Source: Faecalibacillus intestinalis (GTDB taxonomy: Bacteria > Bacillota_I > Bacilli_A > Erysipelotrichales > Coprobacillaceae). From it: a stretch of DNA of 64,000 nucleotides. Position numbers and translations under genes: made by a program. The DNA lies in NCBI RefSeq assembly GCF_003024685.1, contig NZ_PYLQ01000007.1, forward strand, positions 1 through 64,000, written 5' to 3'. Shown piece after piece: positions 1-64,000 of the stretch (the stretch's first letter is position 1; each line of letters opens with the position of its first letter). Below the pieces are notes generated by a model that saw nothing but the letters and a program-made list of their open reading frames with translations, did no database searches and was not told the DNA's origin.

Positions 1-284
1 ACTCCTTCATAAGAAACAGGCACTTTGATATAAACTTGATCATCAATTTCTTCAATAATACGATGGGCTTCTTTAACGATTTCATCACATTCCTTAGAAA
101 TCACTTGAATATGAAGACTTCTTTCTTTTCCAATGATTTTTCTTACTTCTTTCATATGTTGAAAGAAGTCTTTTGGACTTGTTTTCTTTACGATTGAAGG
201 ATTACTTGTTACTCCTACAATTGGCATATATTCTACTGCTTCTTTTATATCTTCTAAGTTTACTGTATCAATTATAAATTCCAT
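1..284 (-). CDS. fructose-6-phosphate aldolase / transaldolase-like protein (partial)
   Basis: The first 94 codons are visible; the 3' part lies beyond the window edge. The protein begins MEFIIDTVNLEDIKEAV, carries the early TSNPS motif of the TalC/FSA family, and reaches the VYIKVPVS segment whose lysine (residue 87) matches the Schiff-base lysine of class I aldolases of this family. FSA-type enzymes cleave or form fructose 6-phosphate, or related aldols, in the cytoplasm. The gene starts 12 bases after the activase stop codon and is evidently in the same operon as the glycyl radical enzyme. Escherichia coli also has FSA genes next to PFL-like enzyme/activase pairs, which supports the call. 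The true substrate is not known. Confidence 0.85.
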   Translation of the reverse strand, partial: MEFIIDTVNLEDIKEAVEYMPIVGVTSNPSIVKKTSPKDFFQHMKEVRKIIGKERSLHIQVISKECDEIVKEAHRIIEEIDDQVYIKVPVSYEG

Positions 285-295
285 TTTCTTTTCTC

Positions 296-1198
296 CTATT
301 CTTTTATTAAGTTTTTTATTCCTGCTTGTAAAGCAACATCATAAAAATGTTGCATTTGTTGCTTGGTAAACGTTTGATATGATTCTAATCTGTATTTTAA
401 ATTCACAAGTTCATATTTTGCTGAAGCTAATGAATTATAGTTAAGCATTTCATATTTTACTTCTGGATTTATTTGAATTAAAAATTTTACGATTTGATGA
501 ATATTTTCATCCGTTGCACTCATTGTTGGAATCAGTGGTGTTCTAATGATCACTTTATCTTTATATTCACTTTGTAAAACATAACGAATATTTTCTTTAA
601 TAAGTTGTGGTGATACATTTGTACAGGCTTGATGTTTTTGCTCATCAAATATTTTTAAATCTATATAAACTAAATCTAAATAAGGCAATGCCTTTTTTAT
701 AAGTTCTAATGATGTATAAAATGATGTTTCAATAGCTGTATGAATTTTTTCTTTCTGACATCTTTTTAAAATTTCAATAAGAAATTCACCTTGCATAAAG
801 GGTTCTCCACCGGAAAATGTAACACCTCCTCCATGTTGAAAGAAAACTTCATCCTCTTTAATTTTATTCATTAATTTATCTAAAGTATACTCTTGACTAT
901 CATATTGAATAGCACCACTAGGACATGTTTTAATAACTTGATCAAAGTCTTGATGATTTTGAAAATATGGCCGATCGTTTTGATAATTAATTTGTTCTTT
1001 GAATTGTTGACAACATCTACAATGAATACATTTATTTTTAAAATAGATGACTTGTCTTTGAGTGTTTAATCCTTCTGGATTTTGACACCATAGACAACGA
1101 AGTGGACACCCCTTAAAAAAAACTGTTGTTCTTAAACCACTGCCATCATGTATTGCAAATCTTTTAATATCAAAAACCAATGCTTTAGATATTTTCAT
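296..1198 (-). CDS. glycyl-radical enzyme activating protein (radical SAM)
   Basis: This enzyme uses S-adenosylmethionine and a [4Fe-4S] cluster to put the glycyl radical on its partner, the neighbouring PFL-like protein. The radical SAM motif CxxxCxxC is seen at residues 31-38 (GCPLRCLWCQNPEG). A ferredoxin-like insert follows (KNKCIHCRCCQQF and later CPSGAI), as in activases of the glycerol-dehydratase/PflC type that carry extra Fe-S clusters. A GGGVTFSGGEPF motif follows. I chose the ATG at 1198 because the protein then begins MKISKALVFDIKRFAIHDG, like family members; upstream starts would add 25 residues inside the enzyme gene. The start overlaps the GRE stop codon by 14 bases, so the two are translationally linked. 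Confidence 0.9.
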   Translation of the reverse strand: MKISKALVFDIKRFAIHDGSGLRTTVFFKGCPLRCLWCQNPEGLNTQRQVIYFKNKCIHCRCCQQFKEQINYQNDRPYFQNHQDFDQVIKTCPSGAIQYDSQEYTLDKLMNKIKEDEVFFQHGGGVTFSGGEPFMQGEFLIEILKRCQKEKIHTAIETSFYTSLELIKKALPYLDLVYIDLKIFDEQKHQACTNVSPQLIKENIRYVLQSEYKDKVIIRTPLIPTMSATDENIHQIVKFLIQINPEVKYEMLNYNSLASAKYELVNLKYRLESYQTFTKQQMQHFYDVALQAGIKNLIKE

Positions 1199-3518
1199 AA
1201 GTTGTTCTTTCAATAATTTCATCTTGTAGCTTGCCAGCAAGTTCAACAAAGTATGCTGTATAACCAGCAACACGAATTGTCAACGATTGATGATTTTCAG
1301 GATGAACTTTAGCATCAAGCAAATCTTCTTTTCTAACAACATTAAATTGTATATGAGGTACTTTTAAATCCACAAAAGCACGTAAGAAATTTTCAAATTT
1401 CAAACAGCCTGTTTCTGTTTTAAAAAATTCTGGTAAGAATTTCATATTTAAAAGGCCACCATTCGTCGTACATGAATTATTAAGTTTTGAAACAGATTTT
1501 AAAACAGCTGTTGGGCCTTGTAGATCTCTACCATAGACAGGTGACATGCCTCCATCAGCAAGTGGTTTTAAAGCATTTCTACCATCTGGTGATGCTCCTA
1601 CATTTTCACCCATTGGAACATGTGCAGAAACAGTATACATTCCTGTATGATAAGGGCCTCCTCGATAATTTGTATAACGTTTCATCTTTTCTCTAAAGTA
1701 ACATGCCCATTGATTTCCAAGCTCATCGACCCACTTTACATCGTTTCCATATTTAGGCACTTTATTTAAAAGCATTGTTTGCATGATTTCATAGCCTTTA
1801 AAATCTTCTTGTAAAGCATTTAATAAATCATGTTGACTTATCATTTTATCATCATAAACAAGTTGTTTAATAGCTGCTAGAGAATCTGCAAGATTGGCTA
1901 CTTGAATCATTTGAATACCTGATAGATTATATTTAGCTCCACCTTTAGTAACATCTAATCCTTTTTCTAAACAATCATCAATAACAGTAGATAGAAAAGC
2001 TGTTGGTAAATAATCTTGATGTGCTTTTTCTACAATCTTTTCTGTAGCCATCATTTTATCAATAAAATAATCAATTTGTTTTTGAAAAGCATTTTCTAAA
2101 TCTTGATAAGTTTGATATGTTTCTAAACTTCCTAAATCTAATCCTATTTGTTGCTTTGTTAGTAAACATTTTCCATGATTCAAAGTAAGTTCTAATACTT
2201 TATTTAAATTAAACATGGCTGCATCAGACCATCCTAAATTGTTGCCATGTGTTGTCAGTTCAACACATCCAACAATAGCATAATTACGTGCATCTTTTTC
2301 TTCAATTCCTAAATCTTCAATCATTGGTTGAATAATAGCTTCATCATTGAAAAATTGTGGCATTCCACTACCAAGTGAAACAACTTTGATAGCAGCTTGC
2401 ATTAATTCATGGCTAGAATTTTTATTAAGTCTTACAGATAAATTAGGTTGTGGTAATCCTAAATGCTCTTGTGCTTTTAAACAAAGTAAAGAAAGATCAT
2501 TATATGTATCATTTCCCTTTTCATCCACGCCTCCTATCGCAATATTAAATCCTATTGGAAATCCAGCAAAATATTTAGCACTATTTTGATTTCTTAAATA
2601 AACAACTTGATTAAATTTCAACCACAAACATTCTAATATTTCTAAAGCTTCTTGTTTAGTAAGACTACCTTTTTCTATATCTCTTTGATAATAAGGATAA
2701 AGATATTGATCCATTCTCCCTGGTGAAAAAGAAGAAGCATTGGATTCCATATGTAATATCACAAATAAAAACCATAAAGATTGCACCGCCTCATGAAAAG
2801 TTTCTGGAGGTCTTTTAGAAAGATTCGTACAAATCTTTCCCACTTCTTTTAATGATTCGATTTTTTCCCTTTCAATCAAATCATGATATCTTTGCATAAA
2901 ATGAACTGCTCCTTCTAATACAAGAATCGTACATTCATAAAATTCTTTTTGTTCATCTTTACAATTCTTTAATTTTTCTTTTGCTTTTTCCATTAAACCT
3001 TGAGGACCAAGTTTTAACCATAAAGCACTATCAGGACAAATATGACCTTGAGCATGATCCTTTTGATTAATTTTTACTACTTTACTTATTTCATTAATTT
3101 CTTTTCCATAAGTCCCTTTAATTGCATCTTCTAAAGATTTTCCTTTCCAATAAGGATAAATCTTTTCTCTAAATTCTTTAATATCTTCTTCTTTTACTAA
3201 AAACTGATCTTGTGGTCTTGTTGGTAACGTTTCAAATTCTTGATTGATCCACGAACAACCACTTTCAGGAAAAACCACCCCGTAACGTACACCCTTTGTA
3301 CGATTTCCAACAATCAACTCTTCATCTTCAACAGAAATCTCTAATTTCTCTAATGCTGCTTTTAAAGAAAGAGCTCTTTTTTTAGGAATAGATAACTCTT
3401 CATTTTCTTGATAAACACGTGTAATGATTCGTGCTTGTTCAATAGAAGCATAACGTTTACTGCTCAACATCTTTTCTTTTAACTTAGAAATTCTTTTTGT
3501 TTGATATAAACAATTCAT
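1185..3518 (-). CDS. glycyl radical enzyme, PFL-like / glycerol-dehydratase-like
   Basis: This is a 777-residue glycyl radical enzyme. The active-site cysteine is in VGCVEL (about residue 417) and the radical glycine is in RVAGYTA (about residue 751), near the C terminus. The single GCVE cysteine, rather than the CC pair of true pyruvate formate-lyase, places it with the PFL2/dehydratase-like branch (PflD, PflF/YbiW, glycerol dehydratase). The substrate is therefore uncertain. The start has a good ribosome site (AAAGGAGG, 6 bases upstream). It is the first gene of an operon with its activase and an FSA-like aldolase. The nearby DeoR-type regulator (3624-4388) points to control by a sugar phosphate. 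Confidence 0.88.
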   Translation of the reverse strand: MNCLYQTKRISKLKEKMLSSKRYASIEQARIITRVYQENEELSIPKKRALSLKAALEKLEISVEDEELIVGNRTKGVRYGVVFPESGCSWINQEFETLPTRPQDQFLVKEEDIKEFREKIYPYWKGKSLEDAIKGTYGKEINEISKVVKINQKDHAQGHICPDSALWLKLGPQGLMEKAKEKLKNCKDEQKEFYECTILVLEGAVHFMQRYHDLIEREKIESLKEVGKICTNLSKRPPETFHEAVQSLWFLFVILHMESNASSFSPGRMDQYLYPYYQRDIEKGSLTKQEALEILECLWLKFNQVVYLRNQNSAKYFAGFPIGFNIAIGGVDEKGNDTYNDLSLLCLKAQEHLGLPQPNLSVRLNKNSSHELMQAAIKVVSLGSGMPQFFNDEAIIQPMIEDLGIEEKDARNYAIVGCVELTTHGNNLGWSDAAMFNLNKVLELTLNHGKCLLTKQQIGLDLGSLETYQTYQDLENAFQKQIDYFIDKMMATEKIVEKAHQDYLPTAFLSTVIDDCLEKGLDVTKGGAKYNLSGIQMIQVANLADSLAAIKQLVYDDKMISQHDLLNALQEDFKGYEIMQTMLLNKVPKYGNDVKWVDELGNQWACYFREKMKRYTNYRGGPYHTGMYTVSAHVPMGENVGASPDGRNALKPLADGGMSPVYGRDLQGPTAVLKSVSKLNNSCTTNGGLLNMKFLPEFFKTETGCLKFENFLRAFVDLKVPHIQFNVVRKEDLLDAKVHPENHQSLTIRVAGYTAYFVELAGKLQDEIIERTTYENI

Positions 3519-3569
3519 AACACGCCTCCTTTTATTGATTTTTATTATTACAAGGGTATTATAAGCTAT

Positions 3570-3604
3570 AAAACAATAATATTCAATAATCGTTTTATTG
3601 TTTT
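3570..3604. promoter_or_regulatory. inverted repeat upstream of the glycyl radical enzyme operon
   Basis: Two 10-base arms, AAAACAATAA (3570-3579) and TTATTGTTTT (3595-3604), are separated by 15 bases. They lie 50-85 bases upstream of the GRE start codon, just after the terminator of the DeoR gene. This is a fitting place for an operator of the DeoR-type regulator, but binding is inferred. Confidence 0.4.
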
Positions 3605-3609
3605 TACAT

Positions 3610-3635
3610 AAAAAAAGAAATCATTAAATGATTTC
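3610..3635 (-). terminator. intrinsic terminator of the DeoR-family gene
   Basis: An 8-bp stem GAAATCAT/ATGATTTC (3617-3635) holds the stop codon of the regulator and is followed on the minus strand by a run of seven T residues. Confidence 0.8.
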
Positions 3636-4388
3636 TAATCCATACTCCATTATTTTTTCTTTAAAAGGACTTCCTAACTCTTGTTCACCAATATATCCGG
3701 TAAATTCACTTAAATGCCCAAAAACATAATTCCCATCCAAATTGAACTTTTCATTTTCTGCCACAAGATAACATTTTTTACTTGCATCCATGACTTCTTT
3801 TTTTGTAAGTCCATCTTCTACATCATACGTTGTTACCTTATCATCATGAATATTCATGCCTACTGTTCCAATAAAAGCAAGATCAAAACGATAATTGTGA
3901 ATTTGTTCAATTGTCAATGCACCAATAAAGCCATCTTTAGCACGATTAAAATGTCCTCCAATAAAAATAAGATTTACATGATGATCACCTTGTTTAAATA
4001 ATTGCATAATATCAATCATATTAGTAACAATAGTGAGTGGTATATTTTTTTGATAAATACATTTAGCAAGTTCTAAATTCACGGTAGAAATTCCTAAAAA
4101 TATCACTGTATTTTCTTCTATTAATTCAACTGCTTTTTTAGCAATAATTTTCTTTTGAGTTAAGCGCACACTCATACGTTCATCTACATGATAAGCATGA
4201 AGATTCTTTCTTACTTGCATAGCCCCGCCATGAATCCGTTTTAAAAGTCCTTCTTTTTCTAAAGCTGTTAAATCTTTACGAATACAATCCTCTGTGACTT
4301 CAAAATCAACAGCTAATTCTTTAACTTTTACTTTTCCATCAGTATTTAATCTTGCAAGTATTTGTTCATGTCTTTCTTGTTGAAGCAT
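3624..4388 (-). CDS. DeoR-family transcriptional regulator
   Basis: The protein has an N-terminal DeoR helix-turn-helix (ERHEQILARLNTDGKVKVKE, then VTEDCIRKDLTALEKEGLL and RIHGGA) and a C-terminal sugar-phosphate-sensing domain (IFLGISTVN..., FIGTVGM). Such proteins usually repress sugar-utilisation operons until a phosphorylated intermediate binds. I set the start at the ATG at 4388, which has a GAGAGG site 9 bases upstream; an in-frame TTG three codons earlier abuts that site and is unlikely. It lies directly upstream of, and in the same direction as, the GRE operon but is separated by its own terminator. The natural target is that operon (inference). Confidence 0.85.
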   Translation of the reverse strand: MLQQERHEQILARLNTDGKVKVKELAVDFEVTEDCIRKDLTALEKEGLLKRIHGGAMQVRKNLHAYHVDERMSVRLTQKKIIAKKAVELIEENTVIFLGISTVNLELAKCIYQKNIPLTIVTNMIDIMQLFKQGDHHVNLIFIGGHFNRAKDGFIGALTIEQIHNYRFDLAFIGTVGMNIHDDKVTTYDVEDGLTKKEVMDASKKCYLVAENEKFNLDGNYVFGHLSEFTGYIGEQELGSPFKEKIMEYGLEII

Positions 4389-4460
4389 CTTTATCAACCT
4401 CTCTTTAAAGTCATTTTATCATATTCAAAATATCTTGAAAATGAATACCTCTTATCCTCA

Positions 4461-4529
4461 ACTTGATAAAATACGTAAAAATACATTTTTTACTTGATAA
4501 AATATGTAAAATTACATATTTTATCAAGT
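4461..4529. repeat. 18-bp perfect palindrome plus a third half-site
   Basis: ACTTGATAAAATATGTAA (4492-4509) is followed after two bases by its exact reverse complement (4512-4529). A near-identical direct copy, ACTTGATAAAATACGTAA, sits at 4461-4478. The block is 70-140 bases upstream of the DeoR gene and after the phoR terminator. On neither strand is it followed directly by a T run, so it looks more like an operator array than a terminator. Confidence 0.6.
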
Positions 4530-4542
4530 TAGATACTTTTTC

Positions 4543-4572
4543 ATAAAAAAATAAGGACTACAATGAGTCCTT
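4543..4572 (-). terminator. intrinsic terminator of phoBR
   Basis: The stem AAGGACT/AGTCCTT (4553-4572) is followed on the minus strand by a seven-T run, just past the phoR coding end. Confidence 0.8.
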
Positions 4573-6249
4573 AATGATTGGTAAAACAACCTTAAATGTT
4601 GTTCCTTTACCTAATTTACTTTCTAAATGAATTGTTCCTTTATAATATTGAACAATGTGTTTTACAATTGCAAGTCCAAGACCTGTACCACCTGTTTCCT
4701 TATCACGCCCTGCATCACATCTAAAGAAACGTTCAAAGACACGCCCTTGATCAATAAGTGAAATTCCACGACCTGTATCACTTACTTCAATAATGTAGTC
4801 TTGATCAACAAGATAAGAGTGAATATTTAAATTTCCTTTTTGTTTATTATATTTTACTGCATTATTAATCAGGTTATTCATTAATTGTTGGACATGTTGA
4901 TGATTTGCGAGATATGTTTGTGGTGTTAAATCACATATAACTTTAATTTCTCTTTTTTCTATTTCTACTTTTAATGATTCTAAAATATCATCAACAATTG
5001 GTTGGAGATGAACAGGATGTTTAATGACCTCAATATCTTTGTTTTCAAGTCTTGAAATCATTAAAATATCACCTATCAATTGTGACATATGATCAACTTC
5101 TTTTTGTATTTTATCAAGAGATTGTTTTCTTACTTTAGGATCATCAATCATTCCTGCTTGTAATAATTCACTATAACCTCTAATGGATGTCATAGGTGTT
5201 TTAAGTTCATGAGAAACATTTGAGAAAAATTCTTGTCTCATTTTTGTAGCATTAACAGATTCAGTAACATTTACAAAGAGCAAAGTCACTCCATATTCTA
5301 CTTTAGCAAGATGGCAATCATAGACTTCTTCATCTTTTTTTAGAGTAACGATTTTAGGTTCTACGCCGATATTTTCTAATTGATCTATAATTTGGTGATC
5401 GAAGATAAAATCTTGGATAGGTTGATTCACTTCCATTTTATCACTAAAAAGTTGTTTAGCTTTTTTATTGACCATAAGTATTTCATAATTTGTATCTAAT
5501 AAAATGAACCCTTCATTCATTTTATCAAGAATACTATTTATTTTTAATCTTTCATTTTTCAAAGTTTTTAGCGTTTTTCTTATTGTATCTGCTTGTTCTT
5601 TAAGTTTTGTCGCAATAACATTAAATTCTTCATATTGATAATGATCAAAACTTAAATAACGATTATCATTAATTTTAGAAACCTCTTCACTAATTTCTTC
5701 TAATGGTTTAGTAAGTGTTCTAGAAAAACGATAAGAAAGAGCTAAAGCAACACATAATGATAAAGCAACACTAATAAATAATGGCTCTAAAAGTGGTCCT
5801 ATATTATCAAAGATACCATTATAAGGAATCGCAATACGAACAACATAACCACGATGATAATAAGCCACATACATCATATTCTTTTTAACAGTTGAAGAAT
5901 AACGTGTCGCATAACCAAACTGATCACTTAAAGCTTCTTTAAATTCACTACGTCCACTATGATTTTCTTGAATTCCCTCTTTATCACTATCCGCTAAAAC
6001 ATTTCCTTCTTTATCAATAATTGTTAAACGTGTATCTTTTGTATAAGCTAAATCATTAAGTTTCTCTACTTGATTATCTAAAGGTTTTTGATAATCAATT
6101 TGATTTTCTACAAGCTTTACCGTATAGTACATATCTTTTCTTGTTGTTTGCATCATTTGATCAGAAAGAATCACCATTGAAACACTTGAAGAAAATAATA
6201 ACGTAATAATTAAAACTGTTGCAAAATATTTAAATAGAGCTTTATTCAT
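4558..6249 (-). CDS. phoR: sensor histidine kinase, PhoR-like
   Basis: This 563-residue membrane kinase has a transmembrane segment near residues 10-30, an extracytoplasmic sensor region, and a second membrane segment near 150-175. HAMP and PAS-like regions follow, then a HisKA domain with the phospho-acceptor in SNVSHELKTPMTSIRG (about residue 345). The HATPase domain has an N box (NLINNAVKYN), G1 (DTGRGIS) and G2 (GGTGLGLAIVKHI). All catalytic motifs are present. It starts one base after the response regulator stop codon. The PhoR assignment rests on this domain order, the OmpR-type partner and the Pho-box-like repeats upstream of both this operon and pstS. Confidence 0.88.
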   Translation of the reverse strand: MNKALFKYFATVLIITLLFSSSVSMVILSDQMMQTTRKDMYYTVKLVENQIDYQKPLDNQVEKLNDLAYTKDTRLTIIDKEGNVLADSDKEGIQENHSGRSEFKEALSDQFGYATRYSSTVKKNMMYVAYYHRGYVVRIAIPYNGIFDNIGPLLEPLFISVALSLCVALALSYRFSRTLTKPLEEISEEVSKINDNRYLSFDHYQYEEFNVIATKLKEQADTIRKTLKTLKNERLKINSILDKMNEGFILLDTNYEILMVNKKAKQLFSDKMEVNQPIQDFIFDHQIIDQLENIGVEPKIVTLKKDEEVYDCHLAKVEYGVTLLFVNVTESVNATKMRQEFFSNVSHELKTPMTSIRGYSELLQAGMIDDPKVRKQSLDKIQKEVDHMSQLIGDILMISRLENKDIEVIKHPVHLQPIVDDILESLKVEIEKREIKVICDLTPQTYLANHQHVQQLMNNLINNAVKYNKQKGNLNIHSYLVDQDYIIEVSDTGRGISLIDQGRVFERFFRCDAGRDKETGGTGLGLAIVKHIVQYYKGTIHLESKLGKGTTFKVVLPIIKDSL

Positions 6250-6250
6250 C

Positions 6251-6931
6251 TTATTTCACTTCCTCAACATAGCGGTATCCTACACCTCTAATAGTTTTAA
6301 TATACTTACTTCCATCATCATCCAATTTAGCTCTTAGAGCACGAATATGCACATCTAAAACTCTTGATTCACCAATAAAATCATACCCCCAAATATGATT
6401 TAAAATTTCATCTCTTTCTACGACACGTGTATGATTTTCTACCAAATATAAAAGTAGTTGGTACTCTTTATTGGTAAGTTCCATGACTTGTCCATTATGC
6501 ATCACTGTTCTTGTTTGTTTATCAATTTTTAAAGTTTGACTTTCGATAATTGGCGCTGCTTTAGGAGCATGTCTTCTAAGCAAAGAACGTACTCTAGCTT
6601 GTAACTCTAAAACACCAAATGGTTTGGTCATATAATCATCACTACCACTATCTAAACCATTGACTTTATCAATTTCTCGGTCCTTCGCACTTAAAATCAA
6701 AATAGGTAATTCTTGATCAGTTTCACGTATCTTTTTGATAGCATCAATTCCTGAAATGCCAGGTAACATTAAATCAAAAACAGCTAGATCCACTTGATCA
6801 TTTTCCATACTTTTTAAAGCATCTAAAGCATTAGAAAATTGTTTAACATTATACCCTGCACTTGTTAAAGCTAAATCTATAATTTCTCTAATATTTTCAT
6901 CATCTTCTACTACATATATACATTCTTTCAT
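6251..6931 (-). CDS. phoB: OmpR/PhoB-family response regulator
   Basis: The receiver domain has the acidic pair (VVEDDE), the phospho-acceptor region VDLAVFDLMLPG and the conserved lysine in MTKPFG. The C-terminal winged helix ends RVLDVHIRALRAKL...IRGVGYRY, typical of PhoB/PhoP. The ATG at 6931 was preferred over an in-frame GTG three codons upstream because the AAGGAT ribosome site then has normal spacing. It heads the operon with phoR. Two 11-base direct repeats upstream (6974-6995) match Pho boxes, so autoregulation under phosphate limitation is likely. Confidence 0.9.
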   Translation of the reverse strand: MKECIYVVEDDENIREIIDLALTSAGYNVKQFSNALDALKSMENDQVDLAVFDLMLPGISGIDAIKKIRETDQELPILILSAKDREIDKVNGLDSGSDDYMTKPFGVLELQARVRSLLRRHAPKAAPIIESQTLKIDKQTRTVMHNGQVMELTNKEYQLLLYLVENHTRVVERDEILNHIWGYDFIGESRVLDVHIRALRAKLDDDGSKYIKTIRGVGYRYVEEVK

Positions 6932-6973
6932 TATTTCCACATCCTTTACATTATCTTAACATAGCAAAGGGGA

Positions 6974-6995
6974 GATTATGTTAAGTTTAGGTTAA
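6974..6995 (-). promoter_or_regulatory. Pho box of the phoBR promoter
   Basis: On the minus strand this reads TTAACCTAAAC followed by TTAACATAATC, two 11-base direct repeats of the TT(A/T)ACA type bound by PhoP/PhoB-like regulators. A -10-like GATAAT lies 18 bases downstream (6950-6955). The same arrangement occurs before pstS. Confidence 0.65.
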
Positions 6996-7009
6996 AAGTT
7001 GATTAGAAA

Positions 7010-7038
7010 TAAAAGAACTTATACCATGCTGTATAAGT
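7010..7038 (-). terminator. intrinsic terminator after the first LytTR operon
   Basis: The hairpin arms ACTTATAC and GTATAAGT (7017-7038) are followed on the minus strand by a T-rich tract. It lies 9 bases past the kinase stop codon. Confidence 0.65.
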
Positions 7039-7046
7039 CCTTTTTA

Positions 7047-8210
7047 TTATTTATCAAAAATTCTTCTTAGATGTGCATAATCATCAAAGTAATCAATGTT
7101 GGTATCATCATTTATTTTATCAAAATTACTTTCTACGAATAAATCTAATTCAATATATGTTCCATATTCAATTAATTTTATTTCTAAATATGTTTTATCT
7201 GATTGCTCAAAGAAATTGGAGATAATAGTTATTATTTCTGTACAATTATTTACATCTTTAAAAAAGGAATCATTTCCTATATTGATCAATGATTTTACTT
7301 TGGCATTATATTTAGATTTTATGAGAAAAATATAATCATTTAACAAAGTATCAAATATATAATTATTCGTCATAATATTTATTTTATTATCTAATAAATC
7401 ATAAAATTGTTCTATTTGATGTTTAGCATCATCATATTTTTTATCATCTATGTTATTTTCTATCAAAATTAATCCATATCTTAAACTATGTTGTATTTTT
7501 AAAATATTATCATGAAGATAATGTACTAAAGATTGATTTTTTTCTACATATTCTAATTCTTGATTCTTTAACATATATTCTGTTTTTTCATTATAAAGTC
7601 GTGTCATATGTAAAAACAAAATACAAACTACAAAAAATAAAACTGTTAACAAAAGTAAAACTAAATAGATATCATCTATAATTAGATGCATATGACCTAT
7701 ATCATTCAACAGAATAAAATATATTCCAAAAATCAACATCATAGTAATTGTTAATAAATATTTATTTTTTTCAATAATTGTATTTTTTATTTTAGATTTG
7801 AAATAATTTAATACCACAATAAGTGCAAAGAAAAGAATTCTTGCTAAAAAAATGATAGGTATTCTATACAACTTTATAATATTTTCTATATTATAATTTG
7901 TTATTACTTTAAAGAAAAATAAAACTATAGTTGAAGTAAAAACAGATATCCATTGAGAAAATATACAAGGAATAAAATTATAAAATTTAATTTCTTTTTT
8001 CATAACAGAAACAATTATAAAGTTAATAATTGTTATTGCATATGCCATTTCATTGCCAAACAAATCATAAGTTTGCATAAATTCCATAACTAAGAAACTA
8101 ATTACTGATGAAATCAAACAATATCTATTTTTTTGTTCAACATCACAAAAAATACAAATTAATAAAGCTACCAATAACACTTCTAAATAATCTAAAAATA
8201 AATACATCAT
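7047..8210 (-). CDS. GHKL-type membrane sensor (AgrC-like) with a degenerate ATPase domain
   Basis: The first 200 residues hold about six hydrophobic segments, the AgrC-like topology. A coiled-coil linker follows, then a candidate dimerisation/phospho-acceptor helix (SLVHYLHDNILKIQH). The C-terminal part keeps an N-box-like segment (IITIISNFFEQSD) but ends without recognisable G1 or G2 glycine boxes. ATP binding and kinase activity are thus doubtful. The gene overlaps the LytTR regulator gene by 4 bases, so the two form a signalling pair. No agrD-like peptide gene or agrB gene was found next to this pair. Confidence 0.72.
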   Translation of the reverse strand: MMYLFLDYLEVLLVALLICIFCDVEQKNRYCLISSVISFLVMEFMQTYDLFGNEMAYAITIINFIIVSVMKKEIKFYNFIPCIFSQWISVFTSTIVLFFFKVITNYNIENIIKLYRIPIIFLARILFFALIVVLNYFKSKIKNTIIEKNKYLLTITMMLIFGIYFILLNDIGHMHLIIDDIYLVLLLLTVLFFVVCILFLHMTRLYNEKTEYMLKNQELEYVEKNQSLVHYLHDNILKIQHSLRYGLILIENNIDDKKYDDAKHQIEQFYDLLDNKINIMTNNYIFDTLLNDYIFLIKSKYNAKVKSLINIGNDSFFKDVNNCTEIITIISNFFEQSDKTYLEIKLIEYGTYIELDLFVESNFDKINDDTNIDYFDDYAHLRRIFDK

Positions 8211-8899
8211 TTTAATAAATACTCCTTATACGATGCAAGTACATCTTGTTGATACTTCTTTCCAATCTTTAAAGTAACTCCATTTCTCAATAATAACTCT
8301 TCTTTATAAATTTCTTTGACCCAAAATAAATTAACTGCATATGATTTATGAATTCTAACAATATTAGTAGAATTTATAAGAGACATCATTTTATTAAAAG
8401 TGCTCGAATATTTATAAGAATTAGAGGATGTATGAATCGTAATTTCATGTAAAAACGATTCTAAATAAATGATATCTGATAATTGAATAGCTGTTTTTTT
8501 ACCATTAAAATCAAAAGTAATAATTTTATGATTCTTATTAATATATTTTTTTATTAAATTACATGCAATTTTCATGTCTCTATCAAAATTATCTTTCCTA
8601 ATAAAGTAAAATGGTTGTACAATTAATGAATCAAAAATCATATCATTCATTGCTGAAACAAATATAATGATTGCATTAGAATTATTTTCTCTAATTTCTT
8701 CAGCAATTTTTATGCCATTTTTTTCTTTTAAATCAATATCTAAAAAGAAAATATCCCCTTTTTCAAAATACTGAGCTTCAAAATTACTCGTTATACATTC
8801 TATCGAATAATCAAGAAAGATATCTTTAAAATTATCATAAACAATATCTTTTATCTTTTTTACAAAAACTTGATCATCATCTACTATCTTTATTAACAT
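8207..8899 (-). CDS. LytTR-family response regulator
   Basis: Receiver domain: acidic DDD at residues 7-9, phospho-acceptor in FFLDIDLKEKNG, and lysine in FYFIRKD. A LytTR DNA-binding domain follows (DIIYLESFLHEITIHT, later IVRIHKSYAVNL and LKIGKKYQQ). Such regulators bind imperfect direct repeats near promoters. The motif QPFYFIRKD is shared with the agr-locus regulator at 47414, showing that they are paralogues. It lies 52 bases downstream of an uncharacterised membrane protein and is probably cotranscribed with it and the PBP gene. Confidence 0.88.
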   Translation of the reverse strand: MLIKIVDDDQVFVKKIKDIVYDNFKDIFLDYSIECITSNFEAQYFEKGDIFFLDIDLKEKNGIKIAEEIRENNSNAIIIFVSAMNDMIFDSLIVQPFYFIRKDNFDRDMKIACNLIKKYINKNHKIITFDFNGKKTAIQLSDIIYLESFLHEITIHTSSNSYKYSSTFNKMMSLINSTNIVRIHKSYAVNLFWVKEIYKEELLLRNGVTLKIGKKYQQDVLASYKEYLLK

Positions 8900-8951
8900 T
8901 CATATTTCACTTCTTTCTAAATAAAGTTACGAAAACAAGTATACCATATTA

Positions 8952-9662
8952 TTATTTTTTATACTTATCTTTAATTTCTTTAACATAATGTATTTGATCA
9001 TTGAATTCTACCATCTCATTAATACAATCATTCAATTCATTTTCTTTTTCTAAATGTTCTAAACAAATAATTCTATAATATAGCCTCATAACATATCCTA
9101 TGTCTTTTTGTTGACTTGTAACCTTCTTTGATAATTCAAGAGCTTCTTCATATTCTTCATTTAAAATGAGATACATAATTTTAAAAAGTGGGTTTTTAAC
9201 TTTATTATCCAATTGAGGATCATATAATTTTAAATATTCATCCTTTTTATTCAAATTATAATAATACTGTAATTTTATAGTATACCAATGTTTATTTTGC
9301 TTTTCATCAAAAATTCTTTTACTATTTTGTTCTACAAAGTTTTGATATTCTTCTTTATAATTAGAGATTTCTAAAAGAAAAATATATATTGTTATTAAAC
9401 TGTCATTAATAGACTTATTATGAATTTTATCGATTGCTTCTTTTACTGTAGATAAATTCTTTTCAATATACTTATTTGACAACAATAATTTTGGAATATT
9501 CAATATATAAATATGCACTACAATACCAAACAAAACGATTAAAATCAAAGAATAGATTAATACCCTTTCTAAATGATTAATATTCATAATAACAATCAAA
9601 AAAGCCAATAAATAATAAACTAGTATAATGAATCGATAACTTAAAACTATCTTATTCTTCAT
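8952..9662 (-). CDS. membrane protein of unknown function with TPR-like cytoplasmic part
   Basis: I do not recognise this 236-residue protein. Two hydrophobic segments lie in residues 8-55. The rest is a charged, helical region with repeats of the kind seen in tetratricopeptide-like domains (YKEEYQNFVEQNSKRIF, EEYEEALELSKKV, IICLEHLEKENELND). It sits between a penicillin-binding protein (9 bases upstream) and a LytTR regulator, all on the minus strand. This suggests a role in sensing or regulating cell-wall state, which is inference only. Confidence 0.6.
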   Translation of the reverse strand: MKNKIVLSYRFIILVYYLLAFLIVIMNINHLERVLIYSLILIVLFGIVVHIYILNIPKLLLSNKYIEKNLSTVKEAIDKIHNKSINDSLITIYIFLLEISNYKEEYQNFVEQNSKRIFDEKQNKHWYTIKLQYYYNLNKKDEYLKLYDPQLDNKVKNPLFKIMYLILNEEYEEALELSKKVTSQQKDIGYVMRLYYRIICLEHLEKENELNDCINEMVEFNDQIHYVKEIKDKYKK

Positions 9663-9671
9663 AGTTTTTAC

Positions 9672-11654
9672 CTACTTAGAAAGATATAAATCTAAAGATG
9701 TTTTTGTATGTTCAACAACATAACCACTGCCACCTCTATCTTTAACATCTTCAACCATTGTTGTTATTAAAAGAGGTTGTTTACTATCTGTCGTCATTAC
9801 TGTAAACCAACCAAGTTCTGTTCCTGTGGTATCACTTTGGCTTTGTTTGATTTCTGCTGTTCCTGTTTTTCCAGCAAGAGCGATACTATCATGATAGATG
9901 GCATGCCCTGTTCCTTTTTCGTCTGCAATAACATTAATTAAATCTTCTTTTATTGTTTGTGATGTTTCTTTAGAAAAGACATTTTTAATCCATGTTCTTG
10001 TTTTTCCTTGAACGATATGGGGTTGATAGATTGAACCATTATTTACAAAAGCACTATAAATACTTGCAAGTTGTAGGGGATTCATCAAAATTTGTCCTTG
10101 CCCATAACCACTATCTGCAATTAATTGATCACTTACTTTTTGATTTTTGTTTATATATTGACTTCTATTCAAAGATAGTTCAAAAGGAATCTTTTTACCA
10201 ATCTTTAAATTTTTGTAATATTTAAATAAATTATCTTTTCCAATATTTAACGCATTTCTTGCAAAATAAACATTATCTGAATATGTGATCGCATTCTTTA
10301 AATTATTAGGTGAAGGAGCATGTAATGTTGTTACATAATAGCTTCCCCAGCTTGAATCTTTTTGCCATTTATCTTTAGCCCCTAAATCTTTATCTGGATC
10401 AATTGTCTTTGTTTCTAAACCAATAGCTGCTGTGATTGGTTTCATAGTTGATCCAGGGGTATAAGTTTGTTTATAACGACTCATTAATGGTTGATTACTA
10501 TCATTATTTAAAGCGTTCCATTTATCCGTTGAAAGTCCTAAGACAAAATCATTATTTGAATAAGATGGCATTGAAACAAGCGCTAAAACTTCTCCTGTTT
10601 GTGGATTTAAAGCAACAGAAGCACTTTTATCATTTTGATATTCATTATAAAGACTTTGTTGTAAATCAATATCGATTGTTAAACGAATATCTTTTCCATC
10701 TTTAGCTTCTTTTTGGGCAACTGTTTTAATGATATTGTTATTTTCATCAACAATGACAATTTTTCCACCTACTTCTCCACGTAACTGCTTTTCATAAGTG
10801 GCTTCAATCCCACTTCTTCCAATTACTGAACTACTTGTGTATCCTTCACTTTTATGTTTTTTTAAATCTTCTGAATTAACATTTTGGACATATCCAATGA
10901 TGTGAGATGTTATTTTATCATAAGGATAAACACGCATAGAAATCGTATTGATTTTAACACCTTTAATATTTAAAATTCCTTGTTGAATCAATTGATTTTT
11001 TACTTGTTCTGATACATTTTTAATAGGTACAAAAGAATCATCTTTGATCCAAGATGCACTCATTTTCTTTTGAATGGCTTCAACATCCGTTTCTAAATAC
11101 TTAGCTATTTGTGCATAATCATTTTCACCATTTAATTTTCCTCTTACAAGACCAAATGAATAAGCATTTCCTTGTTTAGCTAAATATTTTCCATTTCTAT
11201 CTAAAATATACCCTCTATAAGGTTGTGTCGTAATCACTTTTACTTTGTTCTTATCAGAAAATTCATCAAAAATAAGTTGCTTATTAAATTTAATTTGTTC
11301 ATTTTTAATTTCAATCTTATTTTTATATTTAACTTTTCCAGCTACAGTATCCATCGATATTTGATATTGAACCATATTATCGTTTTCATCTATTACTTTT
11401 ACCTGTATATTACTTGGATTTATTACATCATAGATTTCTTTATGCTTTTCAATAAAATATTTTTGTGTAGGAGTATAGACTGTCTTTTGATCTAGCATTT
11501 GATACATTTGTTTATAATCTTTCTTTTTTAAAAGTTCAAAATATTCTGTAACAACTTGTTCATTACTTTTTCCATGATTAAAAACAAAAAATACCACTGT
11601 CATAAGCAGTACACAAACTATTGACCCAATTATAATATTTCTTTTCTTGTTCAT
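9672..11654 (-). CDS. class B penicillin-binding protein, MecA/PBP2a-like transpeptidase
   Basis: This 660-residue protein has an N-terminal membrane anchor (residues 7-25), then an NTF2-like MecA N-terminal domain (NEQVVTEYFELLKKKDYKQ), a dimerisation domain, and a transpeptidase domain. The active-site motifs are SxxK as STMK (about residue 402), SxN as SDN (about 458) and KTG as AGKTGTAEI (about 595). It cross-links peptidoglycan outside the membrane. MecA_N-type PBPs include low-affinity enzymes such as PBP2a and enterococcal PBP5, but low beta-lactam affinity cannot be read from the sequence. The start has a GGGAGG site. The gene leads an apparent operon with an unknown membrane protein and a LytTR pair. 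Confidence 0.9.
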   Translation of the reverse strand: MNKKRNIIIGSIVCVLLMTVVFFVFNHGKSNEQVVTEYFELLKKKDYKQMYQMLDQKTVYTPTQKYFIEKHKEIYDVINPSNIQVKVIDENDNMVQYQISMDTVAGKVKYKNKIEIKNEQIKFNKQLIFDEFSDKNKVKVITTQPYRGYILDRNGKYLAKQGNAYSFGLVRGKLNGENDYAQIAKYLETDVEAIQKKMSASWIKDDSFVPIKNVSEQVKNQLIQQGILNIKGVKINTISMRVYPYDKITSHIIGYVQNVNSEDLKKHKSEGYTSSSVIGRSGIEATYEKQLRGEVGGKIVIVDENNNIIKTVAQKEAKDGKDIRLTIDIDLQQSLYNEYQNDKSASVALNPQTGEVLALVSMPSYSNNDFVLGLSTDKWNALNNDSNQPLMSRYKQTYTPGSTMKPITAAIGLETKTIDPDKDLGAKDKWQKDSSWGSYYVTTLHAPSPNNLKNAITYSDNVYFARNALNIGKDNLFKYYKNLKIGKKIPFELSLNRSQYINKNQKVSDQLIADSGYGQGQILMNPLQLASIYSAFVNNGSIYQPHIVQGKTRTWIKNVFSKETSQTIKEDLINVIADEKGTGHAIYHDSIALAGKTGTAEIKQSQSDTTGTELGWFTVMTTDSKQPLLITTMVEDVKDRGGSGYVVEHTKTSLDLYLSK

Positions 11655-11773
11655 ATGGTAATCCTCCCTAATTAATACAATTATATATGATGATTAGCAT
11701 TAATGATATATTTATTGCACAAGATGTTCTTTATTTGCATAAAAACCTTTTTTTAAACTGTCATTTTGTGATA

Positions 11774-11802
11774 TTGACTTAGAAATTATCATAAATTATA
11801 AT
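11774..11802 (+). promoter_or_regulatory. consensus sigma-A promoter of an sRNA candidate
   Basis: TTGACT (11774-11779), a 17-base spacer and TATAAT (11797-11802) make a nearly perfect housekeeping promoter on the plus strand, pointing into a region without a plausible gene. Confidence 0.75.
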
Positions 11803-11808
11803 ATAAAT

Positions 11809-11904
11809 GAAAAAAGGAATAGTTATAAACGACTAGCCTTGGATTTTCTTGAGAAAAATAACTACCTCAATGTTCGCCAAAACCGTGTAAGGTAGCTTTT
11901 TTTT
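11809..11904 (+). ncRNA. candidate small RNA, about 96 nt, unassigned
   Basis: The transcript predicted from the promoter at 11774-11802 runs to a hairpin with stem CTACCT/AGGTAG (11862-11895) and eight T residues. The only ORF in it is nine codons long. An internal helix TAGTTAT/ATAACTA encloses a TTTTC-TTGA-GAAAA hairpin. I do not recognise the family. The remaining intergenic sequence from 11905 to 12101 shows nothing clear. The flanking genes (PBP, unknown protein) are on the opposite strand. Confidence 0.55.
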
Positions 11905-12101
11905 GTATTATTTTCGTTATATATAGAAGTATTTATAGCAAACTATAATTTTTTCATGACGATAAATGTATAACTGATACAAAATATGAATTTAGATTTC
12001 AAATTTTTCTTAATAATTTAAGAAAAACAAGTAAAAATCAAAGAAAACCACTCAAAATATTAAATTTCTTTACATCTTTTCTTACCTAATTATTATTAAT
12101 T

Positions 12102-12668
12102 TTATTCGTAAGTTAAGTGCAATTTTATTTTTGAATTACTTTTCAAACTTTCTCCTTCCATCAATGTATAAACATTTTTATCTTTTAACCTTTTTTCTGA
12201 AATAAAATAACATTTATAATTAGAAAAATCCTCATTTTCTAATAAATTAATTTTAGATATTGTTTTTGGTTTTGAGGTATTTATATTGCTAGAACAATCA
12301 AGATAAATACATGTATCTTCATCGATTAATTTCAAAGTTATTTTCCCTTCATCAGCACTATAACCTTTAAATATATTTTTTATATCAAAATGGTTATTGA
12401 TTTCGTAACTGCCTAAAACATCTTGAATAATTTCACCATCTTTTTCATATTGGAAATAAAATGTTATATTATTGACATTTTTTGATAAATAATGATATTT
12501 TGCATAATAAGTTGAAGATACATCATCTTGTTTTAAAGATAAAACAGCATCTTTTTCTAAAAACATATAATGAACAATACTTATACCAAAGGCAACGATA
12601 AAAAGAACAAAAATATAAAATAGCTTCTCATTCTTTTTAGCTATATGTCTACGAATTTGACCTAGCAT
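12102..12668 (-). CDS. single-pass membrane protein of unknown function
   Basis: I do not recognise this 188-residue protein. Residues 1-16 are basic (MLGQIRRHIAKKNEK), one transmembrane segment follows (LFYIFVLFIVAFGISIV), and the remainder appears extracytoplasmic and beta-rich. A good AGGAGG site precedes the ATG. It stands alone between the phoU terminator and the sRNA candidate. The pseudogene at 45146-45997 encodes a protein with a similar single-TM layout, but I cannot claim homology. Confidence 0.6.
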   Translation of the reverse strand: MLGQIRRHIAKKNEKLFYIFVLFIVAFGISIVHYMFLEKDAVLSLKQDDVSSTYYAKYHYLSKNVNNITFYFQYEKDGEIIQDVLGSYEINNHFDIKNIFKGYSADEGKITLKLIDEDTCIYLDCSSNINTSKPKTISKINLLENEDFSNYKCYFISEKRLKDKNVYTLMEGESLKSNSKIKLHLTYE

Positions 12669-12729
12669 AATAATACCTCCTTATATTTTTATTATATAGA
12701 AATCAATCATCCTTTTAAATCAAATAAAG

Positions 12730-12751
12730 AAAAAACCTCTCTAAAAGAGGT
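12730..12751 (-). terminator. intrinsic terminator of the pst-phoU operon
   Basis: The stem ACCTCT/AGAGGT (12735-12751) directly follows phoU and is followed by a T-rich tract on the minus strand. Confidence 0.8.
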
Positions 12752-13411
12752 CTAAATTAATCGAGTATTGTTAAGTTTTCCTGTTTGGTTGAACTCAATC
12801 CATTCACAGATATTAACAACATGATCACCAATTCTTTCAAAATACTTTGCAATCATTAAGAAATTGATTGTTAAATCACCTTTATCATTTGATTCTTTAA
12901 TCATTTGAATAATATCTTCTTTAACTTGATCAAACAATTCATCCATTTTAATATCCATCTTCTTTACTTCTAAAGCATGTTTTAAATCATGTTGATGGAA
13001 AGCATCTAAAGCTTCTTTAACCATTTTAGTTGCAATTTTTGCCATATCTTGAATATGTCCAATCATTAAGAAACTATCCATTTCTTTCATTTCTAAAATC
13101 AATTCAGCAATATCTGCACTTTGATCCCCAATTCTTTCTAAATCAGTAACTACTTTTAAAGCAGTAGAAACATCTCTTAAATCAGAAGCAACGGGTTGTT
13201 GTTTTAAAATCAAAGATAAACATTTTGCTTCAATCGATCTTTCCACATCATTAATTTGTTTATCCCCATGAATAATATCTCGAGCAAGTTCATAATCTTG
13301 TTCCCTAAATGCTGTAACACAGTTTTCAATAGCTAAAACAACAAGATGACACATTCTATCTAAATCAACATGCATCTTATTAAGCTCTTGATCAAATTGA
13401 CTTCTTGGCAT
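12752..13411 (-). CDS. phoU: phosphate transport/signalling protein PhoU
   Basis: This 219-residue all-helical cytoplasmic protein has the two PhoU repeats, with motifs DLRDVSTALKVVTDLERIGDQ and MIAKYFERIGDHVVNICEW. PhoU links the Pst transporter to the PhoR kinase and damps Pho signalling when phosphate is sufficient. It is the last gene of the operon, 12 bases after pstB, and is followed by a terminator. Confidence 0.95.
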   Translation of the reverse strand: MPRSQFDQELNKMHVDLDRMCHLVVLAIENCVTAFREQDYELARDIIHGDKQINDVERSIEAKCLSLILKQQPVASDLRDVSTALKVVTDLERIGDQSADIAELILEMKEMDSFLMIGHIQDMAKIATKMVKEALDAFHQHDLKHALEVKKMDIKMDELFDQVKEDIIQMIKESNDKGDLTINFLMIAKYFERIGDHVVNICEWIEFNQTGKLNNTRLI

Positions 13412-13423
13412 CTTTCTTTCCTC

Positions 13424-14179
13424 CTATCCAAATCTACCAGTAATATAATCTTCAGTTCTTTTATCTTTTGGCATACCAAAGACATCTTTTGTTGGTCCAT
13501 ATTCTACCATTTCTCCAACTAAGAAGAAGGCAGTATAATCAGCAATACGACTTGCTTGTTGCATATTGTGAGTAACGATAGCAATTGTATATTGATCTTT
13601 TAATTGTAATAAAAGTTCTTCGATTTTAAGTGTTGAAATTGGATCTAAGGCACTTGTTGGTTCATCTAATAAGATAACTTCTGGTTGCACCGCTAAAGCA
13701 CGGGCAATACATAATCTTTGTTGTTGTCCACCAGATAAACCTAAGGCGCTTGAATGTAAACGATCTGACACTTCATCATAAAGTGCTGCTGCTTTTAAAC
13801 TATCTTCAACGATTTTATCAAGTTGTTTTTTATTTTTAATACCATGAATACGTGGTCCATAAGCCACATTATCATAAATTGACATAGGGAATGGATTTGG
13901 TTGTTGGAAAACCATCCCAACTTTTTTTCTAAGTAATGTTGTATCAACACGGCTATCATAAATATCTTCACCATCTAAGATAACATCCCCTTCAATTTTA
14001 ACGTTATCAACATAATCATTCATACGATTTAGTGTTTTTAAAAATGTTGATTTACCACACCCTGAAGGGCCAATAAACGCAGTAATTTTATTTTCTTTAA
14101 TATCTAAACTGACATCTTTTAAAGCATGTTTTTGTCCATAATACAAATTCAGATGTCTTGCTTCTATTTTATTTTCCAT
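13424..14179 (-). CDS. pstB: phosphate ABC transporter ATP-binding protein PstB
   Basis: The 251-residue ATPase shows Walker A (GPSGCGKST), signature (LSGGQQQR), Walker B ([12 protein letters not shown]) and the H-loop (IAIVTHNM). The start [20 protein letters not shown] is typical of PstB, and the sequence [19 protein letters not shown] is diagnostic. It energises phosphate import and sits one base after pstA. Confidence 0.96.
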
Positions 14180-14180
14180 C

Positions 14181-15047
14181 TTAATTATCCCCTTTATTTA
14201 CATCAAATCTGCGACTGATCCATTTAGCTAACATATTTAAACCTAAAACAATAACTACTAAAACAAGAGCAATCACAAATGAAACTTCATAATTTCCTTT
14301 AGCCATTTCTAAATATAATTGAATAGTAAGTGTACCCCCACTACTTAATAAATGACCAAAAATATTTGTTGGTAAAATAGCAACTGATCCTGCTGTAAAT
14401 AATAAAGCAGCTGATTCAGCAACGATACGTCCCATTGCAAGAATAACTCCTGTTAAAATACCAGGAATGGCACTTGGTAAAAGTACTGTACGAATCATAT
14501 ACCATTTTGTTGCTCCAATTCCTAAAGCAGCTTCACGATAGCTTTTAGGAACACATTCTAATGCTGTTTGAGTATTTCTTGAAATGATTGGTAAAATCAT
14601 AATGGCAAGTGTAAGTGACCCTGTTAAAATAGAGAAATTCAAATGACAAAATGATCCAAAGAACAACATCCCAAATAATCCATAAATAATTGATGGAATA
14701 CCTGCTAAAACTTCCGTTGTAAATGAAATGATACTAACGAATTTTTTATTTTTTGTATATTCATTTAAATAGATTGCTCCACCAATTCCTATTGGACAAG
14801 CAATTAAAAGTGTCACAATAACGATATAAAGTGTATTAACGATATTTGGTAAAATACCTACAGTATCATTAATAATACTTGTTGTATTTACTAAATAAGA
14901 AAAATCAAAGGCCGGTATTCCTCGATAGAGAATATAACCAATAATAACTAATAAGATAAAAATTGAAAGAAATGAACTTAATTGAATAAGTGCATAGAGA
15001 ATTTGATCACTAACACGTTTCTTTTTTTCTAATATTGTATTATTCAT
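14181..15047 (-). CDS. pstA: phosphate ABC transporter permease PstA
   Basis: This 288-residue integral membrane protein has about six hydrophobic segments. The conserved permease loop reads [20 protein letters not shown] and is followed by [19 protein letters not shown]. It forms the membrane channel with PstC. The start overlaps the pstC stop codon by 8 bases. Confidence 0.95.
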
Positions 15048-15969
15048 CTAAGTCACCTCTTTTTAAAACATATGTTAAGACTAAGTTAATAACCATGATA
15101 AAGATAAACAGTACAAGTCCAATTGTAAATAGTACTTGACGATGTGTACCACTGGCATATCCCATTTCTGAAACGATGGCTGTTGTTAAAAAACGTACCG
15201 AATTAAATGGAAGTGGAAGAGATACTGCATTTCCGGCTACTAACAAAATAGCCATTGCTTCTCCAATAGCACGTCCTACGCCAAGTACTATCGCTGACAT
15301 AATACCTGATTTAGCACTTGGTACAACAACTTTAAAAATTGTTTGCATTTTACTTGCCCCTAAAGCAAGTGAGCTTTTACGATAATCATCAGGTACAGCT
15401 TTTAAGGCTGTTTCTGAAATATTGATAAGCGTAGGTAAAATCATGATTGCTAGTACGATAATGGCTGATAAAAGATTTGCCCCACCTGTAAATTGATGTG
15501 TTTTAGATCCATGGTAGATCATTAATTCTAATTTATACATCATTGGATTGACAATCAAAATACCTAATAATCCATAAACAACAGACGGAATCCCTGCAAG
15601 TAATTCAATTGCTGATTTTAATATTTTTCTAAGTCTTGCTGGAGCAATTTCAGCAAGGTTGATTGCTGTAAATAAACCAATAGGTACTCCAATACAAATT
15701 GCTAGAAAAACCCCTACAATAGAAGTTAAAATAACATAAGCAATCCCATATTGAGGATGAGCTGCTGTTGGCGCCCATGTTGTAGAAAACAAAATACCTG
15801 TAATTCCTTCTTTAAAAATGGCAGGTGTCCCTGAAATAATCATATATCCTGTAATAGTAACAACTGCTAAAACAGAGATAATAGCACAGCCACGAAAGAT
15901 CATCGCGGCTGTTTTTTCTACTAGGGATTTTGCTTTCTTATGGCTAATAATTGATAACTTTTTTTCCAT
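15040..15969 (-). CDS. pstC: phosphate ABC transporter permease PstC
   Basis: This 309-residue membrane protein carries the permease motif DYRKSSLALGASKMQTIFKV followed by SGIMSAIVLGVGRAIGEAMA, and LLAGIPSVVYGLLG in the middle. It pairs with PstA. It lies 19 bases downstream of pstS and overlaps pstA by 8 bases. Confidence 0.95.
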   Translation of the reverse strand: MEKKLSIISHKKAKSLVEKTAAMIFRGCAIISVLAVVTITGYMIISGTPAIFKEGITGILFSTTWAPTAAHPQYGIAYVILTSIVGVFLAICIGVPIGLFTAINLAEIAPARLRKILKSAIELLAGIPSVVYGLLGILIVNPMMYKLELMIYHGSKTHQFTGGANLLSAIIVLAIMILPTLINISETALKAVPDDYRKSSLALGASKMQTIFKVVVPSAKSGIMSAIVLGVGRAIGEAMAILLVAGNAVSLPLPFNSVRFLTTAIVSEMGYASGTHRQVLFTIGLVLFIFIMVINLVLTYVLKRGDLDE

Positions 15970-15988
15970 AATACTTCCCTCTTTATTT

Positions 15989-16822
15989 TTATTTATTTGG
16001 TGTTACTAATCCAACTTTTTTAATGATTTTTTGTCCATCATCACTATTGATGAAATCAAATACTGCTTGAACTTGTTTAGATTGTTCACTAATTTTTCCA
16101 TTTGTAGCCATTACGAATGGTCTTTGTAAAGCATAGCTTCCATCTTTTACAGTTTTTTCACTTGGTTCAACACCATCTAATTGAAGAGGAGAAACTGTAT
16201 CATCCAATACATCTAATGAAACATAACCGATTGATCCAGAAGTTTTAGCAACTTTAGCAAGAACAGCACCAGTTTCATTTAATTCTTGAGCATATTGACA
16301 TTGATCTTCAATTCCTAATAATTCTTCAAATGCTCCACGAGTTCCTGAACCAGCTTCACGTCCGATAACAACGATTGCTTCATCTTGTCCACCTAAATCT
16401 TTCCAGTTAGTAATTTGTCCTGTATAGATTTTTGCTAATTGATCTTTTGTTAAGTTTGTTACTTTATTAGATTTGTTTGTAATTGTTGCGATACCATCGA
16501 TAGCAACAATATTTTCTTCTAATCCTTTTGCTTTTTCTTCATCTGTTAAAGCACGAGAAGAATCTCCGATATCTGTTGTTTTTGAAGCAACTGCTTCTAG
16601 ACCTGCACCAGATCCTGTAAATTGTGCTTCTAATTGTAAGTTTGGATATTTTTCTTTAATTCCTTCTGATAAGGCATTAACGAATTTTTCCATTGAAGTT
16701 GATCCGTTTAAACTTACCTTTCCACTAATGTCATCTGATGTACTATTTGATCCTCCGCCACATCCGGCTAAACCAAGACACATCATGAAAACCATTAAAA
16801 CACTTAATACTTTCTTTTTCAT
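15989..16822 (-). CDS. pstS: phosphate-binding lipoprotein PstS
   Basis: The lipobox LAGC follows a 20-residue signal sequence, so the mature protein is lipid-anchored outside the membrane. Phosphate-binding signatures include LNGSTSMEKF and IVVIGREAGSGTRGAFEELL. It delivers phosphate to PstCA. It is first in the operon, with a GGAAGG site upstream, and a Pho box lies about 115 bases before the start codon. Confidence 0.96.
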   Translation of the reverse strand: MKKKVLSVLMVFMMCLGLAGCGGGSNSTSDDISGKVSLNGSTSMEKFVNALSEGIKEKYPNLQLEAQFTGSGAGLEAVASKTTDIGDSSRALTDEEKAKGLEENIVAIDGIATITNKSNKVTNLTKDQLAKIYTGQITNWKDLGGQDEAIVVIGREAGSGTRGAFEELLGIEDQCQYAQELNETGAVLAKVAKTSGSIGYVSLDVLDDTVSPLQLDGVEPSEKTVKDGSYALQRPFVMATNGKISEQSKQVQAVFDFINSDDGQKIIKKVGLVTPNK

Positions 16823-16937
16823 TTTTTATTTACCTTCCTTTGTTTTCTCTTAAGATATTATTTATTTTTGTTTCCTTTTCTTAAGACACTCATATCATAG
16901 TGTTTTTCAACACTTTCAAAAATCAAAAGAACGTATG

Positions 16938-16959
16938 GTTTATGTTAAGTTTATGTAAA
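16938..16959 (-). promoter_or_regulatory. Pho box of the pst operon
   Basis: On the minus strand the sequence is TTTACATAAAC followed by TTAACATAAAC, two 11-base direct repeats nearly identical to those before phoB. This links pst expression to the PhoBR pair of this window. Confidence 0.7.
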
Positions 16960-17857
16960 ATGAAAAAAGTCCATGTTTATAAACACGAACTCATTTTTAT
17001 AACGTTTATCCTTAGTAACTCCTTTTTCTACAAACACATTTGAAAGTTCTCTTGTACAACGATAATCTCTCGTATGTATTCTTTTAAAAGTTCCATTAAA
17101 TAAATCATCATTAATATAAACCAGCTTTTGTCTTTTTTTGTCATTGGAACATAGATTACTATGTATTCGATTCAAAAAAACATCTTCTTGCTTGTTTTGT
17201 TTTTTTATATTCAACTAAACGTTGTGCAAAAAATTTCAAATGGGTAATAAAGCGATAGTAATAAGCACTTTCTTCATTAAATTCTATCTTGAAGCGATAA
17301 CGCACAATATTTTCAATTTCTTGCATGATTTTCGTAATTTCATACATGTCATGAACATCTTCATCTAATTGTCCATTGACAATATGTAACGCAATAAATC
17401 CTGCTTCATCATTTGGTAAAAGCACACCTGTTTTCTTTTCGATAATTACAAGAGCCTTTTTCACTATTAGATATTCTTCTTTATAAAATTTTTGAATATC
17501 CCATAATAAAGCATTCTTCACTAAAATATCGTCTTTTGCTCTAACAACTGCTGTATAAATGTGATTGACCATAGAAATATAGATATTATCATTTAAAGCT
17601 TTGCCTAAACTTAGTCTCGCTTCATCCATAATTTCTTCACCGATTTCTAAATATTCTAAAGGAATATCCACAACAAGTTCTTTAAATCGACTTAAAACTT
17701 CTTGGTTATGTAAATAAAAATCTTTATCAATTGTTTCTGGTTCTATCGTATCCCCTATTTTCTTTTTAAAACAGATTTCTCGTCCCATCACAATCTTTTC
17801 TTCATTATTTTCAAGAACAACAGCTACATTATTGTTAAAAACTTTGCTTATTTCCAT
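16951..17857 (-). pseudogene. broken LicT/BglG-type transcription antiterminator
   Basis: The intact part (17159-17857) aligns with LicT-type antiterminators. It has an RNA-binding CAT domain (MEISKVFNNNVAVVLENNEE), PRD1 with PIEYLEIGEEIMD-like and FIALHIVNGQLDED sequences, and the start of PRD2 (YYYRFITHLKFFAQRL). It then stops early at CFFESNT. After a run of seven A residues a second frame continues as NKQEDVFLNRI, which matches the expected next residues of PRD2, so a frameshift near 17180-17200 is likely. The rest of that frame (to 16951) does not resemble the normal PRD2 end, and the second PRD2 histidine region is missing. The start at 17857 has a GGAGGGG site. Its RAT/terminator leader is intact. 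Confidence 0.75.
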
Positions 17858-17876
17858 AATCACCCCTCCAAAATAA

Positions 17877-17948
17877 AAACCTATTTATTGCGCACTTAAA
17901 AAGGGTGGCAATAAATAGGTTTAGCTTATACTTAAATAATCACTATCC
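17877..17948 (-). promoter_or_regulatory. RAT antiterminator overlapping an intrinsic terminator
   Basis: On the minus strand a 32-base element at 17917-17948 begins GGATAGTGAT and ends GCTAAACCT, resembling the LicT ribonucleic antiterminator (GGAT...GCAAAACCT). Its last bases are shared with a perfect 15-bp terminator stem, 17877-17891 with 17908-17922, followed by T residues. Bound antiterminator would prevent formation of this hairpin. It is placed 20 bases before the gene for the LicT-like protein, which indicates autoregulation. Confidence 0.75.
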
Positions 17949-18001
17949 TATAAACTACTCGAACATATTATCACAAATTTAAAATGGATGTAGTCTTTTT
18001 A

Positions 18002-19690
<1,689 letters not shown>

Positions 19691-19698
<8 letters not shown>

Positions 19699-20539
19699 GA
19701 ATTTTTAATCCCATTAAACGTGTTTCGTTGGCAGGATCTTCAGGATTATGAGATGGTTTATTTGTATCTAAGGCTTGCATGTTTTTCATTTCTTCATCTG
19801 TTAATTCAAAGTCAAAGATATCAATGTTTCCTTTCATTCTTTCTTCATTTGTAGATTTAGGTAAAGAAATAACTCCTTCTTGATAAATCCATCTTAAAAT
19901 AATTTGACCTGCATTTTTATTATATTTTTTAGCAAGCTCTACAATTGTTTCATTTTCTAATAATTCTTTATTTCCATGTCCTAATGGATGCCAAGCTTCT
20001 AAACGAATATTATTTTCAGCCATCACTTTTCTTAATTCTTTTTGTTGAACAAATGGATTAAATTCTACTTGATTTACAGCTGGCATAACAGTCATACCAT
20101 TTTTAAATTTATTCCATAAATTAACGGTAATATTAGAAATACCAATAGATTTAATCTTACCTTCTTGATAAGCTTCTTCTAAAGCTTTCCAAGCTCCTAA
20201 ATAATCACCATATGGTTGATGTAATAAATAAAGATCAATATAATCTACTCCTAATAATTTTAAAGAAGTTTCAATACCTTTTTTCGCATTTTCATAACCA
20301 TAATCTTGTAACCATAATTTAGAAGTAATAAAGATTTCTTTACGATCAATCCCACTATCTTTAATCGCTTTTCCTACATCACTTTCATTCATATATCCTG
20401 CAGCTGTATCAATATGACGATAACCTGCTTTTAAAGCAGCTAAAGTTGCATCATAAGTAGGTCCATCATTAGGAATCATAAAGACTCCAAATCCTACTGC
20501 TGGAATTGTTTGTTTGTTATTAAGTTCAAATATTTTCAT
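19691..20539 (-). CDS. aldo/keto reductase (first of three)
   Basis: This is a 282-residue AKR when started at the ATG at 20539, whose AGGAGG site lies 7 bases upstream; an ATG two codons earlier is too close to that site. Motifs are GYRHIDTAAGYMNESDVG, FITSKLW, YLLHQPYGDYLG and IGISNITV. It is the first gene of the operon and lies 74 bases from a LysR-type operator. Confidence 0.9.
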
Positions 20540-20612
20540 TGTCATTCCTCCTTGTTTTCATTTATATTTTAGTTTTACTTTACTAAAAAGTACAATATGA
20601 ATAATGCATATT

Positions 20613-20633
20613 AGTATAACTTTCAGTTATACT
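20613..20633. promoter_or_regulatory. LysR-type operator upstream of the AKR operon
   Basis: The sequence AGTATAAC, five bases, then GTTATACT is a perfect dyad with 8-bp arms. A second copy with one changed base is present before the lysR gene (20967-20987). Two copies in front of divergent units fit control by the LysR regulator. Confidence 0.6.
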
Positions 20634-20636
20634 ATT

Positions 20637-20890
20637 TTATTTAAACTTAAATTCTCCATATAATAAGTTATGATCAGAAAAAGAAGTAATCTTTACATCT
20701 TGATTAACCTTTGAAAAATGAGATGAATAATAAATATCATCAAGTGAAGCAAAATCTCTAAAAGTCATATATTCTTTATTTTGATTAATACTTTCTATTC
20801 CTTCTATTTTAAAATCTTCACCATTTCATCTAAAGCAACTCTTGTATTTCCTTGAGGACGAGGACTACCATTAATAATAAGTACTTTCAT
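20637..20890 (-). pseudogene. fused remnants: FMN-reductase start and endonuclease/phosphatase-like end
   Basis: The first 28 codons from 20890 read MKVLIINGSPRPQGNTRVAL, the flavin-binding start of NADPH-dependent FMN reductases or iron-sulfur flavoproteins, and then stop. A different frame continues to 20637 as SLDDIYYSSHFSKV and ends FSDHNLLYGEFKFK, the look of the C terminus of endonuclease/exonuclease/phosphatase proteins. A deletion has evidently joined two unrelated genes. The stretch fills the gap between the AKR operon and lysR. Confidence 0.6.
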
Positions 20891-20966
20891 CTTATTTCTT
20901 TTTCCATTTCTTTACTATTATTTTAATCATTATTTATCCTATTGTACATGACTAAAAACAAATATC

Positions 20967-20987
20967 ACTATAACCAAAAGTTATACT
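20967..20987. promoter_or_regulatory. LysR-type operator upstream of the lysR gene
   Basis: ACTATAAC, five bases, then GTTATACT; identical in layout to the dyad at 20613-20633 with one mismatch. It lies just before a TATAAT at 20992-20997, as expected for autorepression. Confidence 0.6.
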
Positions 20988-21019
20988 GTGTTATAATACG
21001 GAAAAGGAGAAGTGATACA

Positions 21020-21907
21020 ATGATTGAATTCAACCAATTGAAACATCTTGTTGCTATAGCAAAAAATAAAACAATTTCTAAAGCAGCTGAAGAACTTCTT
21101 ATTTCCCAACCTGGTCTTACAAGATCTATGCAACGGTTAGAAGAAGATTTAGGTTTATCGTTATTTAATCGTAAGAAAAATAAAATAGAATTAAATGATA
21201 ATGGTTTACTAGCTGTTGAATTTGCGAAAAAGTTACTTGATGGTAGAGAAGAAATGATCAAAGAACTGACAAAACATAATCAAAATTATTTATCTTTTGC
21301 TAGCTGTGCACCTGCTCCTTTATGGGGAATTGAATATACTTTTCAAACAAATACAAATTCACAATTTGAAAGTTATCTTATTCAAGATGAGCAAACACTC
21401 ATTGATGGTTTAGAAAATGGAGACTATTCATTAATTGTATTAACACATCCTTTAGATAATAAAAACTATATTTGCCAAGAATTCTTAAATGAATCACTTT
21501 ACTTATCTGTGCCTCCGGCACATCCTTTAGCACCATTTAAAGAAATTTCATTTTCTGATTTAGATGGACAAAGTGTTCTTTTATTATCACATATTGGATT
21601 TTGGAATGAAGTATGTAAACAAATGATTCCTAAATCTCATTTGTTATTTCAAGATGATCCCTTTGTCTTTAATGAACTTACAAAGATGTCTGCTTTGCCT
21701 AATTTTAAAAGTAATATTACAATACAAAGAGACAATGAAGAAGATAATCGTATTTTAATACCAATCACAGATAAAGAGGCTCATGTTAACTACTATGCTA
21801 TTTATCCAAAAGACAAAAAACAATTCTATCAACCACTTCTTAAACAAATAAAAGATCTTGATTGGAAAAAAACAAAAGATTTACCTAAAGTATTCAATAA
21901 TCAATAA
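21020..21907 (+). CDS. LysR-family transcriptional regulator
   Basis: The protein starts MIEFNQLKHLVAIAKNKTIS with the LysR helix-turn-helix (SKAAEELLISQPGLTRSMQR) and a periplasmic-binding-like effector domain. The start at 21020 has an AAAGGAGA site 8 bases upstream; an upstream in-frame start would read through the operator. Length 295 residues, normal for the family. It diverges from three aldo/keto reductases, its probable targets. Confidence 0.9.
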   Translation: MIEFNQLKHLVAIAKNKTISKAAEELLISQPGLTRSMQRLEEDLGLSLFNRKKNKIELNDNGLLAVEFAKKLLDGREEMIKELTKHNQNYLSFASCAPAPLWGIEYTFQTNTNSQFESYLIQDEQTLIDGLENGDYSLIVLTHPLDNKNYICQEFLNESLYLSVPPAHPLAPFKEISFSDLDGQSVLLLSHIGFWNEVCKQMIPKSHLLFQDDPFVFNELTKMSALPNFKSNITIQRDNEEDNRILIPITDKEAHVNYYAIYPKDKKQFYQPLLKQIKDLDWKKTKDLPKVFNNQ

Positions 21908-21924
21908 TAAAATATTTTCTATCT

Positions 21925-21954
21925 AAAAAGCTGTTACATTTGTAGCAGCTTTTT
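21925..21954. terminator. bidirectional terminator between lysR and the phosphoesterase gene
   Basis: Arms AAAAAGCTG (21925-21933) and CAGCTTTTT (21946-21954) give T runs on both strands between two convergent genes. Confidence 0.8.
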
Positions 21955-22639
21955 AAAATTCAACAATTTCATTAAACATAAATATCATACAATCTATCTT
22001 TTTATCAGTATGAAAATGTCCACAATACCATTTCTTATAATCTAATCTTAATTCCAATTTATCTAAAAAAAATTCTGTACTATAATCTACTTTTAAAGGA
22101 TTAATACTTTTCATAAACACTTCTCGCGGAAGATATTTATAAGGACAAGTATGAGAAAGTACAACATCTATTTGTGGATTCTTTTCTACATACATTAAAA
22201 GTTTATCTTTTATTTCTTCACTAGGTTGTTCACTTGAATACCAATTATATCCCATTTGTAGACGATAGTTTTTATCAACACTATAAGCTCCACCAATAAC
22301 TAAAACACTTTGTTCATTAAATTGATACACTTCGCCATCTTTCGCAAATAATATATGAGGATATTCTTCTTCATAATATACAAGACCACCATGAAATATT
22401 TTTGTTTTATAGCCTTCTATATTTTCAGGACGTTCTTCATGATTACCATGAATACAAAAGAAAGTCATAGGATATTGTAAAAGACTATTTTTTAAATAAA
22501 TATCTTGTTCATTGGCGTAATAGTTAATACCTGCATCTCCTAAAACAATCATAAGATCATCTCTTGTTGTTTTATTTTTATAACAAAATGCATAAACTTC
22601 ACTAAAATCTCCATGCTTATCACCTGTTATATAAATCAT
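21953..22639 (-). CDS. calcineurin-like metallophosphoesterase
   Basis: This 228-residue protein has the metallophosphoesterase motifs in order: TGDKHGDF, LGDAGINYY, GNHEERP, SHTCPYK and GHFHTDK, giving the metal-binding Asp, Asn and His residues. The family hydrolyses phosphodiesters or monoesters of nucleotides or proteins; the substrate is unknown. It is the last gene of a three-gene unit with a WYL regulator 8 bases upstream. Confidence 0.85.
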   Translation of the reverse strand: MIYITGDKHGDFSEVYAFCYKNKTTRDDLMIVLGDAGINYYANEQDIYLKNSLLQYPMTFFCIHGNHEERPENIEGYKTKIFHGGLVYYEEEYPHILFAKDGEVYQFNEQSVLVIGGAYSVDKNYRLQMGYNWYSSEQPSEEIKDKLLMYVEKNPQIDVVLSHTCPYKYLPREVFMKSINPLKVDYSTEFFLDKLELRLDYKKWYCGHFHTDKKIDCMIFMFNEIVEF

Positions 22640-22647
22640 AATTTCTC

Positions 22648-23637
22648 CTATTGATATTGTTTTAATGTCTTTTCAATTCTTTCTTTCATATTTTCTTTTA
22701 ATGAATAGGGTTTAATAACTGTAATTTTATCTTGTAACATCATTAACCATCCTATTAATCCTTCATTAATTAAAACATCTTTTACTATTAAATGATAACG
22801 ATTTTCATAATCCTTTGTCACACGATTATCTTGTCCAAACTTATCTACCACTTCTTTAATAATCGATTGATCAAAACTAATCTCTAAATCTTCTTTTTCT
22901 CCGGAAATATACATATTAATTGGATTATCAATTTGTTCTACATCAAATTGTTCTCCTTCAAAATATTTACTTTTATGATTTCTTACAAGTCTCATACGAT
23001 CCAATCGATAAAGAGATAAACTATCTGGTCTTTTATCAAAATAACCAATCACATAATATTTAGAATTATTTTGAATGAGTTTATACGGAGAAATAATATA
23101 AAATTCTTTATTATCTTGATGATTACCATGGATATTTGATATTTCTACCAACCTATTTCTTTTTATTTCATAATTAACATACTTAAAATAAATATTTTTC
23201 TTTTCATTAATAGCTTTAATAATGGTTGTCATATTTAATAGCAAATCATAATTTCTTATATCATTTTGTCTAATTGTTTGATTTTGAATACGAGATAATT
23301 GTTTATTTGAACTTAATGTTTGTAATTTTGTAAGTAGTATATTTACTTCTTTTTGATCTAAATCATTATTATAAAGAATACTATCCCATAAATATTGTAT
23401 TTGTCCATCATTAAAGAATTCTTCATTTATTGTATAGCCTTTACGATGTTTAGTCTTAATGATTTCTTTTTGATAAATATACTTCGATAATTCATTAATA
23501 TTTTTTATAGCTTGATAAACCGTTTTAACATCAACTTTGATTCGATATTTTTCTTCAAGTTGCCCTTTTATTTCAATAGCAGGTATATAATCTAATGATT
23601 CTTTGATAATAAGATATGTGTAATAGAGTCTGTCCAT
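22648..23637 (-). CDS. WYL-domain transcriptional regulator
   Basis: The N terminus (residues 1-60) is a helix-turn-helix (IKGQLEEKYRIKVDVKTVYQ), and a WYL domain follows (NKEFYIISPYKLIQNNSKYYVIGYFD...LYRLDRM). WYL proteins sense nucleic-acid or nucleotide ligands and often control defence or DNA-damage genes. At 329 residues it is full length. It lies between an unknown gene and a metallophosphoesterase. Confidence 0.85.
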   Translation of the reverse strand: MDRLYYTYLIIKESLDYIPAIEIKGQLEEKYRIKVDVKTVYQAIKNINELSKYIYQKEIIKTKHRKGYTINEEFFNDGQIQYLWDSILYNNDLDQKEVNILLTKLQTLSSNKQLSRIQNQTIRQNDIRNYDLLLNMTTIIKAINEKKNIYFKYVNYEIKRNRLVEISNIHGNHQDNKEFYIISPYKLIQNNSKYYVIGYFDKRPDSLSLYRLDRMRLVRNHKSKYFEGEQFDVEQIDNPINMYISGEKEDLEISFDQSIIKEVVDKFGQDNRVTKDYENRYHLIVKDVLINEGLIGWLMMLQDKITVIKPYSLKENMKERIEKTLKQYQ

Positions 23638-23646
23638 AGTTTTCTC

Positions 23647-24279
23647 CTATCTTGCATAATTAAGTGAATATGTCTTGTCTTTATGATACAACATTTCATA
23701 ACGATATGGTGAATAATTATAAAGAGATTTTTCAAAGCGTTTAAAGGCTTCATCAAGTGTTACAAATGGTAAATGAAAATAAGCTTGTTTATATTGTTTT
23801 TCTAATAAAAGAATAAGACTTGCTTGATAATGCATTTGTTCATCACTCATCATTTTATAATGTGTCATACCTAAAATGACTTGATTGAGTTGATTCATTT
23901 TAAATGTAAGCAAATGCCTTACTAGACAATAAATTTCTATATTAAAATCACTATGATCTAAAATATAATAAAATAAATTATATTTATATTCGACTAATGG
24001 TTTAAAATGTTGATTGATTAATAAATTCATCATGACTAAATGATATTCCATTTCATTATAAGATAAGCAACAATCAATATATCTTTTAATATTTGAAAAA
24101 AGCCATAATTGAATATCTTTTCTTTTATTTAATTTTCTTTTTAATTGAAAAACATCAATACACGTATTCATTAAATCATAAATATCTTGTTGATAAATTC
24201 CGGTACTATGAATTAATAAATATGTTTTTACCTCCATAATTGATACATCTGTCATTTGTTCATAACTTTTAACTACCAT
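23647..24279 (-). CDS. hypothetical protein in the WYL operon
   Basis: I do not recognise this protein of 210 residues. It looks helical and soluble, with aromatic-rich segments (LFYYILDHSDFNIEIYCLVRH) and no membrane segment or signal. The ATG at 24279 was preferred to one three codons upstream because the AAGGGG site then has normal spacing. It is first in the unit with the WYL regulator (9 bases downstream) and the phosphoesterase. Confidence 0.6.
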   Translation of the reverse strand: MVVKSYEQMTDVSIMEVKTYLLIHSTGIYQQDIYDLMNTCIDVFQLKRKLNKRKDIQLWLFSNIKRYIDCCLSYNEMEYHLVMMNLLINQHFKPLVEYKYNLFYYILDHSDFNIEIYCLVRHLLTFKMNQLNQVILGMTHYKMMSDEQMHYQASLILLLEKQYKQAYFHLPFVTLDEAFKRFEKSLYNYSPYRYEMLYHKDKTYSLNYAR

Positions 24280-24355
24280 TAAAATCATCCCCTTTTCTTT
24301 ATCTATATTATAGGGAGATGATGATTTTTATGATTAATTTGTATCTGTTTTAAAA

Positions 24356-24381
24356 CCAAAAAAAAGGAGTTAAATAACTCC
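24356..24381 (-). terminator. intrinsic terminator of the aminotransferase operon
   Basis: The stem GGAGTTA/TAACTCC (24366-24381) is followed on the minus strand by a long T run. Confidence 0.8.
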
Positions 24382-25539
24382 CTTATTTTCTAAGAATTTT
24401 CTAATTTTCTTTGTTGCTGCTTTAAGTTCTTCTAAACTATAAGCATAAGAAACACGAATATATCCTTCTCCTGCTTCACCAAAAGCACTTCCTGGCACAC
24501 AGGCTACTAACTGATCATTTAATAATTCTTCACAGAATTGTTCTGATGTAAGCCCTGTTGATTTAATACATGGGAAAACATAGAAAGCACCTTGTGGTGT
24601 AAATGTTTTAAGTCCCATTTCATTAAATGTTTTGACTAAGAAGTTTCTTCTTGCAAGATAAGCTTGTCGCATTTTTTCAATTTCTTCATCACAATGTCTC
24701 ATCGCTTCAATGGCTCCATATTGAGCACAAGTTGGAGCTGACATAATGACATATTGATGAATTTTTTTCATCATTTTAACTAGATATTCATTCGCAAGAA
24801 CATAACCTAAACGCCATCCTGTCATCGCATAAGCTTTAGAAAAACCACTGACAAGAATAACTTGATCTTTGATTTCATCAAAAGATGCAATTGAACAGAA
24901 TTTATGTTCATAAGAAAGTTCTGCATAGATTTCATCAGTTATGATCATAATTCCTGATTCTTTAAAGATAGGCACCAATTTTTCATAGTCTTCTTTTGTC
25001 ATAAATCCACCTGTTGGATTACTTGGATAGTTTAAAAGAATGGCCTTTGTTTTTTCATTGATAGCTTCTTTTAAAAGTTCAGGTGTTAATTTAAATTCAT
25101 TTTCTTCTGTTAAAGTAATGTTTCTTACCACTCCACCAGCAAGTGCAACACCCGGTGTATAAGCAACATAACTTGGTTGTAATAAAATGACTTCATCACC
25201 TGGATTAATAATTGTTCTAAAGGCTAAATCGATTCCTTCAGATCCCCCAACAGTGACAATACATTGTTCTGGTTTATAATCTAAATTAAATCTTCTTTTT
25301 TGATATTTACAAATTTCTTTTCTTAATTCTAATAATCCTTGATTTGCTGTATAGAATGTTTTTCCTTTTTCAATTGAATAGATTGCAGCTTCTCTAATTG
25401 TCCAAGGGGTTGCAAAATCAGGTTCACCTACCCCTAAAGAAATAACACCTTCCATTTGATTAGCTAAATCAAAAAATTTACGAATTCCACTAGGTGGAAT
25501 ATCTTTTACAACAGGATTAACAATTTTTTCAAAATCCAT
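24370..25539 (-). CDS. class I/II pyridoxal-phosphate aminotransferase
   Basis: This 389-residue enzyme shows the PLP lysine motif SGFSKAYAMTGWRLGY (Lys in SK), the substrate-binding NYPSNPTGG and the C-terminal arginine motif YIRVSYA. It belongs to the AspC/PatA-like group transferring amino groups between amino acids and 2-oxo acids; aromatic and branched substrates are common in this group. It overlaps by one base with the upstream Lrp-type gene. Confidence 0.9.
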   Translation of the reverse strand: MDFEKIVNPVVKDIPPSGIRKFFDLANQMEGVISLGVGEPDFATPWTIREAAIYSIEKGKTFYTANQGLLELRKEICKYQKRRFNLDYKPEQCIVTVGGSEGIDLAFRTIINPGDEVILLQPSYVAYTPGVALAGGVVRNITLTEENEFKLTPELLKEAINEKTKAILLNYPSNPTGGFMTKEDYEKLVPIFKESGIMIITDEIYAELSYEHKFCSIASFDEIKDQVILVSGFSKAYAMTGWRLGYVLANEYLVKMMKKIHQYVIMSAPTCAQYGAIEAMRHCDEEIEKMRQAYLARRNFLVKTFNEMGLKTFTPQGAFYVFPCIKSTGLTSEQFCEELLNDQLVACVPGSAFGEAGEGYIRVSYAYSLEELKAATKKIRKFLENKGVI

Positions 25540-26030
25540 TATGGAGTTACCAATAATCTTTCTGCTGCATCTTTATTATCATCCTCAACAAGTTTACCCA
25601 TGTTTTTATATTGTTTTAAAACATACATTGTGGCTGTTCTTTCAATACCTTCAATAACCGCTAAACGACTATTAACAAATTTAGCAACCTCAACCATTGT
25701 TTTTCCTTTAACAATTAATAAAAATTCATAATTACCCGCTAATAAATACATTGTATCTACTTCTGGGAAATTATAGATTTTTTTCGCAATACGATCGTAT
25801 CCATAATCTCTTTCAGGTTTCGCATTAACTTGAATTACAGCTGTACACACATCGTGATTTGTTTTATCCCAATTGATCAAAGTATGATAACCATAGATTG
25901 TTTTATTTTTTTCTAAATCTTTAATTGTCTTATCAACATTTTCTTTTGTTTCGTTTAAGGCGGCCGCAAGATCAACGACTTCCATTTTCGCGTTGTTTTC
26001 AATTAATGATAAAAGTAAATTTTCATCCAT
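25539..26030 (-). CDS. Lrp/AsnC-family regulator
   Basis: This 163-residue protein has an N-terminal helix-turn-helix (AKMEVVDLAAALNETKENVD) and a C-terminal RAM-type ligand domain (VCTAVIQVNAKPE, MYLLAGNYEFLLIVKG). Lrp proteins sense amino acids. Its stop codon overlaps the aminotransferase start, so it probably controls that gene. Confidence 0.87.
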   Translation of the reverse strand: MDENLLLSLIENNAKMEVVDLAAALNETKENVDKTIKDLEKNKTIYGYHTLINWDKTNHDVCTAVIQVNAKPERDYGYDRIAKKIYNFPEVDTMYLLAGNYEFLLIVKGKTMVEVAKFVNSRLAVIEGIERTATMYVLKQYKNMGKLVEDDNKDAAERLLVTP

Positions 26031-26120
26031 ATCCTCTTCCTCCTTATTATGACTCTAATTATATACTAATTTAGAGGTAAGGTAAATTGAATTTTTATTA
26101 GAAATAAGAGGAGTTGTTGC

Positions 26121-26149
26121 TTGTCTAGATAAGTAAAGTGTTCTATAAT
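26121..26149 (+). promoter_or_regulatory. promoter of nagA
   Basis: TTGTCT (26121-26126), a 17-base spacer and TATAAT (26144-26149), 18 bases before the nagA start codon. Confidence 0.65.
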
Positions 26150-26166
26150 AAATATGAGGTGAAATT

Positions 26167-27306
26167 ATGATTATACAAAGTAAAAAAGTCTGGATTGCGG
26201 ATCAATTCACGCCAGCACAATTAGAATTAGAAGATGGAATTATTAAAGAAATATATCCTTACAATGAAAAAGAAGTTACGAAAGATTATGGAGATTTAAG
26301 AATTCTTCCTGGCTTTATTGATATTCATTGCCATGGAGCTTATGGTTTTGATACAAATGATGCTGATCCTGAAGGATTAAGAAAATGGGCAAAAGGAATC
26401 GTTGATGAAGGAGTTACTTCTTTCCTTGCAACAACTCTTACTCAAAGTGAAGAAGTTCTTACAAATGCGGTAAGTAATGTCGCAAAAGTTGTGGAAGAAG
26501 GTTATGAAGGTGCTGAAATCTTAGGAATTCATTTTGAAGGTCCTTATTTAAATAAAGCACATAAAGGTGCTCAACCTGAAGAATACTGTGTTAAACCTGA
26601 TATTGAACAATTTAAAAGATATCAAAAAGCTGCTCATGGTTTAATTAAATATATTACTATGGCTGTTGAAAATGATGAAGATTACGCTCTTACAAAATAT
26701 TGTAGTCAAAATAATGTGGTCGTAAGTATTGGACATTCAAATGCAACTTATGAACAAGCTGTTCAAGCATACGCTCATGGAGCAAGAAGTATGACTCATG
26801 TTTATAATGCAATGACACCATTTACGCATCGTGCAAATGGTCTTGTTGGTGGTGCTTTACGTATTAGAAATATGTATGGAGAAATTATTTGTGATGGAAA
26901 TCATTCTACTCTTGCCGCTTTAAATAATTTCTTTACTTCAAAAGGTCCTGATTATAGTATTATGATTACTGATTCATTAATGTGTAAAGGATTCCCTGTA
27001 GGTACTAAATTTGATTTTGGTGGGCAAGAAGTTGTCATTTATCCAGATGGTAGTGCACACTTAGTAGAAGCTGGTAACTTAGCAGGATCTACTTTAAATG
27101 TAAACAAAGGATTAAAAATCTTAATTGAAGATGCATTAGTTCCTGTTAATTACGCGATCAATGCATGTACATCAAACCCAGCAAGATGTTTACATGTTGC
27201 TGATCGTAAAGGAACAATTGGCGTTGGTTATGATGCTGATCTTGTTGTTTTAGATAGAGATTATGAAGTTGTACAAACTTATTGTAAAGGCGTTGGGCAA
27301 AAATAA
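26167..27306 (+). CDS. nagA: N-acetylglucosamine-6-phosphate deacetylase
   Basis: This 379-residue amidohydrolase removes the acetyl group from GlcNAc 6-phosphate, linking amino-sugar and cell-wall recycling to glycolysis. The metal-binding HxH is in DIHCHGAYG (His54, His56). HFEGPYLNKAHKGAQ, SIGHSNATYEQA, HVYNAM and MITDS follow, as in NagA. The ribosome site is AGGTG, and a terminator follows. No nagB gene is present in this window. Confidence 0.95.
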   Translation: MIIQSKKVWIADQFTPAQLELEDGIIKEIYPYNEKEVTKDYGDLRILPGFIDIHCHGAYGFDTNDADPEGLRKWAKGIVDEGVTSFLATTLTQSEEVLTNAVSNVAKVVEEGYEGAEILGIHFEGPYLNKAHKGAQPEEYCVKPDIEQFKRYQKAAHGLIKYITMAVENDEDYALTKYCSQNNVVVSIGHSNATYEQAVQAYAHGARSMTHVYNAMTPFTHRANGLVGGALRIRNMYGEIICDGNHSTLAALNNFFTSKGPDYSIMITDSLMCKGFPVGTKFDFGGQEVVIYPDGSAHLVEAGNLAGSTLNVNKGLKILIEDALVPVNYAINACTSNPARCLHVADRKGTIGVGYDADLVVLDRDYEVVQTYCKGVGQK

Positions 27307-27312
27307 GATTTT

Positions 27313-27340
27313 GAGATGCTTCATGCATCTCTTTTTTTTT
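27313..27340 (+). terminator. intrinsic terminator of nagA
   Basis: The stem GAGATGC/GCATCTC (27313-27331) is followed by nine or more T residues. Confidence 0.85.
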
Positions 27341-27402
27341 CTTATATAGAAAGCTTTTTATAGTCATTTTATGGTACAATTGTTTCAAAAGGAGGCGATT
27401 TT

Positions 27403-28425
27403 GTGTATCGTTTTTATGTATCAAGTTACGCTAAAGGAAAAGAAAAAGGTCTTTATGTATGTACTTTAGATGAAACTAAAAATGAACTTCATTTAAATAA
27501 ACATATTCCTACCGAAGATTTTCCTTCTTATGTTATTAAAAAAGATGATTATCTTTATGTATCTTTAAAAGATGCACGTGTTGGTGAAGGAGGAGGTGTC
27601 GCAAGTTATCATATTGAAGAAGATGATTTAAAACAACTTTCTTTTTATAATTCCCATGGTCGTTCTTATACTCATTTATGTTTAAGTCCTGATCAAAAAT
27701 ATTTATTTACAGCCAATTATCACGTTGGAGCAACAGCTGCTTTCCCATTAAAGGATCATAAAATTGGAGATAAACTTTCAGTTGTTCACCATCATGGTTC
27801 AGGAATTGATTTACTTAAAAGACAAACAAGTCCTCATGCTCATTATGTAGGAATTACTCCTGATCATAAATATCTTTATAGTGTTGACCTAGGTGCTGAT
27901 AAAATTGTTATGTATGAATTTATTAATGAAAAATTACAAGAAACATCATTAAGTCAATCTGTGATTCCTGGTAGTGGGCCTCGTCATATGATTTTTTCTC
28001 ATGATGGTAAATATTGTTATCTCGTCAATGAAATTAGTAACAGTATTATGGTTTATCAATATCATGATGGACACTTTACTTTGATTCAAGTTATTCATTG
28101 TGTACCTCGTCATTTTCATGGCTTTTCAAGTGCTGCTGCTATTCATATGACATCAAGTGGTAAACATATTATTGTTTCCAATCGTGGACATGATAGTATT
28201 GTCCTTTATCGCGTTAATCAAGAAACAGGAAAAATCACTTTACTTTATATGGTGCATACAGGAAAAGGACCTCGTGATTTTAATATTATTGATGATCGTT
28301 ATATTGTTGTTGCAAGTCAAGAAGAAGATTGTTTAGAGCTTTATACATTTGATGAAGAAAAAGAAGAAATTAAGCCTACAGGAAATACTTTAGATATTAT
28401 TCAACCTGTTTGTGTAGCTTTATAA
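27403..28425 (+). CDS. lactonase family beta-propeller protein (6-phosphogluconolactonase-like)
   Basis: This 340-residue protein is of the YkgB/lactonase_7 type. It shows repeated propeller blades (SPDQKYLFTANYHVG, TPDHKYLYSVDLGADKIVMY, SHDGKYCYLVNEISNSIMVY) and the motif GPRHMIF. Members hydrolyse 6-phosphogluconolactone or related lactones. The start is GTG with an AGGAGG site 6 bases upstream. It leads a three-gene run with an AIM24 protein and a HAD phosphatase. Confidence 0.88.
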   Translation: MYRFYVSSYAKGKEKGLYVCTLDETKNELHLNKHIPTEDFPSYVIKKDDYLYVSLKDARVGEGGGVASYHIEEDDLKQLSFYNSHGRSYTHLCLSPDQKYLFTANYHVGATAAFPLKDHKIGDKLSVVHHHGSGIDLLKRQTSPHAHYVGITPDHKYLYSVDLGADKIVMYEFINEKLQETSLSQSVIPGSGPRHMIFSHDGKYCYLVNEISNSIMVYQYHDGHFTLIQVIHCVPRHFHGFSSAAAIHMTSSGKHIIVSNRGHDSIVLYRVNQETGKITLLYMVHTGKGPRDFNIIDDRYIVVASQEEDCLELYTFDEEKEEIKPTGNTLDIIQPVCVAL

Positions 28426-28438
28426 AAGGAGAAAGATT

Positions 28439-29113
28439 ATGAAATACGAAATTGTTGGAGATACTCTCCCTGTTGTTATTTGTCACTTAAATAAAGGTGA
28501 AAAAATGATTAGTGATAGTGGTGCTATGGCTTGGATGGATCCATGTATGAAAATGGAAACAAACGGTGGTGGTGCTGGTAAAATCATCGGTAGAATGTTT
28601 TCTGGTGAAACTTTATTTAGAAATAGTTATACGGCAAATGAAGATGGTTTGATTGCCTTTGCCTCAAGTTTCCCTGGAAAAATTGTCGCTATTGATGTAG
28701 ATTCTGGAAAAGAAGTCATCATTCAAAAATCTGCTTTTCTAGCTAGTGAAGAAAATGTAGAAACATCGGTTTTCTTTAATAAGAAATTTTCTTCTGGTAT
28801 ATTTGGTGGTGAAGGTTTTATTTTAACAAAGGTTTCAGGACATGGAACATGTTTTATTGAAATTGATGGAAGTACCGTAGAATATAATTTACTACCAGGT
28901 CAACAAATGGTTATTGATACCGGTTATCTTGCAATGATGGATGCTACTTGTAAAATGGATATCCAATCAGTTCCTGGTTTAAAAAATAAATTTTTAGGAG
29001 GAGAGGGATTATTTAATACCGTGGTTACTGGTCCTGGTAAAATTGTGGTTCAAACAATGCCTATTTCAGCAGTAGCAAATTCACTTGCAAAATTTTTCCC
29101 TCAAGGTAAATAA
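28439..29113 (+). CDS. AIM24 / TIGR00266-family protein
   Basis: This 224-residue glycine-rich beta-sheet protein has internal repeats of the AIM24 fold: KMISDSGAMAWMDPCMKMET, then GKIIGRMFSGETLF and a second set QQMVIDTGYLAMMDATCKMD and LKNKFLGGEGLF. The bacterial role of this widespread family is not established. The gene starts 13 bases after the lactonase and its stop codon shares bases with the HAD start codon (TAATG). Confidence 0.85.
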   Translation: MKYEIVGDTLPVVICHLNKGEKMISDSGAMAWMDPCMKMETNGGGAGKIIGRMFSGETLFRNSYTANEDGLIAFASSFPGKIVAIDVDSGKEVIIQKSAFLASEENVETSVFFNKKFSSGIFGGEGFILTKVSGHGTCFIEIDGSTVEYNLLPGQQMVIDTGYLAMMDATCKMDIQSVPGLKNKFLGGEGLFNTVVTGPGKIVVQTMPISAVANSLAKFFPQGK

Positions 29114-29880
29114 TGAAGAAATTGTTTTGTTTTGATATTGATGGTACTTTAAGAACAACCACAGATCATCAAATACCAGAAAGTACCATCAAAGCCTTAA
29201 ATTTATTAAGAGAAAAAGGTCATCTTTTATTAGTATCTACAGGTAGAAGTGTTGACTCTTTAAAGAATACTCACATTTATGATACTTTTGCCTTTGATGG
29301 GTATGTATGCAATAGTGGACAAGCTTTATTAGATAAAAATTTAAAACTTATTCACAAAGAAAGTTTATCTACAACTGTTGTTTTAAAAGCTTTAGACGCT
29401 TCTAAAAAACACAACATTCCTTTAGCTCTTAAATGTACACCAAGAATTATTAATATGGAACCCAATGAAGATGTCATTCGTTCATGTAATTATTTCAATA
29501 ATCCAATTCCCCCTGTTGGTAGCTATACCAATCAAGAAGTAGGTGCCATGATTGCTTATGGTCCTTTAGATTATGACTATCAAGAATTTAAAGATATTGA
29601 AGAACTTGATGTGATGGTAGGAGAAAGTAGTTATGCTGATATTACTATTAAAGGAATTTCTAAAGCAACTGGCATTGCTTATTTTATGAAGTTATGGAAT
29701 ATGAAAAGTTATGTAGCTTTTGGGGATTCTTTAAATGATGTTGAAATGTTTAAACATGCTTCTTTTTCGATTTGTATGGGACAAGGAAATAATGAGTTAA
29801 AGAAATTAAGTGATTTTGTGACAACTTCTATTGATGAAGATGGTATTTATTATGCATGTAAAGAATTAGGCTATATCTAA
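29113..29880 (+). CDS. HAD-superfamily hydrolase, Cof type
   Basis: The nucleophile motif is FDIDGTLRT (residues 5-13), motif II is LLVSTGRS, the lysine is in the ITIKGISKATGI segment and motif III is AFGDSLNDVEMF. These are the marks of a Cof-type sugar or nucleotide phosphatase of 255 residues. Start codon overlaps the AIM24 stop codon. Confidence 0.9.
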   Translation: MKKLFCFDIDGTLRTTTDHQIPESTIKALNLLREKGHLLLVSTGRSVDSLKNTHIYDTFAFDGYVCNSGQALLDKNLKLIHKESLSTTVVLKALDASKKHNIPLALKCTPRIINMEPNEDVIRSCNYFNNPIPPVGSYTNQEVGAMIAYGPLDYDYQEFKDIEELDVMVGESSYADITIKGISKATGIAYFMKLWNMKSYVAFGDSLNDVEMFKHASFSICMGQGNNELKKLSDFVTTSIDEDGIYYACKELGYI

Positions 29881-30071
29881 AATAGCCTTTTTTATTTCGT
29901 CTAAGTTCTTACCTATTAAAAGTAAATCAAAGAGTTCTTCATATTGTTTGGTTGATAGATTTTCTAAAAAAATTGAATCTACATCAGGGAAGCGAATAAG
30001 GAAAAGTTTGAGAGCATTTCTTCTTGCAATCAGTTTTTTTGTTTTTCAAAAGAAGTATTTTCTTGATTCAT
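29866..30071 (-). pseudogene. small decayed ORF convergent with the HAD gene
   Basis: From the ATG at 30071 the frame reads MNQENTSFEKQKN and stops, but adding one base in its A7 run would continue as KLIARRNALKLFLIRFPDVD and end LDIA at 29866, 68 residues in all. An AAGGAGTT site precedes the ATG. I do not recognise it. It accounts for most of the 29881-30187 gap. Confidence 0.45.
29869..29893 (+). terminator. terminator of the lactonase-AIM24-HAD run
   Basis: GGCTA/TAGCC arms around the HAD stop codon, followed by six T residues. Confidence 0.6.
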
Positions 30072-30156
30072 AAAAAAACTCCTTCTTTCATTATAGAAAA
30101 ATATATTTTTTTATAAATGGACAGATAGTCCAAAATACTCCTTAAAATTATGCCCA

Positions 30157-30182
30157 AAATAAAAATGGTCTTTCGACCATTT
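30157..30182 (-). terminator. intrinsic terminator of carAB
   Basis: The stem AATGGTC/GACCATT (30164-30181) with a four-base loop is followed by T residues on the minus strand. Confidence 0.85.
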
Positions 30183-30187
30183 TTTAA

Positions 30188-33100
30188 TTATCTTAATTTT
30201 GTAATATCAATTAACGATGGCACACCATGTTTACGTTTTTCAAGTGAATCAATAAGTGCTTTTGCTGTATCAAGTGAAGTATAAATTGGAATACCAGCTT
30301 CTACAGCAAAACGTCTAATTAAGAAGCCATCTTTTAAGTTATCATTTCTTGTTGGAATATCGATTACTAAATCAACTGTATCCGTAAACATTAAATCAAA
30401 GATTGTATTTGTTTTTTCACAAATACGATTGACAAAATGTACAGGTACATCATGTTCTTTTAAGAATTTATATGTTCCTTCTGTTGCATATAAATCATAA
30501 CCAAACATATAATATTGTTTAGCGATTGGTAAGAATTCTTCTTTAGAAGAATCTTTAATTGTACAAATGATATTCTTTCTCTTAGGTAATTGAATACCTG
30601 TTCCCATGAATGCCTTATAAATAGCTTCATCTAAGTTTTTAGAAATACCTAAAACTTCTCCTGTTGATTTCATTTCAGGTCCTAAAGAAATTTCTGCACC
30701 TTTGATTTTTTCAAATGAGAACACTGGCATCTTAACTGCAATTGTTTCTTTTTCCGGAACAATTCCATAAGAATATCCTTGTTCTTCAATTGTATGTCCC
30801 ATAATAGCTTTTGTTGCAATGGCAACAATTGGGATATCTGTAACTTTTGAAATATAAGGAATTGTTCTTGAAGATCTTGGGTTAACTTCAATAACATAAA
30901 CTTGATCTTCATAAACAATGAATTGAATATTGATTAATCCGACAACATGTAATGCTTTAGCAAGACGTTTTGTATAATCAACGATCACATCTTTAATTTC
31001 TTGTTTGATTTTTTGTGGTGGGTAAACAGAAATACTATCTCCCGAGTGAACTCCCGCACGTTCAACGTGTTCCATAATACCTGGAATTAAGATACCATGT
31101 CCATCACAAACTGCATCAACTTCAACTTCTTTACCAGATAAGTATTTATCAATTAAAATTGGATGTTCTTGGTATTGTCTATTAATGATTTTCATGAACT
31201 TTTTAATATCACCATCATTTAAGGCAATTTCCATACCAGCACCACCTAATACATAAGATGGTCTTACTAAAACTGGATATCCTAATTTATTAGCAACTTC
31301 AATTGCTTCTTCTGCAGTAAAGACTGTTGAACCTCTTGGACGATCAATATGACATTTTTCAAGAATTTCATCAAATCTTTCTCTATCTTCTGCAGCATCT
31401 ACATCATCAGCATCTGTTCCTAAGATTTTAACACCCATATCTGTAAGTGCTTTGGTAAGTTTGATCGCTGTTTGTCCCCCAAATTGAACGATTGCTCCAT
31501 CAGGTTTTTCAATGTCTACAATACTTTCTACATCTTCAGCAGTAAGTGGTTCAAAGTATAAACGATCAGCAATATCAAAGTCTGTTGATACTGTTTCAGG
31601 GTTGTTATTAACAATAATTGTATCGTATCCTGCTGCTTTTAAGGCCCATACACAATGTACCGAACAGTAATCAAATTCAATACCTTGACCAATACGAATT
31701 GGTCCTGATCCTAAAACCATGATTTTTTTCTTTTCTCTTTGTGGTTCTACTTCGTTCACTCCACCTTGAATTGAATAGTAATAAGGTGTTTGTGCATCAA
31801 ATTCTGCCGCACATGTATCAACAACTTTATAAGCTGCAACAATATTATTATCTTTACGCATTTGATGAATTTCTTGTTCTGTTTTTCCAGTTAATTCAGC
31901 AATGACTCTATCTGGGAATTGTAATCTTTTTGCTTGTTTTAATAAATCAACTGTTAATTCTTCTGTTTTAATTCTTTCTTCCATTTCTACTAAATGTTTT
32001 ATTTTATCAATGAACCAAACATCAATTTTAGTAATTTCATGGATTTCTTGTTCAGTAATTCCTTTTCTTAATGATTCAGCAACTGCAAAGATACGTTGAT
32101 CATCAACATCTTTTAATTTTTGTTTTAATTCATCATGTGTTAATTTTGTAAAGGCATCTAAGCGTAAGTAGAAAACATTTTGTTCAAGAGAACGTAAAGC
32201 TTTCATTAAAGCTCCTTCAAAGTTATTACAGATTGACATAACTTCTCCAGTTGCTTTCATTTGTGTTCCTAATTTTCTTGAAGCATCAACGAATTTATCA
32301 AATGGCCATTTAGGAATTTTACATACCACATAGTCTAATGTTGGTTCATAAGAAGCATATGTTTTACCTGTAACGGCATTTTTGATTTCATCTAAAGTAT
32401 ATCCTAAAGCAATTTTAGCTGCTAATTTAGCGATTGGATAACCTGTTGCTTTAGAAGCTAAAGCTGATGAACGAGAAACACGAGGGTTTACTTCGATAAC
32501 ACAGTATTCAAAACTATTTGGATTTAAAGCGTATTGTACGTTACATCCACCTTCAATATTTAAAGCTGTAATAATATTTAAAGCTGATGAACGTAACATT
32601 TGATATTCTTTATCTGATAAAGTTTGGCTTGGTGCCACAACAATACTATCTCCTGTATGAACACCAACAGGATCTAAGTTTTCCATGTTACATACAGTAA
32701 TGCAGTTTCCTGCACTATCTCTCATTACTTCATATTCGATTTCTTTCCATCCAGCAATACATCTTTCAATTAAACATTGACTTACTCTTGATAGACGTAA
32801 ACCATTTGAACAAATATCATGAAGTTCTTTTTCATTATTTGCGATACCTCCACCAGTACCACCTAATGTATAAGCAGGTCTTACAACAACTGGATAACCA
32901 ATTTTTTCTGCAAATTCTAAAGCATCATTAACATGGTTAACAACGATGGATGCAGCACATGGTTCGTTAATTCTTTCCATTAAGTTTTTAAATTCTAAAC
33001 GATCTTCTGCAAGTTTGATTGTATCTGTATTTGTCCCAATTGTACGAACATTGTGTTCTTCTAAGAATCCTTCATCCGCTAAAGCCATAGCGATGTTTAA

Positions 33101-33385
33101 TGCATTTTGTCCACCTAATGTTGGTAAAATGCTATCTGGTTTTTCTTCCATGATTAATTTTTTAACAACAGGAACTGTTAATGGTTCGATATAAACTTTA
33201 TCTGCGATATCACCATCTGTCATGATTGTTGCTGGGTTGGAGTTAATTAAAACAACTTCTACCCCTTCTTCTCTTAAAGCTCTACAAGCTTGAGTTCCAG
33301 CATAATCAAATTCTGCTGCTTGACCAATGATGATAGGCCCTGAACCGATAACTAATACTTTTTTTATACTTAAATCTCTTGCCAT
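30188..33385 (-). CDS. carB: carbamoyl-phosphate synthase large subunit (carAB copy)
   Basis: This 1065-residue protein makes carbamoyl phosphate from bicarbonate, ATP and ammonia supplied by CarA, for pyrimidine and arginine synthesis. Two ATP-grasp halves are seen (KVLVIGSGPIIIGQAAEFDY at the start and IMVLGSGPIRIGQGIEFDYC at mid-protein), each followed by an ENPR-like motif (VIEVNPRVSRSSALASKATG; VIEVNPRSSRTIPYISKV), then the C-terminal allosteric MGS-like domain. It lies one base after carA. A second, separate carB occurs at 41701-44919. Confidence 0.96.
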   Translation of the reverse strand: MARDLSIKKVLVIGSGPIIIGQAAEFDYAGTQACRALREEGVEVVLINSNPATIMTDGDIADKVYIEPLTVPVVKKLIMEEKPDSILPTLGGQNALNIAMALADEGFLEEHNVRTIGTNTDTIKLAEDRLEFKNLMERINEPCAASIVVNHVNDALEFAEKIGYPVVVRPAYTLGGTGGGIANNEKELHDICSNGLRLSRVSQCLIERCIAGWKEIEYEVMRDSAGNCITVCNMENLDPVGVHTGDSIVVAPSQTLSDKEYQMLRSSALNIITALNIEGGCNVQYALNPNSFEYCVIEVNPRVSRSSALASKATGYPIAKLAAKIALGYTLDEIKNAVTGKTYASYEPTLDYVVCKIPKWPFDKFVDASRKLGTQMKATGEVMSICNNFEGALMKALRSLEQNVFYLRLDAFTKLTHDELKQKLKDVDDQRIFAVAESLRKGITEQEIHEITKIDVWFIDKIKHLVEMEERIKTEELTVDLLKQAKRLQFPDRVIAELTGKTEQEIHQMRKDNNIVAAYKVVDTCAAEFDAQTPYYYSIQGGVNEVEPQREKKKIMVLGSGPIRIGQGIEFDYCSVHCVWALKAAGYDTIIVNNNPETVSTDFDIADRLYFEPLTAEDVESIVDIEKPDGAIVQFGGQTAIKLTKALTDMGVKILGTDADDVDAAEDRERFDEILEKCHIDRPRGSTVFTAEEAIEVANKLGYPVLVRPSYVLGGAGMEIALNDGDIKKFMKIINRQYQEHPILIDKYLSGKEVEVDAVCDGHGILIPGIMEHVERAGVHSGDSISVYPPQKIKQEIKDVIVDYTKRLAKALHVVGLINIQFIVYEDQVYVIEVNPRSSRTIPYISKVTDIPIVAIATKAIMGHTIEEQGYSYGIVPEKETIAVKMPVFSFEKIKGAEISLGPEMKSTGEVLGISKNLDEAIYKAFMGTGIQLPKRKNIICTIKDSSKEEFLPIAKQYYMFGYDLYATEGTYKFLKEHDVPVHFVNRICEKTNTIFDLMFTDTVDLVIDIPTRNDNLKDGFLIRRFAVEAGIPIYTSLDTAKALIDSLEKRKHGVPSLIDITKLR

Positions 33386-33386
33386 C

Positions 33387-34457
33387 TTATTTTACCTCCA
33401 TCATTTTTTCAAATTCATCAAATAAAGCATCTGTATCTAATGGACCAGCACATGCTTCTGGGTGAAATTGAACTGTTTTAATATTTTTACCCATATATTC
33501 AACACCTTCGATTGTTTGGTCATTTACATTAATAAACCAAGGTTTTGCAATATTACGATCAATAGAATCATCACAAATTACATAGTTATGATTTTGTGTA
33601 GAAATATAAACACGACCTGTATTTAAATCTTTAACAGGATGATTTGCACCATGGTGTCCATATTTTAATTTTTCAGTTTTAAATCCATGAGCTAAAGCCA
33701 TCAATTGATGTCCTAAACAGATTGCAAAGATTGGCAAACCACTTTCAGATAGTTTTTTAACTTCTTTAATGATTTCAACATTTTCGCTTGGATCTCCAGG
33801 ACCATTTGATAACATCACTCCATCATAGTTTCCTTCAATGATTGTACTTGCAGGAGTAGATGCTGGATAAACTGTGACTTCTATATTTCTATTTGCTAAT
33901 GATTTAGCAATATTTTTCTTAGCACCAAAGTCTAATAAAGCAACTTTTCGATCTCCTGTTCCTACTTTATATGGTTTGTCACATGTTGTTTTTTCAACGA
34001 CACCAGTTACTTTAAAGTTATGTATTTTTTCCATCACTTCACTTAAATCATCATATTTTGTTGTTGTAATCATTCCGTTCATACAACCTTTATTTCTAAT
34101 GATTTTAGTTAAATGTCTTGTATCGATTCCTTGAATACAAGGAATGTCATGTTCAATTAAATAATCTTTTAAATCAATATTTTTTCTAAAATTACTTCCA
34201 AGTCTAGCAAGTTCATTCACTACAAATCCTTCAACATAAGGTTTTGTAGATTCTTGATCTTCTAAACATACTCCATAGTTTCCAATTAATGGATATGTCA
34301 TAACAACTGATTGTCCTGCATAGGAAGGATCCGTTAATACTTCTACATATCCTGTCATTGAAGTATTAAATACAAATTCACTGACAACTTCTTTGTTAGC
34401 CCCTACGCTTTCACCTTCAAATACATTTCCATCTTCTAAGATTAAATAGGCTTTCAT
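33387..34457 (-). CDS. carA: carbamoyl-phosphate synthase small (glutaminase) subunit
   Basis: This 356-residue glutaminase has the class I amidotransferase nucleophile in FAICLGHQLMALAHG and the catalytic His-Glu near VQFHPEA. It supplies ammonia to CarB. The ATG at 34457 has an AAGGAGG site; the longer frame upstream would run into the attenuator hairpin. It is the only carA in the window. Confidence 0.96.
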   Translation of the reverse strand: MKAYLILEDGNVFEGESVGANKEVVSEFVFNTSMTGYVEVLTDPSYAGQSVVMTYPLIGNYGVCLEDQESTKPYVEGFVVNELARLGSNFRKNIDLKDYLIEHDIPCIQGIDTRHLTKIIRNKGCMNGMITTTKYDDLSEVMEKIHNFKVTGVVEKTTCDKPYKVGTGDRKVALLDFGAKKNIAKSLANRNIEVTVYPASTPASTIIEGNYDGVMLSNGPGDPSENVEIIKEVKKLSESGLPIFAICLGHQLMALAHGFKTEKLKYGHHGANHPVKDLNTGRVYISTQNHNYVICDDSIDRNIAKPWFINVNDQTIEGVEYMGKNIKTVQFHPEACAGPLDTDALFDEFEKMMEVK

Positions 34458-34481
34458 ATATTTTCCTCCTTTTTTTGTTAT

Positions 34482-34512
34482 AAAAAAACATATCAATTAA
34501 AAATGATATGTT
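34482..34512 (-). terminator. attenuator terminator in the carA leader
   Basis: The 9-bp stem AACATATCA/TGATATGTT (34487-34495 with 34504-34512) is followed by a seven-base U tract. The stop codon of the leader peptide forms the 5' edge of the stem, so a ribosome there would block the hairpin. Confidence 0.75.
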
Positions 34513-34588
34513 AGAAACAATGAGAATATAAAAATGAGGTACTCGTATTCAATTGTAAGCAATCATATTTGACACTTTGTTGTAACAT
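34511..34588 (-). CDS. carA leader peptide, 25 residues
   Basis: A short ORF (MLQQSVKYDC... ending FLYSHCF) has a strong AAGGAG ribosome site 10 bases upstream and starts about 20 bases after the predicted transcription start. Its 3' half is U-rich in RNA (codons for Phe, Leu, Tyr, Ser, Phe), and its stop codon touches the attenuator. In pyrBI and pyrE of enteric bacteria, such a coupled ribosome relieves termination when UTP is scarce; the same role here is inferred. Confidence 0.65.
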   Translation of the reverse strand: MLQQSVKYDCLQLNTSTSFLYSHCF

Positions 34589-34615
34589 AGCCCTCATCTC
34601 CTTTTGTTCTTGAAT

Positions 34616-34644
34616 AGTATAGTAGATTTGATAACATTTTTCAA
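34616..34644 (-). promoter_or_regulatory. promoter of carAB
   Basis: On the minus strand TTGAAA, a 17-base spacer and TATACT; predicted start near 34609, 21 bases before the leader peptide. Confidence 0.6.
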
Positions 34645-34729
34645 CACTAATTTATAATTTTTTATTATTCTGTAATTTTATTTTATTAACAATTTTTTAG
34701 TATAAGAAAAAAGAAATTTTACTCTCTTT

Positions 34730-35196
34730 CTATGATTGAAAATACTTTTCAATATCCTTTCTTTCATCCTCTGATAATATTAAAATATCCCTCGCTCTTT
34801 GATATGAACAATTTAATTCATTTATAACACTTCTAACATGTTCAATATTTTTTTTACGTTCCATTTGTTTACCCTGTTTGATTCCTTGAGTAATTCCTTC
34901 ATTCCTTGCTTCTAATGCAATACTTTCACCTAAATCACACATATCTTTAACCTCACTTTCTATTTTCTTTGTATCAAATCCATACTCTTCTATAATTCCT
35001 GTTTTCCCTTATAATCTAATACATTATTTAAAAAGACCATTAATGGTGTCAATAATGCATCACATTCTTCATACTTTTTATTTAAGTCATGTTCTTTGTT
35101 TAAGTATACCACAAGAATAACTACTTCTCTAAAATTCTTCCAATCCTTTATAAATAAAAGGCAGATCTTATTGACCTGCCTATAATAAAATTTCAC
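34730..35196 (-). pseudogene. C-terminal remnant of a Rpn/PD-(D/E)XK nuclease-transposase family gene
   Basis: Two frames join across a frameshift near 34990: the first ends LMVFLNNVLDYKGKQEL, and the second continues IEEYGFDTKKIESEV then CDLGESIALEARNEGITQG and ends RKDIEKYF. This helical tail with an EARxEGI...QG motif is typical of the C terminus of Rpn-type recombination-promoting nucleases. The nuclease domain is missing. It is a dead gene. Confidence 0.6.
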
Positions 35197-35197
35197 T

Positions 35198-35395
35198 TTA
35201 CTTGTTATTTCTCTTTATGACCCACAACAATATAATTCCTACTAATAAACTAATTGCGAATCCAATTGCCATCAATTGATAATTAAAATATGAATATGTT
35301 GATTGATCAATAATCTTTGTAACAGGATTCATACTTGCTATTAGCCAACTGAATACACATCCTATGAGTACAACAAATACTGGAACTTTTTTCAT
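35198..35395 (-). CDS. small two-TM membrane protein of the ABC operon
   Basis: This 65-residue protein has two hydrophobic segments (VPVFVVLIGCVFSWLIA and LMAIGFAISLLVGIILLWVI) and a basic tail (KRNNK). The ATG at 35395 has a GAGGGG site 8 bases upstream. It is the last gene after two MacB-like ABC proteins, 5 bases downstream, and could be an accessory or immunity-like protein. That role is inference from context. Confidence 0.6.
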   Translation of the reverse strand: MKKVPVFVVLIGCVFSWLIASMNPVTKIIDQSTYSYFNYQLMAIGFAISLLVGIILLWVIKRNNK

Positions 35396-35400
35396 AGTAA

Positions 35401-37284
35401 TCACCCCTCACTTGTTTTTAACATATTTCCTTCATTGTTTATTTTCATTAAAATGATAAATGTAACACATGGTACAAAAAGAATAATTAAATTCACAATC
35501 ATCAAAACACTAAACGCTCTTTCTATAATTATACTTGCCAATGTATGGTATTGTAAGTAGAAAATACCCATTACTGAAACTTGCGCTAAAACAATAGATA
35601 GTAAACAATAGTTAATCCTTTCTTTTAAAATAAGTTTTAAACATTGTTTTTTATTGAACCCATTGACAAGCAACAATGCGTATTGATAACGCCTTGTGAC
35701 AACATCAAATATTCCTATAATAAAACATGAAAGTACAAAGAGTATAAATATGATCTTTGAAAAATTGTAAATCATTTCAAAGCCAAATGATGTTGTTTGA
35801 TTTAGAATCGTAGAAGATACTGGATTATAAACTTTAATTTGTTGATCGTGTTTTTTTATAAAATCTGTGACTGCCTGTATATTCTTATAAGAATTTATTT
35901 TTAAGATATAGACATTTGATTGATACGTGGCATCAGGTATACATTGATTGATGATTTTTTGATAGAGATTTTGTGAAATATAAATGATATTTTCAGTTGA
36001 TTTCGTATAGCGATTACCAATATCCTTATCAGCAGTATCTGCATTTGAAAGTTCAAAAGGAATTTCAACAAATTCAAATTCATTGTTTTTTAGCACCTGC
36101 ATTGTTCCAGTCAAATGAATATGACCTTTTATTTTTTGATAAAGTGAATAAGAAATATAAATCTTGTCTGTATTTATTTTTTGTTTATCAATTGAAAATA
36201 CATGGTTGCTGTTTTTTTTGACTGTTTTCATTTTCTTATAATAGGGTTGTATGACCACTGTTTCTTTAAAAGATGAATCATTGACCGTCATATGAGCCAC
36301 ATTCCATTCAAAAAAGGGAGAAATATTTTGAATCATATGATTTTGTGATAAATCTTGTACAAGTGTTCTAGAAACTGGCGTTCCAGCCATATCATAAGCA
36401 TTTCCACCATCCTTATAAGAAATCCTTAATTCATTATCGATTGCTTTATTTATCATTCTTTCTGTTTCTTTTTGATAATAGGCTTGAAAACACATCATAT
36501 AGGCCATAATGATCATCAAAAAGGAAATGATGATATTTCTTTTATAATGGATTTTATTTGATTTTTGTGCATGTAAATAATAATTAAGTGGAAATGTTTG
36601 AATTGTTTTTCTTGCAATTAAATTCTTATTTTCTTTGATGATATTTTTCTTTAATAGAATTTGTTGATTTTCAATATGATAGTGTTTATCTGCAATCTCT
36701 AACATCTCTAAATCATGAGAAGCAATAACAACTGTCTTATGATATTTATAGCATAAATCATAAATGATTTTTCTCATACGTCTTCTGTTTTCATCATCTA
36801 AATACGCTGTTGGTTCATCCAAAAAAATGATTTCAGGTTCTTTCATCATACAGCATAAAATCAAAAGCCTTTGTTTTTGCCCTCCTGATAAAACTTTTAC
36901 TTCTCCATTTAAATCAATATTTAAATCAAGTTCATCTAACAAATTCATCATTTTATCTTTCTTAAATTCAACCTGACCAAGTTGACTAAAGAATTCAATA
37001 TTTTGAATGACTGATAGATCATTAAAAAGTCGACAGTCTTGAAAAACAAATGCGATTTTTCTTCTAAATGATTCCTCATCTAAATCAGACATTTTTTCAT
37101 TTTCATAAATATATTCCTTATTTGCATAATCTGTAAGTCGTGCAAGTTCAAATAATAGAGTCGATTTACCCGAACCACTCTCTCCTGTAATCAATGTAAT
37201 TTTCCCTGAATCAATTTTAATTTCTTGATCAGTAAATAAATCTTTATCCCTAAAGGATAAATTAATATGTTTCATTTCAATCAT
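35401..37284 (-). CDS. ABC transporter, fused ATPase and FtsX-like permease (second)
   Basis: This 627-residue protein has an N-terminal ATPase (Walker A GESGSGKST, signature VLSGGQKQR, Walker B IIFLDEPTAYLDD, His in VIASHDLEM). A transmembrane segment follows near residue 250, then a 250-residue extracytoplasmic domain and three C-terminal membrane segments. This is the MacB layout used for export or mechanotransmission rather than import. It overlaps the upstream ABC gene by 4 bases, and the two probably form a heterodimer. Confidence 0.85.
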   Translation of the reverse strand: MIEMKHINLSFRDKDLFTDQEIKIDSGKITLITGESGSGKSTLLFELARLTDYANKEYIYENEKMSDLDEESFRRKIAFVFQDCRLFNDLSVIQNIEFFSQLGQVEFKKDKMMNLLDELDLNIDLNGEVKVLSGGQKQRLLILCCMMKEPEIIFLDEPTAYLDDENRRRMRKIIYDLCYKYHKTVVIASHDLEMLEIADKHYHIENQQILLKKNIIKENKNLIARKTIQTFPLNYYLHAQKSNKIHYKRNIIISFLMIIMAYMMCFQAYYQKETERMINKAIDNELRISYKDGGNAYDMAGTPVSRTLVQDLSQNHMIQNISPFFEWNVAHMTVNDSSFKETVVIQPYYKKMKTVKKNSNHVFSIDKQKINTDKIYISYSLYQKIKGHIHLTGTMQVLKNNEFEFVEIPFELSNADTADKDIGNRYTKSTENIIYISQNLYQKIINQCIPDATYQSNVYILKINSYKNIQAVTDFIKKHDQQIKVYNPVSSTILNQTTSFGFEMIYNFSKIIFILFVLSCFIIGIFDVVTRRYQYALLLVNGFNKKQCLKLILKERINYCLLSIVLAQVSVMGIFYLQYHTLASIIIERAFSVLMIVNLIILFVPCVTFIILMKINNEGNMLKTSEG

Positions 37285-39299
37285 TGTTTCACCTTCTTAA
37301 CAAAATACTTACTGTAGAATAAATACAAGATGTAAATAATGATAGAAACAGCTATTTGAATACTAAAGAAAAGTAATAAACTGATGATTAAACTTTGATC
37401 ATTGACTGCAAAAAACCCCATCTTTCTTGCGATAAAAAAGCCCGGTATACCTAATGCAAGTGACAATAATAATTGAACAAAGCCATTTTCATTAATCAAT
37501 GAATGAACATTCTTATCATTTAGTCCATAAAGTTTTAATAGTTTTACTTCATTTTTACGATCATCAAGTGCATTGATTTGTACCATTGCATAAAGTACAA
37601 TGGCGACAAGAACCACCATAACCATGTAGATATATCTTCCTTTTCTTTCTTCTTTATAGATATCTGTCATATCAATAACTGAATTATATTGATCATAGGT
37701 TGCAAGATTTTTAGAAATCTTTGTTATTTCTTTCTCTACTATTTTTAAATTATTTATACGATCTACTTCTATAACATAATTCTTACTATGATAAGGTGTA
37801 ATTGTTGCATTTAATTCTTTAGCGTCTAATAAACTATCTGGTGTCTGATTATTGTATTGATTCAATAAACTATAAAATGATTTTTCTGGCATTAAAATAG
37901 TATATCCTGCACTCAAAAATTCATTATAGTAATCATCGACAGAAATGATATGATCTACTTCTAAATCAAGTTTTACTTTTTTAGTAAGGACTTGCGACAT
38001 CTCTGCCTTTAGCCCTGATTCATTCATTTCTCCTTGATAACTGTATTGTTGGACAGGTATATAGACCTCTACAGAAATCTTAAAATTCTTTTCATCCTTA
38101 TCTATTCCTAGCTTATTAGCCAATGACTGACTGATAGCGTTTCCTTTAAGCTTTTTACCATTTGTTTTGATATTTTGAAAAGAATAATAAGGCGCCACAA
38201 GTGGACTGCCATCTTGTAAATAATCAAAATTTACCTTGTTTCCTTGAAAGTAAACACTCGTCGTTGATACATTTTGTATCTGATTGATCGTATCAAAAAC
38301 ATCAAAAGGATAAACACCTTTAACATGCTTGATTGCTTTCATTTGTGCGAGTTCATCATCACTAATATCAAGATTATTTATCTGATCCCCTATAAAATAA
38401 CCATCATTTCCAAAAAAAGCATCATTCATTTTTCCTGTATAGACTTCTGCTTTATTAGCTCTTTCTATACCGTTTGCAAGCTGATTTTCCTGTAAAATAC
38501 TGTCACTTATATTGGTAGAAATAGAAACTGTCATAATAAATCCCAGTAACATTACCAATATGAATTGAAACCATTGTCTTTGATTTTTATAGAAAAAATA
38601 TTTTTTGATTCTTTGATGTTTTGTATTTTCTATTTTTAAATTCTTCTGAACTTCTTTTATTCCCTGATGACAGTAAAGTTGCTTATTTTCTATTTCATAA
38701 ACGATATCTAAATGTTCTATAAGGAAATCATCATGTGTCGTAATAATAATATATTTATTGTCTTTCTTTAGTTTTTGTAACAGGTTTAAAATAATTTCTT
38801 TATTTTCTTGATCTAAAGATGCAGTTGGTTCATCAATGATAATGATTGATGCATCTTTATACATCGCCAATGCTATTAAAAATCTTTTTCTTTGTCCTAT
38901 GGATAAAGAAGAAGGAAAGTAGGATAGATCTATATTATCTAATCTTACTAAATGAAGCATTTCTAACATTTTATCTTGGTCAAACCCTTGATTCTTTAAT
39001 TGACTTATAAATTCAAAATGTTCACGTATTTTCATATTTTCAAAGAATGTACCAAATTGATCAATATAGCTGACATAATTCAATAAATAATCTTCTTTGT
39101 TTTTATCAGTAATTACTTGTTCATCAATAGAAAGTGTTTGATTACTGTATTGATAGATTAACGCTTTTAAGAATGTTGTTTTTCCACATCCACTTTTTCC
39201 TATGATACCTGTTATTTTCCCTGGACATGTTTTAAAGTTGGCATTCTTAAATATTATTTGGTTATCAAATTTGATGTCTAAATGCTTCATTTCAATCAT
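37281..39299 (-). CDS. ABC transporter, fused ATPase and FtsX-like permease (first)
   Basis: This 672-residue protein has Walker A GKSGCGKTT, a less usual signature SLSIGQRKR (SIGQ for SGGQ) and Walker B IIIIDEPTASLDQ. A membrane segment follows near residue 245, then a large outer domain and three membrane segments at the C terminus. The changed signature may leave one weak ATP site, as in asymmetric ABC pairs. It lies between the small secreted protein and the second ABC protein. Confidence 0.85.
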   Translation of the reverse strand: MIEMKHLDIKFDNQIIFKNANFKTCPGKITGIIGKSGCGKTTFLKALIYQYSNQTLSIDEQVITDKNKEDYLLNYVSYIDQFGTFFENMKIREHFEFISQLKNQGFDQDKMLEMLHLVRLDNIDLSYFPSSLSIGQRKRFLIALAMYKDASIIIIDEPTASLDQENKEIILNLLQKLKKDNKYIIITTHDDFLIEHLDIVYEIENKQLYCHQGIKEVQKNLKIENTKHQRIKKYFFYKNQRQWFQFILVMLLGFIMTVSISTNISDSILQENQLANGIERANKAEVYTGKMNDAFFGNDGYFIGDQINNLDISDDELAQMKAIKHVKGVYPFDVFDTINQIQNVSTTSVYFQGNKVNFDYLQDGSPLVAPYYSFQNIKTNGKKLKGNAISQSLANKLGIDKDEKNFKISVEVYIPVQQYSYQGEMNESGLKAEMSQVLTKKVKLDLEVDHIISVDDYYNEFLSAGYTILMPEKSFYSLLNQYNNQTPDSLLDAKELNATITPYHSKNYVIEVDRINNLKIVEKEITKISKNLATYDQYNSVIDMTDIYKEERKGRYIYMVMVVLVAIVLYAMVQINALDDRKNEVKLLKLYGLNDKNVHSLINENGFVQLLLSLALGIPGFFIARKMGFFAVNDQSLIISLLLFFSIQIAVSIIIYILYLFYSKYFVKKVKQ

Positions 39300-39326
39300 A
39301 GTATTTCGCCTCTTTCTTTATATTAT

Positions 39327-39650
39327 TTAAAATTTAATTGTTGAATATTTTGTTTGTTCTGCATTTCCAAGTCTTCCAATAACTTTTATTTGTGCGGTTT
39401 TTCCAGAATCTAAATTTTTTATACTTTGCGTTCCACCTGTCACTAAATATTTAGTCGAAACGGTACTTTTTGCTTTAGAATTTGTACAAGTTGCTTTATG
39501 CTCATTTATACAAATAATTAACCCTGATGTGTCTTTAGTTGTATAAACAACAACATTTCTTGTTTGTGTCGCTGCACTTACGCATCCTAAAGAAAACATA
39601 AAAACAAATGCTAAACTTAAAATTGATGTAATGACTTTTTTGTTTTTCAT
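39327..39650 (-). CDS. small secreted protein, possible bacteriocin-like substrate
   Basis: When started at the ATG at 39650 (GGAGG site 9 bases upstream) the product is 107 residues with a clear signal peptide (KKVITSILSLAFVFMFSLG, cleavage after VSA). The mature part is about 80 residues, Thr/Ser/Lys-rich and beta-like, with two cysteines in IICINEHKATCTN that could form a disulfide. I do not recognise the family. The order of LytTR pair, small secreted protein and two MacB-like ABC proteins resembles lactococcin-972-type bacteriocin loci in layout only; no sequence match is claimed. Confidence 0.7.
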   Translation of the reverse strand: MKNKKVITSILSLAFVFMFSLGCVSAATQTRNVVVYTTKDTSGLIICINEHKATCTNSKAKSTVSTKYLVTGGTQSIKNLDSGKTAQIKVIGRLGNAEQTKYSTIKF

Positions 39651-39731
39651 AATAACTTTCCTCCGTTCTACTATGATTATTTCCTTCTGATTACATTGTA
39701 ACAAGCTTTAAAAAAATGATAATGCTTTTAG

Positions 39732-39762
39732 GACGTTTGACCATTTTATGAGGATAATTGAC
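39732..39762. promoter_or_regulatory. candidate LytTR direct repeats
   Basis: GACGTTTGAC (39732-39741) and GATAATTGAC (39753-39762) are spaced 21 bases apart, two helical turns, as in LytTR sites. They lie upstream of a -10-like TACAAT (39695-39700, minus strand) that lacks a good -35, fitting activator-dependent expression of the secreted protein. Confidence 0.4.
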
Positions 39763-39776
39763 ATAAAAAATACCTG

Positions 39777-40907
39777 TTATCTGCTAACAGGTATTAATAG
39801 TGAAATGTTTATATTTTGATTTTCATGAATAATTTTTATACTTCCCTGATATTTTTTTAGAATTAATTTTAATGTATCGTATTTCATACGATCAATATTT
39901 TCAATTCCCTGACTAATAAATATTGCAATTTCAAATACACATTCATCTTGAATAGCTTTTATTTCTAACTCATTATTTTGAATACAATTCATTGCTATAT
40001 CAAAAAGATAACTAATGATAATATTTAAATGTTCATCATTAATAAAAGAAATATCTTGAATTGAAATAATCATTGTTGGCGTAATATGTTCTAGTTTTAA
40101 TTGTTCTAATTTCATGTTTACAAATGCATCAAATAATTTATTTCCTGAAGTAATTATCATTTCTTCTTGATCAAGAGATGCTACCTTTTGATCAATCATT
40201 TGATTTACTGTTTCAAATTCTTTCCTTTTAACATATTCTTTCATTTGTAAATATTCATATTTTAAATCATGTTTTAATTTATTTAATTCATTATTTTTCT
40301 TTTCAATAAATGCATAATTTTGTTGATCGTTCTTAAAATAATTTACAGCTTGATTGAGTAACTGTTGTTCATGATAAAGTTTTGTATATCTAAAAAATAG
40401 ATAATAAGAAAAAATGATTGTTAGTACTAAAGTTATTAGAATAATTAGATTTCGATTTACGCCCAACACATCTAAAAAATCATAATAAAGGATGTGATAT
40501 ACACATAACGTGCTTATCGAAATAAGCATTAATAATCCCCAATACATATTTTGATTATCTATAGGATAAAAATGTTTTATATATATCATCAAAGCAATAA
40601 TAATCATGAAAACAATAAATGAAATAGCTTCATAAAATGGTAATAAAAGCACTATATCTTTTATAACCAATGAAAATGAAAGATAAAATAAAATTTCCGT
40701 TATATTCCTATCTAGGAAATAAAAAAGAAAAAAACATATAACTTCTAAAAACAAAACATCTTGTAACAATAAGGTTGATGCAATAGCGTTTATTAAACTA
40801 TTTGATAACAGACAAACAATTAAATATTTCTTAAAAAATTCTTTTGGAACATCCAAAAGATAAATCAGCGCAATTTCAATACAACAAAAATATAAAAAAG
40901 TAATCAT
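39777..40907 (-). CDS. GHKL-type membrane sensor with a degenerate ATPase domain
   Basis: This 376-residue protein has about six hydrophobic segments in its first 180 residues. A phospho-acceptor-like helix follows (NNELNKLKHDLKYEYLQMKE, His in KHD). The C terminal domain keeps the general fold (IIISYLFDIAMNCIQ and LKLILKKYQGSIKII) but the N-box Asn and the G1/G2 glycines are absent. It overlaps its LytTR partner by 4 bases. It may act as a phosphatase or ligand-controlled scaffold rather than a kinase. Confidence 0.72.
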   Translation of the reverse strand: MITFLYFCCIEIALIYLLDVPKEFFKKYLIVCLLSNSLINAIASTLLLQDVLFLEVICFFLFYFLDRNITEILFYLSFSLVIKDIVLLLPFYEAISFIVFMIIIALMIYIKHFYPIDNQNMYWGLLMLISISTLCVYHILYYDFLDVLGVNRNLIILITLVLTIIFSYYLFFRYTKLYHEQQLLNQAVNYFKNDQQNYAFIEKKNNELNKLKHDLKYEYLQMKEYVKRKEFETVNQMIDQKVASLDQEEMIITSGNKLFDAFVNMKLEQLKLEHITPTMIISIQDISFINDEHLNIIISYLFDIAMNCIQNNELEIKAIQDECVFEIAIFISQGIENIDRMKYDTLKLILKKYQGSIKIIHENQNINISLLIPVSR

Positions 40908-41587
40908 TGTAAGTATCTCCTATATGCATGATATTTTTCTACAATATCTTTTGATTGTCTAGAAACATTGAATGTTTGTTTATTAGAAAGTGTCACACTT
41001 TGACTATTGATTTTCGTTACATATTTAAAATTAATAATTGTATAAGAATTTATTTTATAAAAAGCAATATTCTTACATAATGTTTCTGCACATCTTTTTA
41101 AAGTTATATACTGTTGGTACTCATGATCTATTGTAAAAAAAGTACAAATATTTCTATGAGATTGAATATAACAAATATCTACATAACGGATATATTGATT
41201 ATTTTTTTCATCCACCAAATATTGTTTATTACTTTCTGCTTCATCTTTTTCTATTTTAGTAAGTAATCTTTTAAAATCATCTTCATAAAATGCTTTCCTT
41301 ATAAAAAAATAAAGATGCATATCAAAGCAATCATAAACAAGTGCTTCATTATTAGAAATAAATATAATTTTTGTTGTTTTATTGTTTACTTTTTTTGCTA
41401 AAGAAATTCCATCATCTTGCGCTAAAATAATATCAATAAATAAAAAATCATAATTTTCTATATCAATTGTTTGAAAATCATCATTATAAATATCTATATC
41501 ATTTTCACAAAAATAATTACTATTTTCTATTTGTTTTTTTAATATATTACTAAATACAAGATCATCATCAATAATTCCTATTTTCAT
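40904..41587 (-). CDS. LytTR-family response regulator
   Basis: This 227-residue regulator has IIDDD at residues 4-8, phospho-acceptor in FLFIDIILAQDDG and the lysine in FFIRKAF. The LytTR domain begins near QYIRYVDICYIQSHRN and ends YKINSYTIINF...FNVSRQSK. It precedes its membrane partner. Likely targets are the small secreted protein and ABC genes downstream. Confidence 0.87.
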   Translation of the reverse strand: MKIGIIDDDLVFSNILKKQIENSNYFCENDIDIYNDDFQTIDIENYDFLFIDIILAQDDGISLAKKVNNKTTKIIFISNNEALVYDCFDMHLYFFIRKAFYEDDFKRLLTKIEKDEAESNKQYLVDEKNNQYIRYVDICYIQSHRNICTFFTIDHEYQQYITLKRCAETLCKNIAFYKINSYTIINFKYVTKINSQSVTLSNKQTFNVSRQSKDIVEKYHAYRRYLQ

Positions 41588-41654
41588 AAATACTTACTCC
41601 TTTTTTTAATTATATAAAAATGTATACGTGATTAATAGTAAATATTTCGTTTAT

Positions 41655-41693
41655 AAAAAAATTGTTAGGAAATCAGATAATTTCCTAACAATC
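41655..41693 (-). terminator. strong terminator of the second carB
   Basis: A perfect 13-bp stem ATTGTTAGGAAAT/ATTTCCTAACAAT with a six-base loop is followed by seven T residues. Confidence 0.9.
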
Positions 41694-41700
41694 ATGTATC

Positions 41701-44700
41701 TTAGTCTTTAATAGCTTTATGATATTCTTGAAGCGATTTTACTTCATGTGTTCCATGAATTTCAGCTTCTAAGATACCTTCTACAGCTGCATTTGCAGCA
41801 GCAATATTTGTCATATATGGAATTTTCATTTTAATAGCTGTTTTTCTAATATAACTATCATCATGTGCAGATTCTTTACCATGTGGCGTATTGATCACTA
41901 TATCAAGTTCACCATTTGTAAGAGCATCTGCAATATTTGGACGACCTTCTTTGATCTTTTTAATTTTGATAGCTGGAATATTATTGCTATTGATTAATTC
42001 AAATGTTTTACCTGTAGCCACAATTTCAAATCCTGCATCATAATATTTTCTAGCAAGAGCAACAACATCTTTTTTATCTCTATCAGAGACAGAAATTAAA
42101 ACACGACCAGATGTTGGTAATTTTGTTTGAGTAGCTTCTTCAGCTTTAAAGATAGCAGCTCCATAAGAATTAGCTAAACCTAATACTTCTCCTGTTGATC
42201 TCATTTCAGGCCCTAGAATTGGATCAACTTCAGGGAACATATTGAATGGGAAAACAGCTTGTTTTACACCAATATGAGGAATCTTTCTATCTTTTAAATC
42301 TTTAACAGGTGATGGTCTACCTGTAAGTTCACGCGTAACGATATCTGTTGCAAGTTTTACCATGTTGATGTTACATACCTTAGATACTAAAGGTACTGTT
42401 CTTGAAGCACGTGGATTTGCTTCTAAAACATAAACTTTATCATCAGCAATGGCATATTGCATATTCATTAAACCACGTACATTCATTTCTCTAGCAATTT
42501 TCTTAGTATATTCTTTTATTGTTTGTACATGTCTTACTGGAATATGTTTAGATGGTAAAATACATGCTGAGTCCCCTGAGTGAATACCAGCAAGTTCAAT
42601 ATGTTCCATAACAGCAGGCACAAAAACATTTTCTCCATCAGAAATAGCATCTGCTTCACATTCCATCGCATCATTTAAGAAACGGTCAATTAAGATGGGA
42701 CGATCAGGTGTTACCCCAACAGCAGCAGCCATGTATTGTTTTAATGATTCATCATCATAAACAACTTCCATTCCTCTACCACCTAATACATAAGATGGTC
42801 TTACCATTAATGGATAACCAATTCTTTGAGCAATTTCTAAAGCATCATCAACTGTAACTGCCATTCCTGATTCTGGCATTGGAATTTCTAGTTTTTCCAT
42901 CATTTCATTAAATAAATCTCGATCTTCAGCCATATCAATAGTTTCAGGTGTTGTTCCTAAAATATTTACACCATTTTCTTTTAATTGACTTGCAAGATTT
43001 AATGGTGTTTGTCCACCAAATTGAGCAATAACTCCTAGTGGTTTTTCTTTTTCATGAATACTTAAAACATCTTCTAATGTTAATGGTTCAAAATAAAGTT
43101 TATCAGATGTATCATAATCTGTTGAAACTGTTTCTGGGTTACAGTTTACAATAATTGTTTCAAATCCTAATTTCTTTAAGGCAAGAGAAGCATGAACACA
43201 GCAATAATCAAATTCAATACCTTGACCAATTCTGTTAGGTCCTCCACCTAAGATCATGATTTTCTTATTATTTGAAACTTCATCTTGATCTTTTCCATTA
43301 TATGTAGAGTAATAATAAGAACTATCTTTTGTACTTGATACATGAACAGGTTCCCATACTTGATGCATACCCATTGCAAGTCTTTGATTTCTAATTTCTT
43401 TTTCTTCAACATCTAATAACTTAGAAATATATTTATCAGCAAATCCATCTTTCTTTGCTTGTTTTAAAACGTCATCTGGTAATTGATTTCCTTTATAAGA
43501 AGCAATTTTTTCTTCTTCTTCAACGAGTTCTTTCATTTGTTCAATGAAATAATGTTTAATTTTTGTAAGTTCAAATAATTCATCAACAGTAGCTCCTTTT
43601 CTTAAAGCTTCATACATAATGAATTGTCTTTCACTTGTTGGATTCACTAATAATTTTAATAATTCTTCTTTACTTAAATCATTAAAGTTTTTAGCATAAC
43701 CTAAACCATAACGTCCAATTTCTAAAGAACGAATTGCTTTTTGGAAAGCTTCTTTATAAGTTTTACCAATACTCATAACTTCCCCAACAGCTTTCATTTG
43801 TGTACCAAGTTTATCTTCTGCTCCTTTGAATTTTTCAAAAGCCCAACGTGCAAACTTAATAACAACATAATCCCCATCAGGATAATATTTATCTAACGTT
43901 CCATATTTACCACATGGAATTTCATCTAATGTAAGTCCAGCAGCTAACATTGCTGAAACTAAGGCAATAGGGAAACCTGTCGCTTTAGAAGCTAAAGCAG
44001 ATGAACGTGATGTTCTTGGATTGATTTCAATAACAACAATACGATCTGTTACTGGATCATGAGCAAATTGAACATTTGTACCGCCAATAACTCCAATTGA
44101 TTCAACAATACGATAAGCTTGTTCTTGTAAACGATCTTGTACTTCTTTAGAAATAGTAAGCATTGGTGCACTACAGAAAGAATCTCCAGTATGTACTCCT
44201 AATGGATCAATATTTTCAATAAAACAAATTGTAATCATGTTATTTTTAGCATCTCTTACAACTTCTAATTCTAATTCTTCCCATCCTAAAATAGATTCTT
44301 CAATTAAGCATTGGTGTACTAAACTTGCTTGCAAACCTCTATTTACAACTATTTTTAATTCATCAACATTGTAAACAAGTCCTCCACCTGCTCCACCCAT
44401 TGTATAGGCAGGTCTTACAACTACTGGATATCCTAATTTATCAGCAATAGCTAAAGCTTCATCAACCGTATTTGCAATTTCACTTCTTGCCATTTCAATA
44501 CCAAGTTCATTCATGGCTTTTTTGAATTCTAAACGGTCTTCTCCACGTTCAATAGCATCTACTTTTACCCCTAATACTTGAACGTCATATTTGTCTAAAA
44601 CTCCGGCATTACTTAATTCAGAACATAGATTTAAAGCTGATTGTCCACCTAAGTTAGGAAGTAAAGCATCTGGTCTTTCTTTTTCAATGATTTGTGTTAA

Positions 44701-44919
44701 TCTTTCTACATTCAATGGTTCAATATATGTCACATCTGCAGTTTCTGGATCTGTCATAATTGTAGCTGGGTTAGAATTGACTAAAACAATTTTATACCCT
44801 AATCCTCTTAATGCTTTACAAGCTTGTGTACCTGAATAATCAAATTCACATGCTTGACCAATAATAATTGGTCCTGAACCAATGACTAATACTGTGTTAA
44901 TATCTTCTCTTTTTGGCAT
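41701..44919 (-). CDS. carB: carbamoyl-phosphate synthase large subunit (orphan second copy)
   Basis: This 1072-residue protein has both ATP-grasp halves (VLVIGSGPIIIGQACEFDYS; IMILGGGPNRIGQGIEFDYC), the motifs VIEINPRTSRSSALASKATG and VLEANPRASRTVPLVSKV, and the C-terminal allosteric domain. It is thus complete. It is not a recent duplicate of the other carB: many positions differ and the second half reads GGGPNR rather than GSGPIR. No carA lies beside it. The ATG at 44919 has a GGAGG site. It has its own leader peptide and attenuator. Confidence 0.95.
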   Translation of the reverse strand: MPKREDINTVLVIGSGPIIIGQACEFDYSGTQACKALRGLGYKIVLVNSNPATIMTDPETADVTYIEPLNVERLTQIIEKERPDALLPNLGGQSALNLCSELSNAGVLDKYDVQVLGVKVDAIERGEDRLEFKKAMNELGIEMARSEIANTVDEALAIADKLGYPVVVRPAYTMGGAGGGLVYNVDELKIVVNRGLQASLVHQCLIEESILGWEELELEVVRDAKNNMITICFIENIDPLGVHTGDSFCSAPMLTISKEVQDRLQEQAYRIVESIGVIGGTNVQFAHDPVTDRIVVIEINPRTSRSSALASKATGFPIALVSAMLAAGLTLDEIPCGKYGTLDKYYPDGDYVVIKFARWAFEKFKGAEDKLGTQMKAVGEVMSIGKTYKEAFQKAIRSLEIGRYGLGYAKNFNDLSKEELLKLLVNPTSERQFIMYEALRKGATVDELFELTKIKHYFIEQMKELVEEEEKIASYKGNQLPDDVLKQAKKDGFADKYISKLLDVEEKEIRNQRLAMGMHQVWEPVHVSSTKDSSYYYSTYNGKDQDEVSNNKKIMILGGGPNRIGQGIEFDYCCVHASLALKKLGFETIIVNCNPETVSTDYDTSDKLYFEPLTLEDVLSIHEKEKPLGVIAQFGGQTPLNLASQLKENGVNILGTTPETIDMAEDRDLFNEMMEKLEIPMPESGMAVTVDDALEIAQRIGYPLMVRPSYVLGGRGMEVVYDDESLKQYMAAAVGVTPDRPILIDRFLNDAMECEADAISDGENVFVPAVMEHIELAGIHSGDSACILPSKHIPVRHVQTIKEYTKKIAREMNVRGLMNMQYAIADDKVYVLEANPRASRTVPLVSKVCNINMVKLATDIVTRELTGRPSPVKDLKDRKIPHIGVKQAVFPFNMFPEVDPILGPEMRSTGEVLGLANSYGAAIFKAEEATQTKLPTSGRVLISVSDRDKKDVVALARKYYDAGFEIVATGKTFELINSNNIPAIKIKKIKEGRPNIADALTNGELDIVINTPHGKESAHDDSYIRKTAIKMKIPYMTNIAAANAAVEGILEAEIHGTHEVKSLQEYHKAIKD

Positions 44920-44941
44920 CTTTAATCCTCCTTTTGATTGT

Positions 44942-44972
44942 AAAAAAAACATATCTTAGAAAAGATATGTTT
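44942..44972 (-). terminator. attenuator terminator in the second carB leader
   Basis: A perfect 11-bp stem AAACATATCTT/AAGATATGTTT (44947-44972) with a four-base loop is followed by a U run. It lies between the leader peptide and carB. Confidence 0.78.
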
Positions 44973-44976
44973 CAAA

Positions 44977-45045
44977 TTAAAAAATAAAAAGCGAAAAAGG
45001 GCCCATGTCTTTATATTGAATTGTCATAAGTAGATCTTTTTTCAT
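44977..45045 (-). CDS. leader peptide of the second carB, 22 residues
   Basis: A short ORF (MKKDLLMTIQYK, ending GPFSLFIF) has a strong TAGGAGG ribosome site. Its end is strikingly U-rich in RNA, and the stop codon is 4 bases before the attenuator stem. The predicted -10 is TATAAT at 45086-45091 on the minus strand. The layout mirrors the carA leader and fits UTP-sensed attenuation (inference). Confidence 0.65.
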   Translation of the reverse strand: MKKDLLMTIQYKDMGPFSLFIF

Positions 45046-45145
45046 AATGGCCTCCTATAAGCAATTTCGCTCTATCCATAGAAAGATTATATAAGATAAT
45101 GATTGGGAATTAAATAAATTAAAATATAATTATCATACTAATTTT

Positions 45146-45997
45146 TTATTTCCATGCCAAATAATATCCTTGCCAATTCTTTTTAAGTTGAGCTGTTACT
45201 TCTTGTTTCTTTTTTATTCCCATTTCATTTGTATACGTATATTCAACCATCACAGTATCTTCTTTTTTTATATTTTTACATGTATATGCTTTCTCAAATT
45301 CAATATATCTTTATCACTATTAATACAAATTGTTCCTTTCACATCATGATATTCTGTATTTCTTTTAAAATTATATTCTTTATCCCACAAATAGATTTCA
45401 TCTTTCTTTGTCTTATTTCCACTAAATGAAAGAGTAAAATCACCTTTGTTCTTTTTTTCATTATAACTTTCTAACATAATTCCACCACTAGCATCTTCAT
45501 CTAAATAGTTTTTAAAGTTGATATCTGCATCTAACATTCCAAAATTTGTTTCACCATTTGTTTGGGAAATAAGTTGTGCAAATTGAACTGTTTGAATATG
45601 TAGATTTATTATTCCTTTAAAAGGACCTTCTTTATTTAAAGAAAGTGTATATGTATCTTTATCCGTTTTAAAAATAACTTGTGCTGTTGTATTATCTTGA
45701 TAATTTTTTAAAATCAAATCAATATTTATATTATAACTATCCTTTTTAATATCACTGATATAACCACTAAAATAAGTACAAATAGAATTTGTATTTAGTG
45801 AAATTGGTTGATCACCATAAAAGTCATTGATTTGTTGTTGCAACAAAGAATTTGCTTCTTCCAATGCATCCATTTTCTCACTCATCTTAACTGCTACATA
45901 ACTTTCCATAATAAATGCTAGAAAAACAACAATTCCAAAGATAATAATTATATTTCGATGATTATTACTTTGATCCGTTTTTATTTTTTGTTTTCAT
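45146..45997 (-). pseudogene. frameshifted single-pass membrane protein gene
   Basis: Joining frames across two breaks restores one protein. It starts at the ATG at 45997 (MKTK...), has a membrane segment IIIIFGIVVFLAFIM, a coiled-coil (MSEKMDALEEANSLLQQQIN), a beta-rich outer domain, and ends KKNWQGYYLAWK at 45146. Breaks are near 45980 (A run) and near 45285 (INSDKDILN then FEKAYTCKN in the other frame). The central 213 residues remain open (45268-45909). I do not recognise the family. Confidence 0.6.
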
Positions 45998-46183
45998 CTA
46001 AAAGTTCCTCTAAAGAGATACCAAAAACATCAGCCATAGCCTTACAACTTTGTATATCAGGTGATGATTGATTACTTTCCCATTTTGATATTGTTTGTCT
46101 TGTATATGTAGTAATTTACCTAATTCTTCTAGCGATAATCCCTTCATTTTCCGATATTTTTAAATACGTTCTCCAAGTGTCAT
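45981..46183 (-). pseudogene. broken XRE-family regulator gene
   Basis: From the ATG at 46183 (AAAGGAGG site) the sequence reads MTLGERI, an in-frame TAA, KYRKMKGLSLEELGKLL, then after a one-base shift TRQTISKWESNQSSPDIQ and ends SLEELLDENKK. This is a Cro/CI-type helix-turn-helix protein of about 67 residues with one nonsense and one frameshift change. It overlapped the membrane protein gene downstream. Confidence 0.7.
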
Positions 46184-46314
46184 ATAATCTTTCCTCCTTT
46201 TATTCATCATAATATGAAATAAGAAGAAGATATGCTCTAAGGATTAACATTTTGTCTATAAATCTTTACTTTAATAAAAATCAAATATTTCGTACAATTA
46301 TCTAAAGGAATTCT

Positions 46315-46776
46315 ATGAAATCTAAAATACTCTTTATTTATTGTTTTATTTTATTATTATGTGGTTGTTCAAAAAAGGAAGACACTAAAACCGAAGAACT
46401 TCTTACAAATAATGATATTGGTTTTACAATTATCGTTGAAGATGGTCGTGGAATTACAAAGGATTCTAGGATAAATCATATAAATGATTATATTGGTGAT
46501 CAGTATATAGAATCAAAAAAGAATAATGATACAGTTTATTATAATGATTCTATTCAAATTACTTTAAATAAAAAGAATAAAGTTAAAAAAGTAGAACTAT
46601 TTACAGATCATTACAAAGTTGAAGGTAATTTCTACGTTGGTTTAGAAAAAAATAATTTAGATTACGAAAATCACAAAGAAGCGAACAATCAATATATTGC
46701 CTATAGTGAGAATAAAACAGTTAAAATGACCTACACGCTTTCAAACAATACAATTACAAAAATCACATTAGCCTAA
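46315..46776 (+). CDS. small lipoprotein of unknown function
   Basis: This 153-residue protein begins with a lipoprotein signal (KILFIYCFILLLCGCSKKED; lipobox LCGC). The rest is polar and beta-rich (YYNDSIQITLNKKNKVKKVE). No family recognised. It converges on the HTH gene, with which it shares a terminator. Confidence 0.7.
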   Translation: MKSKILFIYCFILLLCGCSKKEDTKTEELLTNNDIGFTIIVEDGRGITKDSRINHINDYIGDQYIESKKNNDTVYYNDSIQITLNKKNKVKKVELFTDHYKVEGNFYVGLEKNNLDYENHKEANNQYIAYSENKTVKMTYTLSNNTITKITLA

Positions 46777-46805
46777 AAATAGTTATCAATCAGATAACTA
46801 TTTTT
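46775..46805. terminator. bidirectional terminator between the lipoprotein and HTH genes
   Basis: Arms AAAAATAGTTATC and GATAACTATTTTT (13 bp, five-base loop) give U runs on both strands. Confidence 0.85.
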
Positions 46806-47115
46806 CTTTTAATTTCTTCATTTTTTCTTCTTTTGCAATCGTTTTAAAAATAATACTTTTACTTGTAGGACTATATGATTCAAAATCTATCTCATGTGCA
46901 TGCTCATCATATATTGGTGCATCATCCACAATAATCGTTACATTCATACGTAAAATATCATAAATTCTTTTTACTAATTTATTATTGGGATTTAAATTAG
47001 GATTTGTTTCAATTCTATAAATAGTACTCTCACTTACTCCTAAGCCCTCTGCAAGCTCTTTTCTAGAAACGCCTCTTTCTATTCTTTTATTCATAATTAG
47101 CTCATTAACATTCAT
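46798..47115 (-). CDS. XRE-family helix-turn-helix regulator divergent from the agr-like locus
   Basis: This 105-residue protein has a Cro/CI-type domain in residues 1-65 (IERGVSRKELAEGLGVSEST, IYRIETNPN) and a basic C-terminal tail. The ribosome site is AAAGGGTG. Its start lies 150 bases from agrD on the opposite strand, so it is well placed to control the agr-like operon or be controlled with it; this is inference from position. Confidence 0.8.
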   Translation of the reverse strand: MNVNELIMNKRIERGVSRKELAEGLGVSESTIYRIETNPNLNPNNKLVKRIYDILRMNVTIIVDDAPIYDEHAHEIDFESYSPTSKSIIFKTIAKEEKMKKLKEK

Positions 47116-47186
47116 TATCCGTCACCCTTTTAATTCATGTTAACAATTAAATCGTGCATTTTACGCATTATAAAAGATACCTTCAG

Positions 47187-47215
47187 GAACGATAACTATT
47201 CTTTCATGCGCGTTC
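47187..47215. promoter_or_regulatory. inverted GAACG/CGTTC pair upstream of agrD
   Basis: GAACG (47187-47191) and CGTTC (47211-47215) face each other with a 19-base gap and end just before the -35 box. CGTT is the core of LytTR binding sites, so these may be AgrA-like sites. The short match makes this tentative. Confidence 0.35.
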
Positions 47216-47217
47216 TA

Positions 47218-47245
47218 TTGACTTTATATTCGTGTCAAATATAAA
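47218..47245 (+). promoter_or_regulatory. promoter of the agr-like operon
   Basis: TTGACT (47218-47223), 16-base spacer, TATAAA (47240-47245), then an AAGGAGG ribosome site at 47254-47260 before the agrD start codon. Confidence 0.7.
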
Positions 47246-47265
47246 GTACACTTAAGGAGGTAATT

Positions 47266-47397
47266 ATGATAAACTATTTAATTGAAAAATACTTTACATT
47301 GTTAAGCGGGGTAGCTTACTTAGGTGCCTCATCAGAATCAATATTAAATTTATATGAATTCGAAAAACCTGAACAATTAAAGAATTTAAACAAATAA
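47266..47397 (+). CDS. agrD: AgrD-like cyclic autoinducer peptide precursor, 43 residues
   Basis: The gene has a strong AAGGAGG site 5 bases before the ATG. The product has an amphipathic N-terminal helix (MINYLIEKYFTLLSGVAYLG), a core SSESILNL and an acidic tail EFEKPEQLKNLNK. The tail aligns with the conserved AgrD tail of Staphylococcus aureus (EVEVPKEL), with the proline kept. By that register the five-residue ring C-D-F-I-M of AgrD corresponds to S-I-L-N-L (residues 25-29), so a serine replaces the ring cysteine and a lactone is predicted instead of a thiolactone. It is followed by regulator, sensor and agrB genes on the same strand. Confidence 0.75.
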   Translation: MINYLIEKYFTLLSGVAYLGASSESILNLYEFEKPEQLKNLNK

Positions 47398-47413
47398 GGA
47401 AGGTGGCATCATT

Positions 47414-48112
47414 ATGAATATTTTGATATTAGAGGATACAAATACTTTTGTAGAGGAGTTTGTTGATATACTCAAAAATAACAATCTATTCGCTGATGCC
47501 CATTTCTTTTGTCTAGGGGATCACTTTGAAGAGATTGATAACACAAAAGACTACCAAATTATTTTTATAGATGTTCATTTAAGTAAATCAATAAATGGTA
47601 TCGATTTTTCTATAAAACTTAAAAAGAGGTTTCCCAAAGCACTTATTGTTTTTGTGACCATGAACAATAACTTTGTTCATAAATCCATGGAACTTCAACC
47701 ATTTTATTTCATTAGAAAAGATCATTTAAATGAAGACATGTCTATCTTCTTTAAAATGTTTAAAGAACATTTAGAAAACACAAGTTTTATAGTCATTAAC
47801 GCTAGAGAAAAACACGTACGTATTAATACCAGTGATATTATCTACATAGAAGCTGATGGTCATTACTTAAAAATTGTCACATTAGATGGTGAATACAAAT
47901 TCAAAGAAAAGATAAAAGAATTTAAAACTCAACTCAATAATAACAATATCATTCAAGTACATAGATCCTATCTTATTAATTTAGATTTTGTCTATGATGT
48001 AAATTCCAAGTTCATCATCTTAAGAAACAAGAAAGAAATCAATATAGGTAAAACATATAAAAAGAAATTTAAACTAACTTATCAGGATTATTTACTCAAT
48101 GGTAGCTTATAG
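47414..48112 (+). CDS. LytTR-family response regulator (AgrA-like)
   Basis: This 232-residue regulator has the acidic pocket in ILEDTN, the phospho-acceptor in IIFIDVHLSKS and the lysine in FYFIRKD. The LytTR domain includes DIIYIEADGHYLKIVT and IIQVHRSYLINLDFV. It lies 16 bases after agrD and overlaps the sensor gene by 14 bases, so it is the response regulator of the agr-like system. Confidence 0.88.
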   Translation: MNILILEDTNTFVEEFVDILKNNNLFADAHFFCLGDHFEEIDNTKDYQIIFIDVHLSKSINGIDFSIKLKKRFPKALIVFVTMNNNFVHKSMELQPFYFIRKDHLNEDMSIFFKMFKEHLENTSFIVINAREKHVRINTSDIIYIEADGHYLKIVTLDGEYKFKEKIKEFKTQLNNNNIIQVHRSYLINLDFVYDVNSKFIILRNKKEINIGKTYKKKFKLTYQDYLLNGSL

Positions 48113-49289
48113 TATATTTCTTAATTTTGTAGAAATTTTAACTCTTACAACATTTGTTTACCTTTATTATTCACTTTCAAGTAGAAAACAATTTTGTCTT
48201 CTACTTACTTCTTTATTCTTAATATGTGAATTATGTGATATTTTTAGAGAAAATGGTTTCATGATACTAATTGGATACTTTATCGCATGTTATTCATTTG
48301 TCTTGTACGAAAAAAGAAGAATACACTTTGGAGATATATTTATATTAGCCGGTTATTTATTTTCAATGTTCATATATCCTTATATATCTTATTGTCTATA
48401 TAATAAAATATTAGATACTGGATATGAAACTGTATACTACATTTGTGCAGGTATAACTTCTAAATTATTTTTAATACTTGTAACCTGTTGGTTACTTAGC
48501 CATTTAAAGTTCACATTTCCTGTTCCTAACAAACAATACTCATTAGTAATTATCACAGAAGTTGTTATTTTAAGTATTTTTGGAATGATTAGCTATGATA
48601 ATGTAGAAGTAACTGCATCTTATAGTCCTGTTATTATTTGTATTTTATTATTGATTACTTTCATTCTTATTATAATTAATGGTATTTACCTAAATCGAAT
48701 ATACGCAGAAAAGATGCAGTATGAAAAACAATTACAAAAAGAAAAATATATAAAACAAAGCTTACGTCTCATACAAAACATTAGTTATGATATTGATGAT
48801 AAGAAACATCGTATTCATTGGATATTAGAACACATTAAACACTTAAACAACGATACAAACACTGAAATATCCAAAGCTATTGAACAATATCAATCTAAAA
48901 ACACTTACCAAAAATTAGTTGCATCTAAAAATCCGGTATTTGATATTTTGATTTCTGTAAAAATCAATAGGTTACAAGATGATAATATAAGTATTAAATC
49001 TTTCTTTGAAATTAGCCAAAATGAAAAATATGATGATTTAGATTTTATTGATGTTATTTCTGAAATATTAGATTATGTTAAAAGACATAATGAAATAACT
49101 TTGCATATCAAAGGTCAAGGTATTTATACGTTAGTTGAACTTTATTCAGAAAATGATTTTTATGATTATGATAGATGTAAAATTGAATCTGATTTAATTG
49201 TTAAGAAAAAGAACATTTATAAAGATGGTATTTATTACATGAAATTTTTATTAAAAGGAACAAATGATGATGTTAGAGAAAATTTATGA
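48099..49289 (+). CDS. AgrC-like membrane sensor with a degenerate GHKL domain
   Basis: The first 210 residues hold about six hydrophobic segments, the topology of peptide-sensing AgrC receptors. The helix that follows (SYDIDDKKHRIHWILEHIK) holds candidate phospho-acceptor histidines. The C-terminal region (DVISEILDYVKRHNEI, TLVELYSENDFYDYDR) has the position of an ATPase domain but lacks clear N, G1 and G2 boxes. Gene order suggests that it detects the AgrD-derived peptide. How it would signal without ATP-binding motifs is unclear. Confidence 0.75.
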   Translation: MVAYSIFLNFVEILTLTTFVYLYYSLSSRKQFCLLLTSLFLICELCDIFRENGFMILIGYFIACYSFVLYEKRRIHFGDIFILAGYLFSMFIYPYISYCLYNKILDTGYETVYYICAGITSKLFLILVTCWLLSHLKFTFPVPNKQYSLVIITEVVILSIFGMISYDNVEVTASYSPVIICILLLITFILIIINGIYLNRIYAEKMQYEKQLQKEKYIKQSLRLIQNISYDIDDKKHRIHWILEHIKHLNNDTNTEISKAIEQYQSKNTYQKLVASKNPVFDILISVKINRLQDDNISIKSFFEISQNEKYDDLDFIDVISEILDYVKRHNEITLHIKGQGIYTLVELYSENDFYDYDRCKIESDLIVKKKNIYKDGIYYMKFLLKGTNDDVRENL

Positions 49290-49755
49290 TAAATATGATT
49301 TTGATCAAGATTATGAAGTATATAAGTATGGTCAACAAGTTTTAATATTTAATTCAATCGTTAATATATTTATGTTTATTCTAGGATTATGTTTACATGA
49401 AGGACTTATGACACTAGTTTGGATGCTTGCATTTTCCGGATTAAGAGTGAATTTAGGTGGATATCATTGTGATAGTCCTGTTAAATGTTTTGTATCTTCC
49501 AATTTAATATTTTTTCTATCTATGCTTTCTTATAAATATTTAAGTTCGTATTTCTTATTATTATTTATTCCACTTGGAATACTATTTATGTTATTTTTTA
49601 AATATATTCCATTTATAAATAAAAAAGCAAAAATTACAATATGTATAGAACTTATTTGTTTATTTATTCCAAAAATAAATATGATTGTTATTCTAGCTTT
49701 ATGCGAAAATATCATTTTATATTTAATGACAGCCAAAGAAAAAGTCAATTCGTAA
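49264..49755 (+). CDS. agrB: AgrB-like peptide-processing membrane protease
   Basis: This 163-residue membrane protein has the accessory gene regulator B signature LRVNLGGYHCDSPVKC. His68 and Cys75 are seven residues apart, as are the catalytic His77 and Cys84 of S. aureus AgrB. Several membrane segments follow. AgrB cuts the AgrD tail and forms the cyclic peptide. At 163 residues it is somewhat short, but the catalytic part is complete. It overlaps the sensor gene by 26 bases; three successive ATG codons (49264, 49267, 49270) are possible starts. Confidence 0.9.
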   Translation: MMMLEKIYDKYDFDQDYEVYKYGQQVLIFNSIVNIFMFILGLCLHEGLMTLVWMLAFSGLRVNLGGYHCDSPVKCFVSSNLIFFLSMLSYKYLSSYFLLLFIPLGILFMLFFKYIPFINKKAKITICIELICLFIPKINMIVILALCENIILYLMTAKEKVNS

Positions 49756-49768
49756 TGTGAATTGACTT
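49742..49768 (-). terminator. terminator of nfnAB, shared with the agrB end
   Basis: Stem AAGTCAATTC/GAATTGACTT, 10 bp, followed by a T-rich tract on the minus strand; only a weak one on the plus strand. Confidence 0.65.
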
Positions 49769-49776
49769 CTTAAATA

Positions 49777-51165
49777 CTATTTATTTTGTAGATATTCATC
49801 CATTGCCTTAGCTGCTTTTTTACCAGCACCCATAGCTAAGATAACTGTTGCTGCACCAGTAACAACATCTCCACCTGCATAAACACCATCTTTAGATGTT
49901 TTCATTGAATCTTCATCAACGATAATTCCACCCCAAGATTGGCAATCTAAACCAGGAGTTGTATGTCTAATTAATGGGTTTGGACTTTGTCCAATAGCAA
50001 CAATAACTGTTCCTGTTTCAATTGTGAAGTTAGATCCTTCTTTAGCGATTGGTCTTCTTCTTCCAGATGCATCAGGTTCACCTAATTCCATTTCAACACA
50101 TTCCATAGATTTAACCCATCCATCTTCACCTTCAATTTTAACTGGATTAGTTAATAGTTTGAAGATAATTCCTTCTTCTTTAGCGTGATGCACTTCTTCA
50201 GCACGAGCAGGAACTTCTTCAGGTCCACGACGATAAACGATATATACGTTTTTAGCTCCTAAACGTTTTGCAGTTCTTGCAGCATCCATAGCAACGTTAC
50301 CAGCACCGATAACACATACTGTATCTGTTACTTTAACTGGAGTAGGATGATCTGGGAATTGATATCCTTTCATTAAGTTAACACGAGTTAAGAATTCGTT
50401 TGCTGCATAAACACCGTTTAAGTTTTCCCCAGGAATTCCTTGGAAACGTGGTAAACCAGCACCACTACCTACGAAGATTCCTTGATATCCTTGTTCTTGT
50501 AATTCATCAATTGTAATTGAACGTCCTACAACAACATTTGTTTCGAAATCTACACCTAAAGCAGCAACACCATCTACTTCGCTTTGCACTAATTTTTTAG
50601 GTAATCTGAATTCTGGAATACCATAAGATAATACCCCACCTGTTTTATGTAATGCTTCAAAAACAGTCACATCATAACCTTTTTTAGCTAATTCACCAGC
50701 ACATGTAATACCAGCAGGTCCTGATCCAATAACAGCAACTTTTTTACCATTTTTTTCAATTTTTAATTCTGCAGGTTTTCCATGTTCTCTATGATAATCA
50801 GCAACGAATCTTTCTAATCGTCCGATTCCTACTGATTCAGTTTTAATTCCTCTAACACATTTACCTTCACATTGATTTTCTTGAGGACAAACACGTCCAC
50901 AAATTGCAGGTAATGCATTTTCTCTTGTAATTGTTTGATAAGCTTCTTCAAATTCACCTTCTGCAACATGATGAATGAATTCAGGAATTGGTACTCCTAC
51001 TGGACATCCATCCATACAGAATGGTTTTTTACAATTTAAGCAACGAGTTGCTTCTTCCATAGCTTGTTCTTTTGTATATCCTAAAGAAACTTCTTCAAAG
51101 TTTTTATTTCTTACATTAGGATCTTGTTCAGGCATTTTAACCTTATTTGGTGACATATTAGGCAT
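49777..51165 (-). CDS. nfnB: NADPH-dependent oxidoreductase, NfnB / GltA-like subunit
   Basis: This 462-residue flavoprotein has two N-terminal [4Fe-4S] motifs (CLNCKKPFCMDGCPVG and CGRVCPQENQCEGKC), an FAD-binding VAVIGSGPAGITCAGELAKK and an NADP-binding VCVIGAGNVAMDAARTAKRL. Alone it would be called a glutamate synthase small subunit. Directly beside an NfnA-type protein and without a gltB gene it is better read as NfnB, which with NfnA couples NADH, ferredoxin and NADPH by flavin-based bifurcation. The two genes overlap by one base. Confidence 0.85.
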   Translation of the reverse strand: MPNMSPNKVKMPEQDPNVRNKNFEEVSLGYTKEQAMEEATRCLNCKKPFCMDGCPVGVPIPEFIHHVAEGEFEEAYQTITRENALPAICGRVCPQENQCEGKCVRGIKTESVGIGRLERFVADYHREHGKPAELKIEKNGKKVAVIGSGPAGITCAGELAKKGYDVTVFEALHKTGGVLSYGIPEFRLPKKLVQSEVDGVAALGVDFETNVVVGRSITIDELQEQGYQGIFVGSGAGLPRFQGIPGENLNGVYAANEFLTRVNLMKGYQFPDHPTPVKVTDTVCVIGAGNVAMDAARTAKRLGAKNVYIVYRRGPEEVPARAEEVHHAKEEGIIFKLLTNPVKIEGEDGWVKSMECVEMELGEPDASGRRRPIAKEGSNFTIETGTVIVAIGQSPNPLIRHTTPGLDCQSWGGIIVDEDSMKTSKDGVYAGGDVVTGAATVILAMGAGKKAAKAMDEYLQNK

Positions 51166-52013
51166 TATTTTGCACCTCCCATTAAATTACAAATACGATC
51201 TGCATTCGCATCTACTTGATGTTCTTCTTCTTTAAACATTCTTTGACGAGCCATTAATTCATCAAAGTCTACTGATAAACCATCAAAGTCTGGTCCATCA
51301 ACACATGCGAATTTAATTTTACCATCAACAGTAACACGGCAGCATCCACACATACCTGTCCCATCAATCATAATAGGGTTTAATGAAACCATTGTTTTTA
51401 AATTATGAGGTTTTGTTACCCCAACAACAGCTTTCATCATAGGTACTGGTCCAATAGCGATAACTTCATCAATTGGATCACCATTATCAATTAATTCTTG
51501 TAATTTAACAGTTCCAAATCCTTTTTCTCCTAAAGATCCATCATCTGTCATCACATATACATTTTTACAGAAAGCTTTGAACTTATCTGCCCATAATACA
51601 TATTGTGCTTCACGTCCACCAATGATAACATCCACATCTACACCCATTTCAGCTAATTTTTTAAGTTGTGGATATAATGGTGCACTACCAACCCCACCGG
51701 CAATACCAACAACATGATTTGATTTATGTAAATCAGTTGGTACACCTAAAGGTCCAACGAAGTCAGTGATTTCATCACCTTCGTTTAATTTTGCTAATTG
51801 ACGAGTTGAAAAACCTACAATTTGATAAATAATTGTAATTGTTTCAGCTTCTCGATCATAATCAGCAATTGTTAAAGGAATTCTTTCTCCATCTTCACCA
51901 ACTCTTAAAATAATGAATTGACCTGGTTCGCACTTTCTAGCAACCATTGGAGCATGAACTTCCATTAATTCAACAACATCATTTAGTCTTTCTTTTTTGA
52001 CTATTTTGTACAT
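51165..52013 (-). CDS. nfnA: FAD/NAD-binding subunit NfnA (ferredoxin-NADP reductase-like)
   Basis: This 282-residue protein has an FAD-binding ERIPLTIADYD region, an NAD-binding VVGIAGGVGSAPLYPQLKKL and a C-terminal [2Fe-2S] cysteine cluster in GTGMCGCCRVTVDGKIKFAC. Its layout is that of dihydroorotate-dehydrogenase electron-transfer and sulfide-dehydrogenase subunits, of which NfnA is the partner of the adjacent NfnB. It is first in the operon. Confidence 0.85.
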   Translation of the reverse strand: MYKIVKKERLNDVVELMEVHAPMVARKCEPGQFIILRVGEDGERIPLTIADYDREAETITIIYQIVGFSTRQLAKLNEGDEITDFVGPLGVPTDLHKSNHVVGIAGGVGSAPLYPQLKKLAEMGVDVDVIIGGREAQYVLWADKFKAFCKNVYVMTDDGSLGEKGFGTVKLQELIDNGDPIDEVIAIGPVPMMKAVVGVTKPHNLKTMVSLNPIMIDGTGMCGCCRVTVDGKIKFACVDGPDFDGLSVDFDELMARQRMFKEEEHQVDANADRICNLMGGAK

Positions 52014-52047
52014 TTCTGGTTTCCCCCAATTCTTTTAGACTACCTCT

Positions 52048-52076
52048 ATTATACGCTTATGTGAATAAAAAAACAA
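52048..52076 (-). promoter_or_regulatory. promoter of nfnAB
   Basis: On the minus strand TTGTTT, a 17-base spacer and TATAAT (52048-52053). The -35 overlaps the end of the preceding terminator. Confidence 0.6.
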
Positions 52077-52118
52077 CGTTCCTTCTAGTAAGATTTACTA
52101 AAAGAAAATCGTTGTTTT
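52070..52118 (-). terminator. terminator after the RpiR remnant
   Basis: AAAACAACG/CGTTGTTTT arms enclose a 31-base loop and are followed by a T run on the minus strand. Confidence 0.6.
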
Positions 52119-52653
52119 AATTTTTTAAAAATTCTATATTTTGAATATTTTTTGCTCTTTCAAGCTTTTCAATTAAGTTAATATTATAGTTATTTTTAAA
52201 CAATAAAGAGAATATAATATCCATTATATAATCTGCATTTTTTCTTAAATAGCTATCATTAATAGAAGTAACAGCAATCACTGTACCTTCTTTTTGTTTA
52301 ATATAATTCACAATTCTTTTAATCTATTGTTCCTCTCCAGAATACGAAATCACAATAGCAACACTATCTTTATTAGAAAGCATTGCTTGTCTATTTTGAT
52401 CAGATGATATATGTTTTAGATTTATAATCACCTATTACTGAAGAGGCAAAATGTATTCTAAAGTCGTTATAGTTTTTTCACCTAATTTTTTACAAAATCT
52501 TGAAATTGTTGATGGTGATGTATATGTAATTTCAGCTAAATCTGTTATTTTCAAATCAACAATATAATCTTTATGATCAAGAATATAATTGGCTATACCT
52601 TTTTCTAAATCTGTAAAGTTATCTTGATATTCTAACTTATAAAGTAAGCTCAT
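52117..52653 (-). pseudogene. decayed RpiR/MurR-family regulator
   Basis: The start from 52653 is a typical RpiR helix-turn-helix (KGIANYILDHKDYIVDLKIT, TYTSPSTISRFCKKLG) that soon stops. Downstream frames give a piece of the SIS sugar-phosphate domain (SNKDSVAIVISYSGEEQ, stop, IKRIVNYIKQKEGTVIAVTS) ending IQNIEFLKN at 52117. The middle is missing. Such regulators control sugar-phosphate or cell-wall sugar genes. Confidence 0.7.
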
Positions 52654-52768
52654 AGTATCACCTCAATATAAAAATAAAATATTCTTACAACAATAAATAG
52701 TGTTATAGAATACTTTATAATTTATTTTCAAATATCTTAAAAAAATCACTTTTTATTTTGAAAAATTT

Positions 52769-53536
52769 TTATTCTTTTTTTCCAATATAAACAGAAACCT
52801 TTTGACTTAAATCTTCATATACTTTTGTTGAGATGCGATGATCCGTAATAATACCATCGATTTCTTCCCAAGAACAAACTGTATATAATCCTTTTTCTTG
52901 AAACTTACTACTATCAGCAACCACAAAAACATAATCACTTTTTTCAATCATTTTCTTTTTAACTCCTAATTCTTGATAGGAATGACATGTTGGTCCATCA
53001 CTATTTAATAATCCAGAAGTTCCTAAAACACAGACATCTACTTGAACTTTATCTAGATATTCTTCACTCCAATGTCCAACTATTGATTGATTTTTTTCTC
53101 TTTTTTTACCAGGAGTTAAAAACACATTATGTAAATTTCCATCTAATTGTTCAAATGCACCTATAGAAACCGTAAAAATATCTTTTGAAGGCATTAAATT
53201 AATATATGAACAACAACTTTGACAAGTACTTCCTGAATCAATGATCATACTATTATGTGCCATTAATATTGAAGAAATACAACGTGCAATTTCTTTTTTT
53301 TCATCATATTTTTGTTTTTCTCTAAATTCGATATTTTTTTCTGTTCCTAACGTTGCAAGTGTTGCTCCACCATATTCTTTTTTAACAACTCCTTTTTCTT
53401 CTAAAAAAGTTAAATCTTTACGAATTGTTTCCATACTTACTTGATATTTTTGGGAAAGTTCTTTTGCTTTGACATATCCTTTTTGATCTAATAAATCAAC
53501 AATTTCTTGTAATCTTTTTGTTGCAGTAATAGCCAT
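52769..53536 (-). CDS. DeoR-family regulator next to a PTS remnant
   Basis: This intact 255-residue protein has the DeoR helix-turn-helix (YVKAKELSQKYQVSMETIRK, DLTFLEEKGVVKKEYGGA) and a sugar-phosphate-type effector domain (SMIIDSGSTCQ, VDVCVLGTSGL). It is distinct from the DeoR protein at 3624. It lies downstream of a truncated PTS permease gene, which suggests former control of a sugar PTS operon. Confidence 0.85.
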   Translation of the reverse strand: MAITATKRLQEIVDLLDQKGYVKAKELSQKYQVSMETIRKDLTFLEEKGVVKKEYGGATLATLGTEKNIEFREKQKYDEKKEIARCISSILMAHNSMIIDSGSTCQSCCSYINLMPSKDIFTVSIGAFEQLDGNLHNVFLTPGKKREKNQSIVGHWSEEYLDKVQVDVCVLGTSGLLNSDGPTCHSYQELGVKKKMIEKSDYVFVVADSSKFQEKGLYTVCSWEEIDGIITDHRISTKVYEDLSQKVSVYIGKKE

Positions 53537-53575
53537 ATTTCATCACTCCTTGAAGAGATTATAGCTACCTATATA

Positions 53576-53604
53576 CAAAAACGCAACTTGCGATTAGTTG
53601 CGTT
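53576..53604 (-). terminator. terminator of the truncated PTS gene
   Basis: AACGCAAC/GTTGCGTT stem (53580-53604) with a T run on the minus strand. Confidence 0.75.
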
Positions 53605-53658
53605 TTAAACATACTTTTTATTTATTATAAAAAAAACTTAGGATTTCTCCAAGCTCTA

Positions 53659-54405
53659 TTAAGCTTCTACAGCTTGTTTGTTTTGATATTTTTCGTAAGA
53701 AATTAAGAATGATGTGTAAATAACTACAGAAATTGCAATTAAAATTGCTTGAGTTACTGCACCCATAATATTTGCACCTGTTGCCAAGAATCCAAAGATC
53801 AATGATGGACATGTCCAAGGTACTGTTAAACATGCAACTGGACAGAATCCAATAATTGTTAATACATAACCTACGATTTCAAGAACGATTGATGTTAATA
53901 CAAATGGAATACCAAATGTAACTGTTTCGTTGATTTCGAATAATCCTGGAATTAATGATAATGAAGCGATTGCTTTGTTATCTTCACGTTTAGAGAAAAT
54001 AAAGATAGCAATAACTAAACCTAATGTACATCCAGAACCACCAATTTCACCCCACATTTGAATAGCATACATATTAATAATGTTTGTTGTTTTTTCACCT
54101 CTGTTGAATTTTTCAAGTGCTAATGGAGTAAAGATTGATTCTTTAACAGCTGATACCATATTATTACCATGAATACCTACTAACCAGAATAACATGATTA
54201 CTAAATATAAAATAATAAAACCAGGAACAGTTGCATCTAAGCTTCCTAAAGGATCTTGGATACTGTTTTTAATAATATCATTTAAATATAAACCTGTTAT
54301 GTTATAATACGCTGATCCAATACAAGCAGTAATGATCAATGTTAAAATAGCTGGTACTAAAACTTCGAATGCACGAGATACAACTGGTGGAACTTGATCA
54401 GGCAT
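53659..54405 (-). pseudogene. C-terminal half of a lactose/cellobiose-type PTS EIIC permease
   Basis: The 248 visible residues match the second half of EIIC proteins of the Lac/Cel family: it starts at MPDQVPPVVSRAFEVLVP, a motif that normally lies mid-protein, and has VGIHGNN, SLIPGLFEINETVTFGIP and PWTCPSLIFGF. Normal EIIC proteins have about 420-450 residues, so the first half is lost. The open frame runs on upstream through a hairpin (54441-54471) without any EIIC-like sequence apart from the two or three residues before MPDQ. Function as a transporter is unlikely. Confidence 0.75.
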
Positions 54406-54434
54406 TTTAATGCATCTTGTTTTCCAAAGAACGA

Positions 54435-54471
54435 AAAAAGGAAAAGTAAACGGGCGTCGCTTACTTTTCCT
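54435..54471 (-). terminator. hairpin with T run just upstream of the truncated EIIC
   Basis: Perfect 10-bp stem GGAAAAGTAA/TTACTTTTCC with an 11-base loop, followed by six T residues on the minus strand. It may be an attenuator or the terminator of a lost gene. Nothing else clear is seen in 54472-54648 except a TTGACA. Confidence 0.55.
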
Positions 54472-54648
54472 ACGTCATTCAATGAATATAGTTGTCAAAA
54501 AAATATCTAAGAGAAGAATGACTTTATAATCTTCTTTGATTACATTTTCATTTTACATATCTTTTATGAATTGAAAATGAAATTTATAGATTTTGATAAC
54601 TATTTTCATATATTTTTTCATTTATGATTTAGTGTATGCAAATTATTT

Positions 54649-55452
54649 TCATCGATGTGCTTGAATAAAGGAAATATTTTTTAATTCAATTTCATTAAAA
54701 TATTCTGACATATGATTATTCATCATTTCTGATGTCAAAGTTTCATCTGCACTATACCAACTTTTAGATTTAAAATAGTCTGCAATCTCAGGTGTTTTAA
54801 ACGTACAATGATGTCTGGCATAAATTTCATTAAGTCCTAACCGTAACTGAAAATCATCTTTATTTTCTAAATCAGCTTCTGTAAGAAGTTCTGTATCACT
54901 ATGAGCAAATATATATTCATCCTCATCTGTATTTTCTTCTACTGTTGTTTCTATTTTTTCATTTACAATAACTTGAAGGGCTTTTTCTTTACCTGATTCA
55001 CTAGTACAAATTACTTTTGTCTTACCTGATGATAAAGCCGTAATTTTACCATTTGTATCTACGATACATATTTTTTCATTTTTCGATTGATAAGTACATT
55101 TAAGATTAGTTTGAATAGTATATTCATCTCCAATATTTAATGTAACTTTACTTTTTTCTAAATGCAATGGTTTTTCAACATGTTGACTAACAAGATTATC
55201 TGGTGAATAAGATGGTTCATTTCCTTTAAAAAATAAAATAAATCCTAACATAGCAATCACCACGACAAGTGCTATGATTCCTAAAATAATAATTTTAGTT
55301 TTTTTACGCACTTCTTTTTTATGTTTTTCTCTATTTTTAACCCTTGAACCTACTTCTTCTACTTGGATATCCTCTTGCGATATTCTTGTTCCACAAATAT
55401 CACAATATTTGGCTCCTTTTGTTAGTAAACTATGACATTTTGGACATAACAT
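54649..55452 (-). CDS. zinc-ribbon, membrane-anchored Big2/YARHG-domain protein
   Basis: This 267-residue protein starts with a zinc ribbon (CPKCHSLLTKGAKYCDICG). A basic linker and one membrane segment (IIILGIIALVVVIAMLGFIL) follow, then an Ig-like Big_2 repeat outside the cell (VTLNIGDEYTIQTN...ITALSSGKTKV) and a C-terminal YARHG domain (LGLNEIYARHHCTFKTPEI). YARHG domains are extracellular and thought to act at the cell wall; the precise role is unknown. The ATG at 55452 gives an AAGGAG site normal spacing. Confidence 0.78.
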   Translation of the reverse strand: MLCPKCHSLLTKGAKYCDICGTRISQEDIQVEEVGSRVKNREKHKKEVRKKTKIIILGIIALVVVIAMLGFILFFKGNEPSYSPDNLVSQHVEKPLHLEKSKVTLNIGDEYTIQTNLKCTYQSKNEKICIVDTNGKITALSSGKTKVICTSESGKEKALQVIVNEKIETTVEENTDEDEYIFAHSDTELLTEADLENKDDFQLRLGLNEIYARHHCTFKTPEIADYFKSKSWYSADETLTSEMMNNHMSEYFNEIELKNISFIQAHR

Positions 55453-55491
55453 AATCATCATCTCCTTACCTTTATTATAAAATAAAATATA

Positions 55492-55520
55492 TTGATTTTC
55501 ACTACCCGTTTTAGTATAAT
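55492..55520 (+). promoter_or_regulatory. promoter of queT
   Basis: TTGATT, a 17-base spacer and TATAAT (55515-55520), 8 bases before the preQ1 aptamer. Confidence 0.7.
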
Positions 55521-55527
55521 GTCAAAG

Positions 55528-55563
55528 ACTGGTTCGAGAGCCAAACCCAGTATAAAAAACTAA
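55528..55563 (+). ncRNA. preQ1-I riboswitch aptamer
   Basis: The P1 arms ACTGG and CCAGT enclose a loop TTCGAGAGCCAAACC and are followed by the A-rich tail ATAAAAAACTAA, the compact pseudoknot of class I preQ1 riboswitches. It precedes queT and a hairpin with six T residues (55576-55600), so control is probably at transcription termination. Confidence 0.88.
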
Positions 55564-55575
55564 GAATAAGTAATG

Positions 55576-55600
55576 AAGATGGCTCTGTCATCTTTTTTAT
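55576..55600 (+). terminator. riboswitch-controlled attenuator of queT
   Basis: AAGATG/CATCTT stem with a seven-base loop followed by T residues, between the preQ1 aptamer and queT. Confidence 0.65.
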
Positions 55601-55643
55601 TTTATTTGGCTTCTAACTGTACTTTAGAAGAGGAGGACTACAA

Positions 55644-56123
55644 ATGAATAATAAAAAGGTACAATTAATTGTAATGAATGCCATGATTGGTGCTGCTTAT
55701 GCAGTTTTAACAATTTTGATTTCACCAATTGCTTATGGAGCAGTGCAAATGCGCTTAACTGAAATTATTGTTTTACTTGCATGTTACAACAAGAAATTTA
55801 TTCCAGGACTTACTATTGGATGTTTGCTTGCAAACCTTGCATCTCCAATGGGATTATATGACATTTGTTTTGGAACAGCTGCAACATTGATTGCTTGTCT
55901 TGGTATGTATTATGTTAAAAATGTTTTTGCTGGAGCTTTAATTGGTGGGGTTGTCAATGGTTTAATCGTTGGTTTAGAACTTTATCTAGCTTTAGAATTA
56001 CCATTTATGATTAATGCATTCTATGTTTTCATTGGTGAATTTATTGTTTTAATTATTGGAGCATTCTTATTTAAATGTTTAGAAAAAAATAAAAAACTTA
56101 TGAATAACTATATTTTAGAATAG
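55644..56123 (+). CDS. queT: queuosine precursor transporter QueT
   Basis: This 159-residue integral membrane protein has about five hydrophobic segments and the QueT-type motifs GAAYAVLTILISPIAYGAVQ and MRLTEIIVLLACYNKKF. It is the ECF S-component that takes up preQ1 or queuine precursors for tRNA queuosine modification. The preQ1 riboswitch upstream confirms the role. GAGGAGG ribosome site. Confidence 0.93.
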   Translation: MNNKKVQLIVMNAMIGAAYAVLTILISPIAYGAVQMRLTEIIVLLACYNKKFIPGLTIGCLLANLASPMGLYDICFGTAATLIACLGMYYVKNVFAGALIGGVVNGLIVGLELYLALELPFMINAFYVFIGEFIVLIIGAFLFKCLEKNKKLMNNYILE

Positions 56124-56124
56124 T

Positions 56125-56162
56125 AAAAAAGCTATAACAGCGAAATGCTTGTTATAGCTTTT
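56125..56162. terminator. bidirectional terminator between queT and acpP
   Basis: AAAAGCTATAAC (56127-56138) pairs with GTTATAGCTTTT (56151-56162). Confidence 0.85.
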
Positions 56163-56388
56163 ATTTATGTTCTTCAATATAGGTTACTATATCGTTTACT
56201 GTTTTAAAATTCATAACGTCTTCATCAGGAATTTCAATTCCAAATTCTTCTTCAGCAGACATGATTAATTCAACTGAATCTAATGAATCTAATTCTAGAT
56301 CTTCTTTTAATTTAGCATCTAAAGTAATTTTTGATTCATCAATATCCATTGTATCTTTTAAAATTTCTTTGATTTGATCAAGTACCAT
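56161..56388 (-). CDS. acpP: acyl carrier protein
   Basis: This 75-residue acidic protein has the phosphopantetheine site in LELDSLDSVELIM (Ser in DSL) and EEEFGIEIPDED. It carries acyl chains in fatty-acid synthesis. It stands alone, without fab genes beside it, so it may be a stand-alone ACP copy. Confidence 0.95.
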   Translation of the reverse strand: MVLDQIKEILKDTMDIDESKITLDAKLKEDLELDSLDSVELIMSAEEEFGIEIPDEDVMNFKTVNDIVTYIEEHK

Positions 56389-56509
56389 TTTATTTCCTCC
56401 TTCTGTATAAAGCTATTATAACAAATGCTTTTGATTTGTAAACAAAACAATTTGACAAACAAACTAAAAGTCTATATCATTTAGGAAAGTATGTTTGGGA
56501 GGTAAAATA

Positions 56510-57004
56510 ATGATTTTAAGACCAACGAAAATCGAAGATATTTCACGTGTCATTGACATTATTAATCAAGCAAAAACTTATTTCAAAAATAATGATATTG
56601 ATCAATGGCAAGATGGATATCCTAATGAAGAAACAATTGAAAAAGATATAGAAAATAATGAAGCTTATGTTTTAGAAGAAGACGGTGTTATTTTAGGAAC
56701 GTGTATGGTAACGATTCATGGAGAACCTGCTTATAACCGTATTGAAGGAAAATGGATTTTAAATTGTCCTTATATATGTGTACATCGTATTGCTGTTGAT
56801 AATGAATATAAAGGAAAAGGATTAGCTTCTACGATTTTAGATCAAGTAGTTGCTATGTATCCAGATTATCATAGTGTTAGAATGGATACACATCATGATA
56901 ATCTTTCTATGCAAAGTTTTTTAACTAAATATGGTTTTAAATATTGTGGAGAAATCACTTTAAAAAGTGGTGCTTTAAGAAGAGCTTATGAAAAAAGAAT
57001 CTAA
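56510..57004 (+). CDS. GNAT-family N-acetyltransferase
   Basis: This 164-residue protein has the acetyl-CoA binding motif in IAVDNEYKGKGLASTILDQV and the C-terminal MQSFLTKYGFKYCGEI segment. The substrate is unknown. The start at 56510 has a GGGAGG site 7 bases upstream. Confidence 0.88.
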   Translation: MILRPTKIEDISRVIDIINQAKTYFKNNDIDQWQDGYPNEETIEKDIENNEAYVLEEDGVILGTCMVTIHGEPAYNRIEGKWILNCPYICVHRIAVDNEYKGKGLASTILDQVVAMYPDYHSVRMDTHHDNLSMQSFLTKYGFKYCGEITLKSGALRRAYEKRI

Positions 57005-57014
57005 GCTCTTTTTT
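56990..57014 (+). terminator. terminator of the acetyltransferase gene
   Basis: AAGAGCTTA/TAAGCTCTT arms overlapping the gene end, followed by T residues. Confidence 0.55.
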
Positions 57015-58020
57015 ATGTCCTTAATTTTCCTTCTTTAAGTAATCTTAATAATTCATCATTTTGCCTTTGTGAACCTGTATAATTATCTATTCCATTTAAT
57101 TTAGCTAATTTTGTTCTATTAGCAAAAGAAGCATCTTCTTGAATAGAACGCAATGCATCTGTAAAACTATTGCCTGTATAATCAGGTGCACTTAAATATC
57201 TTATCTTTCTTTCTATGACCTGATCATTGACCCAGCCGGCATCTTGTCCTATAAGATAGGGATTTCTAGCACCTTGAACAATTCTCGTAATAATTCCAAA
57301 ATGACGATATGGCATTAATGGCTGCGTAGATTCACTTGTTAAAAATACATGGTGAAATTCTACCTCATCGCCTATCTTATACCTTGTTAAATTCGTATTA
57401 GAAAAATTATTATAACCACCTTCTTCGATGATTTGTGGAAAATCTTTATAGGCATAATTTAGATCCACCATTGTATCAATTCCTAAAACATTTCCTGTAG
57501 CGCTATATTGCCACATACCATATTCTCCATCATAATTAAGTTCATCATTATATCTTGCAATCCATTTTGTATACTCATTAAAGATTGGACTTGTAAGTTT
57601 AGTTCTAAACCAAAACAATGATGCATACATTCCTACATAGTAACCTTCTTGTTCGAGTCTTTGAGCAAATGTTTGTGCAATATTCGCTATTGTTTGATTA
57701 CTTTGTCTTCCTGTTGTATTATTATCTTCTAAATCATAATAAACAGGATAGGCCATTTGATAATCCTTTACGAGTCTTAATACATGTTTAGCTTCTGATA
57801 GAGCTTCTCTTTCATTGGTTGCATAAGAATATAAATAAACCCCAAAAGGGATTTTTAAACGTGTACATTCATCCGCATTTCTTTTAAAATACGGATCATC
57901 TTGACTTTCCAGATTACTTCCATACCCACATCTAATGATTGCAAAATCAATATGTTTTTTAACTTCTTGCCAATCAATCAACCCTTGAAATTTAGAAACA
58001 TCAATTCCATGTTTTACCAA
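57013..58020 (-). CDS. GH25 lysozyme with a C-terminal wall-binding domain
   Basis: The first 190 residues are a GH25 muramidase (GIDVSKFQGLIDWQ with the first Asp, YYDLED as the catalytic DxE, and MWQYSATG). An SH3-like region follows (YKIGDEVEFHHVFLTS), then a C-terminal repeat FTDALRSIQEDASFANRTKL with NGIDNYTG, of the Cpl-7-like or similar type. There is no signal peptide, as in phage endolysins, yet no phage gene is nearby. The start codon is TTG, with GAGGTG 8 bases upstream. Confidence 0.88.
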   Translation of the reverse strand: MVKHGIDVSKFQGLIDWQEVKKHIDFAIIRCGYGSNLESQDDPYFKRNADECTRLKIPFGVYLYSYATNEREALSEAKHVLRLVKDYQMAYPVYYDLEDNNTTGRQSNQTIANIAQTFAQRLEQEGYYVGMYASLFWFRTKLTSPIFNEYTKWIARYNDELNYDGEYGMWQYSATGNVLGIDTMVDLNYAYKDFPQIIEEGGYNNFSNTNLTRYKIGDEVEFHHVFLTSESTQPLMPYRHFGIITRIVQGARNPYLIGQDAGWVNDQVIERKIRYLSAPDYTGNSFTDALRSIQEDASFANRTKLAKLNGIDNYTGSQRQNDELLRLLKEGKLRT

Positions 58021-58135
58021 AATTTTTCACCTCATTATAAAATATGTCACAATGTCAAAAATGTTATTATTATCGTTGTTTATATTTACTTTTGGTTAAA
58101 AAAATAAGATAATAGCTACGGGAGGAATTATAGTT

Positions 58136-59296
58136 ATGAAAAAGAGTTTAATCTCCATGATTTGTTTTACTTTGTTAGTATCCTTTTTTTGTTCTACAAG
58201 TCAAGTTCATGCAGTAAACTTTGAAGGACAAGAAGATAAATATATGAAACTTTGTTCTAGTAAAAGTTTATCTAATAGTAATTATAATACTTGTAAACAA
58301 TTTAATTCATACTTAAAAAAGAAAAACAATCAGTTACAAAGTTCTATTGATGAATCTAAATCTAAAATTTCAGATACTCAAAGTTCATTAGATGACGTTG
58401 TTTCTAAAATTGCTGATTTAAATAACCAAATTGAACAAAAGCAACAAGAAATCAACTATTTGGAAAGTTCAATTAAATCATTAGAAGCAAGTATCACAGC
58501 TAAAGAAAACGAAGTTAAAGAACGTATGTATGCTATGCAATCATACAATAATAGTAATAGTTATATTGAATTTATTTTTGGTGCTTCAAACTTCTCTGAT
58601 TTCTTTTCAAGAATTGATAGTGTCAATGAAATCACTCAATTCGATAAAGAATTAGTAGAAAAAATTGCTGATGAAAAGAAGCAAGTTGAATCTCAAAAAG
58701 CAACTATTGAAACAGTAAAAGCAAATATTGTTTCTCAACAAAACGAACAATATACTTTACAAACTCAATATGAAGATCTATTAGCTAAACAACAAAAAGA
58801 TTTAGCATCTGCTGAAAGTGAACAATCTAAAATTTCTGATACTCAAAGTTCATTAGATTCATTCTTATCATCAGTCGTTGTTACTCAATCATCTTCATCA
58901 GGTAGTAGCAGTAGTGGTTCCACAACTATTAGACCATCTACAAATGTTCCTACTACAAATAAGTATGGTTCTACAGTTGTAGCTGCTGCTTATTCTAAAT
59001 TAGGTTGTCCTTATGTATGGGGAGCAAGTGGACCTAATTCATTTGACTGTTCTGGTTTGGTTATGTGGTGTTATGCACAAGCAGGTGTTTCACTTGATCA
59101 CTATTCTGGATCTCAAGGTCAATCTGGAGCAATTATTCCATTAAGTCAAGCTCAACCAGGAGATATCTTATGGAAAAGTGGACATGTAGGTATTTATATT
59201 GGTAATGGTCAATATATTCATGCACCACAAACAGGTGATGTTGTTAAGATTGCATCTAATGTAAGTAGATTTACTTGTGCAGTTAGACCTTATTAG
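58136..59296 (+). CDS. secreted NlpC/P60 peptidoglycan hydrolase, PcsB-like
   Basis: This 386-residue protein has a signal peptide (residues 1-26, ending VHA), a long coiled-coil (about 60-230, QLQSSIDESKSKISDTQSSL), a Ser-rich linker and a C-terminal NlpC/P60 domain. Catalytic Cys is in SFDCSGLVMW, His in SGHVGIYI and a third residue in YIHAPQ. PcsB-type proteins cleave peptidoglycan at division under FtsEX control. Its neighbour at 59412 is a paralogue. Confidence 0.9.
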   Translation: MKKSLISMICFTLLVSFFCSTSQVHAVNFEGQEDKYMKLCSSKSLSNSNYNTCKQFNSYLKKKNNQLQSSIDESKSKISDTQSSLDDVVSKIADLNNQIEQKQQEINYLESSIKSLEASITAKENEVKERMYAMQSYNNSNSYIEFIFGASNFSDFFSRIDSVNEITQFDKELVEKIADEKKQVESQKATIETVKANIVSQQNEQYTLQTQYEDLLAKQQKDLASAESEQSKISDTQSSLDSFLSSVVVTQSSSSGSSSSGSTTIRPSTNVPTTNKYGSTVVAAAYSKLGCPYVWGASGPNSFDCSGLVMWCYAQAGVSLDHYSGSQGQSGAIIPLSQAQPGDILWKSGHVGIYIGNGQYIHAPQTGDVVKIASNVSRFTCAVRPY

Positions 59297-59305
59297 TAAT
59301 GACTT

Positions 59306-59340
59306 AAAACCTTTAAGTTTATAAGCTTAAAGGTTTTTAT
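59306..59340 (+). terminator. terminator between the two NlpC/P60 genes
   Basis: Stem AAAACCTTTAAG/CTTAAAGGTTTT, 12 bp, with a T run. Confidence 0.88.
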
Positions 59341-59411
59341 TTTGTATAAAAACAACTTTTATTTACTTTTTTTAGAAAGTGAGGTATAAATAATATGAGG
59401 GGGTGTTTTTT

Positions 59412-60767
59412 TTGAAAATTAAAAAATATTTTGTAGGATTTGTTGCATCTACAATGCTTGTATCAACATGCTATTGTATAAAACCTGTAGAAGCTATTGA
59501 TTTTTCAAAAGATGAATCAAAATATATGTCACTATGTGCAAGTGGAAAACTAACAAATAGTAATAAGAAAACATGCGAAGAATTCAACAGCTATCTCAAA
59601 GCTAAAAATAAGAAGTTAAAAAAAGATTTAGAAAATCAAAAAAGTGCTGCGGCGAGTACAACGCAAACATTAGACAGTGTTCAAAAAAAGCTAAATTCAT
59701 TAAATTCGGATATTTCATCTAAAGAAGCTGAAATTCAATATGTTGAAACATCTATACAAAATGCCCAAGCAGATATAGATAAAGATAATCAAGAAATAAA
59801 AGATCGTATGTATGTCATGCAATCTTATATGAATGAAAATACTTTTATCAATTATATATTTGGGGCTGATAATTTTACTGATATGTTATCTAGAATAGAT
59901 AGTTTCAATACACTTACTTCAAGTGACCAAGATTTGATTGCTCAAATGTTAGAAAAGAAAAAGGAAATTGAAAATCAAAAAGTTACTTTAGAAAACGCAA
60001 AAGCTGTTTTAGAAGAACAAAAGAAAGAACAAGCTGCTATTCAAGTACAATATGAAACATTATTAGAAGAACAAAGAAAACAAATTGCTTCTACGCAAGA
60101 TGCTATATATGATTATGGTGCTGCAAGTGAATCATTAGCTGCTGCTATTGATAAATTCAATGCTGAAGCTTATGAAACAAAACCATCAACAGCTAGACCT
60201 GCTCCACCAGCATCAAATAATACAAATAGCAATAATTCAAATAATACTGGTAATAATAATTCAAATAACAACAATAATAATAATTCAAGTAATAATAACT
60301 CTAATAGTAATACAAACAATAACACTAACAATTCTAACACAAATAACACAACATCTTCTAATCTTGGATATAAAATTTATGAAGTAGCTCGTTCAAAATT
60401 AGGATGTCGTTATTATTGGGGTGCAAATGGACCAAATATGTTTGATTGTTCTGGATTAGTCTATTATTGTTTAAACCATGCAGGAAAATCTGTAGGTAGA
60501 ACAACCGCAGCAGGTTATTCATCTATGTTTTCAGGGGTAAGCTGGTCAAATTCACAAACTGGTGATTTAGCTTGCTTTGGAACTGGATCAGTTACACATA
60601 TTGGAATTGTAATGTTGAATAGTGATGGTACTAGAAGTTTAATTCACTGTGGTGGTGGCGGATCGCATACTTTTGGAAATGATCCAAATGCTTGTGTTAA
60701 AATTAGTGATTTTCAACCTGGTTCTTATTACTATAAAAGAATTATAACAATTAGACATGTCTCATAA
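59412..60767 (+). CDS. secreted NlpC/P60 peptidoglycan hydrolase, paralogue with Asn-rich linker
   Basis: This 451-residue paralogue has a signal peptide, coiled-coil (about 60-230, KKLNSLNSDISSKEAEIQYV), an extreme Asn/Ser/Thr-rich linker (about residues 265-315) and an NlpC/P60 domain with MFDCSGLVYYC, VTHIGIVML and LIHCGGGGSH. The start is best taken as TTG at 59412, with GAGGGG 8 bases upstream; an in-frame GTG at 59403 is within that site. A separate terminator upstream implies its own expression. Confidence 0.88.
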   Translation: MKIKKYFVGFVASTMLVSTCYCIKPVEAIDFSKDESKYMSLCASGKLTNSNKKTCEEFNSYLKAKNKKLKKDLENQKSAAASTTQTLDSVQKKLNSLNSDISSKEAEIQYVETSIQNAQADIDKDNQEIKDRMYVMQSYMNENTFINYIFGADNFTDMLSRIDSFNTLTSSDQDLIAQMLEKKKEIENQKVTLENAKAVLEEQKKEQAAIQVQYETLLEEQRKQIASTQDAIYDYGAASESLAAAIDKFNAEAYETKPSTARPAPPASNNTNSNNSNNTGNNNSNNNNNNNSSNNNSNSNTNNNTNNSNTNNTTSSNLGYKIYEVARSKLGCRYYWGANGPNMFDCSGLVYYCLNHAGKSVGRTTAAGYSSMFSGVSWSNSQTGDLACFGTGSVTHIGIVMLNSDGTRSLIHCGGGGSHTFGNDPNACVKISDFQPGSYYYKRIITIRHVS

Positions 60768-60786
60768 GGTCCATCTGGGCCTTTTT
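60766..60786 (+). terminator. terminator of the second NlpC/P60 gene
   Basis: AAGGTCC/GGGCCTT stem with a four-base loop and five T residues. Confidence 0.7.
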
Positions 60787-60797
60787 CTTTATAAAGA

Positions 60798-60828
60798 AAA
60801 AAGGTAGACGAATTTCGTCTACCTTTTT
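60798..60828. terminator. terminator of the ferredoxin-type aldo/keto reductase
   Basis: AAAAGGTAGACG/CGTCTACCTTTT hairpin with T runs on both strands. Confidence 0.85.
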
Positions 60829-61837
60829 ATTTTAAGAATGTTTTATAATCTTTATAATTTTTCTTTAATAATTCAGGTGTGTTTAAATGATATGGACATT
60901 TTGTCATACATTTTCCACAATTTAAACATTCTTCTATTTTTTTCATTTCATTTTGCCAATGATCATTAAGCCAACTTGCTGCTGGTGCTCTTCTTAACAT
61001 TAAAGACATTCTAGCACATTGGTTAATTTGGATATCTTTTGGACAAGGCATACAATAACCGCATCCTCTACAAAAATCACCAGCTAACTCTTTACGATCA
61101 TGTTCAATTAAATCTTTAATTTCTTGAGTAAGTTCGGGTGCTTTTGTTTGATAAGAAATAAATTCATCTAATTCTTTTTCTTTTTGAATTCCCCATATTG
61201 GTAAGACATTATCAAATTGTGCTAAATAAGCATATGCTGCATCAGAACGATTAATTAAACCTCCAGATAATGCTTTCATACAAATAAAACCAATATTGTG
61301 TTCTTTACATTTATGTACTAAATCAATATCTTTTTGATCAGCTAAATAACTAAATGGAAATTGAATTGTATCATATAATCCACTTTCACAAGCTTCTATA
61401 GCTACTGGTAAACGATGATTCGTTAAACCTATAAAATGTATTTTTCCTTGAGCTTTTGCTTCTAACATAGCTTCATATAAACCTGTACCATCTCCTGGTT
61501 TAGGGCAAAATGAAGGATTATGAAATTGATAAATATCAATATAATCTGTTTTTAAATTATTTAAACTTGTTTCTAAGTCTTTCCAAAAACCTTCTACTGT
61601 AGTAGATCCTGTCTTCGTTGCAATATAAATATCTTTTCTAACATCACTTAATGCATTTCCTAGCTTTTCTTCACTATCACTATACCATCTTGCACTATCA
61701 AAAAAACGAATTCCTTGATCATATGCCTTTCTTAAAATTGTTGTTGCATCTTCTCCAGTTACTCGTTGAATTGGTAATGCCCCAAAACCATTACGATTCA
61801 CTGTAATTCCTGTTCTCCCTAATGTAACTTTTTCCAT
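60827..61837 (-). CDS. aldo/keto reductase with a C-terminal ferredoxin domain
   Basis: This 336-residue protein has an AKR barrel (RFFDSARWYSDSEEKLG with catalytic Asp and Tyr, ATKTGS with Lys, YQFHNPS with His, IGLTNHR) and a C-terminal ferredoxin part with two cysteine sets (CRGCGYCMPCPKD and CLNCGKCMTKCPYH). It probably takes electrons from ferredoxin-type partners in anaerobic metabolism; the substrate is unknown. Confidence 0.88.
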   Translation of the reverse strand: MEKVTLGRTGITVNRNGFGALPIQRVTGEDATTILRKAYDQGIRFFDSARWYSDSEEKLGNALSDVRKDIYIATKTGSTTVEGFWKDLETSLNNLKTDYIDIYQFHNPSFCPKPGDGTGLYEAMLEAKAQGKIHFIGLTNHRLPVAIEACESGLYDTIQFPFSYLADQKDIDLVHKCKEHNIGFICMKALSGGLINRSDAAYAYLAQFDNVLPIWGIQKEKELDEFISYQTKAPELTQEIKDLIEHDRKELAGDFCRGCGYCMPCPKDIQINQCARMSLMLRRAPAASWLNDHWQNEMKKIEECLNCGKCMTKCPYHLNTPELLKKNYKDYKTFLK

Positions 61838-61860
61838 TACTTTTTCCTCTTTTTCTAATC

Positions 61861-63090
61861 TTAACTTAAATATTCACCAATTCCATTTACAATTCCTTGA
61901 ACAATTTTATTTTGATAATCCTCACTTGAAAGTAATCGATCTTCTCCTGGATTTGATAAAAATCCCATTTCTACAATAGTAACAGGAACTTTTGACCAAT
62001 TTAAACCTGTCATATTATCAACAATTGAAACTCCTCTATTTCTAGAACCTGTTGCCTTACAAATATTATTCACAATACTTTTTGAAAGTGATTGTGATTG
62101 ACTTGCAATACTTGCACAATATCTATTAGAAGTTGAAGGCGCAAGTGTCAACGTTCCTGTAGAAGAAGATGATTCACTTGAATCACAATGTAAACGAATA
62201 AATGCATCTGCATTTGCCTCATTTGCCATTTGAGCTCTTTGAGCATTAGATAAATCGACATTTTGTGATGTACGACACATAACCACAGTATAACCTTGAT
62301 TTGATAAAGCTTCTTGTAATTTAAGTGCCACTTCTAAGTTGATTTGTGATTCTGTTTTCCCTGTTACACATCCTGTTGCCCCTGTTGTCACTTTTGCTTT
62401 CATTGTCGATGAACCTGGTCCATTAGGTTCTAATGAACTATTTCCTCGTGCTTGATGTCCTGCATCAATACAAATCACTTTTCCTCCGCCATGATAAATC
62501 TTAGCTGCTGATAATTCTTGTTTAGGTTTTTCTTTTACATGTACAGTTATTTCTTTTTCTGCTTGATTTCCTGAACTATCTTTCGCAAATACTTTTATTT
62601 GATAATCCCCTGCTTTATTTACATCTAATGAAGATAAATCATATTGTAAATCAACATTGCTTAAATCTGTTGCTTTGATTTCTTGATTAAAATCATAATT
62701 TTCTGTTCCTTCTTCAAATGAAACTTCATTTATTTCATTAAAAACAGGAGCTGTAGTATCTTTAACAATCACTTTCTTTTTTAGTTTTTGATCTTGATAT
62801 TTAATATTTATTGTATAGCTTCCAATTGCTGGATAATCTTTTTGATCTTCATTTTTTAGATTATCTGTTATTTTTATTTCTTTTTTTATTTCTTTCAACT
62901 TATCTTTATCTATGTCTTTTGTTTGAATAAGATCATCAAATGAATATTGAACTGTATTTCCATATTCTACAATAATCTCTTTTTTATTTTTTAATGATAA
63001 TTCAATTTTTTCTTCTCGTGTAAGATAATAAATACCTCCCACTATCACCACGATAACAATCCCAATAACTCCTATAAACTTCTTTTTCAT
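61861..63090 (-). CDS. N-acetylmuramoyl-L-alanine amidase (Amidase_3), membrane-anchored
   Basis: This 409-residue protein has an N-terminal membrane anchor (FIGVIGIVIVVIVGGIYYL), two bacterial Ig-like domains (about 35-205) and an Amidase_3 catalytic domain with zinc ligands in CIDAGHQARG, an intermediate Glu (ESQINLEVA) and HCDSS, and the catalytic Glu in VTIVEMGFLSNPGED. It cuts the bond between MurNAc and the stem peptide. The ATG at 63090 (GGAG site) was preferred over a longer start that overlaps atpC. Confidence 0.9.
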   Translation of the reverse strand: MKKKFIGVIGIVIVVIVGGIYYLTREEKIELSLKNKKEIIVEYGNTVQYSFDDLIQTKDIDKDKLKEIKKEIKITDNLKNEDQKDYPAIGSYTINIKYQDQKLKKKVIVKDTTAPVFNEINEVSFEEGTENYDFNQEIKATDLSNVDLQYDLSSLDVNKAGDYQIKVFAKDSSGNQAEKEITVHVKEKPKQELSAAKIYHGGGKVICIDAGHQARGNSSLEPNGPGSSTMKAKVTTGATGCVTGKTESQINLEVALKLQEALSNQGYTVVMCRTSQNVDLSNAQRAQMANEANADAFIRLHCDSSESSSSTGTLTLAPSTSNRYCASIASQSQSLSKSIVNNICKATGSRNRGVSIVDNMTGLNWSKVPVTIVEMGFLSNPGEDRLLSSEDYQNKIVQGIVNGIGEYLS

Positions 63091-63119
63091 ATTCTTTTTT
63101 CTCCTTAAAACTATTATAC

Positions 63120-63148
63120 AAAAAAAAGAGAAGAATGGAAGTTCTTCT

Positions 63149-63149
<1 letters not shown>
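63120..63149 (-). terminator. terminator of the ATP synthase operon
   Basis: GAGAAGAA/TTCTTCTC stem (63128-63149) with eight T residues, right after atpC. Confidence 0.85.

Positions 63150-64000
<851 letters not shown>

Follow-up and report, generated by a model that had tools for sequence, protein, structure and literature searches.

Can a peptide quorum-sensing operon of the agr type signal through a receptor that lacks the usual ATP site? The question is raised by positions 47266 to 49755 of the window, by which we mean the whole 64,000-nucleotide stretch of Faecalibacillus intestinalis DNA that was analysed. A first-pass annotation had read these positions as an agr-like locus with a serine-ring signal peptide and a sensor without clear ATP motifs.

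An agr-type operon in an accessory segment

Four genes lie on the forward strand in the order D-A-C-B. They encode an AgrD-like precursor of 43 amino acids (47266 to 47397), an AgrA-like response regulator of 232 amino acids with receiver and LytTR domains (47414 to 48112), an AgrC-like receptor of 396 amino acids with a degenerate ATP-binding domain (48099 to 49289), and AgrB, a peptide-processing membrane endopeptidase of 163 amino acids (49264 to 49755). All four frames are open and have good start sites. The ribosome site claimed for the 43-codon peptide gene is indeed strong, with AAGGAGG 7 nt before the ATG. A gap of 16 nt separates the peptide and regulator genes, and the regulator and sensor genes overlap, as do the sensor and AgrB genes. 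The coordinates agree with the D-A-C-B order noted earlier, and the same order, rather than B-D-C-A, was found in five related loci. Gene order alone is unremarkable, since an agrACDB order has already been described for Clostridioides difficile (PMC3754575).

The regulator matched LytTR (6.4e-21) and Response_reg (3.4e-9) in Pfam. It keeps Asp53 and Lys102, and Asp8, Asp53, and Lys102 were invariant across 24 partner regulators. AgrB matched PF04647 (6.6e-22). It retains His68 and Cys75, seven residues apart, as the annotation had stated, and both residues are invariant in the five AgrB proteins of this genome. With the blind profile result for AgrD described below, the gene set and the Pfam matches to AgrB and LytTR confirm that 47266 to 49755 is an agr-type operon.

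An XRE-type HTH regulator (46798 to 47115, reverse strand; Pfam HTH_3, 7.5e-9) is divergent from agrD and may have a role in the agr system. Further agr loci (L019, L104, L159, and L160) have HTH genes next to them as well. From its sequence, the divergent intergenic region between the two (47116 to 47265) is the likely operon promoter region. It contains a promoter-like TTGACT-18-TAAAGT at 47218 to 47247, and promoter-like matches across the region were no more frequent than in shuffled sequences. A scan for 9-mer repeats in the window found no LytTR direct repeats upstream of agrD. Rfam gave no match over 44900 to 49900; an RNAIII-like RNA of any family in Rfam is therefore absent from that stretch.

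The HTH gene and the agr genes together form an accessory cassette. In a sister species (G001), the flanks match the window, the segment from 46777 to approximately 49734 is missing, and a lipoprotein gene adjoins the gltA terminator at the empty site. The segment is likewise absent between carB and gltA in G003, G004, G005, and L177. Judged by the protein of the neighboring gltA-like gene, the nearest named relatives of the genome are an uncultured member of the Firmicutes (94%) and Massilimicrobiota timonensis (87%). Relatives of the sensor were found in neither viral contigs nor plasmids, and relatives of the regulator were not found in viral contigs; there is thus no sign of a phage- or plasmid-borne cassette. 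A single-protein search of genome contigs with AgrB returned no match.

Serine at the ring position of AgrD

In the precursor, MINYLIEKYFTLLSGVAYLGASSESILNLYEFEKPEQLKNLNK, Ser25 occupies the position of the AgrD ring cysteine. The predicted ring is S25-I-L-N-L29, Tyr30 follows it, and Pro35 lies ten residues beyond the serine. We built an AgrD profile on 33 AgrD-like peptides, masking the ring nucleophile, and for a blind test left out the window peptide and three other serine peptides of the same genome. In the blind test, the window peptide ranked first of 350 small open reading frames in the 64-kb window, with an E value of 1e-4 (the second had 0.92). Across the whole locus set, nearly all strong matches to the masked profile (E below approximately 0.01) adjoin AgrB or a regulator, and background begins at an E of approximately 1. 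A Pfam search that included PF05931 returned no relevant match to the window peptide. NCBIfam TIGR04223 also failed to match it, though 45 of 49 relatives do match, so most of the family is already annotated as AgrD. The profile search that the annotation had proposed therefore succeeded for AgrB through PF04647; for the peptide, it succeeded with the masked profile and failed with TIGR04223 and PF05931. By register and by profile, the peptide has the ring nucleophile, conserved tail, and proline at +10 of an AgrD precursor. It lacks the cysteine of a thiolactone and, as the annotation had noted from the SILNL ring, carries a serine instead; serine is an accepted variant in published lactone autoinducing peptides.

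Serine rings recur in this genome. Two paralogous operons encode SQYGL-YNPKCPVKL and SISGL-YQPKKPDDF in the same register, directly upstream of the regulator and sensor, and the peptide associated with a third AgrB contains SWWIL-YEPKKPQAL. A classical cysteine peptide, CFYWI, occurs at one AgrB locus. This only Cys-type agr locus of the genome (L020, 5792 to 7082, reverse strand) has its AgrC split into two open reading frames of 264 and 157 amino acids by a frameshift or an assembly error.

Among 38 distinct AgrD peptides from the 43-genome family, the ring residue was serine in 26, cysteine in 9, and threonine in 3; near-orthologues occur among the 38, which are therefore not independent events. 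A few peptides from two further families, one a sister and one more distant, were mixed at this position. At an orthologous locus in five species of one genus, the rings were SRWAD, SRWGD, SRWSD, and SRIGD. Of the ring conservation that was to be checked across orthologous loci, the serine held throughout this locus and other ring residues varied. The combination of D-A-C-B order, a serine ring, and a degenerate sensor was found in the window, in L014 of the same genome, in L056 of the same genus, and in L054, L058, and L061 from three other genera. In L015, L066, L070, L072, L092, and L112, the peptide gene is directly upstream of the regulator gene, and AgrB is apart or was not seen. A rule linking serine rings to degenerate sensors was considered and rejected: serine accompanies intact kinases in L082, L091, L104, L161, and L079, and a cysteine ring accompanies a degenerate sensor in L166.

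The view that serine is known only from a few staphylococcal AgrD peptides does not hold. A pentapeptide lactone closed between Ser25 and F29, from a precursor with Tyr30 and Pro35, was identified in Clostridium thermocellum by LC-MS/MS (PMC5322536), and GBAP of Enterococcus faecalis is a lactone, as is the Staphylococcus intermedius peptide (PMC3673130). Nor is serine a staphylococcal rarity when it is the commonest ring residue of the present family. Far from being an exception, rings closed as oxygen esters, through serine and sometimes threonine, are the commonest among the AgrD peptides of an entire bacterial family. A possible reason comes from known chemistry, in which tail-less pentapeptide lactones outlast thiolactones by far (PMC11297923).

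Several other peptides were observed near agr genes. Threonine at the ring position (TWIWM, TWFGV) in L158 (3714 to 3848), L159 (4418 to 4552), and L099 (6877 to 6999) would give a threonine lactone. Short AgrB-linked peptides in L151 (3553 to 3657), L152 (4516 to 4623), and L154 (6497 to 6595) have SPGGLYKPRR-like ends without the usual second proline and acidic end. Peptides of 64 amino acids in L072 (5483 to 5677) and 63 amino acids in L150 (3165 to 3356), both near AgrB, have similar ends (GPGYTENEECW and NPGYTESEC); they have the appearance of lanthipeptide-type precursors and are possibly under agr control. A truncated AgrD-like frame, SYSFVILYELHIRT, precedes a degenerate sensor locus in L031 (512 to 622) and is probably a decayed peptide gene.

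An AgrC-like receptor without the usual ATP site

Pfam gave no relevant match to the window sensor, and a sequence profile of these sensors did not find AgrC in the PDB; AgrC was found only through a fold search. An AlphaFold2 model of moderate confidence (26-sequence alignment, pLDDT 79, pTM 0.54) has six N-terminal helices, a long helix bearing His237, and a small alpha/beta domain in which the ATP-site helix and lid are missing between the last strands. The nearest solved structures were Staphylococcus aureus AgrC (6e52 and 6e95, Foldseek E of 1.9e-4, and also 4bxi), with Spo0B (1f51) lower in the same search. The sensor thus has the membrane part and histidine helix of an HPK10 kinase, and it has no GHKL ATP-binding domain bearing the N and G boxes. 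With hhalign, the sensor was aligned to one of the family's intact AgrC proteins (E of 1.3e-25 over 343 columns); the alignment paired His237 with the kinase histidine, placed a tyrosine at the N-box asparagine, and ended at the point where the lid and G boxes would be expected to start.

These losses extend beyond the window. No HATPase family matched any of 26 related sensors, while HATPase_c_5 matched 24 of the 59 sensors in a wider set, and His237 was invariant in all 59. The 26 degenerate sensors, from many genera, formed one group in the tree (support 93/96), and other parts of the tree show additional losses; three of the 26 were labelled partial solely because of regular-expression matches outside the N box. 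In this clade the N-box asparagine is replaced by many residues and the HGxG box is absent. The earlier observation that the sensor lacks ATP motifs was therefore borne out. Between orthologous degenerate sensors at loci other than the window copy, dN/dS was approximately 0.25, 0.24, and 0.19, indicating that such sensors are maintained. The window locus lacks an orthologue within its genus, and its sensor is on a long branch. The missing ATP motifs are the most unusual feature of the locus, more so than the serine, because they are common to a large clade of sensors under selection. The dN/dS values, the conserved Asp8, Asp53, and Lys102 of the regulators, and the loss of the ATP site together indicate that sensor and regulator are kept while the sensor is without the usual means of making phosphate.

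Two further pairs of a LytTR regulator and an AgrC-like sensor without an ATP site lie on the reverse strand of the window (7047 to 8899 and 39777 to 41587), with no adjoining AgrB or AgrD. Orthologues occur in species of the same genus (L022 and L098) and are under purifying selection.

Proposed signaling and known systems

We think it likely that this is an agr-type peptide-signaling operon with a SILNL lactone as signal and an AgrC-like receptor that acts on the LytTR regulator without the usual ATP site. Judging by the AgrB family and by the lactone known from C. thermocellum, we infer that AgrB would cut the 43-residue precursor after Leu29 and keep the core bound to its cysteine as a thioester. 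Ser25 would then attack the thioester to form the five-residue lactone, which may carry a short N-terminal tail. The released peptide would bind the six-helix membrane part of the receptor. As the usual ATP site is missing, autophosphorylation is probably absent. Most probably, peptide binding would alter how the histidine-bearing helical domain handles the regulator, either through Spo0B-like activity as a phosphatase or phosphoryl relay or through DivL-like docking; the phosphate would come from another kinase or from acetyl phosphate. The regulator would then act on its own operon and on further targets. Given the retained histidine and the intact receiver aspartate, we rank relay or phosphatase action first, docking second, and a cryptic kinase third.

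Two other accounts of the sensor were weighed. It could be a working histidine kinase in an ordinary agr system, its ATP site diverged beyond recognition. The similarity to intact AgrC along the whole chain and the AgrC fold would fit, some histidine kinases stay active with unusual boxes, and a highly diverged site might still bind nucleotide. However, the variety of residues at the N-box asparagine, the lost HGxG box, the model without helix and lid, and the lack of any HATPase match among the 26 relatives all speak against it, and we regard it as unlikely. We give about the same low weight to a receiver-only or decaying cassette, in which acquired agr genes carry a degenerating or decoy sensor. 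The empty sites in G001 and four other relatives and the long branch of the window sensor are consistent with decay, but the four open frames with good starts and the purifying selection on sensors of the same type elsewhere, in many genera, are not.

Doubts about the peptide itself take two forms. That it is no signal precursor and fits the register by chance could be argued from its lack of Pfam and NCBIfam matches; its first rank in the blind profile, the occurrence of peptides at the same place and register both in paralogous operons and in operons of other species, and the AgrB within the same operon make this very improbable. The mature signal might instead be a homodetic cyclopeptide, formed from a tail-less lactone by an O-to-N acyl shift. 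For the thiolactone of a tail-less Listeria pentapeptide, rearrangement has a half-life of 1.3 min, and the lactone analogue also rearranges, slowly (48% in 22 h) (PMC11297923). An N-terminal tail would block the shift, and this form of the signal seems to us improbable.

If the preferred reading, a lactone signal and a receptor acting without its own kinase activity, is correct, a compact four-gene cassette would show that a non-kinase receptor can serve peptide quorum sensing, and the source of phosphate becomes a question. The evidence leaves evenly balanced a broader proposal, that a long-lived clade of AgrC-type receptors signals without a kinase role, peptide binding controlling a LytTR regulator through the retained histidine (as relay or phosphatase) or by docking, with serine-lactone signals and D-A-C-B operons. 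The family for which this is proposed consists of bacteria that are mostly uncultured or little studied. Kinase-dead AgrC homologues and serine-rich AgrD peptides of this family may have been described earlier; the literature covered was open PMC papers.

Staphylococci have a B-D-C-A operon with an ordinary AgrC. The window locus shares with staphylococcal agr the AgrB family, the AgrD register (nucleophile at 0, proline at +10), the AgrC fold, and a LytTR regulator of the AgrA type, and differs in its serine for cysteine, its D-A-C-B order, and its sensor without ATP boxes. The agr peptide of S. intermedius and S. pseudintermedius is likewise a serine-closed lactone (cited in PMC3673130) but is a nonapeptide with a tail. 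Closer in the precursor is C. thermocellum Clo1313_2818, with the same ring from Ser25 to residue 29, Tyr30, and Pro35 and a pentapeptide lactone seen by LC-MS/MS (PMC5322536), although no co-located AgrB, AgrA, or AgrC is known there. E. faecalis Fsr has a lactone ring and AgrB, AgrC, and AgrA homologues, whereas its ring is four residues larger and fsrD lies inside the fsrB sequence (PMC3673130); the window locus has a separate upstream peptide gene and a predicted ring of five. For the receptor, the comparison is with Caulobacter DivL and with Spo0B. DivL reads the phosphorylation state of a regulator (PMC4211667), Spo0B is a soluble relay protein, and neither is described as a peptide-pheromone receptor, but both, like the proposed receptor, are histidine-kinase-like proteins with no ordinary kinase role.
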